A stretch of DNA of 64,000 nucleotides from Candidatus Eiseniibacteriota bacterium (lineage in GTDB: Bacteria > Orphanbacterota > Orphanbacteria > Orphanbacterales > Orphanbacteraceae): positions 347,503 through 411,502 of the forward strand of contig JAJCZU010000008.1 of NCBI GenBank assembly GCA_029262235.1. Reading direction: 5' to 3'. A program made the position numbers and the translations under genes. Positions 1-64,000 of the stretch are shown here, piece by piece. The first letter of the stretch is position 1. The number at the start of each line of letters is the position of its first letter. The notes under the pieces are model-generated. The model was not told the DNA's origin. It ran no database searches and saw only the letters and a list, made by a program, of their open reading frames with translations.

Positions 1-6
1 TCGCGA

Positions 7-795
7 TCATTCCGCGAAGAGCCAGCTGAAAAGGAACTCGGCGAGAATGTAGTCGGAGATCAGGATCAGCAGGCACGACGAAACGACAGCGCGCGTCGCG
101 GAGCGTCCGACGCCTTCGGCGCCCCCGCTCGTCTGGAGCCCGTAGTAGCAGCCCATGAGCGCGATGATCGCTCCGAAGACGAGCGACTTGATCATGCCGC
201 TCCAGACGTCGCTCATTTCGAAGAAGAAGCGAAGCCCTTCGATGTAGGTGCCAGTGGACATGCCGATCGAGCCGACGGCGGCGAGAAGTCCGCCGAAGAT
301 GGCGAGCGCGTTCGCGAAAATGGTAACGACGGGGATCATGACGGCGCCGGCGATGAACCGCGGCAGCACGAGGTAGCGGATGGAGTCGATCGCGAGCGCT
401 TCGAGCGCGTCGATCTGCTCGGTGACTTTCATCGTGCCGAGTTCGGCCGCGATCGAGGCGCCCACGCGCCCGCCGACGACGAGTCCGGTGAGTACGGGGC
501 CGAGTTCGATCAGCACGGACCGTCCGACTACCGAGCCGACGAACTTGTCGGGGATCCATCCCTGAAACTGGTACGCGGCCTGCACGGCCGCAACGCCGCC
601 GGTAAAGAACGAGGTCACGACTACGAGCGGAAGCGATCCCACGCCCATTTCGTTCATCTGTACGAGCGTGAGCCGCAGCGTCTTGTGCAGCTTCGGCAGC
701 GTGCGGATCATGCGGCCGACGAGAATCGTCAGCTCGCCGAGCTCCGCCACGGCCCCCATGGCCTCCGCTCCGATCGCCTGAATTCGAGTCCGCAC
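7..795 (-). CDS. mlaE: MlaE-family ABC transporter permease
   Basis: Inner-membrane permease of an Mla-type phospholipid/lipid ABC transporter that maintains outer-membrane lipid asymmetry. The 262-residue length is normal for the family. An amphipathic N-terminal segment is followed by five to six hydrophobic spans, and the family-typical GPVLTGLVVGGRVGA and EQIDALEAL stretches are present. The start is GTG with GGGGAG five bases upstream, two bases after the dnaB stop, so it is probably translated from the same transcript. The ATPase (MlaF) and substrate-binding (MlaD) partners would be expected beyond the left edge of the window. Family assignment is firm; the substrate is inferred. Confidence 0.93.
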   Translation of the reverse strand: MRTRIQAIGAEAMGAVAELGELTILVGRMIRTLPKLHKTLRLTLVQMNEMGVGSLPLVVVTSFFTGGVAAVQAAYQFQGWIPDKFVGSVVGRSVLIELGPVLTGLVVGGRVGASIAAELGTMKVTEQIDALEALAIDSIRYLVLPRFIAGAVMIPVVTIFANALAIFGGLLAAVGSIGMSTGTYIEGLRFFFEMSDVWSGMIKSLVFGAIIALMGCYYGLQTSGGAEGVGRSATRAVVSSCLLILISDYILAEFLFSWLFAE

Positions 796-797
796 CC

Positions 798-2231
798 TTA
801 CTCCCCGATGTATTCCGTGTCCGAATCCGCGTCGAAGTCGTCCGCGATCTGATTCCCGACCATGTCGCCGGGATGGAAGTCCGCGAACCGCGTCTCGGAC
901 TTGATGAACGACAGGTTCACGGTGCCGAGAGGACCGTTACGCTGCTTGCCGATAATGATTTCGGCCTTCCCTTCGACGCTCGGATCATTCTTCTTATACA
1001 TCTCTTCACGGTACACGAAAAGCACGACATCCGCATCCTGCTCGATCGCGCCCGATTCACGAAGGTCAGAAAGCATCGGCCGCTTCGATTCGGCGCGGTT
1101 TTCGACCGCACGGGAGAGCTGCGAGAGCGCGATCACGGGGATCCGCAGCTCCTTCGCGAGCGCCTTCAGCGAGCGCGAAATATGCGAGATTTCCTGCTGG
1201 CGGTTTTCCTGGCCGCCTCCGTGGGCGAGCTGCAGATAGTCGACCACGAGAACCGCGAGCCCGTGCTCGGCCTGGAGCCGGCGGGCTTTCGCGCGCATTT
1301 CGAGCACGTTCAGGTTCGCGCTGTCGTCGATGAAGATCGGGGCGCTCGCGATGCGATTGGAAGCGTCAATCAGATCCTTCCACTTGTTCTTCGGCACGAA
1401 TCCGTTGCGAAGGGCGTGCGAATCCGCCCGCGCTTCGGAACAGAGCAGACGATGCACGAGCTGCTCCTTCGACATTTCCAGGCTGAAGAAGCCGACCTGT
1501 TTGTTCTGATGCACGGCGATATTCGCCGTGACGTTCAGCGCGAACGCCGTCTTCCCCATCGACGGCCGGCCGGCGATGATCAGAAGGTCGCCCCCCTGCA
1601 GGCCGGACAGCTTCGTGTCGAGATCGCGAAATCCGGACGAGAGGCCGAGCGCGCCGGTGCCGCCCTTGTGCAGCTCCTGCACCTGCTTGAAGACTTCTTT
1701 GACGACGGGGCGGACGCGAAAGAAGCCCTGCGACAGCCGCTGCTCCGAGATCTCGAAGATCGACTGTTCCGCGCCGTCGAGAAGCACTTCCACTTCGTCG
1801 GAATCGTCGTAGCTCTTCTGCACGATTTCCGTGCCTGTGCGAATGAGTCGGCGCCGGATCCATTTCTCTTTCACGAGGTTCGCGTGATACGTGACGTGCG
1901 CGGCTGTCGCCACCTGGTCCATCAGCGATGCGAGATAGAAGCGCCCGCCTGCCTTCTCCAGGCTGCCGAGATGCTCCATCTCCGCGGAAAGCGTGATGAC
2001 GTCGATCACTTCGCTTTTTTCGTACAGGTTCAGCATCGCCGCGTAGATCAGGCGATGCGCGTCACGATAGAACGCTTCCGCCGGGATCAGCTCGATCACA
2101 CGCGCGATCGAATCCCCTTCCACGAGAACGGCGCCGAGGACCGACGTCTCCGCATCGAGAGCCTGGGGAGGCACACGATCGAACGACTGCGATCTCCCGC
2201 CTGTTCCGGGTCTTCCTTGCTGGGTAGCCAT
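798..2231 (-). CDS. dnaB: Replicative DNA helicase DnaB
   Basis: Hexameric replicative helicase that unwinds DNA ahead of the polymerase. The 477 residues show the DnaB N-terminal helical domain (about residues 20-125), a linker, and the RecA-like C-terminal domain with Walker A GRPSMGKT near residue 221, the Walker B-like VVDYLQL and the SQLSRAVE motif. Length is normal and there is no intein insertion. The gene lies between the uracil-DNA glycosylase and mlaE in the yicC-gmk-rpoZ-coaBC operon; it does not sit beside rplI or alr, where dnaB is often found. The C-terminus is acidic. Confidence 0.97.
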   Translation of the reverse strand: MATQQGRPGTGGRSQSFDRVPPQALDAETSVLGAVLVEGDSIARVIELIPAEAFYRDAHRLIYAAMLNLYEKSEVIDVITLSAEMEHLGSLEKAGGRFYLASLMDQVATAAHVTYHANLVKEKWIRRRLIRTGTEIVQKSYDDSDEVEVLLDGAEQSIFEISEQRLSQGFFRVRPVVKEVFKQVQELHKGGTGALGLSSGFRDLDTKLSGLQGGDLLIIAGRPSMGKTAFALNVTANIAVHQNKQVGFFSLEMSKEQLVHRLLCSEARADSHALRNGFVPKNKWKDLIDASNRIASAPIFIDDSANLNVLEMRAKARRLQAEHGLAVLVVDYLQLAHGGGQENRQQEISHISRSLKALAKELRIPVIALSQLSRAVENRAESKRPMLSDLRESGAIEQDADVVLFVYREEMYKKNDPSVEGKAEIIIGKQRNGPLGTVNLSFIKSETRFADFHPGDMVGNQIADDFDADSDTEYIGE

Positions 2232-2237
2232 GGTTCG

Positions 2238-2981
2238 CTAATTCTCCACGAGTTCTTTGTAGGCATCGCGCAGCATCTGAAAATCGTTCCACACCGGTCG
2301 TTTGTACGACTCGTTCCGCAGGCAGGCGGAAGGGTGATACGTGCAGATGAGCCTCTTGCCGTGCCAGTCGAACCATCGCCCGCGCAGCCGCCCGATCCCC
2401 TCGGTTTTGTCGAGGAGCGTTTGAGCGGCGAAGCGGCCGAGGGCACAAATGAGTTGCGGCTGGATCGCGTCGATCTGCTGCAGCAGAAACGGATTGCATG
2501 TGGTGACTTCGTCAGGCTGCGGATCGCGGTTCCCGGGCGGACGGCACTTCACGATATTCGTGATGTAAACGTCCTCCCGCCTGATGTCCGCAGCGGCGAA
2601 GATCTTGTCGAGAAGCTGGCCCGCACGCCCGACGAACGGTTCGCCTATGCGATCCTCGTCCGCGCCCGGCGCCTCGCCGATGAACATGAGCTTCGCGTTC
2701 GGATTGCCGACGCCGAACACGAGGTTCGTGCGCTGCCCGTGAAGGCCGCAGCGCGTGCACTCCCCGAGATCTTCTCGCACCGTCGTGAGGTTGCCTCCCG
2801 CCGGTGCGGCCGGCCGGGTCGCCGCCGGCGCCGGCGGCGCCGATACTGCACTCACGGGCTTCGTCGCGATCCCCTTGCCGATCCCCCGGAAGCCGGGCAG
2901 AATCGGATCCGGATAACGGAACTCCTTCTGCTGTCTCAGAAAGCGATAGACTTCGTTCCGAATGTCCTCGGACCGGCTCAT
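2238..2981 (-). CDS. Family 4-type uracil-DNA glycosylase (4Fe-4S)
   Basis: Removes uracil from DNA to start base excision repair. The core begins near residue 70 and carries the GEAPGADED motif (residues 102-110) and HPSAC (216-220). Four cysteines at 75, 78, 146 and 162 match the CxxC ... C ... C pattern that binds the iron-sulfur cluster in family 4 enzymes. The first 70 residues form an extension with an Ala/Pro-rich linker, seen in family members related to phage SPO1 DNA polymerase N-termini. GGAG six bases before ATG supports the start. It sits between coaBC and dnaB with short gaps, so it is probably co-transcribed. Confidence 0.92.
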
Positions 2982-2990
2982 GCGAAGCTC

Positions 2991-4226
2991 CTACTTTCCG
3001 GCGAGCAGACGATTGACTTGATCGATGATTTTTCGGGCGATTTCTGATTTGGCAGCAAGCGGAATCTCTTCGCGCGTTCCGTTCGCGCCGAGGATCACGG
3101 CTTCTGTCGCATCCTGATCGATGCCGCCGCCGTTCACGTGCGGGCGATTGACGACGATCAGGTCGAGCCCCTTTTTCTCGAGCTTGGCACGGCCGTGCTT
3201 CTCGATGTCGTCCGTTTCGAGCGCAAACCCTACGAGCACTTCGATCCCGTTCCGTTTCGATCCGATCGAAGCGAGAATGTCCTCGGTGGGTTCGAGATCG
3301 AGCGTGATCGGGCCCTTGCGTTTCTGCTTCGATTCGCTCGTTTTGCTCGGGCGGAAGTCGCCGACTGCTGCCGCCATGATCACGATGTCACTCTTCGCTG
3401 CTTCCCTGCGCACGGCTTCGGCCATTGCAGAAACCGAACGCGCTTCGATCGCACGAATTCCTTCGGGCAGCGCAACGGACAGGGCACCGTGCACCATCGT
3501 CACTTCGGCGCCGCGACGGGCCGCCTCGCGCGCGATCGCGCACCCCATCCTGCCCGACGATCGGTTCGTCAGTATACGAACAGGGTCAATCGCCTCCTCC
3601 GTCCGGCCCGCCGTGACGAGTACGCGCTTTCCCGCAAGGTCGCCCCCTTCGCGGCCGAGCTGCTCGATCACGAACGCAACCTGCGTTTCCGGTTCCGCGA
3701 CACGCCCCACGCCTTCGTAGCCGCAGGCCAGATCGCCCGACTCGGGCGGCACCACGAGAACGCCGTCCGCGCGAAGCGTGCGCAGGTTCCGCTGCGTCGA
3801 CTCGTGGAGCCACATGAACTTGTTCATCGCCGGGGCGACGGCAACCGGACAGGTCGCCGCAAGATAAGAAGTCGTAAGAAGGTCGTCAGCAATGCCCGCG
3901 GCCATCTTCGCCATCACGTTCGCCGTGGCCGGCGTCACGAGAAAGAAGTCGGCACTCTGGGCCATGTCGATATGGATCGGCCTGGTCTCGGGACCAAACG
4001 CTTCGGCGGGTCTGAAATCGCGGTCGCTTTCCCAGAGGTCGGCGGCCACGCGCCTCCCCGTGATCGCCTCGAAAAGCTCAGGGCGAACCATCTGCGTGGC
4101 GGATCGGGTCATGATCGCCTGACAGTTCGCCCCTTCCGTCGTCAGCTGACGGATCACTTCGAGGGACTTGTAGATGGCCACGCCACCCGTGATCCCGAGG
4201 AGGATGTTCTTCCCCTTAATCCGCAC
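2991..4226 (-). CDS. coaBC: Bifunctional CoaBC
   Basis: Makes 4'-phosphopantetheine from phosphopantothenate and cysteine in coenzyme A synthesis, with decarboxylase (CoaC) and ligase (CoaB) activities in one chain. The N-terminal flavoprotein half has ITGGVAIYKSLE, the PAMNKFMW motif and the SGDLACGYEG loop with the catalytic Cys. The ligase half begins at VLVTAGRTEE and has the NRSSGRMG nucleotide-binding stretch. I chose GTG at 4226, with AGGAG six bases upstream and an 11-base overlap with rpoZ, over the in-frame ATG at 4256, which would overlap rpoZ by 41 bases and add a basic tail of ten residues not typical of the family. Confidence 0.95.
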   Translation of the reverse strand: MRIKGKNILLGITGGVAIYKSLEVIRQLTTEGANCQAIMTRSATQMVRPELFEAITGRRVAADLWESDRDFRPAEAFGPETRPIHIDMAQSADFFLVTPATANVMAKMAAGIADDLLTTSYLAATCPVAVAPAMNKFMWLHESTQRNLRTLRADGVLVVPPESGDLACGYEGVGRVAEPETQVAFVIEQLGREGGDLAGKRVLVTAGRTEEAIDPVRILTNRSSGRMGCAIAREAARRGAEVTMVHGALSVALPEGIRAIEARSVSAMAEAVRREAAKSDIVIMAAAVGDFRPSKTSESKQKRKGPITLDLEPTEDILASIGSKRNGIEVLVGFALETDDIEKHGRAKLEKKGLDLIVVNRPHVNGGGIDQDATEAVILGANGTREEIPLAAKSEIARKIIDQVNRLLAGK

Positions 4227-4461
4227 TCTTCTCCTCTTCCGGTGCATCGGCCACATCTTTCCGCGGAGCGACTTCCCAGTTGACCTTGCCTTCCACGATG
4301 TGGCGCATGGCCTTCGTCGTCACTTTTTCCGTTTCATCCGCAGCGCCACCGAGCGCGTTCATGACCGCGTTGATTCTGCGGGCTTCCCGCGCCGTCGCGA
4401 CAACGCGCGCATACGGATCTTCCATCTGACGCAGAGTGATCTCCAGTGGTTCATCCTTCAT
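4216..4461 (-). CDS. rpoZ: RNA polymerase omega subunit
   Basis: Small subunit that helps assemble and stabilise RNA polymerase. The 81 residues contain the family core: DPYARVVATAREARRIN, then KVTTKAMRHIVEGKVNW with the conserved small helix bundle, followed by an acidic tail. A strong AGGAGG lies five to six bases before ATG. The position between gmk and coaBC is the classic gmk-rpoZ-coaBC order, which supports the call beyond the short sequence. Confidence 0.93.
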   Translation of the reverse strand: MKDEPLEITLRQMEDPYARVVATAREARRINAVMNALGGAADETEKVTTKAMRHIVEGKVNWEVAPRKDVADAPEEEKSAD

Positions 4462-4470
4462 TCGGACCTC

Positions 4471-5076
4471 CTATTCGAGAGCTTCGGAGAGCTCCACGCG
4501 CGATGCGCGGCTCTCTTCGATATCGAGAATCGTAATGACACGCTGAATCGAATCCTCGAGGGATTCATTTACAACTATATAGTCGAACTCGAACATACGC
4601 TTGAGTTCTGTGATCGCATTTTTGAGCCGCTTCTGAATCGCGGCTTCGTCGTCGGTCTTCCGCCCGCGGAGCCGCTGCTCGAGCACCGCAAGCGAAGGGG
4701 GCACGATGAAGACCGCGAGCGCCTCGGGAAACGCGTTCCGGATCTGCTCACTCCCCTGCACGTCGATGTCGAGCAGGACGGTCTTCTTCTCGGCGACGGC
4801 GTTCTCGATCTCCGACTTCGGCGTCCCTTTGTAGTCGCCGTGAACCAGCGCCCACTCGGCATACCGGCCGTCTTCGATCCGCTCGCGGAACACGGCCTCC
4901 GTCAGAAAATTGTAATCGACGCCGTCCACTTCGCCGTCGCGTATCGGGCGCGACGTATCCGAAACTGAAAACGTGCAGAGCGGCATCCTGTCGATCAGGC
5001 CGCGCGCGATACTCGACTTTCCGGCGCCCGAAGGACCGGCGAGAACGAACGGAAAACGTCGCTTCAAACGGACCAT
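4471..5076 (-). CDS. gmk: Guanylate kinase
   Basis: Phosphorylates GMP to GDP with ATP. The 201 residues start with the P-loop GPSGAGKSS, then the GMP-binding SDTSRPIRDGEVDGVDY, YAEWALVHGDYKGTP, and LLDIDVQGSEQI with the R-x3-RLRGR region later in the chain. Length matches bacterial Gmk. AGGGG lies upstream of ATG, and the gene follows yicC by nine bases in the conserved yicC-gmk-rpoZ cluster. Confidence 0.97.
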   Translation of the reverse strand: MVRLKRRFPFVLAGPSGAGKSSIARGLIDRMPLCTFSVSDTSRPIRDGEVDGVDYNFLTEAVFRERIEDGRYAEWALVHGDYKGTPKSEIENAVAEKKTVLLDIDVQGSEQIRNAFPEALAVFIVPPSLAVLEQRLRGRKTDDEAAIQKRLKNAITELKRMFEFDYIVVNESLEDSIQRVITILDIEESRASRVELSEALE

Positions 5077-5085
5077 GCGCTGCCC

Positions 5086-5964
5086 CTACTCGATGTTCTG
5101 CACCTGCTCGCGCATTTTCTCGACCTCTTCCTTCATCGTCACGACTTCCTTGGCGATTTTCCCGTCGTTCGATTTCGAACCGATCGTGTTCACCTCGCGC
5201 AGCAGTTCCTGAAGCAGGAAATTGAGCCGGCGTCCCGCCGGTTCGTCGCCGCGGATCGCCTGGTGGAACTGATCGAGGTGCGAGCGCGCGCGCACGATCT
5301 CTTCCGTCGTATCGAGCCGCTCCGCCAGAATCACGATTTCGTGGGCGAGACGGTCATCGCGGATCTTGCCGTCTTCCATCGCCTCGCTGAGCCGCTTCTT
5401 CAGGTCGCGGCGCGCCTCGCGCACGCGGACCGGAGCTCGCTTTTCGACCTTGGCCAGCGCCTTTTCGATCATAGTAAGCCGCTTTCTGAGATCGACGATG
5501 AGCTGCTTTCCCTCGCGGCGGCGCATCTGTGATACTCCGCGCAGAGCGCGTTCGATCCCCTTCTCCACGGCGGGCCACACCATTTTCTCCGTGACGTGCG
5601 ACTCGCGGCGCACGAGGATATCGGGCATCTGGAGTAAGGTGTTGATATCGAGTTCGCCCGCCAGGCCGTGTTTCTTCTGGAGATCGCGGGCGGCGCGGAC
5701 GTAGTGCTTCGCACGGGTTTCGTCGACGCTGATCGCGTTCTGCGAGCCGTTTCCCTGCACTTCGATCGTAATCGAAGCGCGCCCGCGCGCAATCGAGGCG
5801 CCGAGCGTGTCCCGGATCTTCGACTCGGCCGGCCCCAGAACGGACGGAATTCGGAGTGCGGCTTCGAAAAAGCGGTGATTCACCGTTCGGATTTCGACAA
5901 TAATGGTCTGCCCGGCCACGCGTGTTTCCGCGCGGCCGAAGCCAGTCATGCTGACGATGGCCAT
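5086..5964 (-). CDS. yicC: YicC-family endoribonuclease
   Basis: Member of the YicC/YloC family, shown in other bacteria to be an endoribonuclease acting on RNA including small RNAs. The N-terminus SMTGFGRAE and the C-terminal NFLLQELLREVNTIGSK and DGKIAKEVV blocks are the hallmarks. The chosen ATG (5964) has GGAG about eight bases upstream; the earlier in-frame ATG (5994) would add ten residues with no family counterpart. It heads the minus-strand operon with gmk and rpoZ and is divergent from rqcH, only about 50 bases away, so both promoters must lie in or overlap that short gap. Confidence 0.93.
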   Translation of the reverse strand: MAIVSMTGFGRAETRVAGQTIIVEIRTVNHRFFEAALRIPSVLGPAESKIRDTLGASIARGRASITIEVQGNGSQNAISVDETRAKHYVRAARDLQKKHGLAGELDINTLLQMPDILVRRESHVTEKMVWPAVEKGIERALRGVSQMRRREGKQLIVDLRKRLTMIEKALAKVEKRAPVRVREARRDLKKRLSEAMEDGKIRDDRLAHEIVILAERLDTTEEIVRARSHLDQFHQAIRGDEPAGRRLNFLLQELLREVNTIGSKSNDGKIAKEVVTMKEEVEKMREQVQNIE

Positions 5965-6015
5965 TGGTTCTGCTCCGATCCCGAGAAGGGCCACTAATCA
6001 TAACGGAGAACGCGC

Positions 6016-7737
6016 ATGGATGCCACGACGCTTTTCGTACTGACACCGATTGTTGCCGCGCGCGCCGCCGGAAAACAGGCTCGCTATGTCGTTGGTGAGA
6101 AAGGGATTACGAATGAGCCCGTTTTCCAGATCCGTATGGAGGACGGCGGCGGGACGATTCTGATCTCGCTCCGCACGCACCTTCCCGCGCTTCTCGGTTT
6201 CGAGGATGGAAAAGCGCCGCACGGCGAGAAAAGCCCGCTTGCGGAGAGGCTCGGCGAATGGGTTCGTGAGCGGACGCTCGAGCGCGTCGCAATGGAGACG
6301 GTCGATCGGGTCGTGACCCTGCAATGGAGCGGCGGCCTCGTGACCCGCATCGAGTTCATGGGGCGGACGCCGCGGATCGTGATCGCGGACGAAAAGGGCG
6401 TCCGGGACGTGATCGCCGGCGACGGCACGAACGCCCGGGCCTGGACCGGACTTGTCGAAGGGGAACCGATGCCCGCCGTCCCCGGGGCGGAGAAACCGGA
6501 TCTCGTCGCCTGGCCGCCCGAAGAGTGGGAGAGCGCGCGCGAGGGTGCCCGGAGCGTCCCCCGGTGGTGGCTGGACGACGTGGCGCATGCGGCGGGCGCG
6601 GACGACTCGAACACTGCGGGCGGCGGGAGCCGCGGCGCCGATCGCTGGCGTGAAATGGCCACCGCGCTCACGGCCGCGCGCGAGGCGGGCGGCCCCGGGT
6701 GGATCACGGGCGAAGCGGATCGCGCGGAACTGCGCGTGGTGGCCCCCGGGCGCGGCGATGCGGAAGTCGCCCCTCAGACCGAATCGGGCAGCGCCCCCCG
6801 CCGTTACGATTCCGTAACGGAAGCGGCGGCAGTCTGGTACGCCGAGCGGAGCGTGTCCGCGCGTCTGGGTGCCCGGCGCAGCGAGCTTCTCGGACGTGTG
6901 AAGCGGGAAGCAAAGAAACTGGGGCGTGCCGTCAAGAACCTCGAAGGTGATCTCGAGCGCGCGCACGGATTTCCGCTTCTGCGCAAAGAGGCCGAGATCC
7001 TTTCGATTCACTTTCACACGATCGAGAAGGGCGCGCGCGAAGTGACGCTCCCCGACCCGTACGGCGGCGACGCGGTCACGATCAGGCTCGACCCGGCGAA
7101 GTCCGCGCGCGAGAACATCGACCGGCGCTTCAAGAAGGCGGCGAAGGGCGAGCGGGCGGTGCCCGCGATCGAAGAGCGCCTCGAAACGTTTCGCCGGAAG
7201 CTTGCACCGCTCACGGAGATCGCCGAACATGCGGAGAGGGCGAAGGACGAAGCGACGATCGACGATCTCGCCGCGCAGGCCGAGCAGCACCTGCCGAGGC
7301 CGCGCCCGGAGCCGGAATGGAGGAAGCGCATCAAGAGTTCGAAGGATCAGAAAGCGACGAGCGGCGCGCGCCCGCGCGAATACACCGTAACAGGCGGTTA
7401 CACCGTGCTCGTCGGCCGCGACAACAAAGAGAACGACCGCCTGACGTTCAAGATCGCGGGCCAGCGCGACTTCTGGTTTCACGTGAGCCAGTCGCCCGGG
7501 TCGCATGTCGTCTTGTTGCGCGACCCGAAAGACGACCCGCCGAAGGAGGCCCTTCTCGAAGCTGCCGCCATTGCGGCCTGGCATTCAAAAGCGCGGAACG
7601 CTTCGAAAGTGCCGGTCAATTACACCGAGCGCCGTTTCGTGCGCAAGCCGCGCGGCGCCCCGCCCGGACTCGTGACGATTCAGCGGGAAAAGACGTTGTT
7701 CGTGGAGCCGAAGCTGCCGGAGCAGGAAAAGCAGTAG
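6016..7737 (+). CDS. rqcH: RqcH (NFACT) ribosome quality-control factor
   Basis: Binds stalled 50S subunits carrying peptidyl-tRNA and adds C-terminal alanine tails that mark the product for degradation. The NFACT-N domain contains a DR pair at residues 97-98, the position used for tRNA contact in Bacillus RqcH. The middle (about 270-420) is a long charged helical coiled coil, and the C-terminal NFACT-R domain (from about 456) has DFWFHVSQSPGSHVVL. The 573-residue length is normal. The NFACT-N/HhH region near 160-250 is Gly/Ala rich and weakly conserved. It diverges from yicC, placing two RNA-surveillance genes back to back. Confidence 0.92.
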   Translation: MDATTLFVLTPIVAARAAGKQARYVVGEKGITNEPVFQIRMEDGGGTILISLRTHLPALLGFEDGKAPHGEKSPLAERLGEWVRERTLERVAMETVDRVVTLQWSGGLVTRIEFMGRTPRIVIADEKGVRDVIAGDGTNARAWTGLVEGEPMPAVPGAEKPDLVAWPPEEWESAREGARSVPRWWLDDVAHAAGADDSNTAGGGSRGADRWREMATALTAAREAGGPGWITGEADRAELRVVAPGRGDAEVAPQTESGSAPRRYDSVTEAAAVWYAERSVSARLGARRSELLGRVKREAKKLGRAVKNLEGDLERAHGFPLLRKEAEILSIHFHTIEKGAREVTLPDPYGGDAVTIRLDPAKSARENIDRRFKKAAKGERAVPAIEERLETFRRKLAPLTEIAEHAERAKDEATIDDLAAQAEQHLPRPRPEPEWRKRIKSSKDQKATSGARPREYTVTGGYTVLVGRDNKENDRLTFKIAGQRDFWFHVSQSPGSHVVLLRDPKDDPPKEALLEAAAIAAWHSKARNASKVPVNYTERRFVRKPRGAPPGLVTIQREKTLFVEPKLPEQEKQ

Positions 7738-7808
7738 CGAAGGCACGGAGGCGCGAAGTCGCGAAGTCGCGCAGGACCGCACGTCGAATCATGAGCCGCA
7801 GTACCGAC

Positions 7809-8546
7809 TCACCGAAACAGTGATTTGATGTCCGACCAGGATGACGCCTCTGTTGCGGTCGGCACTTCCTGACTCCAGAACGTCACAACGAGCAGGTTGG
7901 TCGGGCCGAGCGCGTCCGAGAACGGAACGGGGGGACAGTAGACAGTACCCTGGTCTGTGTTCCCGTAGCGAACGCTGCTCCCCGTCCCCACGCCCACACC
8001 GGCGCATGCTGGCCCTCCCGCCGCGTTGGCGATGTTGTCGTCAGTCGCCGCGTAAGGGAGTGTTCCCAGGGTCCATGTCGCTGTCACCGCAACATCCGGA
8101 GAGCTCACGCTCCCGAGCGACGGGATGAAATTCCAGCGCTCAACCGGATCGTAGGGCGCGGAAGTTCCGATCGAAGCCCCGGTCAGACACCCCTGCCCGT
8201 CAACATTGTACAGATCATAGTAAACACCGAAGAAATTGCGAGACGGGGTAGTGTAGCGCCAGTACCAGAAGCCGCCATCCATGGTCCACGTATCGCCGTT
8301 CTGCATGCCGCAGTCTTCCGCCAGATCGTAAACGACTCCGATCTGGTCTCCCCGATTGAAACCGCCGAACAGCCATGCCCAGCCACTGCACGCGTTGTAG
8401 TAGACGATCGTGCACGCGGCGGTCGCTGCTCCGCCGCTCAGAGTCGGAGAGGCGATGTGGTCCCGCGTGGCAATCGGTTCGGAGGCCACCGCAATGGGGG
8501 ACAGAGTCATCAAGAATAGTGTGGCGGCGAAAAGTACTGCTTTCAT
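7809..8546 (-). CDS. Secreted Cys-rich protein, tandem family copy 1
   Basis: No recognised family. The 245 residues start with a clear signal peptide (MKAVLFAATLFLMTLSPIA, cleavage near VASEP). It shares with the next two genes ACTIVYYNACSGW, GVVYDLAEDC, NVDGQGCLTG, GGPACAGVGVG, CPPVPFSDALGP and the C-terminal SSWSDIKSLFR. Six cysteines align across all three copies, which suggests three disulfides in a periplasmic or surface protein. This is the most divergent copy: WNCPTATG of the others is WSQEVPTATE here, so it lacks the seventh Cys. GGGAG precedes the ATG. The order and strand suggest one transcript from the promoter at 10237-10265. Confidence 0.85.
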   Translation of the reverse strand: MKAVLFAATLFLMTLSPIAVASEPIATRDHIASPTLSGGAATAACTIVYYNACSGWAWLFGGFNRGDQIGVVYDLAEDCGMQNGDTWTMDGGFWYWRYTTPSRNFFGVYYDLYNVDGQGCLTGASIGTSAPYDPVERWNFIPSLGSVSSPDVAVTATWTLGTLPYAATDDNIANAAGGPACAGVGVGTGSSVRYGNTDQGTVYCPPVPFSDALGPTNLLVVTFWSQEVPTATEASSWSDIKSLFR

Positions 8547-8574
8547 CTGCGCTACTCCCTGGTGATTGCCCGGC

Positions 8575-9348
8575 CTATTGAAACAGCCGCTTCAGTTCGC
8601 TCCAGGACGAAGATTCCGTCGCTCCCTGCGGGCCCGCGACGCCCGTTGCCGTCGGGCAGTTCCAGACCGATCGCACGAGCAGGTTAACGGGACCGAGGCC
8701 GTCCGCAAGAACTTCGGGCGGGCATATCCCGGGGCCGCCCGGCGTGTCGCGGAACCGGAAACTCGTGCCGTTCCCGACGCCGACACCATCACATGCCGGG
8801 CCGCCGGCTGCGTTCCTCACATTGTCGTCCGTAATCGGCTTCACGATAATGCCGAGCGCAGTCGCGACGAGCGCAATCCGGCTTTCGGTCGTAGATCCCA
8901 GTCCCGGCAGCGCGTTCCAGCCGTTCATGGGAACGACCGCGGTCGCTCCCGACCCGGTGACGAGACAGTCATTCTCGTCGACCGTGAACAGTGAGTAGCT
9001 CACGTTCGGAAACATGCCGTAGGCGCCCCCCGTCGCGTACCAGTACCAGTAATTGGCGATGTTTTCGCATTCGTGTTCTTCCCCGCCCGTACATTCACTC
9101 GCCAGGTCGTATACGACACCGATCTTGTTCCCGATGCCCATTGTGGGAAGCATTCGCATCCAGCCGCTGCACAGATTGTAATAGATGATGGTGCACGCGC
9201 CCGCCGCGCCGCCGGGCACAGCGCCGATGTCGTCATAGCGCGCGGATACGGGTTCCTCGATCGGCTCGGCGAATCCGAAGCCGGCGCCCGCGGCGACTGC
9301 CATCGCGAGCAGAAGAGAGACTCGAAAGAGATACGAATGATCATTCAT
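8575..9348 (-). CDS. Secreted Cys-rich protein, tandem family copy 2
   Basis: Paralogue of the genes on either side, function unknown. A signal peptide (MNDHSYLFRVSLLLAMAV, cleavage after GFGFA or nearby) precedes ACTIIYYNLCSGWMRM, GVVYDLASEC, NDCLVTG, GGPACDGVGVGNG, CPPEVLADGLGPVNLL, WNCPTATG and the tail SSSWSELKRLFQ. Its last 43 codons are identical at DNA level to copy 3. I chose ATG at 9348, with GGAG six bases before it, over an in-frame TTG at 9363. It begins 17 bases after the stop of copy 3. Confidence 0.85.
   Translation of the reverse strand: MNDHSYLFRVSLLLAMAVAAGAGFGFAEPIEEPVSARYDDIGAVPGGAAGACTIIYYNLCSGWMRMLPTMGIGNKIGVVYDLASECTGGEEHECENIANYWYWYATGGAYGMFPNVSYSLFTVDENDCLVTGSGATAVVPMNGWNALPGLGSTTESRIALVATALGIIVKPITDDNVRNAAGGPACDGVGVGNGTSFRFRDTPGGPGICPPEVLADGLGPVNLLVRSVWNCPTATGVAGPQGATESSSWSELKRLFQ
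8576..8705. repeat. 130-bp perfect direct repeat, unit 1
   Basis: Identical base for base to 9366-9495. It covers the 3' end of paralogue copy 2, including its stop codon, and encodes the last 43 residues. Confidence 0.95.
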
Positions 9349-9364
9349 CACTTCACTCCGCAAA

Positions 9365-10177
9365 TTATTGAAACAGCCGCTTCAGTTCGCTCCAGGACGA
9401 AGATTCCGTCGCTCCCTGCGGGCCCGCGACGCCCGTTGCCGTCGGGCAGTTCCAGACCGATCGCACGAGCAGGTTAACGGGACCGAGGCCGTCCGTGTAC
9501 GGAATCGGCGGGCAGTTCGCGGGATTGCCGAACCCTCCGGGCCTGAACTCGTAGCTGGTACCGTTCCCGACTCCGACGCCGGCACATGCCGGTCCACCGG
9601 CGACGTTCTTCTCGTTGAAGTCCGTAACGGGGTAAACACGATTCACGGTGCCGCCGCTGAGCGCGGTCGCGACGAGCGCTATCCGGTCTGCCGTGGTTGA
9701 ACCGGCTCCGGAAATGACGTTCCACCCCTGCATCGCGTGAATTGTCTGGTCTCCGGGTTCGGGAGTACCAGTGAGGCAATCGTTCTCGTCCACGTTCCAG
9801 AGCGCGATTCGTATATTCGGGGATCCGTAACCGTTGACACTGGCCTTCCAGAACCAGTAGTTCGCTACGTTCGTACACTCATGGCCGCTCTCCCCGGTGC
9901 ACTCCGCCGCAAGATCGTAAACGACGCCGAGCCTCTGCCCCCCGGACACTTCAGGGTAGGTTCGCATCCAGCCGCTGCACAGGTTGTAATAGATGATGGT
10001 GCACGCGCCCGCCGCGCCGCCCGTCATCGCGCCGATTTCGTTGTAACGCTCGACGGCAGGTTCAGTGATTGCGCCGGCATGGAGAGGTACCGAGAGGAGC
10101 AGCAACGGCAGGAGAAGAAGGCGTGTCATTGCAGGCTTGAAACCAGATGACGGCGTGGCACTGGAAGCTCGGAGCAT
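9365..10177 (-). CDS. Secreted Cys-rich protein, tandem family copy 3
   Basis: First gene of the tandem set in transcription order, function unknown. ATG at 10177 has GAGG nine bases upstream; a second ATG at 10129 (MTRLLLLPLLLLSVPLHAGA) would give a more usual signal peptide but has no ribosome binding site. The mature part has the family blocks ACTIIYYNLCSGWMR, GVVYDLAAEC, NVDENDCLTG, GGPACAGVGVGNG, CPPIPYTDGLGP, WNCPTATG and SSSWSELKRLFQ. Its 3' end and a 61-base block near the first Cys motif are nearly or fully identical to copy 2, pointing to recent duplication or gene conversion. Confidence 0.85.
   Translation of the reverse strand: MLRASSATPSSGFKPAMTRLLLLPLLLLSVPLHAGAITEPAVERYNEIGAMTGGAAGACTIIYYNLCSGWMRTYPEVSGGQRLGVVYDLAAECTGESGHECTNVANYWFWKASVNGYGSPNIRIALWNVDENDCLTGTPEPGDQTIHAMQGWNVISGAGSTTADRIALVATALSGGTVNRVYPVTDFNEKNVAGGPACAGVGVGNGTSYEFRPGGFGNPANCPPIPYTDGLGPVNLLVRSVWNCPTATGVAGPQGATESSSWSELKRLFQ
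9366..9495. repeat. 130-bp perfect direct repeat, unit 2
   Basis: Identical to 8576-8705, covering the 3' end of paralogue copy 3. The offset is 790 bases. A further 61-base block (9153-9213 against 9961-10021) matches with a single difference. Confidence 0.95.
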
Positions 10178-10236
10178 CGGGGGCCCTCACAATCTGCGCG
10201 TCCCCATGGGTGGAATCGCTCTAAGGGTGGATACCT

Positions 10237-10265
10237 ATTATACGCCCCCCCGGAAGAAGTGTCGA
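10237..10265 (-). promoter_or_regulatory. Sigma-70-like promoter for the tandem family
   Basis: On the minus strand TCGACA (-35, 10260-10265, five of six consensus bases) and TATAAT (-10, 10237-10242, perfect) are separated by 17 bases. A transcript would start about 50 bases before the ATG at 10177. This is the best promoter match I noticed in the window and implies strong expression of the three paralogues. Confidence 0.7.
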
Positions 10266-10332
10266 GGGTCGGGCACGCGCGGCTCCCGGGAACTGTGTAG
10301 TTGAATATTGAATCATTGAGAGCGCAGGCGCG

Positions 10333-11916
10333 CTACCGTGTGATCACGAGCGAGCGCGTCTCGGTCCAGCTTCCCTGCTCGACGCGCAGGAAGTACTTGC
10401 CCGCCCCCACCTTCTCTCCGGAGTCGGCGCGGCCGTGCCAGGTAACGGCATGCTCCCCCTGCGGGTACATACCATCGACGAGCCTCGCGACGCGCCGCCC
10501 ACGGATGTCATACACGTCGGCGCGCACGGGCTCGTTTCCTTCCGCCCGAAATCGAATGGAAGTGCCGAGCGCAAACGGGTTGGGAGCCGTGCGAAGGCGC
10601 GTCAGATCCGACGGCAGCCAGTTCATGTCCCACACTTCGTCGCCTGTTTCGTGAATTTCGTATTCATACGCGCGGAGCGAATCCTGCTCTTCGTCGAAGT
10701 CGCCGTTCATGACAACAAGCACGACATGTTCGAACCGCGCCCAGTCGTGAAGCGTGGCGGAACCGGAGCCGTTCTGCAGCACGAAATCGCGCACTTCGTA
10801 GCTGCCGGTGCTCGTGGTTCCGGCAAGCATGACGCGGCGGTTCCCGTCGAGCGCGGCGTCCCCTCGAAACACGATCTTCAGATGCGCACGCGTCGCCGGC
10901 CCGTGAAACTTGACGTAGTTCGCGGCAAGGCGCTCCGCAACCTGATCTTCGGCAATCGCGAACGGGCCGGACTCTCCCTTGCGATGCTGTTTCTGAAACC
11001 AGATGAGCGGAAGATCGTCCGCGCGCGCATAGTGGCGCCCCACATTGCGCGGGCCCGTGAACAGATTGTATTCGGTAAACAGGTAGAAGGCGTCTTCGAG
11101 CGTGAATCCGTTCTCATTCAATAGGGCACGCAACACATCCTCGGACTCCGCCTCGTCCGCACATTGCCGCTCCCAGAACAGGGGCGCGACCGGAAACCCG
11201 AGCAGTTCGTCGAGGAAATACCACCAGATGGCGCGCCCGTACTGAAATCGATCCCCGTCGCTGAAATCACCGGGCGCGAGCAGGTAACGGTACGGTTCGT
11301 TGAAATGGCCCTGTATACCCCAGCTCGTAAAGAGATCCGGATGAGCCACGATCTCGGACCAGCGCGCGGTCGACTCGAACATCAGGCTGCCGCCCGAGGC
11401 GAACCGGTTCCTCGCGTACTGGAATCCGTGAAACACTTCGTGCGCCGTGATGAGCCGTATCACGGTGCCCTTCGGGCTCAGCTTGCTGTCGATCGCGATC
11501 CGAGGCACGGCGGAGTGCGGACATTCCCCATGATACTCGAGCGCCCCCGCCAGGCCGCCGATTCCCGGCGGCGCGTTCCACGGGGTCACGGGAATCTTTC
11601 CGAACGCCGGGTCCGTCGAATCGCTGAAAGCCGGGGGGGCGAGCATGCCGAGGCCGTCCCTGAACGCGCGATGCGCCTGCTCCAGCAGCGACGCCAGCGA
11701 GTCCAGGTACTCGTCCCCCGAAACGGCATGCTCCCCTTCCGTCAGGTAAGCGATGACGAAATGCTCGGTGTGACGGTAGGAGACATGGTCGTCCTTCGCG
11801 AAGAGAAGATCGACCGCGGGGGGCAGGGCCGTCGCGCAGGCGCGCGGCGCAGACCATTCCATGGCCGCCGCTTCAGCGGGATTCATCAGCGCCTGATCAG
11901 CTGGATCGATCCACAT
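10333..11916 (-). CDS. MXAN_6640-like putative metalloprotease with FlgD-like C-terminus
   Basis: A zinc-peptidase signature HEVFHGFQ lies in the first third, followed by GGSLMFESTARW with a possible third ligand Glu. The last ~90 residues form a FlgD-like Ig domain (DVYDIRGRRVARLVDG ... GKYFLRVEQGS), used as a C-terminal sorting or cell-surface module in this group. AAGGGG lies nine bases before ATG. No signal peptide is visible: the N-terminus MWIDPADQALMNPAEAAAM is not hydrophobic, and an in-frame TAA twelve bases upstream blocks extension. A palindromic CAGTATACTG at 11944-11953 offers a TATACT -10 box in both directions, shared with the YchF-like gene. Confidence 0.75.
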   Translation of the reverse strand: MWIDPADQALMNPAEAAAMEWSAPRACATALPPAVDLLFAKDDHVSYRHTEHFVIAYLTEGEHAVSGDEYLDSLASLLEQAHRAFRDGLGMLAPPAFSDSTDPAFGKIPVTPWNAPPGIGGLAGALEYHGECPHSAVPRIAIDSKLSPKGTVIRLITAHEVFHGFQYARNRFASGGSLMFESTARWSEIVAHPDLFTSWGIQGHFNEPYRYLLAPGDFSDGDRFQYGRAIWWYFLDELLGFPVAPLFWERQCADEAESEDVLRALLNENGFTLEDAFYLFTEYNLFTGPRNVGRHYARADDLPLIWFQKQHRKGESGPFAIAEDQVAERLAANYVKFHGPATRAHLKIVFRGDAALDGNRRVMLAGTTSTGSYEVRDFVLQNGSGSATLHDWARFEHVVLVVMNGDFDEEQDSLRAYEYEIHETGDEVWDMNWLPSDLTRLRTAPNPFALGTSIRFRAEGNEPVRADVYDIRGRRVARLVDGMYPQGEHAVTWHGRADSGEKVGAGKYFLRVEQGSWTETRSLVITR

Positions 11917-11984
11917 GACGGGTTCCCCTTATCAACACCCGTTCAGTATACTGCAGGGCAACACCACTCGCAGGAGGCATCCTT

Positions 11985-13055
11985 TTGAAAGTCGGGCTCA
12001 TGGGCCTTCCCAGCTCCGGGAAGACCACGCTTTTCAATCTATTGACGGGGCAGACGGCCGACACCACGCCGTTCGCTTCCGGTAAGAAAGAAATCAACCT
12101 CGGTTCCGTGATGGTTCCCGATGGGCGGCTCGACCGTCTGATCGAACTCAATCAGCCGAAGAAGATCACGCACACGGAGATTTCGTTCGTCGACCTCGCG
12201 GGCCTTCCGAACAGCGACGATCGCAAGGGAATCGACGACATGATCCCGCATCTGCGCGACGCCGACGCGCTCACGCTCGTCGTGCGCGATTTCGAGAACG
12301 CGTCGGCGCCTGCGGCGCTCGGCAAAGTGAACTGCGTCTCGGAACTGAACACGCTGAAGTCCGACCTGATGTTCGCCGATCTCAACACGGCCGAGAAGCG
12401 GCTCGAGCGACTCGAGCGCGAGAAGCGAAGCGGCGACAAGGACAAGATTCGCGAGTACGAGATTTTCGAGAAGGCGAAAGAGATGCTCGAGAACGAGCAG
12501 TTTCTGTCTGAAATGAAGCTCGACCCGCACGACGAAAAGCTGATCGTCGGATACGGACTGCTCACGAAGAAACGCTACGTGGTGCTGCATAATTTCGGCG
12601 AAGGTCGTGACGAAGTGCCCGCGGAGCTTGTGAAAGAGGCCGCGTCGATGGGCGCGCCGCTCGTTTCGATGAACGCGCTGCTCGAACACGAAGTCATGGA
12701 GATCCCCGAAGAAGAGCGCGCGGAGTATTGCGAGTCGCTCGGCATCGCCGGGGACGCGCGCGACAAGTTCGTGCGCGCTGCGTACGACGCGCTGAACCTG
12801 ATCTCGTTCTTCACCGCCGGCCCGAAAGAAGTGCGCGCGTGGACCGTGGAGCGCGGCGCGACCGCCCAGCGCGCGGCAGGCAAGATCCACTCGGACATGG
12901 AGCGCGGGTTCATACGCGCCGAGGTCATTCCGTTCGACGTGATGAGCGAGTTCAAGACCGAGAAGGCCGTTAAAGAGGCGGGCAAGATGACCCTCGAAGG
13001 CAGATCGTACATCGTGAACGACGGCGACGTGCTCGTGATCCGCTTCAGCGCGTGA
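11985..13055 (+). CDS. ychF: YchF-like GTPase/ATPase
   Basis: Member of the Obg-related YchF family of ribosome-associated NTPases. The P-loop is GLPSSGKTT instead of the usual GxPNVGKS, a helical domain spans roughly residues 115-200, and the C-terminal TGS-like domain has ISFFTAGPKEVRAW and GKIHSDMERGFIRAEV, which is diagnostic. The usual NxxE nucleotide-specificity stretch is weak (VVLHNFGE), so this is a divergent copy. The start is TTG, with AGGAGG about eight bases upstream. Divergent from the metalloprotease-like gene. Confidence 0.85.
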   Translation: MKVGLMGLPSSGKTTLFNLLTGQTADTTPFASGKKEINLGSVMVPDGRLDRLIELNQPKKITHTEISFVDLAGLPNSDDRKGIDDMIPHLRDADALTLVVRDFENASAPAALGKVNCVSELNTLKSDLMFADLNTAEKRLERLEREKRSGDKDKIREYEIFEKAKEMLENEQFLSEMKLDPHDEKLIVGYGLLTKKRYVVLHNFGEGRDEVPAELVKEAASMGAPLVSMNALLEHEVMEIPEEERAEYCESLGIAGDARDKFVRAAYDALNLISFFTAGPKEVRAWTVERGATAQRAAGKIHSDMERGFIRAEVIPFDVMSEFKTEKAVKEAGKMTLEGRSYIVNDGDVLVIRFSA

Positions 13056-13068
13056 TCCTGCCGATCCC

Positions 13069-13097
13069 TTGACATGGATACTTTCTCTCCACATAGT
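13069..13097 (+). promoter_or_regulatory. Promoter-like element before the relict at 13118
   Basis: TTGACA at 13069-13074 and CATAGT at 13092-13097 (four of six -10 bases) with a 17-base spacer, directly after the ychF-like stop. AGGAGGAG follows at 13101-13108. Confidence 0.45.
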
Positions 13098-13117
13098 TGC
13101 AGGAGGAGATCATCGCG

Positions 13118-13196
13118 ATGTCGATCTGGAACTGCACGTCGACGACCGCGATCGAGCAGAGCAGACTGGACTGATCTGAAGCAGCTCTTTCAATAG
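13118..13196 (+). pseudogene. Relict of the Cys-rich secreted family
   Basis: AGGAGGAG and ATG are followed at once by codons for SIWNCTSTTAIEQSRLD and a stop; in the next frame the sequence continues TGG ACT GAT CTG AAG CAG CTC TTT CAA TAG, reading WTDLKQLFQ. This matches the tail SVWNCPTATG...SSWSELKRLFQ of the genes at 8575-10177 on the opposite strand, with a frameshift. The signal peptide and body are gone, so it looks like an internally deleted copy that kept promoter, ribosome binding site, start and tail. An 18-codon functional peptide is an alternative I consider less likely. Confidence 0.6.
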
Positions 13197-13233
13197 GGAT
13201 CACGCAGTCACACATCGAGAGGCCGCTTCCGAC

Positions 13234-14877
13234 CTACTTCCCCTTCACCACGAACTGCCCCCGGATCGTGTCCGTCTCGCCGGTCTTGAGATCGGTCGCT
13301 TCGATGATGAGCGTATAGCGATCGTTCGGGAGAGTCATGGTGTCGAGTGAGATGTGGCGGCTTGCGGTGGGCCCGACGGTTTCGTTCTCGAACGTCTGTG
13401 ATGTCCCCGGCTCGAGCGTCCCTTCGTTATTCCCGCCGAAGAAGCTCGTGAAGCGCTGTACTTTCGTCCCGAACAGGCTGTACTTCACTTCGTAGTTACC
13501 GCGTCCCTTGCTGTTCTGCGCGAGATTGTAGAGCTCGAAGTAGACGGTGACGTCTTCGCCGGGCGCGTAGATGCGGACGGGCCGCGGCACGATGCGATAC
13601 TGCCCGCGCAGGAACGCGCCGCCGGCGCGGTTGTCGCGCGTCACGGAGCTTGCGAACACGAGGTCGCTCACGGCGAATCGCCCCGAGGCGAAGTAGCGGG
13701 CTTCGACTGCGGTCTTCAGGATGCCGTGGTTTTGCGTGCGGACATCGATAAAGCGCATTGCGAGCGTGTAGCCGCCGGGATCTACTGAAAGCGATTCGGC
13801 GGTTACCATCCAGCCGCCCGACGGTGCGAGCGGATCCTGGCGATGTTCGAGGTTCGCGACTTTCGTTACGACCTCTTCAAACTCCGGCGTTTTGAGTGAC
13901 ACGCGGCGCTGCAGCTTCGCGACTTTGAACGTGCTTTCATCCGGCTCGAACGCCACGTCGGTCAACGGCACGAGAAATCCGAGCAGCAGATCGGTCTTGC
14001 CGTTCGCGCCCGCGAGCGACGCCACGTCGAAGATGAATCCGAATTCCTTCGCGCCTTCGTAATCGTACACGTTGATCGTGGGCGTCTCCCCGAATCGGTG
14101 CAGGCCCGTCTCGCTCATCTGGCGCGCCTGCGTCGGATCGATCTCGAGATCATTCGCTTCGACGAACATTTCGAAGCGGTCTTCGAGTTCCGCGAGCAGC
14201 TGGTCGGACTCCTTCGCGAAGTCCGACATGCCACCGTCTACTTTGCCGATGCCCGAATACTTCCGGTCGGGGTCGAGGATCACGTGATAGATCCCCTGCA
14301 TGTCGACGTCCTGCAGCCAGACCAGCATGTCCTTGTACATCCAGAGCTCTTTCGCGCCGATCACGCCTTCGTGCACGGCAACGTAGCCCGGGAACGTTTC
14401 GATGCGGAGAGGTTCGCCGAAGCGAATGAAAAAGTGCGCGCGGTCGTCCCACGCGAAGCGCCCCTTGCGATCCTTGAACCGTTGGATCGCCTTCTGCACG
14501 CGGCGCATATGTTCGACTTCGGCCTGATTCTCGAGTGTGGTAGGCGTGGGATCGTGTTCGGCCCAGTAGCGGCGCTGAAACGCGAGGCGGTCGTGCGGCG
14601 CCGTGGCGTCGTACGCCTTCTTGCCGACATCGTCCAGAATGACGCGGAAGAAGCGGTCCTCGTCGGGCCGCGGGAGAATGATTTCGTCCTGGGCGCGCGG
14701 TACGTCTTCGGCGATCGCCGCCTCGGGAACAGCGGGCGCTTCGGGCGCAGCAGCAGCGCCGGCAGCGCCGACACTGAGCGAATCTTCGGCGCGCGCGGCT
14801 CCCGCAGCCACCAGCAGCGCCAGCGCAATCAGCTCAGCAATAATCCAGGTTTTGATCCAGCGATCGGAACGGCCCAC
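13234..14877 (-). CDS. GWxTD-domain secreted protein
   Basis: An N-terminal signal (WIIAELIALALLVAAGAARA) is followed by a GWxTD-type domain: FQRRYWAEHDPTPTTLENQ, then AWDDRAHFFIRFGEPLRIE in place of the GWxTDRG...YGEP consensus, and ELWMYKDM. The C-terminal part has two or three beta-rich segments including the QYRIVPRPVRIYAPGEDVTVYFELYNL region. Such proteins occur widely in Acidobacteria and FCB phyla; their role is unknown. The start is GTG with GGAGG six bases upstream. It follows the DUF5916 gene by 56 bases on the same strand and may be co-transcribed. Confidence 0.8.
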   Translation of the reverse strand: MGRSDRWIKTWIIAELIALALLVAAGAARAEDSLSVGAAGAAAAPEAPAVPEAAIAEDVPRAQDEIILPRPDEDRFFRVILDDVGKKAYDATAPHDRLAFQRRYWAEHDPTPTTLENQAEVEHMRRVQKAIQRFKDRKGRFAWDDRAHFFIRFGEPLRIETFPGYVAVHEGVIGAKELWMYKDMLVWLQDVDMQGIYHVILDPDRKYSGIGKVDGGMSDFAKESDQLLAELEDRFEMFVEANDLEIDPTQARQMSETGLHRFGETPTINVYDYEGAKEFGFIFDVASLAGANGKTDLLLGFLVPLTDVAFEPDESTFKVAKLQRRVSLKTPEFEEVVTKVANLEHRQDPLAPSGGWMVTAESLSVDPGGYTLAMRFIDVRTQNHGILKTAVEARYFASGRFAVSDLVFASSVTRDNRAGGAFLRGQYRIVPRPVRIYAPGEDVTVYFELYNLAQNSKGRGNYEVKYSLFGTKVQRFTSFFGGNNEGTLEPGTSQTFENETVGPTASRHISLDTMTLPNDRYTLIIEATDLKTGETDTIRGQFVVKGK

Positions 14878-14933
14878 TCGTCACCTCCGGGAGTACCATA
14901 CCAATAGTACCCCGGAACGGGAATCGGGTGCCG

Positions 14934-17345
14934 CTAGAACCGGTAGAGATATTGCACTTTCGCGAAGACCTGACGCTCGGCGAGCTTCCATTCGGACCCG
15001 GAGCCGTTTTCGGCCGCTCGCTTCGCGGCGGTATCTGAAATTCGTGCTCCGTTGCCCTTCCCGCGATCCGCCCCGTGCTCCGCCCCGTTCTTCGCCTGCG
15101 CGATCTCGTCGTAGTAGTTGAAACGGTTCCCGGCGCCGATATAGAACACCGTGAACGGATTCAGCTTGTATGTGAGCAGCGGCTCGAAGTCGAAGCGCTC
15201 TCTGAAATCGTTGTACTGCGTCACGAGACGCAGGAACCACTCGCGATTGAAGTTGTACGTGATTCTCGTGCGTAGAAGGTAGCCTTCAAACAGCGTATTC
15301 CCGGTGGCACGGCTTTCCATCTTCGAGTATTCCCATTCGATGGGTTCGATGAACAGACGCGAGAGTGGTTTGAAGTCGAACTCGACGCCGTAGCTTTGCA
15401 CATCGCCCATTTCCGGTGCGTCGAAGTCGCGGTAGATCTGCTTCCCGAAGTTCACGTTCCCTTCGATGCTGAACATCTCGGAAGGCCGTGTCATTGCCCA
15501 GAAGTTCCAGGTGTTGATTTCGTCGAAGATGATCCCGCCGAAACGTTCGCGGCTGATCAGGTTCTGGACGTTCACTTCAGTCTGCCCGCGGAATCTCGCC
15601 CAGATCTGGGGCCGCACCCATTCGTCCTTGAACGTGCCGGTCTGATTCCAGATGCGGCCCACGGCAATGTTCGGCTGCCACTCGAGGAGCAGCTTGCCGT
15701 TCGGCTGACTCGAGTAGCCGTTCCACCAGTTCACCGAATGGTAATCGTTCCCGGTCGTGAAACCGTTGTCGGTTCGGAACGTCGGGCTGTAGCCCCAGTA
15801 GTCGAAGTCGGAGTTGTAATGGCGCGCGGATCGTTCGAGGCTCGCGTAAATTCCGTGCCCCCAGAAGTTCTCGCCGTCAAACGCGGCCGTGTGATCCGTA
15901 TCGCCCATCATCTCGTCGTTGAAGTCGGACGAAAGCGCCGTATCGTTCGGCTCTTCCGTATGGCTCGCGGCGAACTGCAGTTCGAGCCTGTAGTTATTCT
16001 TGAAGCGTAGAAGTGCGTCGGCGCTCAGTACCGTTCCCGCGCCATTGCCGCCGGTCACGCGCCGGTCGGTCACGAGCAGGCCGACGGCCGACTCCTCGCG
16101 CAGGTTCGTCTTCATGCGCACGATGTTCGTATAGCTCTCGCCGAGCAGAAGCAGCTCGCTCCGCTCTTCGAACGGAATGATGAGCGGCGAAGCGTCATCG
16201 TGCCCGAAAAGATAGACGACAGACGTGTTGCCGAACTCGCCGAGCAGCTTCCCTGCCACGTCGGGATTGTTGATCGAGCGTGTGTACACGGCGCTGATCC
16301 ACGTATTGAAGAGATCGCTTCCCTCCTGGAAGAACGGGCGGCGCTCCTCGAAAAAGAGCGCGAATGTGCGGTTCACGTCGATCTGGCCCGCGTCGGACTC
16401 CACCTGGCTGAAGTCGGGGTTGATCGCGAGTTCGGCCGAACTGTTCGAAGTGAGCGCGTAGCGCAGATTGAGCGACGCTTCACCCTTCGGGTCGTCATTG
16501 TTGAAGTTCGAACGCGGATCGTCCCGATCTTCGAGCTCGCCGACCTGCGTGCCGATCACGCTGGCGATGACATCGAGGTTCTTACCGGTCTGCACGCCCT
16601 CGATCCCCGTGAGATAGCCGAACTGGCACATGAGGCACGGGTTGTCGCGGCTCACCGCGGCCCATGAGTAACGATTGCGGTTGTCGCGCTGGCGGTCGCG
16701 CCAGAAATTGATGCGCCACGTGTGCTCTTCGCGATTCGGAAAGCGGAGCGACGCGAACGGAATCGCGATCTCCACCTGGTAGCCGGTTTCGGTCACGCGC
16801 CCGATCGACTCCCATATGATGTCGAACGATCCGTCTTCCCCGCCCGTGCCTTCCATCCGCAGGTCGCCCTGGATGCCGAGCGGATTCACGAACAACTCGT
16901 ACCCCCATGACGATTCGCCGTATGTGTCGAGCATGATCCCGAAGTAGTCGTCCCGATAGATATTGTCGCGGTCACGAAGCGAAACGCGCACTTCGTCCGG
17001 GTTGTCGTAGGCGATCAGCGCGACGTAAAGATTCTGCTGGTCGTACGTCACCCACGCTTCGGAACGGACCGGCGGCTTCGCGAGATCGCCGGGACTCGTT
17101 TCAACGAAATGGTCCGCGATCGCCGCGTCCTTCCAGCCCGCGTCATCGAGATTGCCGTCAATCTGAATGGGGCCGGTCGTGCGCGCAATGACGAGAGTCG
17201 GCTCGAAGTTGGCCTTGTACGGCTCTTCGGCCTGCGCGGAGAGTGCCTGGGTCAGGATCAGGGTCAGGGCAAGGGCGAGAGTCGGGGCGAAGGTCGGGAA
17301 CGAGATGAGTCCCGCCGCTCCTCCCGGGAGCACGCGTCGTATCAT
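14934..17345 (-). CDS. DUF5916 outer-membrane protein with CBM9-like N-terminus
   Basis: 803 residues with a signal peptide. The N-terminal ~200 residues resemble a family 9 carbohydrate-binding fold (IDGNLDDAGWKDA, LYVALIAYDNP, RDDYFGIMLDT, WRINFWRDR); the rest is a DUF5916-type barrel region, rich in alternating aromatic and polar residues and ending in KVQYLYRF with a terminal Phe typical of outer-membrane barrels. A CLMC pair lies near residue 240. Ligand and function are not known; uptake or surface binding of a glycan is a reasonable guess only. GAGG lies seven bases before ATG. Confidence 0.82.
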   Translation of the reverse strand: MIRRVLPGGAAGLISFPTFAPTLALALTLILTQALSAQAEEPYKANFEPTLVIARTTGPIQIDGNLDDAGWKDAAIADHFVETSPGDLAKPPVRSEAWVTYDQQNLYVALIAYDNPDEVRVSLRDRDNIYRDDYFGIMLDTYGESSWGYELFVNPLGIQGDLRMEGTGGEDGSFDIIWESIGRVTETGYQVEIAIPFASLRFPNREEHTWRINFWRDRQRDNRNRYSWAAVSRDNPCLMCQFGYLTGIEGVQTGKNLDVIASVIGTQVGELEDRDDPRSNFNNDDPKGEASLNLRYALTSNSSAELAINPDFSQVESDAGQIDVNRTFALFFEERRPFFQEGSDLFNTWISAVYTRSINNPDVAGKLLGEFGNTSVVYLFGHDDASPLIIPFEERSELLLLGESYTNIVRMKTNLREESAVGLLVTDRRVTGGNGAGTVLSADALLRFKNNYRLELQFAASHTEEPNDTALSSDFNDEMMGDTDHTAAFDGENFWGHGIYASLERSARHYNSDFDYWGYSPTFRTDNGFTTGNDYHSVNWWNGYSSQPNGKLLLEWQPNIAVGRIWNQTGTFKDEWVRPQIWARFRGQTEVNVQNLISRERFGGIIFDEINTWNFWAMTRPSEMFSIEGNVNFGKQIYRDFDAPEMGDVQSYGVEFDFKPLSRLFIEPIEWEYSKMESRATGNTLFEGYLLRTRITYNFNREWFLRLVTQYNDFRERFDFEPLLTYKLNPFTVFYIGAGNRFNYYDEIAQAKNGAEHGADRGKGNGARISDTAAKRAAENGSGSEWKLAERQVFAKVQYLYRF

Positions 17346-17453
17346 GGGTTGCCTCGTATCGATCGGGTCCGTGGTGGCTGCTGATACAGGATAGACGAAC
17401 GAGGCGGGCGGACTGATTGAAAAAAGTGCGGAAAATCGTCGGTCGGCTGGTTT

Positions 17454-17693
17454 TCAGCGTACGAAGAACCAGTAGTAGACGGCCGCTCCGAGCACCACGA
17501 GCAGGATGATCTGCTTGAAGAGCGCGACCGTCGTCCGGACGAGCAGCACGATGCTGAGAAGAGCCCCCGCGGCGTAGATTCCGCGCATTTTCCAGACCGC
17601 GGTCCCGGTCTGCCCCGCCTCGAGCGTGTTCATGAGGCCGTAAGCGCAGTACGCGAGGGCGGCGGCGAGAGCGAGCAGAATCGCGAGCTTCAT
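17454..17693 (-). CDS. Small three-span membrane protein
   Basis: 79 residues, almost entirely hydrophobic: spans near residues 2-20, 36-54 and 59-77, joined by short polar loops, ending WFFVR. No family recognised. It starts four bases after the DinB-like gene, so it is likely the last gene of the long minus-strand operon that begins near 24.65 kb. Confidence 0.6.
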   Translation of the reverse strand: MKLAILLALAAALAYCAYGLMNTLEAGQTGTAVWKMRGIYAAGALLSIVLLVRTTVALFKQIILLVVLGAAVYYWFFVR

Positions 17694-17697
17694 CCCG

Positions 17698-18180
17698 CTA
17701 CTTCCCCATCAGATTGCGAAGCTGAAACGTGTGGCGGATCGGGTGCATGACGGCGTGTTCGAGCATCGCGTCGATACAGTAGACCGGGCCCCAGGCGGCC
17801 TCGAACTCGAGCTCGAAAGACTCGCCGGGGAGATCGACAAGCGGCGTTCGCCATTTCGCGAGACTCGCGTCGAGAAACGCATCGGCCTCGCTTTCGCAGT
17901 TTTCGAGCGTGGGCAGTTCACCGAATCCGGGCTCGGGCAGTTCGAGCGCCTTGCAGATCCATCCCATGTAATAGATCGTGCCGTTCAGAAGATGCAGAAG
18001 CAGGCTTTCGAGTGATTCGTAATCGGGATCGTCCGTTGCGGGCAGCTTGACGTTCTGCGCCTTCGCTTCGCGCCATGTAGCGAGAAACTCGCGCATGTGA
18101 TGTTCATGCAGCGCGATCAGCGCGCGTGCGCCGGCGTATTCGTGGGCGGGAATCGCATCGGGAATCGTCATCTCATCCAT
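17698..18180 (-). CDS. DinB-like four-helix-bundle protein
   Basis: 160 residues predicted mostly helical, with histidines placed as in DinB/YfiT metal-binding proteins: LHEHHMREFLATW in helix 1, LLLHLLNGTIYYMGW in helix 2 and HAVMHPIRHTFQLRNL near the end. These proteins often act as thiol-dependent transferases, but the substrate cannot be told from sequence. It lies eight bases from the acetyltransferase gene and four bases from the small membrane protein. Confidence 0.7.
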   Translation of the reverse strand: MDEMTIPDAIPAHEYAGARALIALHEHHMREFLATWREAKAQNVKLPATDDPDYESLESLLLHLLNGTIYYMGWICKALELPEPGFGELPTLENCESEADAFLDASLAKWRTPLVDLPGESFELEFEAAWGPVYCIDAMLEHAVMHPIRHTFQLRNLMGK

Positions 18181-18188
18181 CTCCCGGG

Positions 18189-18602
18189 TTACAGGGTTCG
18201 CCCGGGCGGCAGAACCCAGGCACTGTCATGGCGATCAAAGCCGACATGCCCGTAATAGTCGCGCGCGGCGGGCGCCGCGAGCAGAATGATCGTGCACTTC
18301 GGGCCGCCCGCGCACTGCGTAAGACGCATGAGCTCACGGCCGATGCCATGCTTCTGATAGTCGCGGTCGACCGCGAGATCGGACAGGTAGCACGCATAGT
18401 GAAAGTCGGTCACCGAGCGCGAAACACCAACGAGCCTGTCGCCGTCCCAGGCGGTCACCATCAGATTGCCATGCTCCACCATGCCCGCAAGACACGCCGG
18501 GTCATCCACGGGACGCCGCTCCGAAAGCGTGGAGCGCACGAGAATGTCGCGAAACTGCGCGGGCGTGATTCTCTCGTCTGTCGCGTAGCGAATCGCGCTC
18601 AT
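18189..18602 (-). CDS. GNAT-family N-acetyltransferase
   Basis: About 137 residues of a GCN5-type acetyltransferase: LVGVSRSVTDFHYACYLSDLAV, then the acetyl-CoA loop DRDYQKHGIGREL, and LLAAPAARDYYGHVGFD. The ATG at 18602 overlaps the stop of the DUF6029 gene as ATGA, giving translational coupling; the open frame continues much further upstream but only as antisense-like, unconserved sequence. Substrate unknown. Confidence 0.85.
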   Translation of the reverse strand: MSAIRYATDERITPAQFRDILVRSTLSERRPVDDPACLAGMVEHGNLMVTAWDGDRLVGVSRSVTDFHYACYLSDLAVDRDYQKHGIGRELMRLTQCAGGPKCTIILLAAPAARDYYGHVGFDRHDSAWVLPPGRTL

Positions 18603-20176
18603 CAAAAAGAACTCCGCAGCTTCACCTCGACCCCTTCGAACGCGGGCTCGAAGCGACATACGCCGCCGACGCACACGAAACCTGCCTGGCGCTTTCCGCC
18701 GGCCACCGTGAACGAGTGGTTCTGATTGATGCGGTAATCGACCTGCGTCATGAGGAAGTCGTCCTGCTGCGGGCGCGAAGGATCGACCGACGTCGCATGC
18801 TCGGCCGTCATCGAGATGATGACGTCGTTGTTCACCGACCATTCGACGAGCGCGAAGTGGCTGCGCTCGATGCGTTCGAGCGGGCTCACGAACACGTCGC
18901 GCTCCTGAAACTGATATTCGCCGCGCAACGCCCACCCTTTACCGGCGGGATAGTATTCGATGTCGAGTACCGGCGTGTGTGTCTGGATGCCGCGCTTCTC
19001 GTCACGCTGATAATCGTACACGGCGGCCACGGTCACTTCGTCGTTCACTTCGTGCCGTACTTCGCCGTACCACTCGTTGAACGCGACATCGTGATGAAAG
19101 AGATCCTCGTCGATCTTCGCCGTCTCGCTCCGGTTCAACGTGACCGTGGTTCCATAGCGCGGCGTTGCGACCGCTTCGATCTGAAATCCCTTCTCGTCGT
19201 CGGGGTCGATCTGATGCGGATTACGCGAAACGAGCGAGTACGAATTCTCGCGCGTCAGCGAAGGCGGATTATTGATGTCGCTGCCCGGGTCGGACATGCT
19301 CGTGAAGCGAAAGTGATCGTACCGTTTGTACTCGGCCGAAAATGTCAGGAAGTCGACCGGAAACATCGAGAGTGCGATGTAGTGGCCGACGCCCTTCGTG
19401 GGCATCGTGCCGAGCAGCGCGATGACGTCCTCGCGGTCGAGCCGGTTGATGCGGGCATATTCGCCGTAGAGGTCGAACAGCGGATGTGCGATCGAGCCGC
19501 GCCCGGCGTACGCTTCCTCTTCGAGACGGAAGCGTTCGCCGAGTTCGTTCGAAAGGCTCTGCAGCACGTAACTGCCGCCCAGAACCACGTTCGCCGAGCC
19601 GATCGACGGCACGCGATATTCGAGATCGGTGCCGCGCAAAACGTCTTCGCGCTCGGCGCTTCTCGTGGGGCCCGTGTTCCGCATGCGGCCCGAAAACGCC
19701 TTGCCCCGGAACCCGCCCGCTTCGCCGCGAAAGAGCGCGCCGTCGACGTTGTTGTCGACGCGGATGTCGCGCTCTTCGTAGGAACGGAACAACAGTCCCC
19801 GCCCGAAGATTTCGTAAAAGTTCCCGACGTGGATTCTCGAACGGCCGAAGTCGAACGCCGCGTAGCGCTGCACCACGCCCTCGCGCAGCGAGTCGCCGCG
19901 CAGTTCGTGCGGCTGGAACGCCTCGTACCGAAAACCGAGCAGCAGATCGTCGAAGCGAAGGTCGACATCGAGCCAGTCCTCGAAGATCTCCTTCGGCTGA
20001 TCGCGATCGTTTTCGCTTTGTGTGTTGAGTGAGTACTCCGCCTGATTCTCGGCGTGAAACGTGATCCGCTCGACCGCATGCGCGGCGCCGGGGATAGCCA
20101 GCGCCGCGAGCAGGACGAGAGCACCAGGGGAGCATGTGAAAAGCGAGGGGCGGTAATGCTGCCGTGCGGGGATCAG
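18602..20176 (-). CDS. DUF6029-like outer-membrane barrel protein
   Basis: Beta-rich protein of about 524 residues, with DUF6029-like features (YSLNTQSENDRDQ, WLDVDLRFDDLLLGFRYE, NFYEIFGRGLLFRSYEE). The open frame has no ATG, GTG or TTG near the right place. A CTG at 20174-20176, five bases after GGAGGGG and overlapping the TlpA stop (cTGA), would give a normal signal peptide (GALVLLAALAIPGAAHA, cleavage before VERI). I therefore propose a CTG start coupled to tlpA. The C-terminus is VEVKLRSSF, with the terminal Phe of outer-membrane barrels. It sits between TlpA and the acetyltransferase. Confidence 0.75.
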   Translation of the reverse strand: MIPARQHYRPSLFTCSPGALVLLAALAIPGAAHAVERITFHAENQAEYSLNTQSENDRDQPKEIFEDWLDVDLRFDDLLLGFRYEAFQPHELRGDSLREGVVQRYAAFDFGRSRIHVGNFYEIFGRGLLFRSYEERDIRVDNNVDGALFRGEAGGFRGKAFSGRMRNTGPTRSAEREDVLRGTDLEYRVPSIGSANVVLGGSYVLQSLSNELGERFRLEEEAYAGRGSIAHPLFDLYGEYARINRLDREDVIALLGTMPTKGVGHYIALSMFPVDFLTFSAEYKRYDHFRFTSMSDPGSDINNPPSLTRENSYSLVSRNPHQIDPDDEKGFQIEAVATPRYGTTVTLNRSETAKIDEDLFHHDVAFNEWYGEVRHEVNDEVTVAAVYDYQRDEKRGIQTHTPVLDIEYYPAGKGWALRGEYQFQERDVFVSPLERIERSHFALVEWSVNNDVIISMTAEHATSVDPSRPQQDDFLMTQVDYRINQNHSFTVAGGKRQAGFVCVGGVCRFEPAFEGVEVKLRSSF

Positions 20177-20760
20177 TTCATCCCCTCCTCGTGATCGGCA
20201 TCCGTTTTCGTTTCGGCTTCCGGGGCGGCGGCGGGCATCAGCTTCGCCACTTCGCCGTGCAGACGTTGCTCGAGTTCGGTCGAGTAGCCGAGCTGCGCAT
20301 ACGCGATCTTGCGATCCTGGCCGATCAGGTACACCTTCGGAATCTGGCTGAATCGATACAGGCGCTGCAGCGAACGGTTCGGGTCCATGAGCACTTCGAA
20401 CTCGTACCCCTTGCTCTTCACGTACGGCTTCACTTTCGCCGTGGAACGCGGCGAGTCCGTATTGATCGTGAGTACGGTAAAGCCGCGATCCTTGAATTCC
20501 GTGTGCAGTTTGTTGGTGCCGGGCAGCGCGCGAAGACACGGCTTGCACCAGAGCGCCCAGAAGTCGAGCAGCACCGGGCCGCTCTCGAGCGCTTCGTAGA
20601 GGCTCACCTCTTCACCCGCGAGATTGACGAGCGTGAAATCCGGCGCGTCGCGTCCGATCTCGGCGGCGACCTGCGGCTGCGCGAACGCCATGCCTGGCGC
20701 GATCGCCGACGCGGCCATGATAAGGAGAGCGAGCGTCAGTGTCTTCTTCCCAATATGCAA
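20173..20760 (-). CDS. TlpA-like periplasmic thioredoxin
   Basis: Thiol-disulfide oxidoreductase of the TlpA/ResA type, exported by an N-terminal signal (LTLALLIMAASAIAPGMAFA). The active site is ALWCKPC, followed by FTVLTINTD and the cis-Pro segment QIPKVYLIGQD. The C-terminal tail is charged (EAETKTDADHEEGMN). The start is TTG with GGGAG about ten bases upstream. The neighbouring Omp28-like lipoprotein also has a CxxC site, so the two may form a periplasmic redox relay or process the same partner. Confidence 0.9.
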   Translation of the reverse strand: MHIGKKTLTLALLIMAASAIAPGMAFAQPQVAAEIGRDAPDFTLVNLAGEEVSLYEALESGPVLLDFWALWCKPCLRALPGTNKLHTEFKDRGFTVLTINTDSPRSTAKVKPYVKSKGYEFEVLMDPNRSLQRLYRFSQIPKVYLIGQDRKIAYAQLGYSTELEQRLHGEVAKLMPAAAPEAETKTDADHEEGMN

Positions 20761-20786
20761 TGGTCTGTTCTCCCAGGGGCTGTTGG

Positions 20787-22757
20787 CTATCGAACCAGCA
20801 TCATCTTGCGTGTTTCGGACGAGCGATCGGCCACGATGCGCGCGAAGTAAACTCCGCTCGTGACAGAGCGCCCGCTGTCATTTTCTCCATCCCAGACGAC
20901 CGTGTGCACGCCCGGGCCGGTTTCGCCGTGAACGAGCGTGCGAACGGCCCGCCCCGCGGCATCGTAAATCACGAGCGAAACGAGCTGGCGCGAGCGCAGC
21001 TCGAACCGGATCGTCGTTGTCGGATTGAACGGGTTCGGGCTGTTCGGCCCGAGCGTAACGAACGAAGGGTCGGTCGGAATCGCGACCGGACGATCTTTCG
21101 ACACGACCGTGAACGTGCCGAGCGCGCCACTCGAAGCCGTGTACTCGTTCCGCGATTCGTCAAAGTAAGTCGTAAGTTCCGTATTGTCGCGCGCGATCAC
21201 CGCGTTCACCACTTCCGAACCGCCAGAAGCGTGAAAAGTCACATGCGCGCCTTCGTGCGTGAATGACCGGTCGGGAAGCACGGTGTAGGCGGCGTTGTCA
21301 GCGTCATCCGTGCGCAACCCTTCGCCGCCATGCGCTTCTTCGCCCAGAACGAGCAGGTACTCGCCGTCATCGAACAGGCCGGCGTCGACCCCGATCGTAA
21401 AGTGGCCGTCGGCGCTCGATGCGGCAAACGACTGCGCGCCCGCCTTCGACGCCGTGAAGCTCCGCATGACGTCACCGCCGTTGCCCGCCACGTCTTTCGC
21501 AAATGCGTTGAGATCCACCGTGCCGGGCGTCGCAAGATCATGGCGAGCGTGCCAGATCCCGGCTTCGGCGTCGAGCAGCGCAAGGGTGACAGGGTCGCCG
21601 TTCACGGTCAGCGTCACTGACTCCGGTTCGACGCCGTCCGCGCTCCCGACGTAAAGATCGAGGTTCGACGTAAAGAACGGATGTTGCAGAACGCCGACCG
21701 AAAGCTGCGGCGCCGTCATATCTCCGAAGAACGCGAACGCGCGGTCCACGATCTCGTCCATGGCGTCACTCTCGTTGATAGAGGCGAAGTCGAACGGCAG
21801 ATAGATCATGCGCTCCATGCCGTCCGCGCGACGAACGCCCGCTGTGGCCCCGCTGGCCCATTTCAGGAACGCTTTCCCCGCGATCGTCGGCGCGATGCGA
21901 TCGGAGGCGGCGTCATCCACGGTGAACGCAAGTCCACGTCCGAGCCCGTCGCCGACAATACCGGCTACGTCGCTTTCCGCGTTCGATGTGCTCACGTACG
22001 CGGCGCCGAGATCGTCGGCGAAGAATTCGCACGCGTCCTGGCTGTAATGCGCGCTCGAGGGATCGCAGAGCCCGTGCGCCAGGTTCGACCCTGAGATCAG
22101 CAAACTGCCGCCGTCGCCGAGATACTGCGCGATCGAAGCGCGGTTCCCTTCCGTCAGGGGATCTTCCTTTTGCCCCGCCATCCAGAAGACCGTTTCGAAA
22201 GTGGTCATGTCGTCGAACTGCGGTCCGGCGCCGAACACCTTCCAGATCCCGTACGTCTTGCCGAACGGGAGGCGCGAAACGATCTCACTTGCGGCCGTTC
22301 CGTCACCCTGGTCGACCACGAGCACGTCAAGGCCGTCCGTGATGCCGAGATACTTCTGCACGAATGGTTCGCCGACAACCTGCCCGTTCGTATCACGCTG
22401 CGTGATGTTGTACGTAACGAGCCCGAATCCCTCGCCCGTGATCGCGTTGATCCACGTCGAAAGCGTATCGGTTTCGCCGGGACTCCAGTTCTGCTCGGCG
22501 CTGCTTACGAAATCCGCGAGGCAGAAAATGCCGAAACAGATCGACGACGTCCATCCGTCCGGAATCTCCTCCACACGATCGACACGCATTTTGATCGTCT
22601 GATCGGAAGTGTTCGTGACGAGCGTCTTCACTTTGATCTGCTCGCCGACCTTCCCCACGCGAACCGGGTTCAGCGGCGTCACCGTGAAGTCCTGGGCGGC
22701 CGCAAAGACCGGCAAAGCGAGCACTGCGGTGATCAGAGCGAGTCGAATGCGTTTCAT
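20787..22757 (-). CDS. Secreted protein with FlgD-like C-terminal sorting domain
   Basis: 656 residues. Signal peptide MKRIRLALITAVLALPVFAAA, then an Ig-like segment (VTPLNPVRVGKVGEQ), and a Rossmann-like middle (LDVLVVDQGDGTAASEI, YLGDGGSLLISGSNLAHGL) of the kind seen in glutamine-amidotransferase-like or gingipain-type surface proteins. The last ~85 residues are a FlgD-like Ig domain (VSLVIYDAAGRAVRTLVHGE, GVYFARIVAD). No catalytic residues recognised. GGAG lies six bases before ATG. It belongs to the lipoprotein-Omp28-TlpA operon. Confidence 0.78.
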   Translation of the reverse strand: MKRIRLALITAVLALPVFAAAQDFTVTPLNPVRVGKVGEQIKVKTLVTNTSDQTIKMRVDRVEEIPDGWTSSICFGIFCLADFVSSAEQNWSPGETDTLSTWINAITGEGFGLVTYNITQRDTNGQVVGEPFVQKYLGITDGLDVLVVDQGDGTAASEIVSRLPFGKTYGIWKVFGAGPQFDDMTTFETVFWMAGQKEDPLTEGNRASIAQYLGDGGSLLISGSNLAHGLCDPSSAHYSQDACEFFADDLGAAYVSTSNAESDVAGIVGDGLGRGLAFTVDDAASDRIAPTIAGKAFLKWASGATAGVRRADGMERMIYLPFDFASINESDAMDEIVDRAFAFFGDMTAPQLSVGVLQHPFFTSNLDLYVGSADGVEPESVTLTVNGDPVTLALLDAEAGIWHARHDLATPGTVDLNAFAKDVAGNGGDVMRSFTASKAGAQSFAASSADGHFTIGVDAGLFDDGEYLLVLGEEAHGGEGLRTDDADNAAYTVLPDRSFTHEGAHVTFHASGGSEVVNAVIARDNTELTTYFDESRNEYTASSGALGTFTVVSKDRPVAIPTDPSFVTLGPNSPNPFNPTTTIRFELRSRQLVSLVIYDAAGRAVRTLVHGETGPGVHTVVWDGENDSGRSVTSGVYFARIVADRSSETRKMMLVR

Positions 22758-22780
22758 GCTGCTCTCCTCGAGCGGGAGTT

Positions 22781-24019
22781 TTAACGTGTGGTCGCTGCCT
22801 GATAAACGGTGAACGCCGTCCCCGACTGCACGAACGCCACCGCGTGCAGGTTCCCGGCGACCCAGTCGTCGAGCGGAATGTTCCCGTCCACTGCCGGGTC
22901 GGCAATCGCAAGAGCGTAACGGAACGTCTGCATCTCGCCGACAGCGAGATCGAGAAGGAGACCGTTGGTATCGGGGAAGAACTGCTTCACGATGTCGTCG
23001 AAGTGATCGATGCCGTTCGGCGCATCGTAGTCGATCGCCGTCTCGATCGCGACGACGACCAGGCGTTCCTCGCCCGCGATATCCGCCGTCTTGCGCACGC
23101 TGCCTGCGATGATCAGCGAGTCGCCGACCGCCGAGGCCACCACCGCGATCTGGTAGGGGGGCGTGGCCGCGGCACGCGCCTGCACGTCGCTCACCATCGC
23201 CGCCTTGTTGTCGACGTCATCGAACCGCGCGCCATCGAACCGGAACTGCGGCAGCGCGATCACGCTGTAGACGTCACGCCGGTCGTCGTTCTGCTCCTGA
23301 TTGTCGAGCCAGAAGGGATCGCCGAACGTGGGAAAGTTGAGGTGGACACCGATTGTCGAAACGGTCGCGGCATCGAGATCGGCGATCGCCGCCTCGAGCG
23401 CCAGCTCGGCGGGCAAACACGGCGTGCAGCCGTAATTCGAATAGTGCTCGATCAACACTCGCTTCGCACTCGGTTCTTCCACCAGCGTGAACGAAGCTTC
23501 GGACGTCGAGTCGAGGGCCACGGTAACGCTCTGCATCGCGCGCGCGTATCCCGCATGCACGACATCCACCTGATACGTACCGGGCGCGATGTCCGTGATG
23601 TCCGCCGGCGTGAACTGCCCGGTCACTTTTCCGTCGACCAGAATCGCCGCACCGGCAATATCGCTTTCGACGTGAATCTTTCCCGCTTCGAGAAGAAGCA
23701 GGCTGAACGAGGCCGTGACCGTTTTACCCGCAACAACCGTAACGTCGATCAGTTCCGGTGTCACGGAGTAGCCGTCGAGCGAGACACGAACCGTATAGAT
23801 TCCGGGATCGAGATTGCTCAGTTTCGCGTCGGTCGTTTCCCCGCGCGCCACACCGTTCAGCGTGATGGCCGCGCCGTCGACGTTCGTGTCCACCTGGATC
23901 GAGCCCTTCGTCGGCGGATCGGGATCCGTGCTCGACCCGCCGCAACTCCAGACGGCGAGCGAAAGCACGACCAGAAGAACGGGCAACAGAAAGTGCTGAG
24001 TGGTAGACCGGCTTTTCAT
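22781..24019 (-). CDS. PEGA-domain lipoprotein with Omp28-like thioredoxin fold
   Basis: 412 residues. A lipobox (LAVWSC, Cys near residue 26) predicts a lipid anchor. Two PEGA repeats follow (GSIQVDTNVDGAAITLNGV and GKIHVESDIAGAAILVDGK, about residues 39-170). The C-terminal half matches Omp28-related proteins: VLIEHYSNYGCTPC with a CxxC thioredoxin-like site, then IALPQFRFDG with a cis-Pro-like position. PEGA domains often bind S-layer or cell wall. Start and the upstream lipoprotein stop abut (TAAATG). A role in thiol chemistry of surface proteins together with TlpA is inference. Confidence 0.82.
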   Translation of the reverse strand: MKSRSTTQHFLLPVLLVVLSLAVWSCGGSSTDPDPPTKGSIQVDTNVDGAAITLNGVARGETTDAKLSNLDPGIYTVRVSLDGYSVTPELIDVTVVAGKTVTASFSLLLLEAGKIHVESDIAGAAILVDGKVTGQFTPADITDIAPGTYQVDVVHAGYARAMQSVTVALDSTSEASFTLVEEPSAKRVLIEHYSNYGCTPCLPAELALEAAIADLDAATVSTIGVHLNFPTFGDPFWLDNQEQNDDRRDVYSVIALPQFRFDGARFDDVDNKAAMVSDVQARAAATPPYQIAVVASAVGDSLIIAGSVRKTADIAGEERLVVVAIETAIDYDAPNGIDHFDDIVKQFFPDTNGLLLDLAVGEMQTFRYALAIADPAVDGNIPLDDWVAGNLHAVAFVQSGTAFTVYQAATTR

Positions 24020-24652
24020 TTAGTGATTGTGCCCTTCGTGCGTCTTTGCCGCGATCGCTTTGTTGATTCCGTTGTGCGGATACGACTCCTCCCGGGGTAC
24101 GAGGAACCAGTTCACGCCACCCGCAGCGACTGCTTTGGCCACATCGTCCCGGTCGCCGTGGATGATCGCACGGTTGAATCGGGCGAACGTCTTCTTGCCC
24201 GCGAGGGCGCCCGCCGCGTCGAGCGACTCCATCTGGGCGTAGGTGTAGAGAACACTGTCGTTCCCCATCAGGCCGAACATGGTTTCTTCGACCGCGAACG
24301 CGTTGATCTCTTTGATCTTCCGGCCAAGCGTCGTCTTGTCGAACTGCACTTCTTCGTCTTCCATGTTGACCATGCGCATGACTTCGGACGGCAGCGCTTC
24401 CGACGTGCCCGGCGCGTGCTTGCTGATCGCCACGTCACCGGTCTGCGTCACGCGGGGGGCCTCACCGCTTCCGGCCACGGTCTTACCGATCGCGGGCGTG
24501 TGATCCTCATCCGTCGCGGGGGCCTTTTCGGCATTCTTCGCGGTTGTCTGTGCGCCCTCTTCGGACTTCGAGCCGCAGCCGAACGCGAAAAGACCGGCAC
24601 AAAGAACGAGAGTGGCCATGAGAACAAATCGAGGGTGTCGCATCGTATCCAT
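24020..24652 (-). CDS. Lipoprotein of unknown function
   Basis: 210 residues. The signal ends in LFAFGC, giving a lipid-modified Cys at 26, followed by a charged, low-complexity linker. The remaining ~130 residues contain DKTTLGRKIKEINAFAVEE, FARFNRAIIHGDRDDVAKA and a His-rich end HEGHNH that could bind metal. No family recognised. AGGAG seven bases before ATG. It is the first gene of the operon that continues to 17.45 kb, so its promoter should lie just above 24660. Confidence 0.65.
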   Translation of the reverse strand: MDTMRHPRFVLMATLVLCAGLFAFGCGSKSEEGAQTTAKNAEKAPATDEDHTPAIGKTVAGSGEAPRVTQTGDVAISKHAPGTSEALPSEVMRMVNMEDEEVQFDKTTLGRKIKEINAFAVEETMFGLMGNDSVLYTYAQMESLDAAGALAGKKTFARFNRAIIHGDRDDVAKAVAAGGVNWFLVPREESYPHNGINKAIAAKTHEGHNH

Positions 24653-24720
24653 ATCAATCTCCTGATCGGTTGGGTTGCTTCAAGATCGGCTTCTTATTGT
24701 AGCGGGATCGAGCGGGGGTG

Positions 24721-25905
24721 TCACGCGGGGTCGGAGGTGCCCGGAAGCGCGCCCAGAACGGCGCGATAGTGGCCCTGCTCTTCGGCCCAGCGGTAGCGGC
24801 CGTAGACGGCGCGCCCCCGTTCGAGCGTTTTCCGTACGGAATCGGGCGCCTGCGCGGCCTTTCGGATGGCTTCCGCCAGGCCGTCGACACTCTCAGGCTC
24901 GAAAAAGAGCAGGTCTTCTTCCCCGAAATAGTCCGAAATGCCGGGCGTCCGGGCCACGAGAACCGGGCGCCCCATGCGCAGATACTCGAAGATGCGTGTA
25001 GGTAAGTTACGCTCTGTAAACACGTTAAGACGATTCGGAATGACGCCGAGGTCGCACTTCCTGATGTGCTCGGGGATCTCTTCGATCGGCCGCTGTCCAT
25101 GAAACGTCACGCGGTCCGAGACGCCGAGCTCCGTAGCCAGGCGTTTGCAGTCGTCCTCGGCGTCGCCCCCGCCGCAGATCGTGAGGTCGAGCCCGGGCAT
25201 CTCTTCGCGAAGCGCCGCCACGGCCCGGATCGCGAAATCGAGCCCGCTCCTGTGAACGACCGTGCCGTGATAAATGAGATGAAACGCGTCGCCTGCGGGC
25301 CCGGTCCACGGCTCTTCCTCGGGAAAAATCGACTCGGCGGGCGAGTTCAGCACGATCTCGATCTTTTGACGCGGTACGCCCCGTTCGACGAGACGGTCGC
25401 GAAAGGCGATCGATGTCGTAATGATGAGATCCGCCGCGGCGAGCGAAATCGCCTCCACGAAACAGAGCACGCGAAGCGCCTTCGACCCCTCTTTCAGTTC
25501 ATACTTCGCCGCGTACACCTCAGGGACGAGATCGTGCAGGTCGAGAACGATCTTCGCGCCGCGAAGACGCGGGATGAGGCCGCAGAACACGAGAACGTCC
25601 GGCATGTTATGCGCCTGAAAGACGTCGTAGCGATTCTGAAAGGCGAGCCACGACGTCATGAAAAGCGAGGCGACGAAAAAGAGGCCGTACTCGAGCAGGT
25701 AGCGCACGATGCCGCCGCGTTTGCGCTGAATCGGAAGCCGGAAATAGCGCACGCCGTTCACGGTTTCCCGCGCACTCTCGCCGTCATTCCGCAGGCAGAT
25801 GACGTCGACCTTCGTCCCGGTCGCCGTCAGCGCCTCCGCCTCCCGCCTGACGCGCGGGTCGTCGGGGCAGTAGGAGTGGACGACCATGCAGACGGAAGCG
25901 ATCAT
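24721..25905 (-). CDS. GT4-type glycosyltransferase
   Basis: 394 residues of a retaining GT-B glycosyltransferase. N-terminal CMVVHSYCPDDPRVRREAEAL, donor-site region YHGTVVHRSGLDFAIRAVA, VTFHGQRPIEEIPEH, and the C-terminal RIFEYLRMGRPVLVARTPG with the E-x7-E-like motif region. It starts within the stop of the carbamoyltransferase gene (TAATG), so the two are coupled. The acceptor is likely an envelope glycan or a glycosylated metabolite, not determinable here. Confidence 0.9.
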   Translation of the reverse strand: MIASVCMVVHSYCPDDPRVRREAEALTATGTKVDVICLRNDGESARETVNGVRYFRLPIQRKRGGIVRYLLEYGLFFVASLFMTSWLAFQNRYDVFQAHNMPDVLVFCGLIPRLRGAKIVLDLHDLVPEVYAAKYELKEGSKALRVLCFVEAISLAAADLIITTSIAFRDRLVERGVPRQKIEIVLNSPAESIFPEEEPWTGPAGDAFHLIYHGTVVHRSGLDFAIRAVAALREEMPGLDLTICGGGDAEDDCKRLATELGVSDRVTFHGQRPIEEIPEHIRKCDLGVIPNRLNVFTERNLPTRIFEYLRMGRPVLVARTPGISDYFGEEDLLFFEPESVDGLAEAIRKAAQAPDSVRKTLERGRAVYGRYRWAEEQGHYRAVLGALPGTSDPA

Positions 25906-27638
25906 TACTTCGTGTGTTTTTGTTTACGTATCAGGTAGTGACCGACGGCCAGATTTTCGAGCCCCGATTTCTCGAGAACGTCAATCGCGTCGGCAGCGGA
26001 GCCGACGATCGGGAAGCCGTGCAGGTTGAAGGACGTGTTCAGTACGACGGCGCGTCCGGTCTTCTCCGCAAAGCGTGAGATGACCTTGTGGAACCCGGGG
26101 TTCTGGTCCGCGTGCACGAACTGCGGGCGCGCGGAATGATCGTACGGCTGCACGCCGGCCGGGAACTCGTTCACTTTGTCCGTCGAATCGAACGTCATGA
26201 TCATATAGGGCGAATCCATCTTCTTCGGGTTCACCACGTACTCGTCGCTCCGCTCGGCCAGCATCGCGGGCGCGAACGGCATCCAGAAGTCGCGGTTCTT
26301 GATCATGTCGTTGATGATGCGCACCACATCGTTGCTCGTCGGATCCGCCAGGATCGAGCGGTTGCCGAGTGCGCGGGCGCCGAATTCCATGCGTCCGCAC
26401 GCGCGCGCGACCACAAGACCGTCGGCCAGCATGTCGCCGACCACCGTTTCGAGATCGTCGCCGTGGTTTTCGACCGTGTACCCTTTCGAGCGAAGGTCAT
26501 CGGCCACCTTTTCGACATCCGCGTCCAGAGTTTCGGGCCCCCAGTACACATTGCCGAACTTCTTGAATACGGGCGGCTCGCCCTTCTTCGTCATTTCATT
26601 CGCGTAGAGTTCGTATGCCGCGCCCACCGCGTTCATTTCATCGCCGCATGACGGGAACACGAACATCTCGTCGACTTCGTCCATCTCGTAGATGCTCTTG
26701 TTCGCTTTCACGTTCATGAACACGCCGCCGCCGAGCGCGATGCGCCGGATACCGGTCGCGGCGATGCAGTTGCGAACCCAGGTCGACATGTGCTCTTCCG
26801 TGAAGAGCTGCAGCCCCGCGCTCACCCAGTCGAAACGCTGGCGCTCGACGAGATCGCGGAAGAATTTGTAGCTGTAATACGTGTGCGGAACGCCGGAGGC
26901 GCGCTTCCAGCTCATCCCCTTGTCCTTGTCGAACTCGAGCAGCGGCTTGAAGCACTTGTAGCTCGTCATCATGCCGGACTCGGGGGCGTACGGCGCCATC
27001 CCCATCAGCTTGTACTCGTGCTCGTTCGGCACCATGCCGAGAACGAACGTGATCTTGGCGTAGATCGAACCGATCGAGTGCGAATCGTCGACCGTCGCGA
27101 TCGGTTCGGACAGATGCCCGTTTTCGCCGATGCGGACCGATGCACAAAGGTCGTCGCCCATGCCGTCGCACGTGAGCACGAGAACCTTGCCTTCGTTCCA
27201 CCAGTTCGAGCCGTAGTAGGCCGCGGCCGCGTGACACGTGTGATGGTCGAGAAAAACCGACTTGTCTTCGGGGAGACCGGCGCGCCGGATTTCCGAGAGC
27301 CGCTCTTCACGACGACGGCGGCGATAGACATCCGTGGCCGGCGTCTTCTTCACCATCTGCTTGACCGAATACGTCAGGTCCTGCGACTGCGCGTATTCCT
27401 CCATGATCTGGTCGCGCGTGCGGTGCGGCGGCATGTGCTTCGAATGCATCGCGACGAAGTCGAGGTCCGCGATGTCGGTGTTCGTGTATTCGAGAACCCA
27501 GCGCACCGACTCGTGCGGGAAACGGTTTTCGTTCTTCGTGCGGGTGAGCCGCTCTTCCTGAATCGCCGCGACGATCTCTCCATCGACGAAGAGACAGGCG
27601 GCGGCGTTATGACCATCGTGAATGCCGAGTATTTTCAT
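25905..27638 (-). CDS. NodU/CmcH-type carbamoyltransferase
   Basis: 577 residues of the family that transfers a carbamoyl group from carbamoyl phosphate to a hydroxyl, often on a sugar. The N-terminal ASKHA-like part has DGHNAAACLF, HHTCHAAAAYYGS, CDGMGDDLCAS and EYKLMGMAPYAPE; the C-terminal YrdC-like domain has CGRMEFGARALGNRSILADP and FNLHGFPIVG. All main motifs are intact. The coupled GT4 gene downstream suggests that a sugar is transferred and carbamoylated in one pathway, in the manner of NodU or of aminoglycoside and glycan tailoring; this is inference. Confidence 0.92.
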   Translation of the reverse strand: MKILGIHDGHNAAACLFVDGEIVAAIQEERLTRTKNENRFPHESVRWVLEYTNTDIADLDFVAMHSKHMPPHRTRDQIMEEYAQSQDLTYSVKQMVKKTPATDVYRRRRREERLSEIRRAGLPEDKSVFLDHHTCHAAAAYYGSNWWNEGKVLVLTCDGMGDDLCASVRIGENGHLSEPIATVDDSHSIGSIYAKITFVLGMVPNEHEYKLMGMAPYAPESGMMTSYKCFKPLLEFDKDKGMSWKRASGVPHTYYSYKFFRDLVERQRFDWVSAGLQLFTEEHMSTWVRNCIAATGIRRIALGGGVFMNVKANKSIYEMDEVDEMFVFPSCGDEMNAVGAAYELYANEMTKKGEPPVFKKFGNVYWGPETLDADVEKVADDLRSKGYTVENHGDDLETVVGDMLADGLVVARACGRMEFGARALGNRSILADPTSNDVVRIINDMIKNRDFWMPFAPAMLAERSDEYVVNPKKMDSPYMIMTFDSTDKVNEFPAGVQPYDHSARPQFVHADQNPGFHKVISRFAEKTGRAVVLNTSFNLHGFPIVGSAADAIDVLEKSGLENLAVGHYLIRKQKHTK

Positions 27639-27681
27639 GCGAGTACGAGCCTACCTTGTTATGGAAAAAAGCAAGGCTAAG

Positions 27682-27711
27682 AGTATATCGAATTGCGAAA
27701 GGGAGGACCAA
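27682..27711 (-). promoter_or_regulatory. Possible promoter of the carbamoyltransferase operon
   Basis: Minus strand TATACT (27682-27687) with TTGGTC (27706-27711) 18 bases upstream, in a 140-base gap that is clearly more AT-rich than its surroundings. The -35 matches only in TTG, so the call is tentative. Transcript start would lie about 37 bases before the ATG. Confidence 0.35.
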
Positions 27712-27778
27712 TCCCACTAACGAAAGATCGGCCTGATTTATCGTAACTTTAGTAGCCAGTGGAGCTTGTAGTGTTTTA

Positions 27779-30040
27779 TCAGACGCCGACCGGTTGCCAG
27801 CGCTTGAGGTCGACCGAGTTCAGGACGACCGCCACGGACGAAAGCGCCATGGCGAGTCCCGCGTAGGCCGGGGGAAGCGTGACCCCCCAGTGATTGAAGG
27901 CTCCGGCGGCCACCGGGATCGCCACCACGTTGTAGATGAGCGCCCAGAACAGATTCTGGCGGATCTTCGCCAGCGTCGCCTTGCCGAGTTCGATGGCCGA
28001 GGCCACGTCCTCGAGACTGTTCTGCACCAGAATGATGTCGCCGGTCTCCTTCGCGATATCCGTACCTGCGCCGACCGCGATGCCGACATCCGCTTTCGCG
28101 AGCGCCGGCGCGTCGTTGATGCCGTCGCCCACCATCGCTACGGGGCCGAAGTCCTTCTGCCCCTGCTCGACAATCGCCACCTTGCCCTCGGGCGAAACCC
28201 GCGCGTACACCTTGCCGATCCCGACGTGCGCGGCCACGGTCTCGGCCGCCTGCTGCGAATCACCGGACACGAGCGCCGTACGAATGCCGAGGCGCTCGAT
28301 GCGCGCAATCGTATCCGGCACGCCTTCGCGCGCCTCGTCACGGAGCGCGAAGAGCGCAACGGGCTCGCGGTCACGATGCAGCCAGACAACCGAATAGCCG
28401 CCGCGTTCCCAAACCGCGGCCTGCTCGTCGAAGTCGGGGTGCGGCCGATCTTCTTCCACGAGCGATTTCGCGCCGAAGGCAAACTGCGTACCCTGCAATG
28501 TGTACTTGAGGCCCTGCCCGCGCAGTTCGACGAAATCGCCCGGGTCGGCCGTAATGATCTCGCGTTCCATGGCCGCCTCCGCGACCGCTTTCGAGAGCGG
28601 ATGCAGGGAACGACCCGCACCCGCCGCCGCCCACGTGAGCGCCGTCAATTCGTCGTTCCCGTCGATGGCCATGCCCTCGAGAGTTACCTCGCCTCGCGTA
28701 ATCGTGCCGGTTTTGTCGAAAAGCACGGCGCGGACGCCCGCGATCCGCTCGAGCGTGGAACCCTTGCGAAAAAGAATCCCGCGCCGGAGCCCGACGCTCG
28801 TGCCGACGAGAATCGCCGTCGGTGTCGCGAGGCCGAGCGCGCACGGGCAGGAGATGACGAGCACCGTCACGGCGCGTTCCAGCGCGAACGCGAACGTTCC
28901 CCCCGCCACGAAATACCATACGGCAAGCGTGACGCTCGCGATCGCAACGACAACCGGCACGAAAACATTCGCGAGCCGGTCCGCCAGGCGCTGCACCGGG
29001 GCTCGATCCAGCTGCGCCTCTTCGACCATGCGGATCATGCGCGCGACGAACGTATCGCCACCGACCGCAGTCGCTTCCAGCGTAAAGCTTCCGTCGAGGG
29101 CTTCCGTCCCCGACGTGACTTTGTCGCCCGCCTTCTTGAAAACAGGGTCTGACTCACCCGTGACCGGTGATTCGTCCACGAGGGAAGACCCCTCGACAAC
29201 AATGCCGTCGACGGGGATTCTCTCGCCGGGTCGCACCAGTATGCGGGTTCCCTTCGTCACTTCGGCGAGCGGCACGTCAATGCGCGATCCGTTTCGAATA
29301 ATGGTGGCGTGATCGGGACGCAGTCGCACGAGCGCGCGCAGCGATTCGTCGGCACGACGCTTCGCTCCTCCTTCGAGCATCTTGCCGAAGCGGATGAACA
29401 GGATCAGCATCGCCGTAGCTTCGAAATGTGTCGCCGCGCCGGGGAATCGATCCGGCAGCAGCGTTACGACCGCACTGAACGCCCAGGCGGCGGTGATGCC
29501 GAGCGCGACGAGTACGTCCATGTTGGCAGCGCGGTTTTTAAGCGCGTACCATGCGCCGCGATAAAACTTAAGACCGGAAGTAAACAAGAGAAGAGTCGTG
29601 ACAATCAGCAGAAGAGGATTCGGATTCGCTATGCCGGCCACACCGTGGTTGATCAGGAGAACGGGAAGCGTCAGCGCCGCGGTCCAGAGAAGCCAGAGCC
29701 GCTCGGAAGGTCCGGACGACTCCCCCTCTTCGTCGTCGAGGGATGCCCCGAATCCGGCGCTCTCGACTGCGGCCACGAGATCTTTCGGCTGCGTCCTCGA
29801 CGCATCGTAACGAACCCCGGCCGCCGAGGAGGCCACGTTCACAACGGCTCCCACGACCCCCGGCACCTTCTCGAGCGCCTTTTCGACCGACATCGCGCAT
29901 CCGGCGCACGACATTCCGGTCACCCGAAGACGCAGGCGTTCGTTGGCGTCGACCGCAGGGTCGGCCACTGAAACAGAGAGGTCGGGCGCTTCCGGGCTTA
30001 CGCTGCCTTCTCTTTCCTTCGTCTGGACGCTTTCACTCAT
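27779..30040 (-). CDS. copA: Copper-exporting P1B-type ATPase
   Basis: Pumps Cu(I) out of the cytoplasm. One N-terminal HMA domain with GMSCAGC, then eight predicted spans, the TGES-type actuator motif (PVTGESDP), the CPC metal site in SCPCALGLATPTA, DKTGT phosphorylation site, HP motif (RSLHPLSKA) and GDGINDAPAL. The ATG at 30040 is used here; an in-frame TTG lies six codons upstream and neither has a clear ribosome binding site. No CopZ or CopY/CsoR-type gene is adjacent; the upstream neighbour is a secreted protein of unknown role. Confidence 0.95.
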   Translation of the reverse strand: MSESVQTKEREGSVSPEAPDLSVSVADPAVDANERLRLRVTGMSCAGCAMSVEKALEKVPGVVGAVVNVASSAAGVRYDASRTQPKDLVAAVESAGFGASLDDEEGESSGPSERLWLLWTAALTLPVLLINHGVAGIANPNPLLLIVTTLLLFTSGLKFYRGAWYALKNRAANMDVLVALGITAAWAFSAVVTLLPDRFPGAATHFEATAMLILFIRFGKMLEGGAKRRADESLRALVRLRPDHATIIRNGSRIDVPLAEVTKGTRILVRPGERIPVDGIVVEGSSLVDESPVTGESDPVFKKAGDKVTSGTEALDGSFTLEATAVGGDTFVARMIRMVEEAQLDRAPVQRLADRLANVFVPVVVAIASVTLAVWYFVAGGTFAFALERAVTVLVISCPCALGLATPTAILVGTSVGLRRGILFRKGSTLERIAGVRAVLFDKTGTITRGEVTLEGMAIDGNDELTALTWAAAGAGRSLHPLSKAVAEAAMEREIITADPGDFVELRGQGLKYTLQGTQFAFGAKSLVEEDRPHPDFDEQAAVWERGGYSVVWLHRDREPVALFALRDEAREGVPDTIARIERLGIRTALVSGDSQQAAETVAAHVGIGKVYARVSPEGKVAIVEQGQKDFGPVAMVGDGINDAPALAKADVGIAVGAGTDIAKETGDIILVQNSLEDVASAIELGKATLAKIRQNLFWALIYNVVAIPVAAGAFNHWGVTLPPAYAGLAMALSSVAVVLNSVDLKRWQPVGV

Positions 30041-30087
30041 ACGTTTCAATATCGACAAGAATCAGCGCGGGGGAAAGCAAAAAAGGG

Positions 30088-30822
30088 TCAGATGGCGCTT
30101 TCGCTGACCCGGAACAGCAGGAAGCCGTTCAAGGACTGGAGATTCTCGTCATGAAGCGCCTGCTTCGTCAGGATCATCAGGTGCCGCGTTTCGGGGAAGT
30201 AGTAGGCGGCCGCGACGTGGTAATTGAAGTAGAGGCCGCCGCCGTGGATATAGACGAGGTCGCTGCGGGCGCCCACCAGCTCCGGCCACATAATGCCGCG
30301 GAGACCGTATTCGGTCCGCCAGCGCGAGACCGTGCCGCCGCGCATCCGGTACTTGCGCCAGAGTTCGTGCACGTCCGGGTCGAATGAGGGGCCGATCAGG
30401 CCCCAGGGCATGTCGCTCGTGATCCACGTGCCGTTCGTGTGCGTCAAAGGGACCGCGTTCAGCGACTGCCGCTCCTCCCCGCCTGGTTCCGACGGGTTCT
30501 CGACGAGGTTCACATACCCGATGTTTCCGTACTCCCGGACGCCGACGGCGCGGGACTCCGGCGGAGATACTCTGAGTTCGAAGAGCGGCGACGCCTCGCA
30601 CGGACCCTCGATCTTCGTCCCAATAAGATAGGAGACGTTTCCCCACTCATCGCGGCTCGCCGAGAGAAAATCGTACTGCACGTCGCAAAGATCGGCACCG
30701 ACCGGCGGCGCGAACAGACCCGCCAGCAGACACGAAACCGCAACCGCCACGATTACGGCACGCGAAAGATCAGCGTTTACTTGTCTGTTTGTCCTTCGCG
30801 TTCCCACGAAATCGGTCTGCAT
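30088..30822 (-). CDS. Secreted protein of unknown function
   Basis: About 244 residues. ATG at 30822 is preceded by GGAGGGGAGA and gives a plausible signal (VIVAVAVSCLLAGLFAPPVGA, cleavage before DLCDV). The open frame extends further upstream, but that part reads an imperfect 24-bp tandem duplication and is probably not coding. The mature protein has two Cys (DLCDVQYDF, GPCEASP) and a mixed sequence with many Tyr and Trp; no family recognised. It lies 29 bases before the nominal copA start region on the same strand, so co-transcription with copA is possible. Confidence 0.6.
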   Translation of the reverse strand: MQTDFVGTRRTNRQVNADLSRAVIVAVAVSCLLAGLFAPPVGADLCDVQYDFLSASRDEWGNVSYLIGTKIEGPCEASPLFELRVSPPESRAVGVREYGNIGYVNLVENPSEPGGEERQSLNAVPLTHTNGTWITSDMPWGLIGPSFDPDVHELWRKYRMRGGTVSRWRTEYGLRGIMWPELVGARSDLVYIHGGGLYFNYHVAAAYYFPETRHLMILTKQALHDENLQSLNGFLLFRVSESAI

Positions 30823-30902
30823 CACGACATTCTCCCCTCCTCTGCTGATCGGCCGGCGGGCCGGGCGCTTGAAGATGGGATTTCCACCGGCTTCCAGGGC
30901 GA

Positions 30903-30950
30903 CGACTTCGGCGCTTTCCAGCGCCGCGACTTCGGCGCTTTCCAGCGCCG
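30903..30950. repeat. Two tandem 24-bp units
   Basis: Bases 30903-30926 and 30927-30950 are identical (unit begins CGACTTCGGCGC). It lies between the divergent secreted-protein gene and the GT4 gene at 30974, where their promoters should be. Confidence 0.9.
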
Positions 30951-30973
30951 CGGGGGCCTGACATAATGCAGCC

Positions 30974-32146
30974 ATGGAACGGGACTGGCCGGACAACGTC
31001 GTACAGATCGCGCGGATGGTGGACGCTTCGCGCGGCGGCTACTTTCGAGCTGCTTACAACCTCGCGCGCGAATTCCGGAAGCGCGGCGTAGGCGTCGTGA
31101 ACCGCACACTCTACGGCGCCCCCCCGAATACCGGCGACGACCTGGGCGTATTCCGCCCCATGCCGTTCTGGGCCGCGATCACATCACGCGTATCTGCCAA
31201 GCACCTGAACCTGCTGCTCGAGATTCCCGTATTCTCGCTCGCCGCGACCTGGACCGCTCTTCGATCGCGAGACGTCGTCCTGGTTCACAACGACTCGTTC
31301 GCCGGCGACGTATTCCGCTCGCCCAGCTGCCACCGCGAAGCCGTCGACTCGAAAAAGCGAAAGGGGGAGCGCCGCTGGTGGTTCTTTCCCCTTCACCCGT
31401 TCTGGCTCTTTCGCGAGTGGTTCGTCTTCGGTCGCGGAAGGCGTCCGTTTCTCGTGGCCGTGTCGCGCGCCTGCGGGGAGGAACATCGTCGGCACTACGG
31501 ACTCGATCCCGCGCGGATCGAATGGATTCCGAACGGGGTCGATCGGACTCTCTTTCGACCGGCACCCGACCGGAACGCCCTTCGAAAAGAACTCGGGATC
31601 CCCACGGATGCGTTTGTGCTGCTTTTCGTCGGGAACGATTTCAACAACAAAGGCGTTTCGGTTCTGATTGACGGCGTGGCCGAAGCGAAGAACAGCGAAA
31701 AAGTCTGGGCAGCCATTGTCGGCGACGACGTGCGCGCACCGTACGAACGACGTGCCGCGCAGCGTGGAGTGGCGGATCGCGTGAAGTTCTTCGGACGACG
31801 GAACGACGCGGAGAAATTTTACGCCGCAAGCGACGCGTTTGTTTTGCTGTCGCACTACGAAGCGTTCGGCAACGTGGCGATGGAGTCGCTTGCCGCCGGC
31901 ACACCCGTCATTTCGACGAAGGTCGGCGGCATGCTTGACTATATCGAGCACGAAAAGAACGGCCTGTTCGTCGACCGTGAAGGCGAAAGCGTGGCGCGTG
32001 CGATCGACCGCGTCGTCGAAGACGTAGCGCTCCTGACAACCATGCGCACGAACGCCCGGCCATCGACCGAGGCTTACGACTGGGGCGCGATCGCCGAGCG
32101 ATACCTCGACCTGCTCGGGCGCGTCGCCAGGGAGAAACGCGCATGA
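30974..32146 (+). CDS. GT4-type glycosyltransferase
   Basis: 390 residues of a GT-B retaining glycosyltransferase: N-terminal MVDASRGGYFRAAYNLAREF, IEWIPNGVDRTLFRP, LLFVGNDFNNKGVSVLI, VKFFGRRNDAEKFYAASD, and the donor-site block LLSHYEAFGNVAMESLAAGTP. It overlaps the flippase gene by four bases (ATGA). A basic, poorly conserved loop lies near residues 115-160. Together with the flippase it suggests assembly and export of a lipid-linked saccharide. Confidence 0.9.
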   Translation: MERDWPDNVVQIARMVDASRGGYFRAAYNLAREFRKRGVGVVNRTLYGAPPNTGDDLGVFRPMPFWAAITSRVSAKHLNLLLEIPVFSLAATWTALRSRDVVLVHNDSFAGDVFRSPSCHREAVDSKKRKGERRWWFFPLHPFWLFREWFVFGRGRRPFLVAVSRACGEEHRRHYGLDPARIEWIPNGVDRTLFRPAPDRNALRKELGIPTDAFVLLFVGNDFNNKGVSVLIDGVAEAKNSEKVWAAIVGDDVRAPYERRAAQRGVADRVKFFGRRNDAEKFYAASDAFVLLSHYEAFGNVAMESLAAGTPVISTKVGGMLDYIEHEKNGLFVDREGESVARAIDRVVEDVALLTTMRTNARPSTEAYDWGAIAERYLDLLGRVAREKRA

Positions 32147-33585
32147 CCGGCGGCATGAAACGCGGCTTCCTGATGCTCTCCGGTGGCGGCGCCGCCAGCA
32201 AAGTACTCGGGGCCGTTCGCGAAATCGCGCTCGCACAGTTCTTCGGCACAGGCGCGGTCGCCGACGCTCTCCGCGCCGCCCTTTCGCTTACCCTGAATCC
32301 GATCCACCTCTTTACGCGCGTGATCCAGGCGGGTTTCATTCCGCACTACGCGCAGGAGAAAGACGGCTCAGCCGAACGAGCCGCGCTCTATCGCGCCGTG
32401 AGCCTGCTGTTCCTGGGGATCTCGTTGCTCATCGCCGCGACGCTCGTTCTCTTCGCGGAACCCGTCGTGCGCCTCGTGCTCCCCGGGTTCTCGGGCGAAC
32501 GCTTCACGCTGACGACACGGATGCTCCGTGTGCTCGCCGCCGGCGTCCCCTTCTATATGTATACGACCATTCTCGGGGCACTCGGCGCGGCGCAGTCGAA
32601 CTACGTCATCCCGGCCATGCGGCCCGCTGTGCAGAACGTGGCCCTGATCGTTTTCGTGGTCTGGGCCGCCCTTTCGGGCCGGCCGATCGTGGCCGCGTGG
32701 GGCTTTTCCGGCGCGTACTGCGCGCTTGCGATCGCGGCAACCATCTACTTTCGCGGGCGCGGCCTCTTTCCGAAAGCGCAGGCACGCGGCGCTGACTTCA
32801 AGAACCCGTTCTGGATCAGCGTGCGTCCGATTCTGCTGCTTTCGTTCGTGCTCCAAACAAACATTCTCGCCGAACGCGCCGTCACTTCGCTGCTCGGCGA
32901 CGGCAGCATGGCTGGACTCGACTACGCGCGATTCCTGAGCGAAACCGCGCACTTTCTGATCGCCATGCCGCTCGGCCTCATGAGCCTCTCGCTGTTTGCG
33001 CGCATGGACGAACGCACGGCCCGCGATGAAACCGATCGCCTGCTGGCTCTACTGCTGGCGCTCTTTCTCGCGCTCGCCTCCCTGCTGTTCTGGCGCGGCG
33101 ATCTCATCGTGCGCATCATTTTCTTTCGCGGCGCATTCGACGCAACATCCCTTGCCGTTACTACCAGCGCCCTTCGTGGATTCGCCGCCGGCCTCACCTT
33201 CTTCAGCGCGAGCTACCTGCTCCAGCGCATCCTGCAGGCACGGCTCGCGCATGGCCTCGTTCTTCGCGCAGAGATCCTGGGCGCCGCCGTGAACATTGCG
33301 TTCAACTTCCTCTTCTATCGAAGCCTCGGTCTCATGGTGATCGGTCTCGGTGCCGGGGCGGGCGCTCTTGTTTCGCTCGCCCACTATGTGCCTGCGAGTC
33401 GCTCACACTTCCGGCAAACGCGGCGCAGCCTGCCGATCGCACTTGCGCTCACAGCGGTCTACGCCTTCGGCGTCGCATGGCTTCTCCCTCGATGGGGCGC
33501 CCCGGAGTGGACGGGAGTGGCGCTGTTCGTGGTCGTGTGGGGGCCCTATCTGCTGAGCGCGCTCCGATCATTTCAAGCGAAGTAA
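32143..33585 (+). CDS. MurJ/MviN-family lipid flippase
   Basis: 480 residues with about 14 hydrophobic spans and the MviN pattern SKVLGAVREIALAQFFG near the N-terminus, YARFLSETAHFLIAMPLGL, and an Arg-rich cytoplasmic face. MurJ flips lipid II across the inner membrane; homologues flip other undecaprenyl-linked sugars. Because it is coupled to a glycosyltransferase gene and not to cell-wall genes, it may serve a polysaccharide. I therefore leave the symbol blank. Its 3' end runs into the structured repeats at 33.6-34.0 kb. Confidence 0.88.
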   Translation: MTGGMKRGFLMLSGGGAASKVLGAVREIALAQFFGTGAVADALRAALSLTLNPIHLFTRVIQAGFIPHYAQEKDGSAERAALYRAVSLLFLGISLLIAATLVLFAEPVVRLVLPGFSGERFTLTTRMLRVLAAGVPFYMYTTILGALGAAQSNYVIPAMRPAVQNVALIVFVVWAALSGRPIVAAWGFSGAYCALAIAATIYFRGRGLFPKAQARGADFKNPFWISVRPILLLSFVLQTNILAERAVTSLLGDGSMAGLDYARFLSETAHFLIAMPLGLMSLSLFARMDERTARDETDRLLALLLALFLALASLLFWRGDLIVRIIFFRGAFDATSLAVTTSALRGFAAGLTFFSASYLLQRILQARLAHGLVLRAEILGAAVNIAFNFLFYRSLGLMVIGLGAGAGALVSLAHYVPASRSHFRQTRRSLPIALALTAVYAFGVAWLLPRWGAPEWTGVALFVVVWGPYLLSALRSFQAK

Positions 33586-33600
33586 GTGATGAAGTGAACG

Positions 33601-33644
33601 AAGTGGCTCGGCTCAGAATCAATTCTCTCGACCGCTCGACCTGG
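33601..33644 (+). repeat. Partial A-type structured repeat (A0)
   Basis: Carries the left arm GAATCAATTCTC and the start of the core (CTCGACCGCTCG), matching A1 and A2, then diverges. The right arm is missing, so this copy cannot form the full hairpin. Confidence 0.8.
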
Positions 33645-33654
33645 GGATGGTGAA

Positions 33655-33799
33655 GAAAAGAAGTCGCTCGGCTCGGAATCAATTCTCTCGACCGCTCGGC
33701 CTGGCCTAATGGCCAAGTAAAGAGGCCTCGCGGATCCGAGAACTGATTCCGCGCCGAGGCTTTCGTTTCCTTTTTAGGGCGGGAAGAGAAGAAAAGAAG
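33655..33799 (+). repeat. A-type structured repeat, copy A1
   Basis: About 145 bases, nearly identical to A2 at a period of 173. The arm GAATCAATTCTC (33676-33687) pairs with GAGAACTGATTC (33738-33749). Inside are a second stem CCGC..GGCC/GGCC..GCGG with a 2x2 mismatch and an apical hairpin TGGCC-TAAT-GGCCA (33702-33715). The 3' part can fold instead into a terminator-like hairpin followed by a T-rich run. Confidence 0.9.
33725..33775 (+). terminator. Terminator-like hairpin within A1
   Basis: GCCTCG (33725-33730) and the following CGGA pair with TCCG and CGAGGC (ending 33760) around a 13-base loop with a 3-base bulge, followed by TTTCGTTTCCTTTTT (33761-33775). It would end transcripts coming from the flippase operon. 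Confidence 0.45.
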
Positions 33800-33827
33800 G
33801 CGGAAGGCGGAAGGGAGAGAGAAGAAA

Positions 33828-33972
33828 GAAAAGAAGGCGCTCGCCTCAGAATCAATTCTCTCGACCGCTCGGCCTGGCCAAATGGCCAAGTAAAAAGGCC
33901 TCGCGGATCCGAGAACTGATTCCGCGCCGAGGCTTTCGTTTCCTTTTTAGGGCGGGAAGAGAAGAAAAGAAG
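33828..33972 (+). repeat. A-type structured repeat, copy A2
   Basis: Second full A copy. Arms GAATCAATTCTC (33849-33860) and GAGAACTGATTC (33911-33922), apical hairpin TGGCC-AAAT-GGCCA (33875-33888; the loop differs from A1 but the stem does not), and the same purine-rich end GGGAAGAGAAGAAAAGAAG. Confidence 0.9.
33898..33948 (+). terminator. Terminator-like hairpin within A2
   Basis: Same hairpin as in A1: GCCTCG (33898-33903) with CGAGGC (33928-33933), then a T-rich run 33934-33948. A tandem second terminator for the plus-strand transcript. Confidence 0.45.
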
Positions 33973-34088
33973 AGAGCGCGTGCGATTGAAGTCGCCGCTC
34001 CTGTTCTTCTCTTGATTCTTCACGTCGCGCGGCGGGAATGCCAGGCGCCACGGAAAAGAAACCATCGTAGTGCTTCGTGCGGCGCAGA

Positions 34089-34193
34089 TGGGTTCATTCC
34101 GGGGCGCGATGGGCTTCCCGGATCCCGCGAGGCTCCGTACTTGGCCATTTGGCCAGCCGAGCGGGTCGAGGGAGGCTCAAGCGCCCCGGACCA
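34089..34193 (-). repeat. B-type structured repeat, copy B1
   Basis: 105 bases. Read on the minus strand it has the same core as the A repeats (CTCGACC, CTCGGC, TGGCC-AAAT-GGCCA, AAGTA, CCTCGCGGG, ATCC) but different arms: TCCGGGGCGC (34098-34107) is a perfect 10-base inverted repeat of GCGCCCCGGA (34181-34190). Confidence 0.92.
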
Positions 34194-34222
34194 AACTCTC
34201 TTCCCTTACATTGCACTAAGCG

Positions 34223-34327
34223 TGGGTTCATTCCGGGACGCGATGGGCTTCCCGGATCCCGCGAGGCTCCGTACTTGGCCATTTGGCCAGCCGAGCGGGT
34301 CGAGGGAGGCTCAAGCGCCCCGGACCA
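34223..34327 (-). repeat. B-type structured repeat, copy B2
   Basis: Matches B1 over all 105 bases except one change in the left outer arm (TCCGGGACGC, 34232-34241), which leaves a single A/C mismatch with its partner at 34315-34324. Separated from B1 by 29 unique bases. Confidence 0.92.
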
Positions 34328-34358
34328 GGTTCCTTCTTTCGTTCGCATGACAGCAAAG

Positions 34359-34463
34359 ATGGATCATTCCGGGGCGCGATGGGCTTCCCGGATCCCGCGA
34401 GGCTCCGTACTTGGCCATTTGGCCAGCCGAGCGGGTCGAGGGAAGTCCGAGCGCCCCGGACCA
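34359..34463 (-). repeat. B-type structured repeat, copy B3
   Basis: Third 105-base copy, 31 bases after B2 and only eight bases from the SDR stop codon. Outer arms 34368-34377 and 34451-34460 are perfect complements. A few changes beside the right arm (GGAAGTCC in place of GGAGGCTC) improve pairing with GGGAAGCCC-type bases on the other side. Confidence 0.92.
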
Positions 34464-34471
34464 GAAAATCG

Positions 34472-35245
34472 TTACGCGCGTGCTCCTGCGGTGATGTTGA
34501 TCGCCGTGCCGGTGATGCCGGTGGCTTCGGTCACGAGGAACAGAGCGAGTGAGGCGACCTCTTCGGTCGTTACCGCGCGACGGAGCATGCTCTTATCTGC
34601 AAGGGCGTTCCGGATTTCATCCACGTTCTGGCCTGTCAGCTTGCCGGTCTTGATCATCGAATCGTATAGAAGTTTCGTTTCGACGAACGCGGGGCAGATG
34701 GCGTTCACATGAATGCCGTCGCGCGCGACTTCGGATGCGAGGGAGGTCGTGAACGCGATCAGGCCGGCTTTCGACGCGGCGTAGGCGCTGTTCAGCGGGC
34801 CGGGGGAATTCGCCATGCGCGACGCGATGTTCACGATGCGCCCGTTCTTGGAAGCGGTGAGGGCGGGGAGCGCGGAGCGGCAGAACCGATACGCGCCCAC
34901 AAGGTTTACGTTGATGTCGTAGAGCCATTCGGTCGGGTCCGAGAGGGCAACGGTGGATATGTACTGGGTCCCGGCGCCGTTCACTACGATGTCGATGCGG
35001 CCGAATGTTTCGAGGGTGTCCTTCACGCAGGCGTCGATTTCGGCCTGGCTCGTCACGTCGACGGGAATGGCCAGAACGCCGCTGGAAATCGGACCGAGTT
35101 CATCAGCCAGATCGGCGATCTGCTTTTCCGTTCGTGAACAGAGAACGAGGCGCGCCCCTTCCTCTGCAAAACGCCGTGCAATTCCGGCGCCGATTCCGCG
35201 CCCGGCGCCCGTGATGATCGCAACCTGGTTGTCGAGTATTCCCAC
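34472..35245 (-). CDS. SDR-family oxidoreductase
   Basis: About 257 residues of a classical short-chain dehydrogenase: cofactor loop TGAGRGIG, NGAG in strand 4, catalytic Ser and YAASK (Tyr-Lys), and C-terminal TGITGTAINITAGARA. Start is GTG overlapping the aminotransferase stop by one base (TAGTG); the longer open frame upstream lies antisense-free inside the aminotransferase gene and is not conserved. Coupled to an aminotransferase, so it may act on an amino- or keto-acid-derived intermediate; substrate unknown. The fold and the C-terminal length are typical of FabG-like enzymes. Confidence 0.9.
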   Translation of the reverse strand: MGILDNQVAIITGAGRGIGAGIARRFAEEGARLVLCSRTEKQIADLADELGPISSGVLAIPVDVTSQAEIDACVKDTLETFGRIDIVVNGAGTQYISTVALSDPTEWLYDINVNLVGAYRFCRSALPALTASKNGRIVNIASRMANSPGPLNSAYAASKAGLIAFTTSLASEVARDGIHVNAICPAFVETKLLYDSMIKTGKLTGQNVDEIRNALADKSMLRRAVTTEEVASLALFLVTEATGITGTAINITAGARA

Positions 35246-36405
35246 TAGCTTAGAAACTCCTTCATGCGGCCGAGCGCCTTTTCGATATTCTCCACAGAGT
35301 TCGCGTACGAAAGCCTGAGGTACCCTTTGCCGTACTCGCCGAAGCTTTGTCCGTTGAGCACGGCCACGCCGGCCTCTTCGAGAAGCCGCGTCGCGAGTTC
35401 TTTGCTGGAGATTCCGGTCTCCTTCACATTCGGGAAAACGTAGAACGCACCGCCTGGCTTCCTGCATGTGATACCGGGGATTGCGTTCAGCCCGTTCACG
35501 ATAATTTCACGCCGCTTCGCGAACTCGTCGCGCATCTTCGTCACATGGTCCTGCGGGCCGGTAATCGCCTCGATGGCCGCGTACTGACTGAAATGAGAAG
35601 TACATGAAACGCTGTTGATGTTGAGCCGCACGACATGGTCGACGAGATGCTCGGGGAAGATGCCGTAGCCGAGGCGCCAGCCGGTCATCGAATACGACTT
35701 CGAAAGGCCGTCGAGCAGGATCGTGCGGTCCTTCATGCCATCGACCGAGAGGATCGTGTGGTGCTCGGCCCCTTCGTACAGGAAGTTGATGTAGATTTCG
35801 TCGGCGAGAACATAGGCGTCATGCTTCTTCGCGACTTCGGCGATGCGCTCGAGATCGCCCTTCTTCAGAATCCCACCTGTCGGATTGCCGGGCGTGTTCA
35901 GAATGATGAGGCGCGTCTTGTCGTTCACGAGCGAAAGGAGTTCATCGGGATCGAAACGAAAATCGTTCTCCTCGCGAAGTGGCAGCGGCACCGGTTTTCC
36001 GTTCACGAAGTTGATCATCGACTCGTAGATCGGGAAGCCGGGGTTCGGGTAGACGACTTCGTCCCCCTCTTCGACGACCGTCAGGATCGTGTTCGTGATC
36101 ACGGGCTTCGCCCCGGGGGTCACGACGACGCGCTTCGGGTCGAATGAAACGCCGCGTCGCCGTTCGACGTCATCCACGATCGCTTTGCGCAGCGACGGGA
36201 TTCCGGGCGCGGGGCAGTAGCCGGTATGGCCTTCGCGCAGCGCCTTGACGGCCGCTTCCTTGATGTGATCCGCGGTCTTGAAATCGGGCTCGCCGATCTC
36301 GAGATGAATAATGTCGCGCCCTTCAGCCTCGAGCTGCTTCGCGCGCCCCAAAACTTCGAAGGCGGTCTCCGTGCCGAGACGGCCCATTCTGCTGGCTATG
36401 AACAT
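35245..36405 (-). CDS. Class I/II pyridoxal-phosphate aminotransferase
   Basis: 386 residues of fold-type I: LEIGEPDFKTADHIKEA, YCPAPGIPSLRKAI, NTPGNPTGG, LADEIYINFLYEG and the PLP-lysine region LDGLSKSYSMTGWRLGY. ATG at 36405 was chosen because family homology begins at once (MFIASRMGRLGTE); the open frame extends 23 codons further up with no family match. It is followed directly by the SDR gene. Likely transaminates an amino acid; no feature identifies which. Confidence 0.9.
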   Translation of the reverse strand: MFIASRMGRLGTETAFEVLGRAKQLEAEGRDIIHLEIGEPDFKTADHIKEAAVKALREGHTGYCPAPGIPSLRKAIVDDVERRRGVSFDPKRVVVTPGAKPVITNTILTVVEEGDEVVYPNPGFPIYESMINFVNGKPVPLPLREENDFRFDPDELLSLVNDKTRLIILNTPGNPTGGILKKGDLERIAEVAKKHDAYVLADEIYINFLYEGAEHHTILSVDGMKDRTILLDGLSKSYSMTGWRLGYGIFPEHLVDHVVRLNINSVSCTSHFSQYAAIEAITGPQDHVTKMRDEFAKRREIIVNGLNAIPGITCRKPGGAFYVFPNVKETGISSKELATRLLEEAGVAVLNGQSFGEYGKGYLRLSYANSVENIEKALGRMKEFLS

Positions 36406-36470
36406 CGCCGTGTCCTCTTGATTGATGCGGGAAATTTTCGTAATGCCGTGGTCGTATTCTGACAGGGCGC

Positions 36471-38246
36471 TCACGGACGGTCAAGGGGAGCCATGCGAAT
36501 GGTCCGGAGCCTGTTCAGCGCGGCGGCCAGTTCGAACCGGCGGAATCGGACGAGGTCGCCGGGGCGGCGGGAGTCGAGCGCGTCGAGTCCGTGATTCTCG
36601 ATCAGATCTTCGATGCGGTCCAGGAGTGCGGGAAGGTTTGCTGTGCTTCCCGCTCCTTCGCGCGCCAGAAGCGCCAGCGCGGCACCGATCGCGCGGGTCT
36701 GACCCCGTTCCACGATCTGACTGACCAGCGCGAGATCGATCGTCCCGTGACCGAACTCGATCGCCCGGCGCCCGCGGGCTCTCACGCTTTCGGCCCTTCG
36801 CCCTCTTCGCGGGTCGAGACTGGTGAGATCGATGACGCGCGGCAGAACTTCGCCGATCGGCCCGCCTCCCTCGCGTGCACGCCCGGTCTGCATGCGGGCG
36901 GCGATGGACTGCGCCTCTTCCGTCACGTCGCGGGCCTCATACTCCCGCATCGCAATCACGCGGTCCGCCACATCGAAATAGTCGCCGCTTCCGCCCGCGA
37001 CCAGGATCGACGAAACGCCGTGCTCTTCATAGAGAGCGCGCACCCGATCGACAAACGGCGTGATCGGTTCGGAGTCTTTCGCGATCAGCTCCTGCATGCG
37101 GGCGTCACGAATCATGAAGTTCGTGGCCGCCGTGTCTTCGTCGATCAGAAGCAGCTTCGCGCCCGCCTCGAGGGCTTCCATTATGTTAGCCGCCTGGGAT
37201 GTCGACCCGGAGGCGTTCTCCGACGAAAACGCATGAGTCGCGCGGTTGCCGGGGAGGTTGTTGATGAACGGGCTGATATCGACCGAAGACACGGCGCGGC
37301 CGTCCTCCGCGCGGATCTTGACGGCACTCGCGATCGTCGCGACGCGGTCGCGTCCGTCACCGGGCCGGTGATTGTAGACCGCGCGCTCGAGAGCCGCGAG
37401 CAACGTGGACTTGCCGTGAAAGCCGCCCCCCACGATCAGGGTCACGCCTTCGGGTATGCCCATGCCCGTGACGGCGCCCGCGTTCGGAAGCGTGATCGTG
37501 GTCTCGAATGCCGGGGGCGAAACGAACGGAACGGCGCCCTGCTCGAGCGGACGGTCGTCGATTCCCGATCGCCGGGGAAGAACGGCCCCGTTCGCCACGA
37601 ACGCCACGAGACCATACTCGGTGAGCGCCGCACGAAGCGCGTCGGCGTCCTCGTTCGTGTCAGCGGCGGTGGTAAGCGCGTCCGTGAGCGCGTGCGGTTC
37701 CGCGTGCGCTTCCGCGTGCTCCGTCATGATCAGCGCCTGTTCCACGATCGCGGGCACCTGATCGAGCAGCATTTTCGCGGCCGCGCGCCCGTTGATGCGC
37801 CGCCCGTTCGCGGGAAGTCCCACTGTAAAGCGCGCCTCGACTTCGCCCTCGCGCACCATCACGGACGTGCGCGCGATCACCGACTGCCCCGGCGCGTCGA
37901 TCGCGATCGTGCCGCTCTTCCCGGACCCGAGCCCCCCGCCTCCGGCGCTTCCCGAGATACGACGCACTGCCGTCTCGAACTGCCTCGTCAAAAAAGAAGC
38001 CGTCCCGATTGCGCGCGATTCGCCGGCATAGCTTCGCGCCGGAAGCGCCGCGATCTCTGCGGGGACGACAACGTGTACGCGGCTCGGCGCCGCAAACGGG
38101 TCGCCCTGCACATGATCCACGTGAAGAGTAAAACGAGGGAACGCGTAGGCACCGCGCAGCTCTTTGTACGCGGGGTAACCGCCGCCATCGAGACGGCGGA
38201 GCATCTCGAGCAGTTCGCGATCATTCCGATTCGTGCGGGTATTCAT
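36471..38246 (-). CDS. Predicted ATPase of the ABC class (PF09818-like)
   Basis: 591 residues with LDGGGYPAYKELRGAY and FTLHVDHVQGDPFAAPSR at the N-terminus, P-loop GGGFHGKSTLLAALE, GRAVSSVDISPFI, and the Walker B-like LLIDEDTAATNFMIRD. This cytosolic family is widespread but its function is unknown. A Gly/Ser-rich insertion (SAGGGGLGSGKSG) lies near residue 105 and resembles a P-loop but lacks its context. TATACT (38255-38260, minus strand) lies only eight bases before the ATG and there is no ribosome binding site, so a leaderless mRNA is possible. Confidence 0.85.
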   Translation of the reverse strand: MNTRTNRNDRELLEMLRRLDGGGYPAYKELRGAYAFPRFTLHVDHVQGDPFAAPSRVHVVVPAEIAALPARSYAGESRAIGTASFLTRQFETAVRRISGSAGGGGLGSGKSGTIAIDAPGQSVIARTSVMVREGEVEARFTVGLPANGRRINGRAAAKMLLDQVPAIVEQALIMTEHAEAHAEPHALTDALTTAADTNEDADALRAALTEYGLVAFVANGAVLPRRSGIDDRPLEQGAVPFVSPPAFETTITLPNAGAVTGMGIPEGVTLIVGGGFHGKSTLLAALERAVYNHRPGDGRDRVATIASAVKIRAEDGRAVSSVDISPFINNLPGNRATHAFSSENASGSTSQAANIMEALEAGAKLLLIDEDTAATNFMIRDARMQELIAKDSEPITPFVDRVRALYEEHGVSSILVAGGSGDYFDVADRVIAMREYEARDVTEEAQSIAARMQTGRAREGGGPIGEVLPRVIDLTSLDPRRGRRAESVRARGRRAIEFGHGTIDLALVSQIVERGQTRAIGAALALLAREGAGSTANLPALLDRIEDLIENHGLDALDSRRPGDLVRFRRFELAAALNRLRTIRMAPLDRP

Positions 38247-38264
38247 GCCGCCGAGTATAGCGCA

Positions 38265-39233
38265 CTACGGCTTCGCGCCACTCACAAGCATCGGTTCAAT
38301 CGCCTCCAAGATCCCGTCGGCGATGATGCGATGGCCAGCCGCGCTCGGGTGACGATCAGCAGGTCCGACGCGCAGTTTTTCCCACCGCAGCGGCGAGGTT
38401 CGAAACGAACCGAGCACGTCGATCGCCGGAATGCCGCGCGACTCACAGAACGCCATCACTTCTTCGTGAACGGGCGTAAAAGGATACGTCTCCCATTCGG
38501 ACACGATCGGGAATACGGCAACCAGCACCCGCGCCCCTCGCTCGCGTGCCGTGTCGGCAATCATGCGAAGCGCGCGCTTCGACTTCTTCCATGCGAACGA
38601 ATCCGGCGCATAGAGCGAAAGGATGTACTCGGTGTATCCCGGCGTGAGACCGAGTTTCACCTTGAGAAGATGAACGCGATACTTTAGGAAGAAATAAAAG
38701 TACGACCACGCGAATCTTTGCTCGACGCTTTCGGGAAGGAGCCGGGCCAGCGTGTAGTGATCGCCTTCCGCGTCGTTCAGGCAGAAGCCGACCACAACGA
38801 TATCCGGTTCGTACTGCACGCCCTGGCGCACGAACCATTCGAACTCGTCCGCCGTATTCCACCCGAGCCTGCCCGAGTTGATCACGGTCACCGCGCGTCC
38901 GGGCATCGAAGCGCGCAGATCGCGCTCGAGACATTTCGCGTACGTTTCGTCGAGCGCGACCATCTGCCCCCAGGTGAACGAATCCCCGAGGCAGAGAACA
39001 CGCGTTTCCCCCGCCGGCTTTTCGATCGGAATCTCGTAGTCGCGAAGCCCCTGCGAGTTGAGCTGAAACTGGCTGCTGACGAGCCGGATCGAAGCGGGGT
39101 CTCCCCAGCCCCCGTACTGCACGCCACCGAGGGTGCGCGCGACGATTTCGCCGACGAGAAACAGGATGATCAAGGAGGCAAGGGGCAGCAGCACGCGGAC
39201 AGCGAAGCCCGCGGGGGAGCTCGTTCGATTCAT
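38265..39233 (-). CDS. Membrane-anchored SGNH/GDSL-like hydrolase
   Basis: About 322 residues. An N-terminal span (VLLPLASLIILFLVGEIVA) anchors the protein, the block-I Ser is in LCLGDSFTWG, NSGRLGWNTADE and GFCLNDAE fit later blocks, and HPSAAGHRIIADG holds the C-terminal His. Such enzymes often remove or transfer acyl groups on envelope glycans. The ATG at 39233 begins the hydrophobic anchor; the open frame continues upstream without homology. It starts seven bases after the GINT1-like gene stop. Confidence 0.85.
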   Translation of the reverse strand: MNRTSSPAGFAVRVLLPLASLIILFLVGEIVARTLGGVQYGGWGDPASIRLVSSQFQLNSQGLRDYEIPIEKPAGETRVLCLGDSFTWGQMVALDETYAKCLERDLRASMPGRAVTVINSGRLGWNTADEFEWFVRQGVQYEPDIVVVGFCLNDAEGDHYTLARLLPESVEQRFAWSYFYFFLKYRVHLLKVKLGLTPGYTEYILSLYAPDSFAWKKSKRALRMIADTARERGARVLVAVFPIVSEWETYPFTPVHEEVMAFCESRGIPAIDVLGSFRTSPLRWEKLRVGPADRHPSAAGHRIIADGILEAIEPMLVSGAKP

Positions 39234-39240
39234 GCGTTGA

Positions 39241-40890
39241 TTATACCCGGAAACGCATCCCGTCCACCACGGTGAGTTCGCCGCCGGCCGAAATCGTGTG
39301 GAACGCCTTGCCGAACGGGGAGCGCGGATCAGGCAGAATCTCCCGCACTTCAGTCTCCCGGTATTCATGCGGCGTCAGCGACTCCACTTCATAGAGCAGA
39401 ACGGAACCGCCGTAGCGAATGACGGCATTCTGCGCCGGACGAAACAGTTTCCCGTTGTCGCGGAAGAATGCCCCCGCCATGCGGGAACCGTGCAGGCTCG
39501 ACTTGACGGGGAACTGCGCATGCGGTTCGAACGTTCCCTGCAAGCTGTCAGCATGAAAGATGCAGAGGTTGCTGTCCTGATTCTGATATCGCCCGTCCGT
39601 CGTGAAGAGCCAGCAGCGTTCGTCATGAAAGAGAATCACGGAGTCGATCCCCGCAAAACCCTCGAGCAGCACGCGCTCTTCCACCCACTCGTCCGGGAAC
39701 TTCGCGCACCGATAGAGCACCACACGATTGCTCTCGGCCTGCTCGGGCACCATGTACAGCTCGCCCTCGAGTTCGAATGCATGCGGGAACGAAAGATGGA
39801 AGTCCTGCTTCAGCGCGGGCCTGATCGACATCGACTCCTGGTTCGGACCGAGCGCGACGACGGAGATATGACCGCGCCTGTTTTCGAACGGAAAGTCTTC
39901 CACGAAAACGTAGTCGCTGCCGTCATGACGTACGAAGCACGGGTCGGCAATGAAGTGGTCGGCTTCGGGCTGTATCCACTGCGTTTCGCGAAGCGTCTCG
40001 GTCGAAAGCTCCGCCACCGGCCTCCGCACGACACCCACCGACCACTGAAAGTGCTCGCCCGAAAACGTGAAACGCGCCGCGATCATGCGCCGGATCGTGC
40101 GCGCGAGAAAGAGAAGCATTTCGGCGTTTGTCGGCGCCTTGTAGATACGCTTTTCGTAGGCGCCCGACCTCTCGAGAAACGTCTCGAAGAACTGCGCGGT
40201 CGTCGGCATGGCGCGCGTCAATCGATCGACGGCATGTTCGAACAGGAGCACGCCTGACGTGAAAAGATTGAGACGGTTCAGAGTTGGTGACGTGTCGTGC
40301 GTCCGCCGGAACGTCTTGCCGAGCACGTAGCCGCCGTCGAGCGAGTCCGTCAGCACCTGCAGCGTGACTCCCGAGACGGGGTTTCCCTCGAACACCTCCC
40401 AGAATCCCGGCTCGCCACCACGATACTCGCTGTTGTCGCCATGGTGATAACTCCACACGCCGTAGCGCGCGCAATCGAGAATGGCACCGCGAATGATACG
40501 GAAGCCGAACCGGAGCATGATGTCGAGATCGTGCCCGCGGATTTCCGCGATGTCTTCCTCGCGGAAGCGGTCGGTGAACTTCTTCGCGATCGGCCTGACC
40601 TTGATCCGGGGGACGGAGGCGAGAGCGGGCGCGAGGTCCTTCGGCAGGAACTTCGCGTTCGCCGCGACGTCGCGCTTCGCGTCGATTCTGTTGAAGCGAT
40701 AGTAGAGAAAGCGGTTCTCGCGGATCCGTGCAGCCAGGCTGCGCGGTTTTTCAGGGCGTGGATCCGCATCGTTTTCGACGATCAGCGAAAGCTCGAGGCG
40801 ATCGTCTGCAAGGATGAACGAGACGATTTCGTCGATCCAGAATGCAACAGTGAGACTGTCGACCAGAATTCCGATTTTGAGTTTTCGCAT
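39241..40890 (-). CDS. Formyltransferase-fold protein fused to a GINT1-like beta-propeller domain
   Basis: About 549 residues. The N-terminal ~250 residues resemble formyltransferases: VWSYHHGDNSEYRGGEPGFW and GVTLQVLTDSLDGGYVLG align with the GxxNxH...YRGxxP and TGVTxxxMxxxxDxG stretches. The Asn of the NxH signature is Ser here, so normal formyl transfer is doubtful. The C-terminal ~300 residues look like the N-terminal domain of glucosamine inositolphosphorylceramide transferases, with blade-like repeats (FIADPCFVRHDGSDYVFVED, LYMVPEQAESNRVVLYR). ATG at 40890 (MRKLKIGILVDS). Coupled with an SGNH hydrolase; an envelope-sugar modification role is inference. Confidence 0.75.
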   Translation of the reverse strand: MRKLKIGILVDSLTVAFWIDEIVSFILADDRLELSLIVENDADPRPEKPRSLAARIRENRFLYYRFNRIDAKRDVAANAKFLPKDLAPALASVPRIKVRPIAKKFTDRFREEDIAEIRGHDLDIMLRFGFRIIRGAILDCARYGVWSYHHGDNSEYRGGEPGFWEVFEGNPVSGVTLQVLTDSLDGGYVLGKTFRRTHDTSPTLNRLNLFTSGVLLFEHAVDRLTRAMPTTAQFFETFLERSGAYEKRIYKAPTNAEMLLFLARTIRRMIAARFTFSGEHFQWSVGVVRRPVAELSTETLRETQWIQPEADHFIADPCFVRHDGSDYVFVEDFPFENRRGHISVVALGPNQESMSIRPALKQDFHLSFPHAFELEGELYMVPEQAESNRVVLYRCAKFPDEWVEERVLLEGFAGIDSVILFHDERCWLFTTDGRYQNQDSNLCIFHADSLQGTFEPHAQFPVKSSLHGSRMAGAFFRDNGKLFRPAQNAVIRYGGSVLLYEVESLTPHEYRETEVREILPDPRSPFGKAFHTISAGGELTVVDGMRFRV

Positions 40891-41094
40891 TCGGCTCGTT
40901 CTGGGTCGATGGGTCCCTGGTCGGCGGACCCCCGGTCGGCGGTCCCCAATCTGCATTCGCAATCAGTCCGAACGCACATACATGAGGGCTTTCACGTTCA
41001 GCCTTAGAAGGGGTATACACCATCGGAAAGAATCCGTCGACCCTGGGGGAGGAATGGGACCCTGGGAGCATGATGAGGCGCACCGGGCGAACGG

Positions 41095-42036
41095 TCAGAT
41101 CGTAGCCGGCGTGCGGCGGTCGACATTTTCGAGAATGCGCTCGGCGCGATACGAAGAACGCACGAGCGGGCCTGCCACGGCGTGGATGAAGCCGATGGAG
41201 TCGGCGTACTCTTTCCATTTCGCGAACGTGTCGGGCGTCACGAAGCGGTCGATCGGCCGGTGCTTTTTCGTGGGGCGAAGATACTGGCCGATCGCCACGG
41301 CCTCGGTCCCTGTCGCGCGGATGTCGTCGAGCAGGCGGTACATTTCGTCGTCGGTTTCGCCGATCCCGGCCATCGCCGCTGTCTTCACGGTCTGCCATGG
41401 GTGCTTCCGCTCGGCGAGAGTGCGCAGCACATTCAGCGAACCCTGATACGTGTGCTTGAAGCGAACGTCGGGATAAAGGCTCTCTACAACTTCCATATTG
41501 AAGCCGAGCACGAGGGCGCCCGAGTCGATGATGCGCTGCAGCGCGTCCGGGCGTCCCTGGAAATCGGGGATCAGCACTTCCACCTCGCATTCCGGATTGC
41601 GCATGCGCACGGCTTCGACCGTCTGCGCGAATGCTTCGGCGCCGAGGTCGTCGAGATCGTCGCGATCGACGGACGTGATGACGGCGAACTTGATCCCGAG
41701 CTTTTCGACGGCTTCCGCAACTTTGCCCGGCTCACGCGGGTCGAGCGCGAACGGTTTGCCGCTCGTCACGGCACAGAACGCACAGGCGCGCGTGCAGATC
41801 TCGCCGAGAATCATGAACGTGGCGGTGCCGGCGCTCCAGCACTCGTTGATGTTCGGGCAGTTCGCCTCTTCGCACACGGTGTTGAGCGCACCCTTGCCGA
41901 TCGTGGCGCGCACGTTCGCGTACGCGGGGTTCGTCGCGAGTTTCACCTTCAGCCACGCGGGCTTACGGAGCACCCAGTCGCGTTCGCGCCCGGTCCCCGC
42001 TTTCGCTTTCGTATCGTGATCGGCGCCGCAGCTCAT
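41095..42036 (-). CDS. lipA: Lipoyl synthase
   Basis: Radical-SAM enzyme that inserts two sulfur atoms into octanoyl groups on E2 and GcvH. The auxiliary cluster CEEANCPNINEC and the radical-SAM CTRACAFCAV are both complete, and the C-terminal RSSYRA holds the Ser that ligates the auxiliary cluster. About 313 residues. The ATG at 42036 overlaps the lipB stop (ATGA); the open frame runs further into lipB without homology. It is the last gene of the lpd-E2-lipB-lipA set. Confidence 0.96.
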   Translation of the reverse strand: MSCGADHDTKAKAGTGRERDWVLRKPAWLKVKLATNPAYANVRATIGKGALNTVCEEANCPNINECWSAGTATFMILGEICTRACAFCAVTSGKPFALDPREPGKVAEAVEKLGIKFAVITSVDRDDLDDLGAEAFAQTVEAVRMRNPECEVEVLIPDFQGRPDALQRIIDSGALVLGFNMEVVESLYPDVRFKHTYQGSLNVLRTLAERKHPWQTVKTAAMAGIGETDDEMYRLLDDIRATGTEAVAIGQYLRPTKKHRPIDRFVTPDTFAKWKEYADSIGFIHAVAGPLVRSSYRAERILENVDRRTPATI

Positions 42037-42773
42037 TCCGCGTTCTCCAGCATTTCCGGGGTCGTGATCTCGCGCTCGAAGACATCTGCGAAGTGCGGCA
42101 CGATGCGATCGGCCACTTCGCTCACCGTAACCTCGCGGCCGAGCAGGCGCGACACGCTCGTCACGCCGCGATCCGCGATTCCGCAAGGCACGATGTGATC
42201 GTACGCTTCGAAACTGTTACACACGTTCAGCGCAAATCCGTGCGAAGTCACCCAGCGCGCCACGCGAACGCCGATCGCCGCGACCTTTTCGTCGCCCACC
42301 CAGACCCCTGTGAGCCCCGCAACACGCCCCGCTTCGATGTCGAAATCGGCGAGCGCGCGCATGATCACTTCTTCGAGGTCACGCACATAGCGGACGAGAT
42401 CTTTGCGATCGGGGGCAAGCGAAACGATCGGATAACCGACGAGCTGGCCCGGTCCGTGCCAGGTCACGTCGCCGCCGCGATTCGTATGGAAAAGTTCGAT
42501 GCCGAGCCGTTCGCGCACGGCGTCGTCGATGCGGACATGTCCGAGATCGCCGCGACGGCCGAGCGTGTAAACGGAGTGGTGTTCGAGCAGCAGCAGATGA
42601 TCTTCGGTTTCGTCGCGCTTCCGCGCTTCGACGAGATCCTCCTGCATGGCGAGACCGTCAGCGTAGGAAACGGTGCCGGGCCGCACGACGACGAGCGCCG
42701 ACCGTGCGACTGCAGCTGTACTTGTCGCAGCCGTTGCCGCTCCCCCAACGATTTTGGCGCCGTTTTCACTCAT
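42033..42773 (-). CDS. lipB: Octanoyltransferase
   Basis: Transfers octanoate from ACP to the lipoyl domains, before LipA acts. Motifs: HRGGDVTWHGPGQLVGYPI, the catalytic Lys in EKVAAIGVRVARW, HGFALNVCNS, and the acyl-thioester Cys in VPCGIADRGVTS. The N-terminus has an Ala/Thr-rich extension of about 25 residues. It lies 39 bases after the E2 gene and overlaps lipA. Confidence 0.95.
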   Translation of the reverse strand: MSENGAKIVGGAATAATSTAAVARSALVVVRPGTVSYADGLAMQEDLVEARKRDETEDHLLLLEHHSVYTLGRRGDLGHVRIDDAVRERLGIELFHTNRGGDVTWHGPGQLVGYPIVSLAPDRKDLVRYVRDLEEVIMRALADFDIEAGRVAGLTGVWVGDEKVAAIGVRVARWVTSHGFALNVCNSFEAYDHIVPCGIADRGVTSVSRLLGREVTVSEVADRIVPHFADVFEREITTPEMLENAE

Positions 42774-42812
42774 GCGATGCCTGCTCCTCGTGCTGCGGCG
42801 CGCGTTGCCCGC

Positions 42813-44639
42813 CTATCGGCCGAGCACGTCCTCGGGAAAGCTCTCGATCCGCTCGCGCACTTCTTCGAGGAACTGGCTCGAAACGGCGCCGTCGATAATG
42901 CGATGGTCGTACGACAGGCAGAAAATCGATGTCGGACGAATGGCCATCGCGTCACCGTATTCGGATTCGATAACCTTCACGCGCTTCTTGATGCCGCCGA
43001 GTCCGAGAATCGCGACGTTCGGCTGGTTGATGACCGGCATGCCGTAGTCGGTGCCGAACACGCCCGGGTTCGTCACGGTGAACGTGCTTCCCGAAACTTC
43101 GTCCGGCGCGATGTTCTTATTGCGCGCACGTCCGGCCAGGTCGGCGAGTTCGCGCGCGATCTGCCCGATCCCCTTCTGCTCCGCCTGCTTGATGACGGGA
43201 ACGATCAGTCCGTCCGGGAGCGCCGCGGCAACGCCGAGATTCACGTGCTTGTGATACTCGACCTGGTTGCCGTTCACGATGCTCGCGTTCACGATCGGCC
43301 AGTTGCGAAGGGCGGGAATGATCGCGAACAGCACCATCGTGGTGACGGAAAGATTCGCGTCGTGGCGCGACGTGAAGTCGGCCTTCCATTTCTTGCGAAG
43401 CGCCATCACGCGGCCGAAGTCGACTTCGGTAATGCTCTGCACGTGGGCCGAGGTCGCGCGGCTCGCGAGCATGTGCTTCGCGATGATCTGGCGAATGTTC
43501 GACATGTCCTGGACGATCGAGTCCGCGCCGTCCGGGAAGTTCAGCACGGGCTGAATGCCGATCCCCGATCCACCCGGATCCGTGAAGCCGGCCGGGATCA
43601 TCGGAGCGGCACCCCGACTCGCCTGGGGCGATGCGGGTGAAGCACTCGGGGCATGCGCGGGTGCGGGCGCCGGCGCGGAGGCCGTTACGGCGCCGCTTGC
43701 CACGTAGCCGAGAACGTCGTTCTTCGAAACGCGACCGTTTCTGCCCGTTCCTGCGACGCGCGAGAGATCGACGTTGTTCTCGCGCGCGATCTTGCGCGCG
43801 ACCGGCGACGACCGCACGGCGCGGTTCGCCTCGGCGAGCGCGGTCGCGGAAACGGCCGGTGCCGATGCGTACGCGGGCTGCGCGGCGGGTGCGGGTGCGG
43901 GCACGGGCGCCGGTGCGGGCGCGGCCTGAGTCGGCGCCGCTTGAGATGCCGGAGCCGCTGTGCTCGGGGCACTCGCGGGAGCGCCCCCTGCCGCCGCGAT
44001 CTCGGCGACGGCAACGCCCACTTCCACCGTTTCCCCTTCGGGAACGAGAATCTTCGTCACGATGCCGGACGTCGGCGACGGCACTTCTGCGTCTACCTTG
44101 TCCGTTGAAATCTCGAAAAGCGGATCGTCTTTTTCGACGGAATCACCCTCGTGCACGATCCACTTGATGATCGTTCCTTCGGCCACGCTCTCGCCCATCT
44201 GGGGCATGATAACCGGAGTCGATGCGCCGCCGGGCGCGGGCGCGCTCTGTGTTGCGGTCGCGGCCGGTGCGGGCGCTGCTGCTGCTGCGGGGGCCGGAGC
44301 TGCTGCCGCGGCCTGCGGTGCGGGCGCAGAAGCAGCCGGTGCCGCGGGTGCGGCCTGGGCCGGAGCTTCCTGCTTCGCGGCGGGCGCCGGAGCGCCTGCG
44401 CCGTTCCCGGAGATTTCGGCGACTTTCGTGCCGACTTCGACCGTCTCTCCTTCACCCATCAGAATCTTTCCGATGGTGCCTGCGGCGGGTGACGGTACTT
44501 CGGCATCGACCTTGTCGGTCGAGATTTCGAACAAGGGATCGTCTTTGTCGACGGTGTCTCCCTCTTTCACGAGCCATTTGGTGATCGTCCCCTCGGCGAC
44601 GCTTTCGCCCATCTGGGGCATGACGACGTCGATACTCAT
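42813..44639 (-). CDS. Dihydrolipoamide acyltransferase (E2) with two lipoyl domains
   Basis: Core E2 of a 2-oxo-acid dehydrogenase complex. Two lipoyl domains carry EISTDKVDAEVPSP with lipoyl lysines at 43 and 181, separated by an Ala/Pro-rich linker (about 80-140). A second linker leads to the E1/E3-binding domain (SSPVARKIARENNVDL, near 275-310) and the catalytic domain ending in SYDHRIIDGAVSSQFLEE. The lipoyl sequences resemble SucB-type enzymes, so 2-oxoglutarate is the leading substrate, but branched-chain or pyruvate complexes are possible; no E1 gene is present. The next gene upstream is its E3 (lpd). Confidence 0.93.
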   Translation of the reverse strand: MSIDVVMPQMGESVAEGTITKWLVKEGDTVDKDDPLFEISTDKVDAEVPSPAAGTIGKILMGEGETVEVGTKVAEISGNGAGAPAPAAKQEAPAQAAPAAPAASAPAPQAAAAAPAPAAAAAPAPAATATQSAPAPGGASTPVIMPQMGESVAEGTIIKWIVHEGDSVEKDDPLFEISTDKVDAEVPSPTSGIVTKILVPEGETVEVGVAVAEIAAAGGAPASAPSTAAPASQAAPTQAAPAPAPVPAPAPAAQPAYASAPAVSATALAEANRAVRSSPVARKIARENNVDLSRVAGTGRNGRVSKNDVLGYVASGAVTASAPAPAPAHAPSASPASPQASRGAAPMIPAGFTDPGGSGIGIQPVLNFPDGADSIVQDMSNIRQIIAKHMLASRATSAHVQSITEVDFGRVMALRKKWKADFTSRHDANLSVTTMVLFAIIPALRNWPIVNASIVNGNQVEYHKHVNLGVAAALPDGLIVPVIKQAEQKGIGQIARELADLAGRARNKNIAPDEVSGSTFTVTNPGVFGTDYGMPVINQPNVAILGLGGIKKRVKVIESEYGDAMAIRPTSIFCLSYDHRIIDGAVSSQFLEEVRERIESFPEDVLGR

Positions 44640-44655
44640 GTCTACTCCTCCGTGC

Positions 44656-46050
44656 TTACGCGTGAATCGCGCCGTCGATCGCGGCGAGCGCAGCTTCGTG
44701 AACGGCTTCGGACAATGTCGGGTGCGCGTGAATCGTGCGCGCCAGTTCGTGAACGGTCCCTTCGCTCGCCATGATGCCGGTCGGCCCGGCGAGCAGTTCG
44801 GTCACGTGCGGACCGATCATGTGGACCCCGAGGATCTCCCCGTATTTCTTATCGGTCACGATCTTCACGAATCCTTCCGTGTGACCGACGACCGCGGACT
44901 TCGAGTTCGCGCTGAACGGGAACTTGCCAACCTTTACATCATACCCCTTTTCCTTCGCCTGCGCCTCGGTGAGGCCGACGGCGGCCACTTCCGGGAGCGT
45001 GTAGACGTTGGACGGGACCTGATCGTGGTTGATCGGGTGCGTTTCGCGGCCTGCGGCATGCTCGACCGCCACCACGCCTTCTTCGGACGCAAGATGCGCG
45101 AGAGCGAGTGTTTTGATTACGTCGCCGATCGCGTAGATGCCGGGTACGTTCGTCTGCAGATAGCCGTCGACCTTCACGAAGCGGCCGTCCATCGCGACGC
45201 CGAGCTTCTCGAGGCCGAGTTCCGCCGTCACGGGCCGGCGACCGATCGCAACGAGCAGCATGTCCGTTTCGATCGTCTCGTTCTTCTTCCCTTCGAGCTT
45301 CACGTGCAGCTTGCGGTTCTTCGTCGTAACGCCCGCGAACTTCGTGCCCGATTTGACGTTGATCTTGCGCTTCTTGAAATTGCGCTCGAGCTCTTTCGAT
45401 ACTTCCGGCTCCATCATCGGGAGAAGCGCCGGCAGCATTTCGACGACCGTAACGTCGACGCCGAAACTCTTGAACAGCGACGCGAACTCGACACCGACCG
45501 CACCGCCGCCAAGAACGACGATCGACTTCGGCAGCTTGTCGAGATAGAGCGCGTCGTCGCTCGAGATGATCTTCTTGTGGTCGAGTTCGAGGCCCGGAAT
45601 CGTCGTGACTTCGGATCCGGTGGCGATGATGATCGCCTTCGCCGTGATCGTCTGCGCCGCGCCCTTTTTCGGGGTCACTTTCACCTGGCCGGCAGCCGGA
45701 ATCGACCCCACGCCTTCGAAGACTTCGATCTTGCCGCGCTTGGCGAGAAAATTGAGGCCGGTCACGTACTTCTGCACGACCGCCTTCTTCTTCGCGAGCA
45801 GCGTCGGCCAGTCGAACGTGACCCCCTTCACGGTGATCCCGTACTCCTTCATCGACTCGACTTCTTCCATGAATTCGGCCGCGTGAAGCAGCACCTTGGT
45901 CGGAATACAGCCCCAGTGCAGGCAGGTTCCGCCCAGAGCGGGCGTCTTTTCGACGATGGCCGTCTTCAGGCCGAGCTGCGCCGCGCGAAACGCCGCCACG
46001 TAGCCACCGGGGCCACCGCCAACTACAATTAAATCAAAGGCTTGGCTCAT
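44656..46050 (-). CDS. lpd: Dihydrolipoyl dehydrogenase (E3)
   Basis: FAD enzyme that re-oxidises lipoyl groups with NAD. 464 residues: GGGPGGYVAAFRAAQLG, redox GGTCLHWGCIPTK, NAD loop GGGAVGVEFAS, YAIGDVI, and the C-terminal HAHPTLSEAVHEAAL with the catalytic His-Glu. GGGGAG lies seven bases before ATG. It opens the lpd-E2-lipB-lipA operon. Confidence 0.97.
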   Translation of the reverse strand: MSQAFDLIVVGGGPGGYVAAFRAAQLGLKTAIVEKTPALGGTCLHWGCIPTKVLLHAAEFMEEVESMKEYGITVKGVTFDWPTLLAKKKAVVQKYVTGLNFLAKRGKIEVFEGVGSIPAAGQVKVTPKKGAAQTITAKAIIIATGSEVTTIPGLELDHKKIISSDDALYLDKLPKSIVVLGGGAVGVEFASLFKSFGVDVTVVEMLPALLPMMEPEVSKELERNFKKRKINVKSGTKFAGVTTKNRKLHVKLEGKKNETIETDMLLVAIGRRPVTAELGLEKLGVAMDGRFVKVDGYLQTNVPGIYAIGDVIKTLALAHLASEEGVVAVEHAAGRETHPINHDQVPSNVYTLPEVAAVGLTEAQAKEKGYDVKVGKFPFSANSKSAVVGHTEGFVKIVTDKKYGEILGVHMIGPHVTELLAGPTGIMASEGTVHELARTIHAHPTLSEAVHEAALAAIDGAIHA

Positions 46051-46202
46051 CTATAACTCCCCTGATTTTTCATCGATGGGTAGGATTTGGACGAATCAGT
46101 CTATCACACAGAATCGCGGATCCCTAGCGGAGCGCAAGGGGTGCGGGGACCCGGACTTGCAGTATCTGGGGTGCAGCGGTCGCGGAGCGCGAAGTGCAGC
46201 GA

Positions 46203-47225
46203 TCAGAAGGCGACCTGCGCGTTCAGGAGAAGCTGCCCGTCTTCAAAGTCTCCTTCGGTCGGGAACACGAGGTTCACCTGGAATTCGGTCACCGTAGTCG
46301 GCCAGAAGTTGAAGCCGCCGGTCACGTAGTAAACCATGTCGATCATGTCGCGGTTCGCGGTGTAGCCCTCGAAGCGTGCCAGGATTTGCGTCCGCTCGCT
46401 CGACATGAAACCACCGGTTGCATGGAATCCGTGTGCTTCAGGATCGGTCGAAGCGCTCATGAGCTCCTGCATGCGGAACAGGTACTCGCCCGCGACCAGG
46501 AACCGATCTATTTCGACGCGCACATCGCCGCCGAGGATCGTCTCGGACTCGATATCGCCGAAGCCGGCGCCCGTCTCCATCATTTCGTACGACGCATTCG
46601 CGCCCGCCACGACCTTCGCCGTTCCGGCGGTACGCTTCAGAGCAGTCCGTGCGACGAACTGGAACTCGTTGTCGTCGTTGCCGTTCGCGGTGACGCCGTT
46701 GCCGTTGAATACGCCGGCGGCATACGTCATTCCGCCGCTGCCGCTGCCACGGACGCCGAAGCCGATCTGCCGGCCCGGTGCGAGCATGTTTACGACGATC
46801 GATCGGTTCACGAAGTCGATCGCCGAGGCCGAGGCCAGCGCTTCGGAGCTGAACGGCGATTTGTAGGCGCCCATGTCGATGTACTGGCCGTCGGCGAATT
46901 CGTAAGACATGCGCGCGTCGAGAAGCGTTGCTTCTTTGTGAAGGTTCAGCTGCAGCATGTAGCTGTAGCCCGCGTCGAACCTGCCGTTCAGCTTGACGCG
47001 CAGATTCGCGATCTCGAACCCGCGGGCCCCCTCTTCTCGAAAGTCGGAGGTCCCCACGATCTGCAGAAGCGCGCCGAGAGTGAACCAGTCGTGGTTGAGC
47101 TGATCCTGAAACTGCTGCAGCAGCGGTTCTTCCGCGGCGGCAGCGGCCGGGCTCGGAGCGACAGCGGCGGAACCGAAAATCAAAACGCCGCAGACGACGG
47201 CGAGAATGGGCCTCTTCCAACTCAT
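46203..47225 (-). CDS. OprO/OprP-like porin
   Basis: About 340 residues. Signal peptide (PILAVVCGVLIFGSAAVA, cleavage in an Ala-rich stretch), then the phosphate-selective porin O/P pattern: FEIANLRVKLNGRFDAGYSYMLQ, DARMSYEFADGQYIDMGAYKSPFS, and GRQIGFGVRGSG. It ends in LLLNAQVAF with the terminal Phe of a barrel. Ion specificity is not determinable. The ATG overlaps the LapA-like stop as ATGA; a weaker longer frame upstream was rejected. AAGGGA lies before the start. Confidence 0.85.
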   Translation of the reverse strand: MSWKRPILAVVCGVLIFGSAAVAPSPAAAAAEEPLLQQFQDQLNHDWFTLGALLQIVGTSDFREEGARGFEIANLRVKLNGRFDAGYSYMLQLNLHKEATLLDARMSYEFADGQYIDMGAYKSPFSSEALASASAIDFVNRSIVVNMLAPGRQIGFGVRGSGSGGMTYAAGVFNGNGVTANGNDDNEFQFVARTALKRTAGTAKVVAGANASYEMMETGAGFGDIESETILGGDVRVEIDRFLVAGEYLFRMQELMSASTDPEAHGFHATGGFMSSERTQILARFEGYTANRDMIDMVYYVTGGFNFWPTTVTEFQVNLVFPTEGDFEDGQLLLNAQVAF

Positions 47226-47428
47226 GCTTTCCCTTTCGTAGCCGACTGAAAGCGCGCCATCAGATACCCGGACAGAAAACCGACCCCCCCCGTAATGAAG
47301 ATCAACAGAACGCGGGAGATGCTCAGACGCCAGACAAGGAATCGAAGCTCGACGGTTTCTGCGTTCTGCACGGCAATGATCAGAATCAAACCGAGCAATA
47401 TCAGACTGACGATCAAGCGTGGTTTCAT
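47222..47428 (-). CDS. LapA/DUF1049-like membrane protein
   Basis: 68 residues with two membrane spans (VSLILLGLILIIAVQNAETVELRF and LLIFITGGVGFLSGYLMARF), the pattern of lipopolysaccharide-assembly LapA proteins. GGAGG seven bases before ATG at 47428. The longer open frame upstream is unsupported. Translationally coupled to the porin. Confidence 0.78.
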   Translation of the reverse strand: MKPRLIVSLILLGLILIIAVQNAETVELRFLVWRLSISRVLLIFITGGVGFLSGYLMARFQSATKGKA

Positions 47429-47614
47429 AGCGAACCTCCAGTGGACGCGCAGCGTCGTAATCCTGCCTGCGTGAAGAGTACATGCCGCGGAGCGAGTCGC
47501 AAGTCTAAATTGTGTGAATTCAACATCCACGCTCGCGACGCATGCGACGCACGAGGCCTGCAAGCGGGTGGCGTTACGCGGTTTGCGTTTACAGAGGGGC
47601 GCGGGTGCCCTTTG

Positions 47615-47643
47615 TTGCACGCCCTCGTGTTCCGGTCTACACT
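47615..47643 (+). promoter_or_regulatory. Promoter-like element giving a leaderless M23 mRNA
   Basis: TTGCAC (47615-47620), 17 bases, TACACT (47638-47643), only six bases before the ATG at 47650. There is no ribosome binding site, which would fit leaderless translation. Weak match. Confidence 0.3.
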
Positions 47644-47649
47644 CCCGTC

Positions 47650-48717
47650 ATGAACAGTGTAACCAATCCAATGCAGCACCAAAGGGCATTCCCGTTCGGG
47701 GCAGTCGCTATCGCAATACTCCGCATTCTGATCGTCGCGATCGTGGCGGTCCTGACTCCCGGTACTCCCGCGGCTCAGCAATCCGACATGGCAACCGTAG
47801 AATTCGAAGCCTACGATCCAGGAAAGATGATGGATGCGATGAAGAAGCCGGGGGGGCCGCCGGCCGGTGACGGGTTCTGGCTCGACGCGCGCAGCTTCGC
47901 TCCCGGCGAGATCATCATCGTCCATCAGCCGCAAAACGCAAAACTCAATAACCCGGACGGCTGGTCGTTCGATCCCGAGACTCTCCGAGGAGAATTTCTC
48001 GGTCGTCAATTCCACTTCTTCGATACGCCGACGGGGAAGATCGGACTGATCGGAATCGACCTCGACGACCCGCTGGGCGATCACTTTCTGACCGTGAGCG
48101 CACCAAACCCGAAGCACAACGGGCGCATGGATGTCATCGTCACGTGGAAACTCGAGATCGCGGACAAGGAGTTCCCGACGCAGGAACTGACGGTCGAATC
48201 GAAGTACGTCGAACTCTCCCCGGAAAATCAGAAGCGCACGAAAGAAGAAGGCGTACTGATCAGGAACGCGTTCATCAAGAACACGCGGCATCGGTACTTC
48301 CGGGAAGGCTTTCAGTCGCCCGTACCCGGAGCGCAGTCCGCGCGTTTCGGTGAGCGGCGCGTATTCAACGGCGTGCCGAAGAGTCCGCATACGGGGGCCG
48401 ATCTCCGCGCCGAAACGGGAACGCCCGTGCTCGCAACCGCCGAGGGCGTCGTGATCGAAACGGGCGACTTCTTCTACCTCGGAAACGTCGTTTTTCTCGA
48501 TCACGGTTACGGACTCATCAGCTACTACGCGCATCTCTCCGAAATTCTCGTCAGCGAAGGCGACATCGTAGGCGGCGGGGAGATTGTCGGCAAAGTGGGC
48601 GCGACCGGACGGGTTACCGGCCCTCATCTTCACTGGGGCGTCAAACTCCGCGACACGCGCGTGGATCCGTTTGCGCTCGTCGAACTCGACTTCAAAGCGC
48701 TGCTCGCCACACCGTAA
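47650..48717 (+). CDS. M23-family peptidoglycan endopeptidase
   Basis: About 355 residues. An N-terminal signal or anchor (FGAVAIAILRILIVAIVAVL) is followed by a beta-rich domain and a C-terminal LytM domain with the zinc ligands in HTGADLR and GPHLHWGV, plus YAHLSEILVSEGD. All metal ligands are present, so it is probably an active cell-wall hydrolase in the periplasm. ATG at 47650 precedes the hydrophobic segment; the open frame continues upstream without homology. Confidence 0.9.
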   Translation: MNSVTNPMQHQRAFPFGAVAIAILRILIVAIVAVLTPGTPAAQQSDMATVEFEAYDPGKMMDAMKKPGGPPAGDGFWLDARSFAPGEIIIVHQPQNAKLNNPDGWSFDPETLRGEFLGRQFHFFDTPTGKIGLIGIDLDDPLGDHFLTVSAPNPKHNGRMDVIVTWKLEIADKEFPTQELTVESKYVELSPENQKRTKEEGVLIRNAFIKNTRHRYFREGFQSPVPGAQSARFGERRVFNGVPKSPHTGADLRAETGTPVLATAEGVVIETGDFFYLGNVVFLDHGYGLISYYAHLSEILVSEGDIVGGGEIVGKVGATGRVTGPHLHWGVKLRDTRVDPFALVELDFKALLATP

Positions 48718-48771
48718 ATCGATGGAAGGAATCCGCGCGCCGCGCCAGGCCGCGCACGAAAGGAGGCTGGA

Positions 48772-49602
48772 ATGGATCAGGAGACTATGAAGAAAGCCAT
48801 CGAGAGCCTGATTCCCATAATCACGGAGTACGGTCTCAAAGTGATCGGCGCCATCGCGATTCTCGTGGCCGGGCGCATCCTGGCCGGCATCGTGGCACGA
48901 GCTGCGGAAAAAGCGATGACGAAGGGGAATATCGATCCCGCGCTGCGCGGATTTCTTACGAATTTCGTGCGGATCGGGGTCATCACGTTCGCGGTCATTG
49001 CGGCGCTTGCCGCATTCGGCATTCAAACCACTTCGTTCATCGCGGTTCTCGGCGCCGCCGGTTTCGCGATCGGCATGGCGCTGCAGGGCTCGCTCGGCAA
49101 CTTCGCATCCGGCGTTCTTCTTCTCGTCTTCCGCCCGTTTCGGATCAACGACGCCGTCGTGATTGCCGGGCAGAAGGGAAAAGTAACGGAGATCGGCATC
49201 TTCACGACCACGCTCAATACGTTCGACAACCGCAGAATCATCATACCGAACGGCCTCATCACCGGGGACGTCATCGAAAACATCAACACGAATCCCACGC
49301 GCCGTGTCGACATGACAGCCGGCATCGGCTACGCGTCCGACTACGACAAGGCCAAGGTCATCCTCGAGAAGATTCTCGCCGAACATCCGAAAGTACTGAA
49401 AGACCCGGAACCGAAGGTCGCGCTCATGGAGCTTGCGGATTCGTCGGTGAACTTCAACGTTCGTCCCTGGTGCAACGCGGCGGATTACTGGGACGTCTGG
49501 TCAGACGTGCAGACGTCGATCAAACGTGAATTCGACAAGGCGGGGATCGAAATTCCGTTCCCACAGCGCGACGTGCATCTCCATAACGAAGCAACGAACT
49601 AA
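48772..49602 (+). CDS. MscS-type mechanosensitive channel
   Basis: 276 residues with three spans, the pore helix AALAAFGIQTTSFIAVLGAAGFAIGMALQGSLGNFASG, and the cytoplasmic beta domain (VFRPFRINDAVVIAGQKGKV, RRIIIPNGLITGDVIEN). This is the small MscS/YbdG-like architecture that releases solutes during osmotic downshift. AGGAGG lies about six bases before ATG. Follows the M23 gene by 54 bases. Confidence 0.93.
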   Translation: MDQETMKKAIESLIPIITEYGLKVIGAIAILVAGRILAGIVARAAEKAMTKGNIDPALRGFLTNFVRIGVITFAVIAALAAFGIQTTSFIAVLGAAGFAIGMALQGSLGNFASGVLLLVFRPFRINDAVVIAGQKGKVTEIGIFTTTLNTFDNRRIIIPNGLITGDVIENINTNPTRRVDMTAGIGYASDYDKAKVILEKILAEHPKVLKDPEPKVALMELADSSVNFNVRPWCNAADYWDVWSDVQTSIKREFDKAGIEIPFPQRDVHLHNEATN

Positions 49603-49606
49603 CGGA

Positions 49607-50926
49607 TCAGCCGGCCGGCTCAGCTGCCGGCAGTGACTCGAGCGGGCGTGAGCCGAAGATCGCGAGCAATGCGTACGCCTGGAAAATGGCGACAACCGGC
49701 AATCCCGGGATCAGGAAGCGCGCGCTCGCGAATACGAGCATCGGCCCCGTGATCACGGCGCCGAGCCATACGAAGAGCCAGATGTCGGCCGTGTCACCCC
49801 TGGGCCCGATGCCGGCTGCGACCAGTCTCCGCGAACGAAGACGAACGACGACCCCCGCAAGAAACAGCAACGTACCGGCCACATGGAGCGGAATCTCGAG
49901 CGCCGTCCGCACGATCCGCTGTTCGCGATGCAGCGAGATCGGACTCCCGAGATCCCAGATGTCGCGTTTCCAGTTCGCGAGATAGAAGAAGCGCTCGCGC
50001 AGCAACCACGCGACTTTTCCGGGGCGCGCAAGCACGAACCGGATTCCGGTCGGCTCCACGACTTCGGGGTACGGGTAGGACGCGCCGGTCGCGTTCGGAT
50101 TGTACGCAACGCGGATGCGAAACTCGGACCCCTTGCCCACGAACAATGCGCGACCCTCCCGCACCGAGTGATGCCACGACCACGCGCCGAGCAGAAGCAG
50201 GCACGGCGCGAGAAACAGCAGCGACGCGCGCGCGTTTCGACGAAGGGATGCGCGGGCGGGCAGCGGGTCTCGTTCACCGGCGCCGGGCGCGGGGCGGAAC
50301 AGCAGCGCGACTGCCGCGAACGGCACGAGCGGGAAGTAGCGCACCTGCTGCAGCGTAAGAAGCGTGGCGAGCAGCGACGCGGCCACGAGCAGGGCGGCGC
50401 GCGGGGCATGTGACGCGCCCGTGACGCGGAACGCCCGCACCATCACCCATGTAAACAGCGCGAAGCAGAACCCCTGCAGCACCTCGCCCTGCAGCAGGTT
50501 CACATAAGCGTGCCAGTCGAGCGAAAGGGCCAGAATCGCGCCGGCGATCCATCCGGCGTTGCGGCGAACATGTCGTTCGCCGAGATACACGGTGATCGCG
50601 ATCGTTCCGAGGAACAGAAGACCGTTCAGCAGTTTGAGTCCGAGGAAGAGCCCGCGGTCGAGCGGATAGAGCCGGTCGATCGCGCCCAGATACATCTGAT
50701 AGCCGGGAGAATGGTAGATGTCGTCGAGGTTCAGAAAGTCGCCGCTCTCTGCAATCGACTTCATCCCCTTGATGTAAGACGGCCCGTCGATTTTCAGCAC
50801 GCTCACGAACCACGGCTCGTCCCGCGTTACGACTGTAAGACGAAGGGTGAGCAGCAGGCCTGCGAGGATCAGGACGCTCGCGACGAACGCCACGGCATTG
50901 CTGCGCTGAAACCACGATCGCGACAT
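49607..50926 (-). CDS. GT39/ArnT-like membrane glycosyltransferase
   Basis: About 440 residues with roughly ten hydrophobic spans. The N-terminal loop after span 1 contains RDEPWFVSVLKIDGPSYIKG, with the acidic pair expected in the catalytic loop of polyprenol-phosphate-dependent C-type glycosyltransferases, and YHSPGYQMYLG downstream. ATG at 50926 was chosen just before the first span. Acceptor unknown. Convergent with the MscS gene (four-base gap). Confidence 0.75.
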   Translation of the reverse strand: MSRSWFQRSNAVAFVASVLILAGLLLTLRLTVVTRDEPWFVSVLKIDGPSYIKGMKSIAESGDFLNLDDIYHSPGYQMYLGAIDRLYPLDRGLFLGLKLLNGLLFLGTIAITVYLGERHVRRNAGWIAGAILALSLDWHAYVNLLQGEVLQGFCFALFTWVMVRAFRVTGASHAPRAALLVAASLLATLLTLQQVRYFPLVPFAAVALLFRPAPGAGERDPLPARASLRRNARASLLFLAPCLLLLGAWSWHHSVREGRALFVGKGSEFRIRVAYNPNATGASYPYPEVVEPTGIRFVLARPGKVAWLLRERFFYLANWKRDIWDLGSPISLHREQRIVRTALEIPLHVAGTLLFLAGVVVRLRSRRLVAAGIGPRGDTADIWLFVWLGAVITGPMLVFASARFLIPGLPVVAIFQAYALLAIFGSRPLESLPAAEPAG

Positions 50927-50987
50927 GGGCGGAACCGTATCACGGAGGGGCGCACACCCATAGATCAATTCGGGGCGCGCCTATATA

Positions 50988-52151
50988 ATGATAGCCATGT
51001 TCGAACATCTGAATCCGTCCGACTACCTCGTTCCGGAAGAAGCCGTTCGCCAGGTACTGACCCCGGCGCTCGTTTTTCACGGAGAGTCGATCCGCAGCAA
51101 TCTGCGCCGCGTGATCGCGTGCGCCGGCGGCGATCCCAATCGCTGGCGTCCGCACATGAAGACATCGAAGTCTCCGCATGTGTTTCGCGAAATGCTGGCG
51201 CTCGGGATTCGTCACTTCAAATGCGCGACCACGCGCGAAGCCGAAGTCTTTCTCCGCACGGCGTCAGAAGCGGACGAACCAATCGATCTTCTGGTCGCCT
51301 ACACGCTTTACGGGCCGGCGCTCGAACGGCTCGAGAAACTGGCGGCGGAGTATCCGCAGCACGCCATGGCGACAATCACGGAGGAGGAAGACCATGCGCG
51401 TGCGGTCCCCGAAGGGATCGGGCTCTACGTAGACGTGAACTCCGGCATGAACCGGACCGGGATTCCGATGGATCGCACCGACGATATCCTGCGCGTGGCA
51501 CGCGCGATCCGCTCGTTCCGAGGCGTGCATTTCTACGACGGGCACATGCTCGGCGTACCGGGCGCTCACGACCGGTCGCAGGCGGCCGCGCGCGGATACG
51601 AAACGGCGTGCACGATCGTGCGTTCCCTCGCAACAGCCGGCATTCCCGTTCCCGAACTGTTGACGAGCGGAACGCCCGTTCTCGAAGACGGCATTCGATT
51701 CGCGCCGTTCGCGGCGCTCGAAGGCACGGTGCATCGCATTTCCGCCGGCACGGCGCAACTGCACGACGCCCGCAGCCAGGAACTCATGCCCGATTTCGGT
51801 TTCCAGCCGGGCGCCACAGTGCTCGTTCGCGTCATCAGCTTCCCGCGCCCCGGGTGGATCACGGTCGACTGCGGCTCGAAAGGGATCGCGGCCGAAGCGG
51901 GAACACCCGTGGCCTGCGTGCTCGGACACCCGGAGTACGAGGTCGAGACCGTCACCGAAGAGCACATCGGGATCCGTATTCCCGCAGGCGAGAAACCCCC
52001 GGCCCGCGGCACGCTGCTTCAGCTCATCCCGCGCCATGTGTGCCCGACCGTCAATCTGGCCGAGCACGCGCTCTGGGTCGAGAACGGCCGCTTGAAGGAA
52101 ATCGTCCCGATCGCCGCGCGCGCGCACGACCTGCTGGTGGACTCCGCATGA
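50988..52151 (+). CDS. D-threonine aldolase / D-serine dehydratase-like PLP enzyme
   Basis: 387 residues of fold-type III. The PLP lysine is in RPHMKTSKSPHV, the TIM-barrel segments GLYVDVNSGMNRTGI and YDGHMLG follow, and HVCPTVNLAEHA holds the His and Cys that bind zinc or manganese in DSD1-type enzymes. It may break down a D-hydroxy amino acid. A second in-frame ATG (50997) is equally possible. Overlaps the RlmD gene by ATGA. Confidence 0.88.
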   Translation: MIAMFEHLNPSDYLVPEEAVRQVLTPALVFHGESIRSNLRRVIACAGGDPNRWRPHMKTSKSPHVFREMLALGIRHFKCATTREAEVFLRTASEADEPIDLLVAYTLYGPALERLEKLAAEYPQHAMATITEEEDHARAVPEGIGLYVDVNSGMNRTGIPMDRTDDILRVARAIRSFRGVHFYDGHMLGVPGAHDRSQAAARGYETACTIVRSLATAGIPVPELLTSGTPVLEDGIRFAPFAALEGTVHRISAGTAQLHDARSQELMPDFGFQPGATVLVRVISFPRPGWITVDCGSKGIAAEAGTPVACVLGHPEYEVETVTEEHIGIRIPAGEKPPARGTLLQLIPRHVCPTVNLAEHALWVENGRLKEIVPIAARAHDLLVDSA

Positions 52152-53590
52152 ACATCGTCTACCCGGTGAAAAAAGGCCAGGTCGTCGAACTGGCGATCGA
52201 AAAGCTCGCCTTCGGCGGAAAGGGAATCGCCCGCATCGACGGCTACACCGTATTCGTGCACCGCGCGCTCCCCGGCTCGCGCGTGGAAGCGCGGATTACG
52301 CGGCGCAAAAAGAGCCATGCCGAAGCGGACATCCTGTCCGTAATCGAACCGTCCCCGCTCGCCGTGCCCGCTCGCTGCGACCACTTCGGTTTATGCGGCG
52401 GCTGCCTGCATCAGAACCTCGCCTACGACGCGCAGCTCTCTTCGAAACAGGAACAGGTGCGCGGGATATTCGCATCCACCGAACATCTGCGCGATCTCGA
52501 AATCCTCGCGCCGATCCCGGCCGAGCCGCCGTACGAATACCGGAACAAAATGGAGTACTCGTTCAGCAACACGCGCTGGCTGGACGACGACGAAATCGGC
52601 ACCGACGCCGAAGTGGACCGCTTCGCGCTCGGCCTGCATATCAAAGGGCGGTTCGACCGCGTGCTGAACATCGATCGCTGCCACTTGCAGAGCGAAGACG
52701 GTTCGCGCATCCTCGTCGCCGCGCGCAACGCCGCCCGCGAGTCGGGCATCATGGCGTATACCACGAAATCGCACGAGGGGTTCTGGCGCTTCCTGCTGAT
52801 CCGCGAGGGGATCAATACCGGCGAGTGGATGGTGAACCTCATCACGAACGAGTGCGAGCCGGGATCGATGGAGGAGCGCGGCGCGGAGCGTGTGCTCACC
52901 GCGATTCGCGAGTGCGGCGCCCCGGTCACGACGCTGCTGCACGGGACCACGGCGAGCAAGTCGTCCGTCGCATACTGTGAAAACGTGCGCGTGATCACGG
53001 GCGAAGGCGTCATCAGCGAAACTCTGTTCGGCCTTGCGTTCGAAATCGGCCCGAACACGTTCTTTCAAACGAATACGCGCCAGGGAGAGCGGCTCTTCGA
53101 AGAAGCGCTGGGGCGGGGCGATCTCGCGAAGGAAAGCGTGGTCTGGGACCTTTACTGCGGCGCGGGCGCCCTCACACTTCCGATCGCGCAGCAGGTGAAG
53201 CAGGTCGTCGGAATCGAAATGATCGAGGAGGCCGTGTTGCTCGGGCGGAAAAACGCCGCGGCGAACGGCATCGAGAACGCCACTTTCATCGCGGCCGATA
53301 TGAAGGACGTTCTCGGCAAGCGTGCCGATCTCGGTTCACTGCCGGAACCGGACTGCGTTTATCTCGATCCGCCGCGCGACGGTCTGCACCCGGACGTGCT
53401 GGCGAGCCTCGCCCGATTCCGGCCGGCGCGCATCGTGTACGTTTCGTGCAATCCGTCGACGTTCGCGCGCGATCTCGACGGACTCGCAGGCGCGGGCTAC
53501 GACGTGCACCCCGTGCGTCCCGTCGACATGTTCCCGCACACCGCGCACATCGAGTGCGTCACGCATCTTACGCGCCGGGGCGAATCTTAG
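52148..53590 (+). CDS. rlmD: RumA-type 23S rRNA m5U methyltransferase
   Basis: 480 residues. N-terminal TRAM domain (KKGQVVELAIEKLAFGGKGI), 4Fe-4S cysteines in CDHFGLCGGC plus a later Cys, SAM motif DLYCGAGALTLPIA, YLDPPRDGL, and the catalytic Cys in YVSCNPSTFARDL. These mark the RumA branch (U1939 in E. coli), not TrmA, which lacks TRAM and the cluster. The open frame has no stop for 1.6 kb upstream, but that is a GC-rich artefact over opposite-strand genes. Its end overlaps the 3' end of glpG. Confidence 0.9.
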   Translation: MNIVYPVKKGQVVELAIEKLAFGGKGIARIDGYTVFVHRALPGSRVEARITRRKKSHAEADILSVIEPSPLAVPARCDHFGLCGGCLHQNLAYDAQLSSKQEQVRGIFASTEHLRDLEILAPIPAEPPYEYRNKMEYSFSNTRWLDDDEIGTDAEVDRFALGLHIKGRFDRVLNIDRCHLQSEDGSRILVAARNAARESGIMAYTTKSHEGFWRFLLIREGINTGEWMVNLITNECEPGSMEERGAERVLTAIRECGAPVTTLLHGTTASKSSVAYCENVRVITGEGVISETLFGLAFEIGPNTFFQTNTRQGERLFEEALGRGDLAKESVVWDLYCGAGALTLPIAQQVKQVVGIEMIEEAVLLGRKNAAANGIENATFIAADMKDVLGKRADLGSLPEPDCVYLDPPRDGLHPDVLASLARFRPARIVYVSCNPSTFARDLDGLAGAGYDVHPVRPVDMFPHTAHIECVTHLTRRGES

Positions 53591-54467
53591 CGCCGGCGAA
53601 ACCGGCCGCGCATCCCGCCACGAGGCCCGCTACATGCGCGCCGTTCGCGATCGGACCGACGAGCCCCGTGAAGCAGATCACGAGCCAGCCGATCATGAAC
53701 GCCACGGTCGAAGGGGCCACGTAGTACCCGGACCACGGGTCGAACTTGCTCTTCATCCAGACATAACCGAGCAGCGCGAACACGACACCCGACATACCGC
53801 CGAATCGCGGCCCGCTCACGGCGTACTGCGCCACGTTCGAGAACGCGGCCGTGCCGAGCACGAGCAGCGCGATCGTGCGCGGACCCTGAAGCCGTTCGAT
53901 CACACTCCCGAGATCCTTCAGCCAGAGCATGTTGAACAGAATGTGCAGGATGCCGCCGTGAAAGAAGATGGGCGTGATGAGCCGCCAGATCTGGCCCGAG
54001 CGCACTTCGGTGAGCCCCTGCCACCACGGCATTCCCGGCGGCGGAATATGTTCCGAGATGAAGAGAAAGCGAACCGGTTCGATGTTCGTACCGAGCCGCG
54101 TGAGCACCGCCACGACGGCGCTGATCACGATGAGGGCGAGCGTGAAATGCCCGACACCCGCGATGTTGCGCTCGTGCCAGTTGTCTTCCTGCCGCTCGAA
54201 CCGCTTCAATGACTGCTTCGCCTGCTTGATTTCGCGCAGGCGTTCACGCCCCGCGGCGTCAGCCTTCTGCTTCACCGCCGGATCGTCCATGCTGCTTTCG
54301 AAGCTCGCGAAATGCGTCCGCGCCTTCTCGACATCGTCCTCGGCCAGAATCCAGACACCGAACACACCGCCCGTGTCTTCACGCACATCGCTTCGAATTC
54401 CCTCGGCGAACAGGAAGTCGCGAAAAAGCGTCGCGCGCGATTCGGGCAGTGTTCCGATCTTTCTCAT
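53568..54467 (-). CDS. glpG: GlpG-like rhomboid protease
   Basis: Intramembrane serine protease. 299 residues: a cytosolic GlpG-like N-terminal domain (FRDFLFAEGIRSDVREDTGG), a charged linker, then the rhomboid core with HNLLWLKDLG-like HILFNMLWLKDLGS, catalytic Ser in GGMSGVVFALLG and His in NGAHVAGLVAG. All catalytic residues are present. Convergent with rlmD, overlapping 23 bases. Substrate unknown. Confidence 0.92.
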   Translation of the reverse strand: MRKIGTLPESRATLFRDFLFAEGIRSDVREDTGGVFGVWILAEDDVEKARTHFASFESSMDDPAVKQKADAAGRERLREIKQAKQSLKRFERQEDNWHERNIAGVGHFTLALIVISAVVAVLTRLGTNIEPVRFLFISEHIPPPGMPWWQGLTEVRSGQIWRLITPIFFHGGILHILFNMLWLKDLGSVIERLQGPRTIALLVLGTAAFSNVAQYAVSGPRFGGMSGVVFALLGYVWMKSKFDPWSGYYVAPSTVAFMIGWLVICFTGLVGPIANGAHVAGLVAGCAAGFAGAKIRPGA

Positions 54468-54511
54468 GGGAAGTCTCTCGTTTCGGGGCGCGTGGGCGCC
54501 CGGCCCGGGAC

Positions 54512-55885
54512 TTACGCGAGGTTCGCGTATTCTTTCAGAAACACGATCGCCGTCTGGATGCCGCGCCGGAAGTTCGGCAGATAAAAACGCTCGTCCGGCG
54601 AATGGATCTGGTCGCTGTTGAGACCGAAGCCCATGAGCACCGTTTCGAGTCCGAGATGCTTCTGGAATTCGCCGACAACGGGGATCGATCCGCCTTCACG
54701 GCCGTACACCGGTTCCTTGCCGAAGATTTCGCCGTACGCGTGCGCCGCCGCTTTCATCGCGGGCGTGTTGTAGTCCACGATGCTCGCCGGGGCCCCGTGC
54801 TCCGCCTCGATTTTGACCCGCACCGTGGGCGGCGTGATCTTGTTCACGTAATCCGTAAAGAGCTTTTTGATTTCGTCCGGATCCTGATCCGGAACGAGAC
54901 GCATCGAAACTTTGGCGTGCACGGTAGAGGGGAGAACCGTCTTGGCGCCCGGCCCCGTGTAGCCGCCGATGATGCCGTGCACGTCGAGAGTCGGCCGCGC
55001 GCCGAGCCGCTCCGCGAGTCCGTATTCCGGCTCGCCCCAGAGCGCGGGCGCCCCGGCTTCTTCGAGCCAGATCTTTTCGTCGATCGGATACTCCGCGAGC
55101 GTTTTGCGTTCGTCGTCCGAAAGCGGGCGCACCTTGTCGTAGAAACCGGGGATCAGAATACGCCCCTCTTCGCTCTTCAGCTTCGCGATGATGTGACAGA
55201 GCGCGTTCAACGGATTGTCGATGCTGCCGCCGAAGCCGCCCGAATGCAGATCGCGCGACGGGCCCGTAACGTCCATCAGCACATAGCACATGCCGCGCAG
55301 TCCGTACGTGATCGAAGGCTGCTCGGCGCTCAGGATCGACGTGTCGGAAATCAGCGCGACATCGGCCGCGAGCAGTTTCTTGTTCGCGGGAAGAAACGCC
55401 TCCAGACTTTCGCCGCCGCTCTCTTCTTCGCCTTCGAAAATGTACTTCACGTTGACCGGCATCCTGCCTTCCGACTTCAGATACGCTTCCGCCGCCTTCA
55501 CATGAATGTAGAGCTGGCCCTTGTCATCGCAGGAACCGCGCGCGTAAATATAGTCGTCGCGAATGTCCGGCTCGAACGGCGGCGTGGTCCAGAGCTCGTA
55601 CGGCTCCGGCGGCTGCACGTCATAGTGCCCGTACACGAGAACCGTCGGCTTGTCGTCACCGGCGTGCAGCCAGTCGCCATAAATGATCGGGTGGCGCTTC
55701 GTGTCGTGCACCTTCACATTTTCGATACCGGCCTTCTTCATCGCTTCGGCGAGCCAGTCGGCGGCCTTGCGCACTTCGGCCATCTTGCTGTCGTCCGTAC
55801 TGACACTCGGAATCTTCAGAAAATCGGTCAGCTCCGTCAGAAACCGGTCCTGATTCTCGTTCGCATAATTCATCGTGCTCGACAT
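54512..55885 (-). CDS. M20-family dipeptidase
   Basis: 457 residues. Metal-binding and catalytic motifs complete: VLVYGHYDVQPPEP, YARGSCDDKGQL, FEGEEESGGESL, and the C-terminal IHSPDERFYL His. The dimerisation domain (residues ~190-310) is intact. A broad-specificity cytosolic dipeptidase is the family norm. GGAG lies seven bases before ATG; nine bases after the yceH stop region on the same strand. Confidence 0.94.
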   Translation of the reverse strand: MSSTMNYANENQDRFLTELTDFLKIPSVSTDDSKMAEVRKAADWLAEAMKKAGIENVKVHDTKRHPIIYGDWLHAGDDKPTVLVYGHYDVQPPEPYELWTTPPFEPDIRDDYIYARGSCDDKGQLYIHVKAAEAYLKSEGRMPVNVKYIFEGEEESGGESLEAFLPANKKLLAADVALISDTSILSAEQPSITYGLRGMCYVLMDVTGPSRDLHSGGFGGSIDNPLNALCHIIAKLKSEEGRILIPGFYDKVRPLSDDERKTLAEYPIDEKIWLEEAGAPALWGEPEYGLAERLGARPTLDVHGIIGGYTGPGAKTVLPSTVHAKVSMRLVPDQDPDEIKKLFTDYVNKITPPTVRVKIEAEHGAPASIVDYNTPAMKAAAHAYGEIFGKEPVYGREGGSIPVVGEFQKHLGLETVLMGFGLNSDQIHSPDERFYLPNFRRGIQTAIVFLKEYANLA

Positions 55886-55894
55886 CGGTTCTCC

Positions 55895-56575
55895 TTATTC
55901 GAACTGAGTCCGAAACGTTCGCAGTTCTTCACGGAGCGCCGCGATTTCGCCGCGCAGCTCCTGTACTTCGTTTTCGAGTTTTTCGATCCGCTCGTCGTAC
56001 TCGGGAACGAGCGCGCTTCCCGCGCGCGTCGGCTCCATCGCCGTTTCGTCGATCTCCGGCTCGCCCGCCAGCCGATGCATATAGCGGTTCTCTTTGCGGC
56101 CCGCCTGGCGCGGCAGCTTGACGACGAGCGAAGGATCCCGCTCGTGCAGGGCTTCGAGCGTGCGCGTCACTTCGTCGAGCCCGCCGAACTCGTGCATGCG
56201 ACCGCTTCGTCCGCGAATCTCACCCACCGTCTGCGGGCCGCGCAGCATCAGAACCGCAAGCGCCACCGTTTCCGCGTGCGGAAGCCCCGTGAGTTCACGG
56301 TAGCGATGCCGATACTTTCGCGTGCGGCTGCCGGCTCCGTCCACTTCGACGATCAGACCCTTGTCACGCATTCCGCGCACGGTCTGTTCCACCGCAATCT
56401 GCGAATACATGACGACCGGCTCCCGGTTCGATTTCTGATTGCACGCGTTCGTGAGCGCGTTCACCGTCAGCGGGTAATATTCCGGTGTCGTCAGTTCCTT
56501 TTCGATCAGACAGCCGAGAATGCGCACCTCGACGTCGCTCAAGAATCCTTTTTTCGCCGTTGCTTCCACTTCCAT
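55895..56575 (-). CDS. yceH: YceH (DUF480) winged-helix protein
   Basis: 226 residues: LSDVEVRILGCLIEKELTTPEYYPLT, NACNQKSNREPVV, ALAVLMLRGPQTVGEIRGR, with two winged-helix domains and a C-terminal coiled coil (LENEVQELRGEIAALREEL). Function not well defined. GGAGG lies ten bases before ATG. Confidence 0.93.
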   Translation of the reverse strand: MEVEATAKKGFLSDVEVRILGCLIEKELTTPEYYPLTVNALTNACNQKSNREPVVMYSQIAVEQTVRGMRDKGLIVEVDGAGSRTRKYRHRYRELTGLPHAETVALAVLMLRGPQTVGEIRGRSGRMHEFGGLDEVTRTLEALHERDPSLVVKLPRQAGRKENRYMHRLAGEPEIDETAMEPTRAGSALVPEYDERIEKLENEVQELRGEIAALREELRTFRTQFE

Positions 56576-56734
56576 CAGCTTGCGCCTCCGCCCGGGATAT
56601 GATCAGGAGCATGAATCGATTGATCGCTTCAGAATAGCAGCGGGAAGCGTGAGAAGGCAATCAGGGTGGTCGTTACGGCCGGCGAACGCGTGTTCGCGCG
56701 CGTGGATTCGAATAGGGGGCGTGCGAGCGGGTTT

Positions 56735-56850
56735 CAGGCTGCGTGAGCGCCAGCGCCCGCGTGAGCGCCGGCCGCGTGAGCGCCAGGCTGCGTGAGCGCC
56801 GGGCTGCGTGAGCGCCGGCGCCCGCATGAGCGCCGGCGTCTGCGTCAGCG
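56735..56850. repeat. Degenerate tandem repeats of 15-18 bp
   Basis: The word GCGTGAGCGCC recurs at 56741, 56759, 56774, 56790 and 56806, with GCATGAGCGCC at 56824 and a decayed form at 56842, i.e. seven units at spacings of 15 to 18. The array lies just after the 3' end of the kinase-like gene (stop at 56845) and continues into the gap before yceH. Confidence 0.85.
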
Positions 56851-58557
56851 ATCGAGCGCGACGACGCGGCCACCGGCGCGCGCCACATACGCGGTCGTTG
56901 ACGGCGACCACGATTTGCCCCGATTCACCTGCACTTCGATCGCAAGAAACGGATACTCTCCTTCGGAACCACGGCCGAGGGCTTCACGAACCGCGGGGGC
57001 GTCGTACGCAAGCGATGGGGCGGCCAGTTCCTGCCACGCGCCGCCGCCGGCTCCCCTGCGATCCTCGTTTACGACTTCGAACCGAACACGATACCTCCGC
57101 TCATCCGTCGGATAGAGGCCGCGCTCCACGCCGAGATCGTGAAACGCAATCGTGCCGTCCTGCAGCGTGAAGAAATCGATCGGCGGCACTTCGTCGAAGA
57201 ACGCGCGCGCAATCTTGTCGCGCCGCTCGGCAAGCGTACGCGCAATGTGCGCCGTCGCCCGTTCATCATAGTAGTGCCCCTCGCGCGCGATCGCGAGAAG
57301 CTGCTCGTCCGTAAACGACGAGATAATCTTCGCCGCCCAGTAGGCGTCGCGCCCGGTGCAGTTCGCGAACGCGCTGTTCGGCTGCAGCGGCTTGAACTCG
57401 CGGGGATCGAAATACTTCGTCGTAAAATACCCGACCTCCGCAAGGCCCTCGGGACGCTTCTGCTTCCTCCACGTATCCTCACGGAATCCGAGCGACGCCA
57501 GGCGAAGCATGATCGGCGGCAGGTCGAACGTGTATTCGTATCCATAGCGGATCGCGGGGCCGCGCGCGCCCGAGCCGAGCGTACTCGCGAAGTCGATCAG
57601 GTAATGCTTCACGTAGCTCCGGTCGCCTTCGGTCACGTACATGTCGAGCGAGTTATGCTGTTTCGTGTCGAAGTGATTGATCCAGGCCGCGATGATCTTG
57701 AGGCCGCGCAGCTCGCGGCGATGCTCGTGCCTTACGCGGTCGTTCGGATCGTCGCCCCGCGTGCCGAGATAGTTGAAGCACCCGATCGGCACACCGCTCA
57801 GGAACCTGCTGGAAATCGCGCGATACGTGCCGTCCGGCGCGAGTTCGAGCGTGGCGAGCAGCTTGTCGATATCGGCTCGCGTCATGACGCGCTTCACGCC
57901 GTGTTCCTTGAGCTCCACGCCTTCCGCGAGAATGAGATCGTCGCGCGTGAAATGCACGATCGCGTCTTCGGGCGTGTTATACCCGCACGCATGAAAGATA
58001 CGGTTCGCAATCACTCCCGCCCCGGTCGACATGCTCAGGTAACCGGGCGCGTCGAATTTGATGACGTATACATCGCCCTTCGCGTCACGAATGTTGAAGC
58101 CCGGCGTGACCCCCTCGCTCTTCGCGCTCACGATCGTCCACGGCGCGCTCATGTCGGGCCCCATGCCGTGGCCCGGTCCGCGCGCCGCTTCTGCAGCCGT
58201 CATGTCGAAATGTCCGATGCGGTTCGTGAACCACGACGAGTTCGGCACTTCGTCGAGCGCGTTGATGTTCGAAGCCGGCGGCACATGATCGCCCCCGAAC
58301 GCCGTGCCCACGCGCCGGATCAGGCGGACCGGATTCGTGTGACGTTCGCGCGGAAGAATGACCGTGTCGTTGATACCGTCCCAGAGCAGATTCGGATCGC
58401 GCTCCCCCGGCTCGGCCACGTGGTTCCTGTCGTCCTCGTGCCAGATGACGGGCGCGTCGCGTAGCGGCTCGCCGGCCAGCGCGAAAGATGGCACGAGCGC
58501 CGCTGTCAGGCAGAGCGCGCGCGCGCCCTGGCCGAGGAAATGAAAGCCGCGCTTCAT
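56845..58557 (-). CDS. Secreted protein with kinase-like motifs
   Basis: 570 residues with a signal peptide (LCLTAALVPSFALA). No named family recognised. In order it carries YVIKFD (K167), GTRGDDPNDRVRHEHRR in a hinge-like place, HFDTKQHN (H295, D297, K299, N302) and YLIDFASTLG (D322), which align with the VAIK, HRDxKxxN and DFG motifs of protein-kinase-like folds such as HipA, CotH and Fam20C. The chain ends in a beta-rich domain rich in Arg. The start overlaps the stop of the outer-membrane barrel gene (ATGA), so both are made together. Kinase activity is inference; the second Glu of the N-lobe is not identified. Confidence 0.65.
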   Translation of the reverse strand: MKRGFHFLGQGARALCLTAALVPSFALAGEPLRDAPVIWHEDDRNHVAEPGERDPNLLWDGINDTVILPRERHTNPVRLIRRVGTAFGGDHVPPASNINALDEVPNSSWFTNRIGHFDMTAAEAARGPGHGMGPDMSAPWTIVSAKSEGVTPGFNIRDAKGDVYVIKFDAPGYLSMSTGAGVIANRIFHACGYNTPEDAIVHFTRDDLILAEGVELKEHGVKRVMTRADIDKLLATLELAPDGTYRAISSRFLSGVPIGCFNYLGTRGDDPNDRVRHEHRRELRGLKIIAAWINHFDTKQHNSLDMYVTEGDRSYVKHYLIDFASTLGSGARGPAIRYGYEYTFDLPPIMLRLASLGFREDTWRKQKRPEGLAEVGYFTTKYFDPREFKPLQPNSAFANCTGRDAYWAAKIISSFTDEQLLAIAREGHYYDERATAHIARTLAERRDKIARAFFDEVPPIDFFTLQDGTIAFHDLGVERGLYPTDERRYRVRFEVVNEDRRGAGGGAWQELAAPSLAYDAPAVREALGRGSEGEYPFLAIEVQVNRGKSWSPSTTAYVARAGGRVVALDR

Positions 58558-59984
58558 CGCAGCACCGACTTGTCCCGGCCGTTATAAAGGCCGCCCTTGG
58601 AATACTGGAACGTCTGTTCCGCCGCAAGCCGCCAGACCGTGTCCTCTTCCGAGAAGCCGACTTCGAGCCGCCCGAGAAAACCGCGCAGCTTCATGAAACG
58701 GAGGCCGGCGCCGTACGAGGCGCGCATGTTCCGTTTCGAAATGTCATCGAAGTCCTCGAACACCTGGCCGACATCGGAAAACATGTAGAAGTCGACACCG
58801 CGCCCGTCGTAACGGTTGTATGCCCAGAGAGGGAAGCGATACTCGGCAGTCAATGTCGTAATGCCGCGATCGCGCCAGCGCAGGTCGCGGAAACCGCGCA
58901 TGAGGTCCGGCTCGTCGTTCGTGAGCAGGCGCTGGAACGGCATGTCCCCGTCGCCGTCGTTTTCAATCCAGTGAATCACGCCGCGCAGCGCGAGCGCCCG
59001 CTCCTGAAACCAGAGCGGCAGAAAATGCTGCAGATCGGCCCGGTAGGAATAGAACGAACCGTCTTTCTCTTCGAATCCCGAAAAGTACGCGGCTTTGAAC
59101 GTGCGGACGCCGCCGTGTTCCGGCCGCCCTGATTTGCGCGTGTCGTCATGCGCGAAACCCAGGCTGTACATGACGCCGTCGCTTCGGTCGCCGTAGCCGG
59201 CCGGGCGATTCTCTCCGCCGAACACTTCGAGCAGCGTCCGGTCGTCGCTGTTGCTACCCTCGTCGCGCGGGCCGCGCGTTCCCACGCCCGAAACGATGAC
59301 CCCTGCCATCAGCGAAAGATCGTGCGGTGCCTCGCGGCTGAAAGTGAGACCGCCCCACGACGTTTCCTGCGTGTAGTGCGATTCGTTCGTATCGGATGCC
59401 TGCGGACCGATCCCCGAGAACCGCGCTTCCGGGCGCAGGTGGTACCCGCCTCCCGCTTCGATCTCGAAATCGCCCTGGTCATTAAAAACCATGCCGAGCG
59501 AAGCGCGCCGCGCCCCTTCGGTCGAGAAGTGCGTGCGAAGCTTCGCGCGATTGCGCGGGCCGAAGAATTCGTCGTGATAAAATGTGGCGCCCGCGCCGAA
59601 GCCGCTGAGCGGCGAGATGGAGAAGTTCGCGAGAACCCCGTACGGAAGTTCCTGTGCGCCGAAGACGCGTTGCACGAATGGAATGACGCCCACATCGTCG
59701 AGCCAGATCACGCTGGTGCGAAGAGCGACGAGCGAATAGCGAATCGGAAGATTGACGAGCTGATAGGGAACGAGGACAGGGTATTCCCAGGCCGGGCGCG
59801 GCCGCGTGCGATAGGCCGCCGTCGTCGAGTCGGCCGGCAGCGGAATCGGCCCCCAGACGCTTGCGCCGTTTGCGGGCGTGGGGGGCGGCGCCGCGGCTGC
59901 CGGCGTCTGATCCGTCTGATCCGCCTGTGCCGGACTCGCAGTGTCCGCCGCGCAGAAAGCGGCAGCAAGAGTCAACGCTCGCAT
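58554..59984 (-). CDS. BamA/surface-antigen-like outer-membrane barrel
   Basis: About 476 residues. Signal peptide near MRALTLAAAFCAADTASPAQA, a Pro-rich linker, then a periplasmic part (YQLVNLPIRYSLVALRT) and a barrel with family motifs LMRGFRDLRWRDRGITTLTAEYRFPLW, FYMFSDVGQVFED and SYGAGLRFMKLRGFLGRLEVGFSEED. It resembles the Bac_surface_Ag/TamA group but lacks several POTRA domains. ATG at 59984 was chosen because it opens the signal peptide. Coupled to the kinase-like gene. Confidence 0.82.
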   Translation of the reverse strand: MRALTLAAAFCAADTASPAQADQTDQTPAAAAPPPTPANGASVWGPIPLPADSTTAAYRTRPRPAWEYPVLVPYQLVNLPIRYSLVALRTSVIWLDDVGVIPFVQRVFGAQELPYGVLANFSISPLSGFGAGATFYHDEFFGPRNRAKLRTHFSTEGARRASLGMVFNDQGDFEIEAGGGYHLRPEARFSGIGPQASDTNESHYTQETSWGGLTFSREAPHDLSLMAGVIVSGVGTRGPRDEGSNSDDRTLLEVFGGENRPAGYGDRSDGVMYSLGFAHDDTRKSGRPEHGGVRTFKAAYFSGFEEKDGSFYSYRADLQHFLPLWFQERALALRGVIHWIENDGDGDMPFQRLLTNDEPDLMRGFRDLRWRDRGITTLTAEYRFPLWAYNRYDGRGVDFYMFSDVGQVFEDFDDISKRNMRASYGAGLRFMKLRGFLGRLEVGFSEEDTVWRLAAEQTFQYSKGGLYNGRDKSVLR

Positions 59985-60129
59985 GCATTGGAGAAATGAT
60001 CGCGGCAATTCGGCCCTCCCGATTCGGGAGTCTAGCATATGCCTCCCCGCGTGCCCATCGGGACAGTGTCCGAAAACTGCCGGTCGGGGCCGACCTGATG
60101 CGGTACCTTGGAGTTGAAAGGAATCGCAG

Positions 60130-61578
60130 ATGGAACTGGTCCACGAACAATGCTATCGGGCGGTTCGCAGTCGCGACGTGCGATTCGACGGCCGCTTCTA
60201 TACGGGCGTCCGCACGACCGGCATCTATTGTCGCCCGGTCTGCCCCGCGCCCGCGCCGAAATCCGAGAACATCGACTTTTACCCTTCCGCAGCCGCGGCC
60301 GAAGAGGCCGGTTTTCGGCCGTGCAAACGGTGCCGGCCCGACTCGCTGCCGGGGACGCCGGCGTGGAACGGGACTTCGGCAACCGTCACACGCGCCCTCC
60401 GCCTCATTGCCGGAGGCGCGCTCGATGACAGCGACATCGAAGAACTCGCCGACCGGCTCGGGGTCGGCGACCGCCAGCTGCGCCGCCTCTTCCTGCAGCA
60501 CGTCGGGGCGTCTCCGATCGCCGTCAATCGCTCGCGCAGGGCGCATTTCGCGAAGAAGCTGCTGGAGCAGACGTCGCTTCGTGTGACCGAGATCGCGTTC
60601 GCGGCAGGCTACGCGAGCGTGCGGTCATTCAACGACCACTTCAAGCGCGTCTTCCGCGCAACGCCGAGCGAAGTGCGCGACCGCGAAAGCCGTGGAGGCG
60701 TCTCGCCGGGCGGGCCGCTGGCGCTCCGGCTGACCTGCCGTGATCCGATCGACTGGCCTCACCTGGCAGGTTACTTCGAAACCCGCCGGATCCCGGGCGT
60801 CGAAGCGGTCGCAGGCGGCGCCTATCACCGCGTAATCGAGGCCGACGACAAAACGAACATTCTGACCGTGCGCATGGCGAAGGACGGGATCCGGATCGAA
60901 CTCGACCGGGCCGCCGGGCGCGACCTCATGAGAGTGTGCAACCGTGTGCGAAACCAGTTCGATCTCGACGCGAATCCGAAACGCGTGGACGAAGTACTCG
61001 CCGAGGATTCGTTTCTCGCGAAGTCAGTCCGCGCGCATCCCGGCATGCGCGTGCCCGGCGCGTACGACCCGTTCGAGCTCATGCTGCGCGCCATCGTGGG
61101 GCAGCAGATTTCGGTGAAGGGAACGACGACGATTCTCGGGCGGATCGTGGAGGCGCACGGCGAACCGCTCGAGCCGGGACTCGCGCGCGACGGGCTCACG
61201 CACAAGGCGCCGACCCCCGAAACGCTGGCCGACGCGAATCTCGACGGACTCGGCATGAACGGCGCGAAGATCCGCACGATTCAGCACGCGGCCCGCGCGG
61301 TCGCGAGCGGCGCGATCCCGCTCGACGGCTCGGCATCGTTCGAGGAGCTTGACGAGGCGCTGCTCGCCGTGCCCGGAATCGGCCCCTGGACCGCCGGCTA
61401 CATCGCGATGCGCGCGTTCCGCAATCCCGACGCGTTCCTGCCGACCGATCTCGGCGTCAAACATGCGCTCGCGGACATCGTGCCGTCGAAGCGCCAGAAG
61501 GAAATCGAAGCGCGGGCCGAACGGTGGCGACCGTGGCGTGCCTACGCGCTGCTGCATCTATGGAGGAGTCTGGCATGA
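60130..61578 (+). CDS. alkA: Ada-AlkA fusion: DNA-3-methyladenine glycosylase with Ada-type N-terminus
   Basis: 482 residues. The Ada zinc domain has Cys 34, 38, 65 and 68 (GIYCRPVCP and FRPCKRCRP), which in Ada accept methyl from phosphotriesters. An AraC-type helix-turn-helix follows (about 90-175, VTEIAFAAGYASVRSFNDHF), then the AlkA N-domain and the HhH-GPD glycosylase (QQISVKGTTTILGRIVEAHG, VPGIGPWTAGYIAMRAF, TDLGVKHAL with catalytic Asp). It could sense methylation, activate its own operon and excise damaged bases. Overlaps ogt by ATGA. Confidence 0.95.
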   Translation: MELVHEQCYRAVRSRDVRFDGRFYTGVRTTGIYCRPVCPAPAPKSENIDFYPSAAAAEEAGFRPCKRCRPDSLPGTPAWNGTSATVTRALRLIAGGALDDSDIEELADRLGVGDRQLRRLFLQHVGASPIAVNRSRRAHFAKKLLEQTSLRVTEIAFAAGYASVRSFNDHFKRVFRATPSEVRDRESRGGVSPGGPLALRLTCRDPIDWPHLAGYFETRRIPGVEAVAGGAYHRVIEADDKTNILTVRMAKDGIRIELDRAAGRDLMRVCNRVRNQFDLDANPKRVDEVLAEDSFLAKSVRAHPGMRVPGAYDPFELMLRAIVGQQISVKGTTTILGRIVEAHGEPLEPGLARDGLTHKAPTPETLADANLDGLGMNGAKIRTIQHAARAVASGAIPLDGSASFEELDEALLAVPGIGPWTAGYIAMRAFRNPDAFLPTDLGVKHALADIVPSKRQKEIEARAERWRPWRAYALLHLWRSLA

Positions 61579-62114
61579 AGTTGAAATCGCGCGCCAACGA
61601 GCAGACCGGCATGAGCTGGGACTATGTCGAAATCGAATCGCCGCTCGGCGCGCTCCGCATCGCGGAAACGGACGGGCGCCTGCGGGCGGTGGAATGGGTC
61701 GACGAATGGGAGCGTGTGGCAGGCGCGCTCGAGGCCGGCGCGGGCCGGCGCGTCGCGAAGCTCGCGAGCGGGGCCGAACACGTGTTCGCGCGCTACTTCG
61801 CCGGCGATCCGGGCGCGCTCGACACGCTCGACGTGCGCCTTGCAGGGACGCCGTTTCAGATGCGGGTCTGGAACGCGCTGCGCTCGATTCCGGTCGGCGA
61901 AACACGGTCGTACCGGGAAATCGGCGACGTGATCGGGGCGCCGCTCGCCGTGCGTGCGGTCGGCACCGCAAACGGCCGCAATCCGATCGCGATCGTCGTG
62001 CCGTGTCATCGCGTGATCCGGAGTGATGGCACGCTCGGCGGGTACGGCGGAGGATTGCCGCGCAAGGAATGGCTGCTCGCTCATGAGGCGGCGGGGTATG
62101 GAGCGGGCAGGTGA
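61575..62114 (+). CDS. ogt: Methylated-DNA-protein-cysteine methyltransferase
   Basis: Suicide repair protein for O6-methylguanine. About 179 residues: FQMRVWNALRSIPVGETRSYREIG, RAVGTANGRNPI, and the acceptor Cys in VPCHRVIRSDG with LGGYGGGLPRKEWLL. ATG at 61575 overlaps the alkA stop. With alkA it forms a two-gene alkylation-repair operon. Confidence 0.96.
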   Translation: MKLKSRANEQTGMSWDYVEIESPLGALRIAETDGRLRAVEWVDEWERVAGALEAGAGRRVAKLASGAEHVFARYFAGDPGALDTLDVRLAGTPFQMRVWNALRSIPVGETRSYREIGDVIGAPLAVRAVGTANGRNPIAIVVPCHRVIRSDGTLGGYGGGLPRKEWLLAHEAAGYGAGR

Positions 62115-62189
62115 AGCAGGCAGCTGAAGCAGACATCGTGCGGGGCCGGGGCGCTGCAGGTATCCTTCGAGTCACCTCGCCGCTTAGTA

Positions 62190-62203
62190 AGTAAACGTTT
62201 ACT
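62190..62203. promoter_or_regulatory. 14-bp perfect palindrome, operator-like
   Basis: AGTAAACGTTTACT in an AT-rich patch in the 150-base gap between two convergent genes (ogt and NDH-2). The form suits a dimeric repressor such as a TetR-type protein, but no promoter is expected here. Confidence 0.4.
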
Positions 62204-62264
62204 AACTCAAAAATCGCTTCATGCAACCCCATCCGGTTCGCACGCATCTGATCCCCCCGAATGC

Positions 62265-63602
62265 CTACTCGGCGCCCGGCCGCCCATCCCGCGTGATAAG
62301 CCGCGCCGACCGCGACCATGAAAGATAATTCCACGCCCATTGCACAAGCACGAGAATGCGGTTCTGAAACGTCACGAGCATCATGACATGTAGAAAGAGC
62401 CACGCGAGCCACGCGGGATAGCCGTCGAACCGCAGCTTTCCGATCTCGGCGACCGCCGCCGCCCGCCCGATCGTGGCCATGCTGCCGCGATCAATGTACT
62501 TGAATCGCGCCGGTGCCTCCCGTTCGCGCACGCGCGCTTCGATCACCTTCGCCGCAAACTCGCCCTGCTGCATCGCCGCCGGCGCCACGCCGGGTACGAG
62601 CTTGTCGTTCTCCCGCATAAGATGCGTCATGTCGCCGATCGCAAAGACCTCCGGATGCCCCGGGATCGTCAGATCCGACTCGACAGGAAAGCGACCGCCG
62701 CGCGCGAGCTTCGTCCCGGTCTTGCCCGCCAGCATCCCCGCCAGCGGCGAGGCCGCGATCCCGGCCGCCCACAGCACGTTTTCCGTCTCGATGCATTCGC
62801 GCTTTCCATCCTTTTCGATTTCCACGCGGTCGTCATGGAGAGCGGTCACCTTCGCCCCCGTCCATACTTCAACACCCATCTTGCGCAGCGACTTCTCGGC
62901 GCATCCCGACAGCTTCGCGTCGTACGGGGGCAGCACGCGATCCGCGTGCTCGACGAGCAGAACGCGCGCGTTATCAGGCTGAATCCGGCGGAACTCCTCG
63001 CGCAGCGTGTGCACCGCGATCTCACGAATCGCGCCCGCCAGCTCGACGCCCGTCGCCCCCGCCCCGACCACGACGAACGTGCAGAGCGCGCTCCTCCGCG
63101 CCTCGTCGTTCTCCCGCTCCGCGCGCTCGAACGACAGGAAGATCCGCCGGCGGATCGCCTTCGCGTCTTCGATCGTCTTGAGCCCCGGTGCCACCTTCTC
63201 CCACGCCTCATTTCCGAAGTAGTGATTCACGGCGCCGGCCGCCAGAATCAGCGAGTCGTACGGGACCCGGTTTTCCGAAGAATCCCCATCGCTCTCCTCT
63301 CCCCCGGCCCCACCTGCGCCCGCGCCATTCGCCAGAATCACGCACCGGCTGTCGAGATCGATGTCGACCACTTCGCCCAGCAGGACGCTGACGTTTTTGT
63401 GCTTCTTGAAGATCGTGCGCAGCGGATAGGCGATATTGGCGGGCGAAAGACCGCCGCTCGCCACCTGATAGAGGAGCGGCTGGAAGAGATGGTAGTTCTC
63501 GCGGTCGATCAGCGTGACGCGGATCCCGTCTTTTCTCCGCAGCGCACGCGCCGCGGCAAGACCGCCGAAACCACCACCGATAATGACAACATGATGCGAC
63601 AT
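62265..63602 (-). CDS. ndh: Type II NADH dehydrogenase-like flavoprotein
   Basis: 445 residues: FAD loop IIGGGFGGLAAARAL, NAD loop VVVGAGATGVELAGAI, and FAIGDMTHL. The C-terminal VFLHVMMLVTFQNRILVLVQWAWNYL region anchors it at the inner membrane. It oxidises NADH and reduces quinone without pumping protons. A Gly-rich stretch (residues ~90-110) interrupts the N-terminal domain. Confidence 0.9.
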   Translation of the reverse strand: MSHHVVIIGGGFGGLAAARALRRKDGIRVTLIDRENYHLFQPLLYQVASGGLSPANIAYPLRTIFKKHKNVSVLLGEVVDIDLDSRCVILANGAGAGGAGGEESDGDSSENRVPYDSLILAAGAVNHYFGNEAWEKVAPGLKTIEDAKAIRRRIFLSFERAERENDEARRSALCTFVVVGAGATGVELAGAIREIAVHTLREEFRRIQPDNARVLLVEHADRVLPPYDAKLSGCAEKSLRKMGVEVWTGAKVTALHDDRVEIEKDGKRECIETENVLWAAGIAASPLAGMLAGKTGTKLARGGRFPVESDLTIPGHPEVFAIGDMTHLMRENDKLVPGVAPAAMQQGEFAAKVIEARVREREAPARFKYIDRGSMATIGRAAAVAEIGKLRFDGYPAWLAWLFLHVMMLVTFQNRILVLVQWAWNYLSWSRSARLITRDGRPGAE

Positions 63603-64000
63603 GGCCGACTCCCTTCACGAACAGAGTCGCGGCAGAATCAATTCGATGAGAACGCAGTGAACGAAGCCGCGCATTCCGTCCGCCGCGAACCACTTTCCCC
63701 CGCTTCCAGGCCGGGGTCGCGCGCTCGCGCGGGGAGGCCGGGGTGCGCGGCGAGCGAGACCAACCTTGAGCTGGCCAGCCTTCGGCGCACCGCTTCATTC
63801 ACAATCCTGACGGCAACAGAAGTCCCGCAAGATTCCCGCGTTCCGCCTCTCTCACCAGGGCGGCCAGCCAGGGATCGCGAAGCCGCGCACCCCGGTCTTC
63901 ACGCGCAAAGCCGCGACCCCCCCCCCCCCCCCCCCCCCACATAAAAAACAGGGGCCCCAGGCGGGTGAGAAGCGCCCACCAAACCGGTTGTAAACCCCCG
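63603..64000. other. Gene-free right end of the window
   Basis: 398 bases. I see no supported gene, only the likely promoter area of the NDH-2 gene at the start. From 63917 the sequence is a 22-base C run followed by about 60 bases of unusual composition, best read as an unreliable contig end. Confidence 0.7.

Follow-up and report, generated by a model that had tools for sequence, protein, structure and literature searches.

A dispersed family of probable DNA hairpin repeats with a common tip and variable paired stems

The locus and its hairpin block

The window, i.e., the whole stretch of 64,000 nucleotides that was analysed, comes from a genome of 4.47 Mb that is 95.5% complete (G000). We refer to the sole other genome of its genus as G001, and C-numbers designate contigs. 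A murJ/mviN-like gene (32143..33585, plus strand), putatively named from its translation and delimited with the list of open reading frames and a codon-based gene call, has its stop codon 5' of a block of repeats. A short-chain dehydrogenase-like gene (34472..35245, minus strand), also putatively named from its translation, converges on this block.

The block starts with A0 (about 33613..33644, plus strand), a truncated copy that corresponds to the 5' half of the A hairpin, ends at CCTGG and was recognised in direct repeat family D3. Two complete hairpins follow on the same strand, A1 (33655..33757, with a conserved core at about 33683-33742) and A2 (33828..33930), matched by the R2 model at 33670-33755 and 33843-33928, respectively. 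Downstream of A1, a T-rich stretch and then a polypurine tract (33758..33827, plus strand) make up the polar flank that is common to the family, as judged from the sequence and from the mean flank composition over 80 copies. A T-rich stretch and a purine tract also follow A2, and lead into the spacer that separates the A group from the B group facing it (33931..34088, delimited by alignment with C7:123950-124150). The B group lies on the minus strand and includes B1 (34089..34193), B2 (34223..34327) and B3 (34359..34463), with R2 model matches at 34102-34187, 34236-34321 and 34372-34457. The two A repeats (33653-33799 and 33826-33972) are 97% identical and the three B repeats 93-99% identical. 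The original prediction had placed these two A and three B repeats correctly, and had overlooked only the sixth, truncated A copy at ~33613-33644. Each of the five full copies was predicted to fold into a single long hairpin, with z-scores from -2.4 to -3.6. The pairing claimed for the outer arms proved exact: 11 of 12 positions pair in the A arms (GAATCAATTCTC/GAGAACTGATTC) and 10 of 10 in the B arms (TCCGGGGCGC/GCGCCCCGGA).

A second copy of the A-A-B-B-B block lies between two co-directional genes at C7:123600-124540. It includes A0 and the A/B spacer, which aligns with C7:123950-124150, and the block was therefore duplicated as a unit. At the orthologous locus of G001, the 3' end of the murJ-like gene aligns up to position 3745 of G001:C350, the two convergent flanking genes are just 2 bp apart and the whole block is missing; the stretch without a match spans 33590..34481 of the window. 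Around the hairpins there are long polypurine tracts (GAAGAG/GGCGGAAGG; 33776-33827 and 33948-33975 in the window, 2380-2900 in L043), whose length differs among copies.

Family size, distribution and pairing

The prediction of a dispersed family of structured repeats was confirmed by covariance models, which located it at 82 places in G000. A model built from the five window copies matched 72 places in the 4.47 Mb of this genome (E up to 10), and a second one, built from 59 copies (alignment A3), gave 91 matches. The list of 82 places consists of these 91 matches minus opposite-strand duplicates and the weakest ones, plus one place from the first list. Plain BLAST searches gave 35 and 38 matches. 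When 60 genomes were searched with a stricter filter, we found 71 matches in G000 and four in G001. The latter number is a lower bound because the G001 assembly is fragmented in 830 contigs. The other 58 genomes, of which five belong to the same taxonomic family and 53 are further ones, had no copies. 

A scan for the core word in genomes of 84,980 species returned six places, with model scores at noise level; this is near the chance expectation, which we estimated ourselves from 19 specified bases and three gap lengths. One viral contig carries the core word, also with a model score at noise level. In line with the original prediction, which knew no named family that fits, there was no match in Rfam at gathering thresholds, and the matches at relaxed thresholds were far under the cut-off of each family and look like chance. 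Two scans of stretches from five related genomes for comparable hairpin families were uninformative, the gapless one being too strict and the minimum-energy one not specific. To judge from the model and core-word searches, the repeat family appears restricted to one bacterial genus lineage.

The core described for both subtypes is present in the window copies, but the TC/TC mismatch and the AAAT loop attributed to it are not constant genome-wide. Many copies are paired at the position of the mismatch (CTCG/CGAG), variation also affects the loop and an 8-nt purine bulge, and one subfamily lacks this bulge. In the 59 aligned copies, standard pairs occupy 78% of the cells of a 32-pair structure. 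Cells differing on both sides numbered 244; shuffles gave 104, and slid versions no more than 145. The stems of the genome-wide copies therefore covary above both controls, in line with the original prediction. The core stems contain very few G-U pairs (14 of 1039 paired cells), and in helix 2 each of the 46 changed cells differs on both sides, with no one-sided change. A strand-symmetric comparison of G-T and A-C mismatches was confounded by conserved mismatches, and we used only the lack of a G-U excess. Since matches to a structure model may be biased towards paired arms, we rescored the arms in 25 copies found through their core by plain BLAST. Their outer-arm complementarity averaged 8.7 within copies and 2.4 when unrelated arms were re-paired, a value that none of 20,000 resamples reached. 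Arm complementarity thus far exceeds chance in copies found by sequence only, and the hairpin is real.

Genomic context and orthologous sites

We used a simple codon-based gene caller of our own to establish the gene context of the copies. Among the 53 regions that hold copies, 22 are convergent, 21 co-directional and 7 divergent, and 3 are at contig ends; for comparison, 6 of the 51 adjacent gene pairs in the window are convergent. Copies lie inside called genes in two regions, perhaps because of a calling error. Some copies of the element are solitary, others form tandem runs, and still others make up two groups that face each other, as in the A...B block. Of the adjacent copies with opposite orientation, 16 pairs are facing ('+-') and one points outwards ('-+'; P = 0.0003), and outside convergent regions facing pairs prevail 8 to 0. 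Relative to genes there is no sense or antisense preference: among the single copies of co-directional regions, eight are sense and six antisense. The mean flank is polar: it is purine-rich 5' of the 5' arm, has 42% purine over ~20 nt past the 3' arm and 62-74% over the next ~50 nt. The same tandem array of the element is found at the end of C3 (631713-631960) and at the start of C6 (67-311) in G000, which indicates an assembly break there; the two contigs may be neighbours.

Beyond the window locus, the element is missing at five further sites of G001 for which both flanks are on one contig (the orthologues of C4:948988, C4:502944, C4:802479, C2:49840 and C2:258025). Two of the empty sites hold a second hairpin family instead (G001 C400 and C570). 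The extra DNA at C4:948988, relative to the empty G001 site, is a foldback with variable arms and a polypurine tail. As it includes the arms, these do not come from the target; no clear target-site duplication was found at this site. The two sister species have come to differ in the presence of the element since a recent split, although deletion in G001 could account for some of the empty sites. Three copies are retained at orthologous sites. The copy at C4:79384 differs from its G001 orthologue by one substitution besides an insertion, whereas the neighbouring sequence differs by ~9%, which hints at constraint. The insertion, in one stem arm of the G001 copy (G001:C595, L119 449-529), is a 26-nt stretch with a perfect mini-hairpin (GTGCAGCC-TCC-GGCTGCAC), and the rest is almost identical to G000. 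One orthologous copy shows a G-C to A-T change on both sides of the stem. Two other places differ between the genomes. In L054 (C3:73059-74426) a predicted 783-bp gene is flanked by elements, and the orthologous place of G001 measures 341 bp instead of 1367 bp; the gene, which seems to be missing there, may have been gained or lost jointly with both elements. Immediately outside the copy at C3:367100, at the stop codon (L077 ~2960-3010), 19 nt (AACTCGTCGTCGAATTCCC) are duplicated in tandem; the version in G001 is shorter.

The placement of the copies bears on the idea that they are bidirectional terminators, or hairpins protecting the 3' ends of mRNAs, that multiplied and were retained for that use. 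The frequency of convergent regions speaks for it, and copies often start 15-50 nt past a stop codon. Windows of 8 nt with at least five T after the arm were counted in 28 and 38 of 80 cases on the two strands, versus 7 of 80 in a control stretch, and the occupation of two G001 orthologous sites by another hairpin family fits as well. However, copies also lie upstream of genes, around half of the regions being co-directional or divergent, and the B copies of the window lack a T tract. A terminator scan of the region had no clear excess (3 found, 1.6 expected), and neither the conserved core of 55-60 nt nor the facing pairs would be necessary for termination. We therefore regard this use as an unlikely reason for the family's existence. 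A terminator or mRNA-end role may exist all the same and may explain the retention near gene ends. Any use by the cell would be secondary, candidate roles being a bidirectional transcription stop, mRNA end protection, and relief of supercoiling between convergent genes.

We give still less credit to a structured non-coding or cis-regulatory RNA, i.e., a transcribed hairpin that would bind a ligand or a protein via its apical loop and the 8-nt purine bulge (AAGTACGGA). Conservation of primary sequence in loop and bulge would suit such an RNA, as would the long stable fold on one strand, for which the model scores well over the opposite strand of the same copy (e.g., 116 vs 28 bits), and the one orthologous copy that is nearly unchanged. 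Yet the copies lie upstream, downstream and antisense of genes in balanced orientation (the 8 vs 6 mentioned above), G-U pairs are almost absent, related genera and several orthologous sites lack the element, and one subfamily does without the bulge. The near absence of G-U pairs, the lack of an orientation preference and the empty orthologous sites make a DNA repeat fit better than a conserved RNA.

Exchange of modules and affinities with known repeats

Comparisons between copies suggest how the stems came to differ. At C4:948988, a core that matches the B core in every letter is joined to unrelated arms (AGAACCCGTT/AACGGGTTCT). Three other copies have a common core of 54 nt and mutually unrelated arms: C3:366661 (GAGCCCGGATCGG/CCGATCCGGGCTC), C7:169935 (GCGCTTGACCGG/CCGGTCTGCGCG) and C2:258025 (GGGCGTGTGGCCGG/CCGGCCATCACGCCC). 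Such identical cores on unrelated yet paired arms are 54-60 nt long. Conversely, C2:20572, C2:342433 and C2:345207 have the same arms, and the cores of the latter two are only 65-70% alike to that of C2:20572. To judge from these sequences, the stems differ through block exchange of whole modules, which also fits the 46 to 0 ratio of two-sided to one-sided changes and the near absence of G-U pairs; gradual compensation through G-U does not readily do so. The original prediction had taken the differences between A and B stems for two independent compensations due to selection on pairing, a reading left unsupported by identical cores with unrelated arms and same arms with divergent cores. In a separate attempt, we considered whether the stems could be guides or copies of target sites, and rejected this because the arms, when searched against the retrieved DNA, mostly hit incomplete copies of the element and short GC-rich words.

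Compensatory point evolution, in which single arm substitutions are each rescued by their partner, is accordingly very improbable. It could draw on the strong covariation above shuffles and slides and on the two-sided G-C to A-T change in one orthologous copy, but many of the arm differences already contradict it, since identical cores carry unrelated paired arms, identical arms carry divergent cores, and helix 2 has no one-sided changes. Covariation is the usual proof of RNA structure. Here, strong covariation arises largely from the exchange of palindromic modules, and a covariation test alone would have pointed to a regulatory RNA.

We consider the element probably a lineage-specific, non-coding DNA hairpin repeat of ~100-145 bp that is mobile or copied within intergenic space. 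An enzyme acting in trans might handle the hairpin while it is single-stranded, e.g., in lagging-strand DNA, or when it forms a cruciform. Cores and arms would be swapped between hairpins by recombination, gene conversion or template switching, and this swapping would keep arms complementary without point-wise compensation. More tentatively, and with rather low odds in our view, the family could represent a new class of small single-stranded DNA hairpin element. An enzyme that recognises its apical core would move it, and core exchange or copying templated by the hairpin would renew both arms at once, making each copy a well-paired but different palindrome.

We searched for mobilising enzymes with the profiles PF01797, PF00078 and TIGR02249. 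The Y1 (RAYT) transposase (PF01797) had no match in G000 or G001, while five control genomes matched. The reverse transcriptase (PF00078) was not found in the profile search. No integron integrase (TIGR02249) scored over the cut-off, and partial matches to tyrosine recombinases were of the sort seen in 14 of 14 control genomes.

Several known classes resemble the element in part. It is small, non-coding and foldback, and varies in presence between sister genomes, like MITEs. Subfamilies of MITEs have common ends. In the element, by contrast, the ends (the arms) vary and the centre is common, there is no clear target-site duplication, and no parent transposase was found with the three profiles. 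The likeness to REP/REPIN/BIME repeats is broader: these are also dispersed intergenic palindromes (here, 82 places in 53 regions) with facing doublets and tandem clusters, restricted to lineages, often located by 3' ends or between convergent genes, and with subfamilies that have alternative complementary stem residues. Yet REP stems have 5-13 bp and a GTAG or CGTC end tag, often with a RAYT gene (PMC3116915, PMC3733652), and G-T pairs are frequent in them (PMC3733652). Our family has a stem of ~30-40 pairs in a hairpin of ~100 nt, variable ends without a conserved foot tag, a conserved tip, rare G-U/G-T pairs and no Y1 transposase. Long stem-loop repeats, including ERIC and YPAL, were listed in 92 families (PMC2267715). 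As described there, ERIC and YPAL are palindromes of ~115-170 bp with tens to hundreds of lineage-restricted intergenic copies per genome, and the element is likewise an intergenic non-coding repeat in the ~100-170 bp range with a common predicted fold. The parts of that account available to us do not describe arm exchange around a fixed core, or facing pairs, for these families (PMC2267715). We would class the element as a new family of stem-loop repeats whose modular construction is unusual and which works like REP/REPIN/BIME and ERIC/YPAL repeats. Recombination sites of the attC type, from an unusual integron or cassette array, are the least credible origin of all: attC sites are also long, imperfect hairpins with a conserved, unpaired asymmetric stretch and form tandem arrays, but no cassettes separate the element's sites, its tip is conserved rather than its ends, and no integron integrase passed the cut-off.

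The unusual trait of the family is the same hairpin tip on quite different, always self-matching stems. If arm-for-arm exchange is confirmed, it would offer a natural system to study how bacteria without a RAYT transposase copy and repair their palindromes, and how these spread. The family is also a marker of a little-known lineage.

Other repeats accompany the element. The second dispersed hairpin family (GCGGGTGGCGCGCCGGACGGGGACCCC...GGGGT...GCGCGACAGGACCCGC) had 28 matches in G000 and 27 in G001, and five further genomes of the taxonomic family gave no match. In G000 it is found at C4:6264-6336, C3:366543-366615, C6:463-730 and ~25 more places, and it also forms arrays (G001:C193). A third repeat of ~190 bp (CGCAATCCCTGGCCGACCGCCTTTG...GGTTGGTCTTGCTTCGCCGCGCACAG) occurs in the same intergenic regions as the element, at C2:257508-257900 (L113, twice in tandem), from C4:911987 on (L066) and from C6:83981 on (L062).
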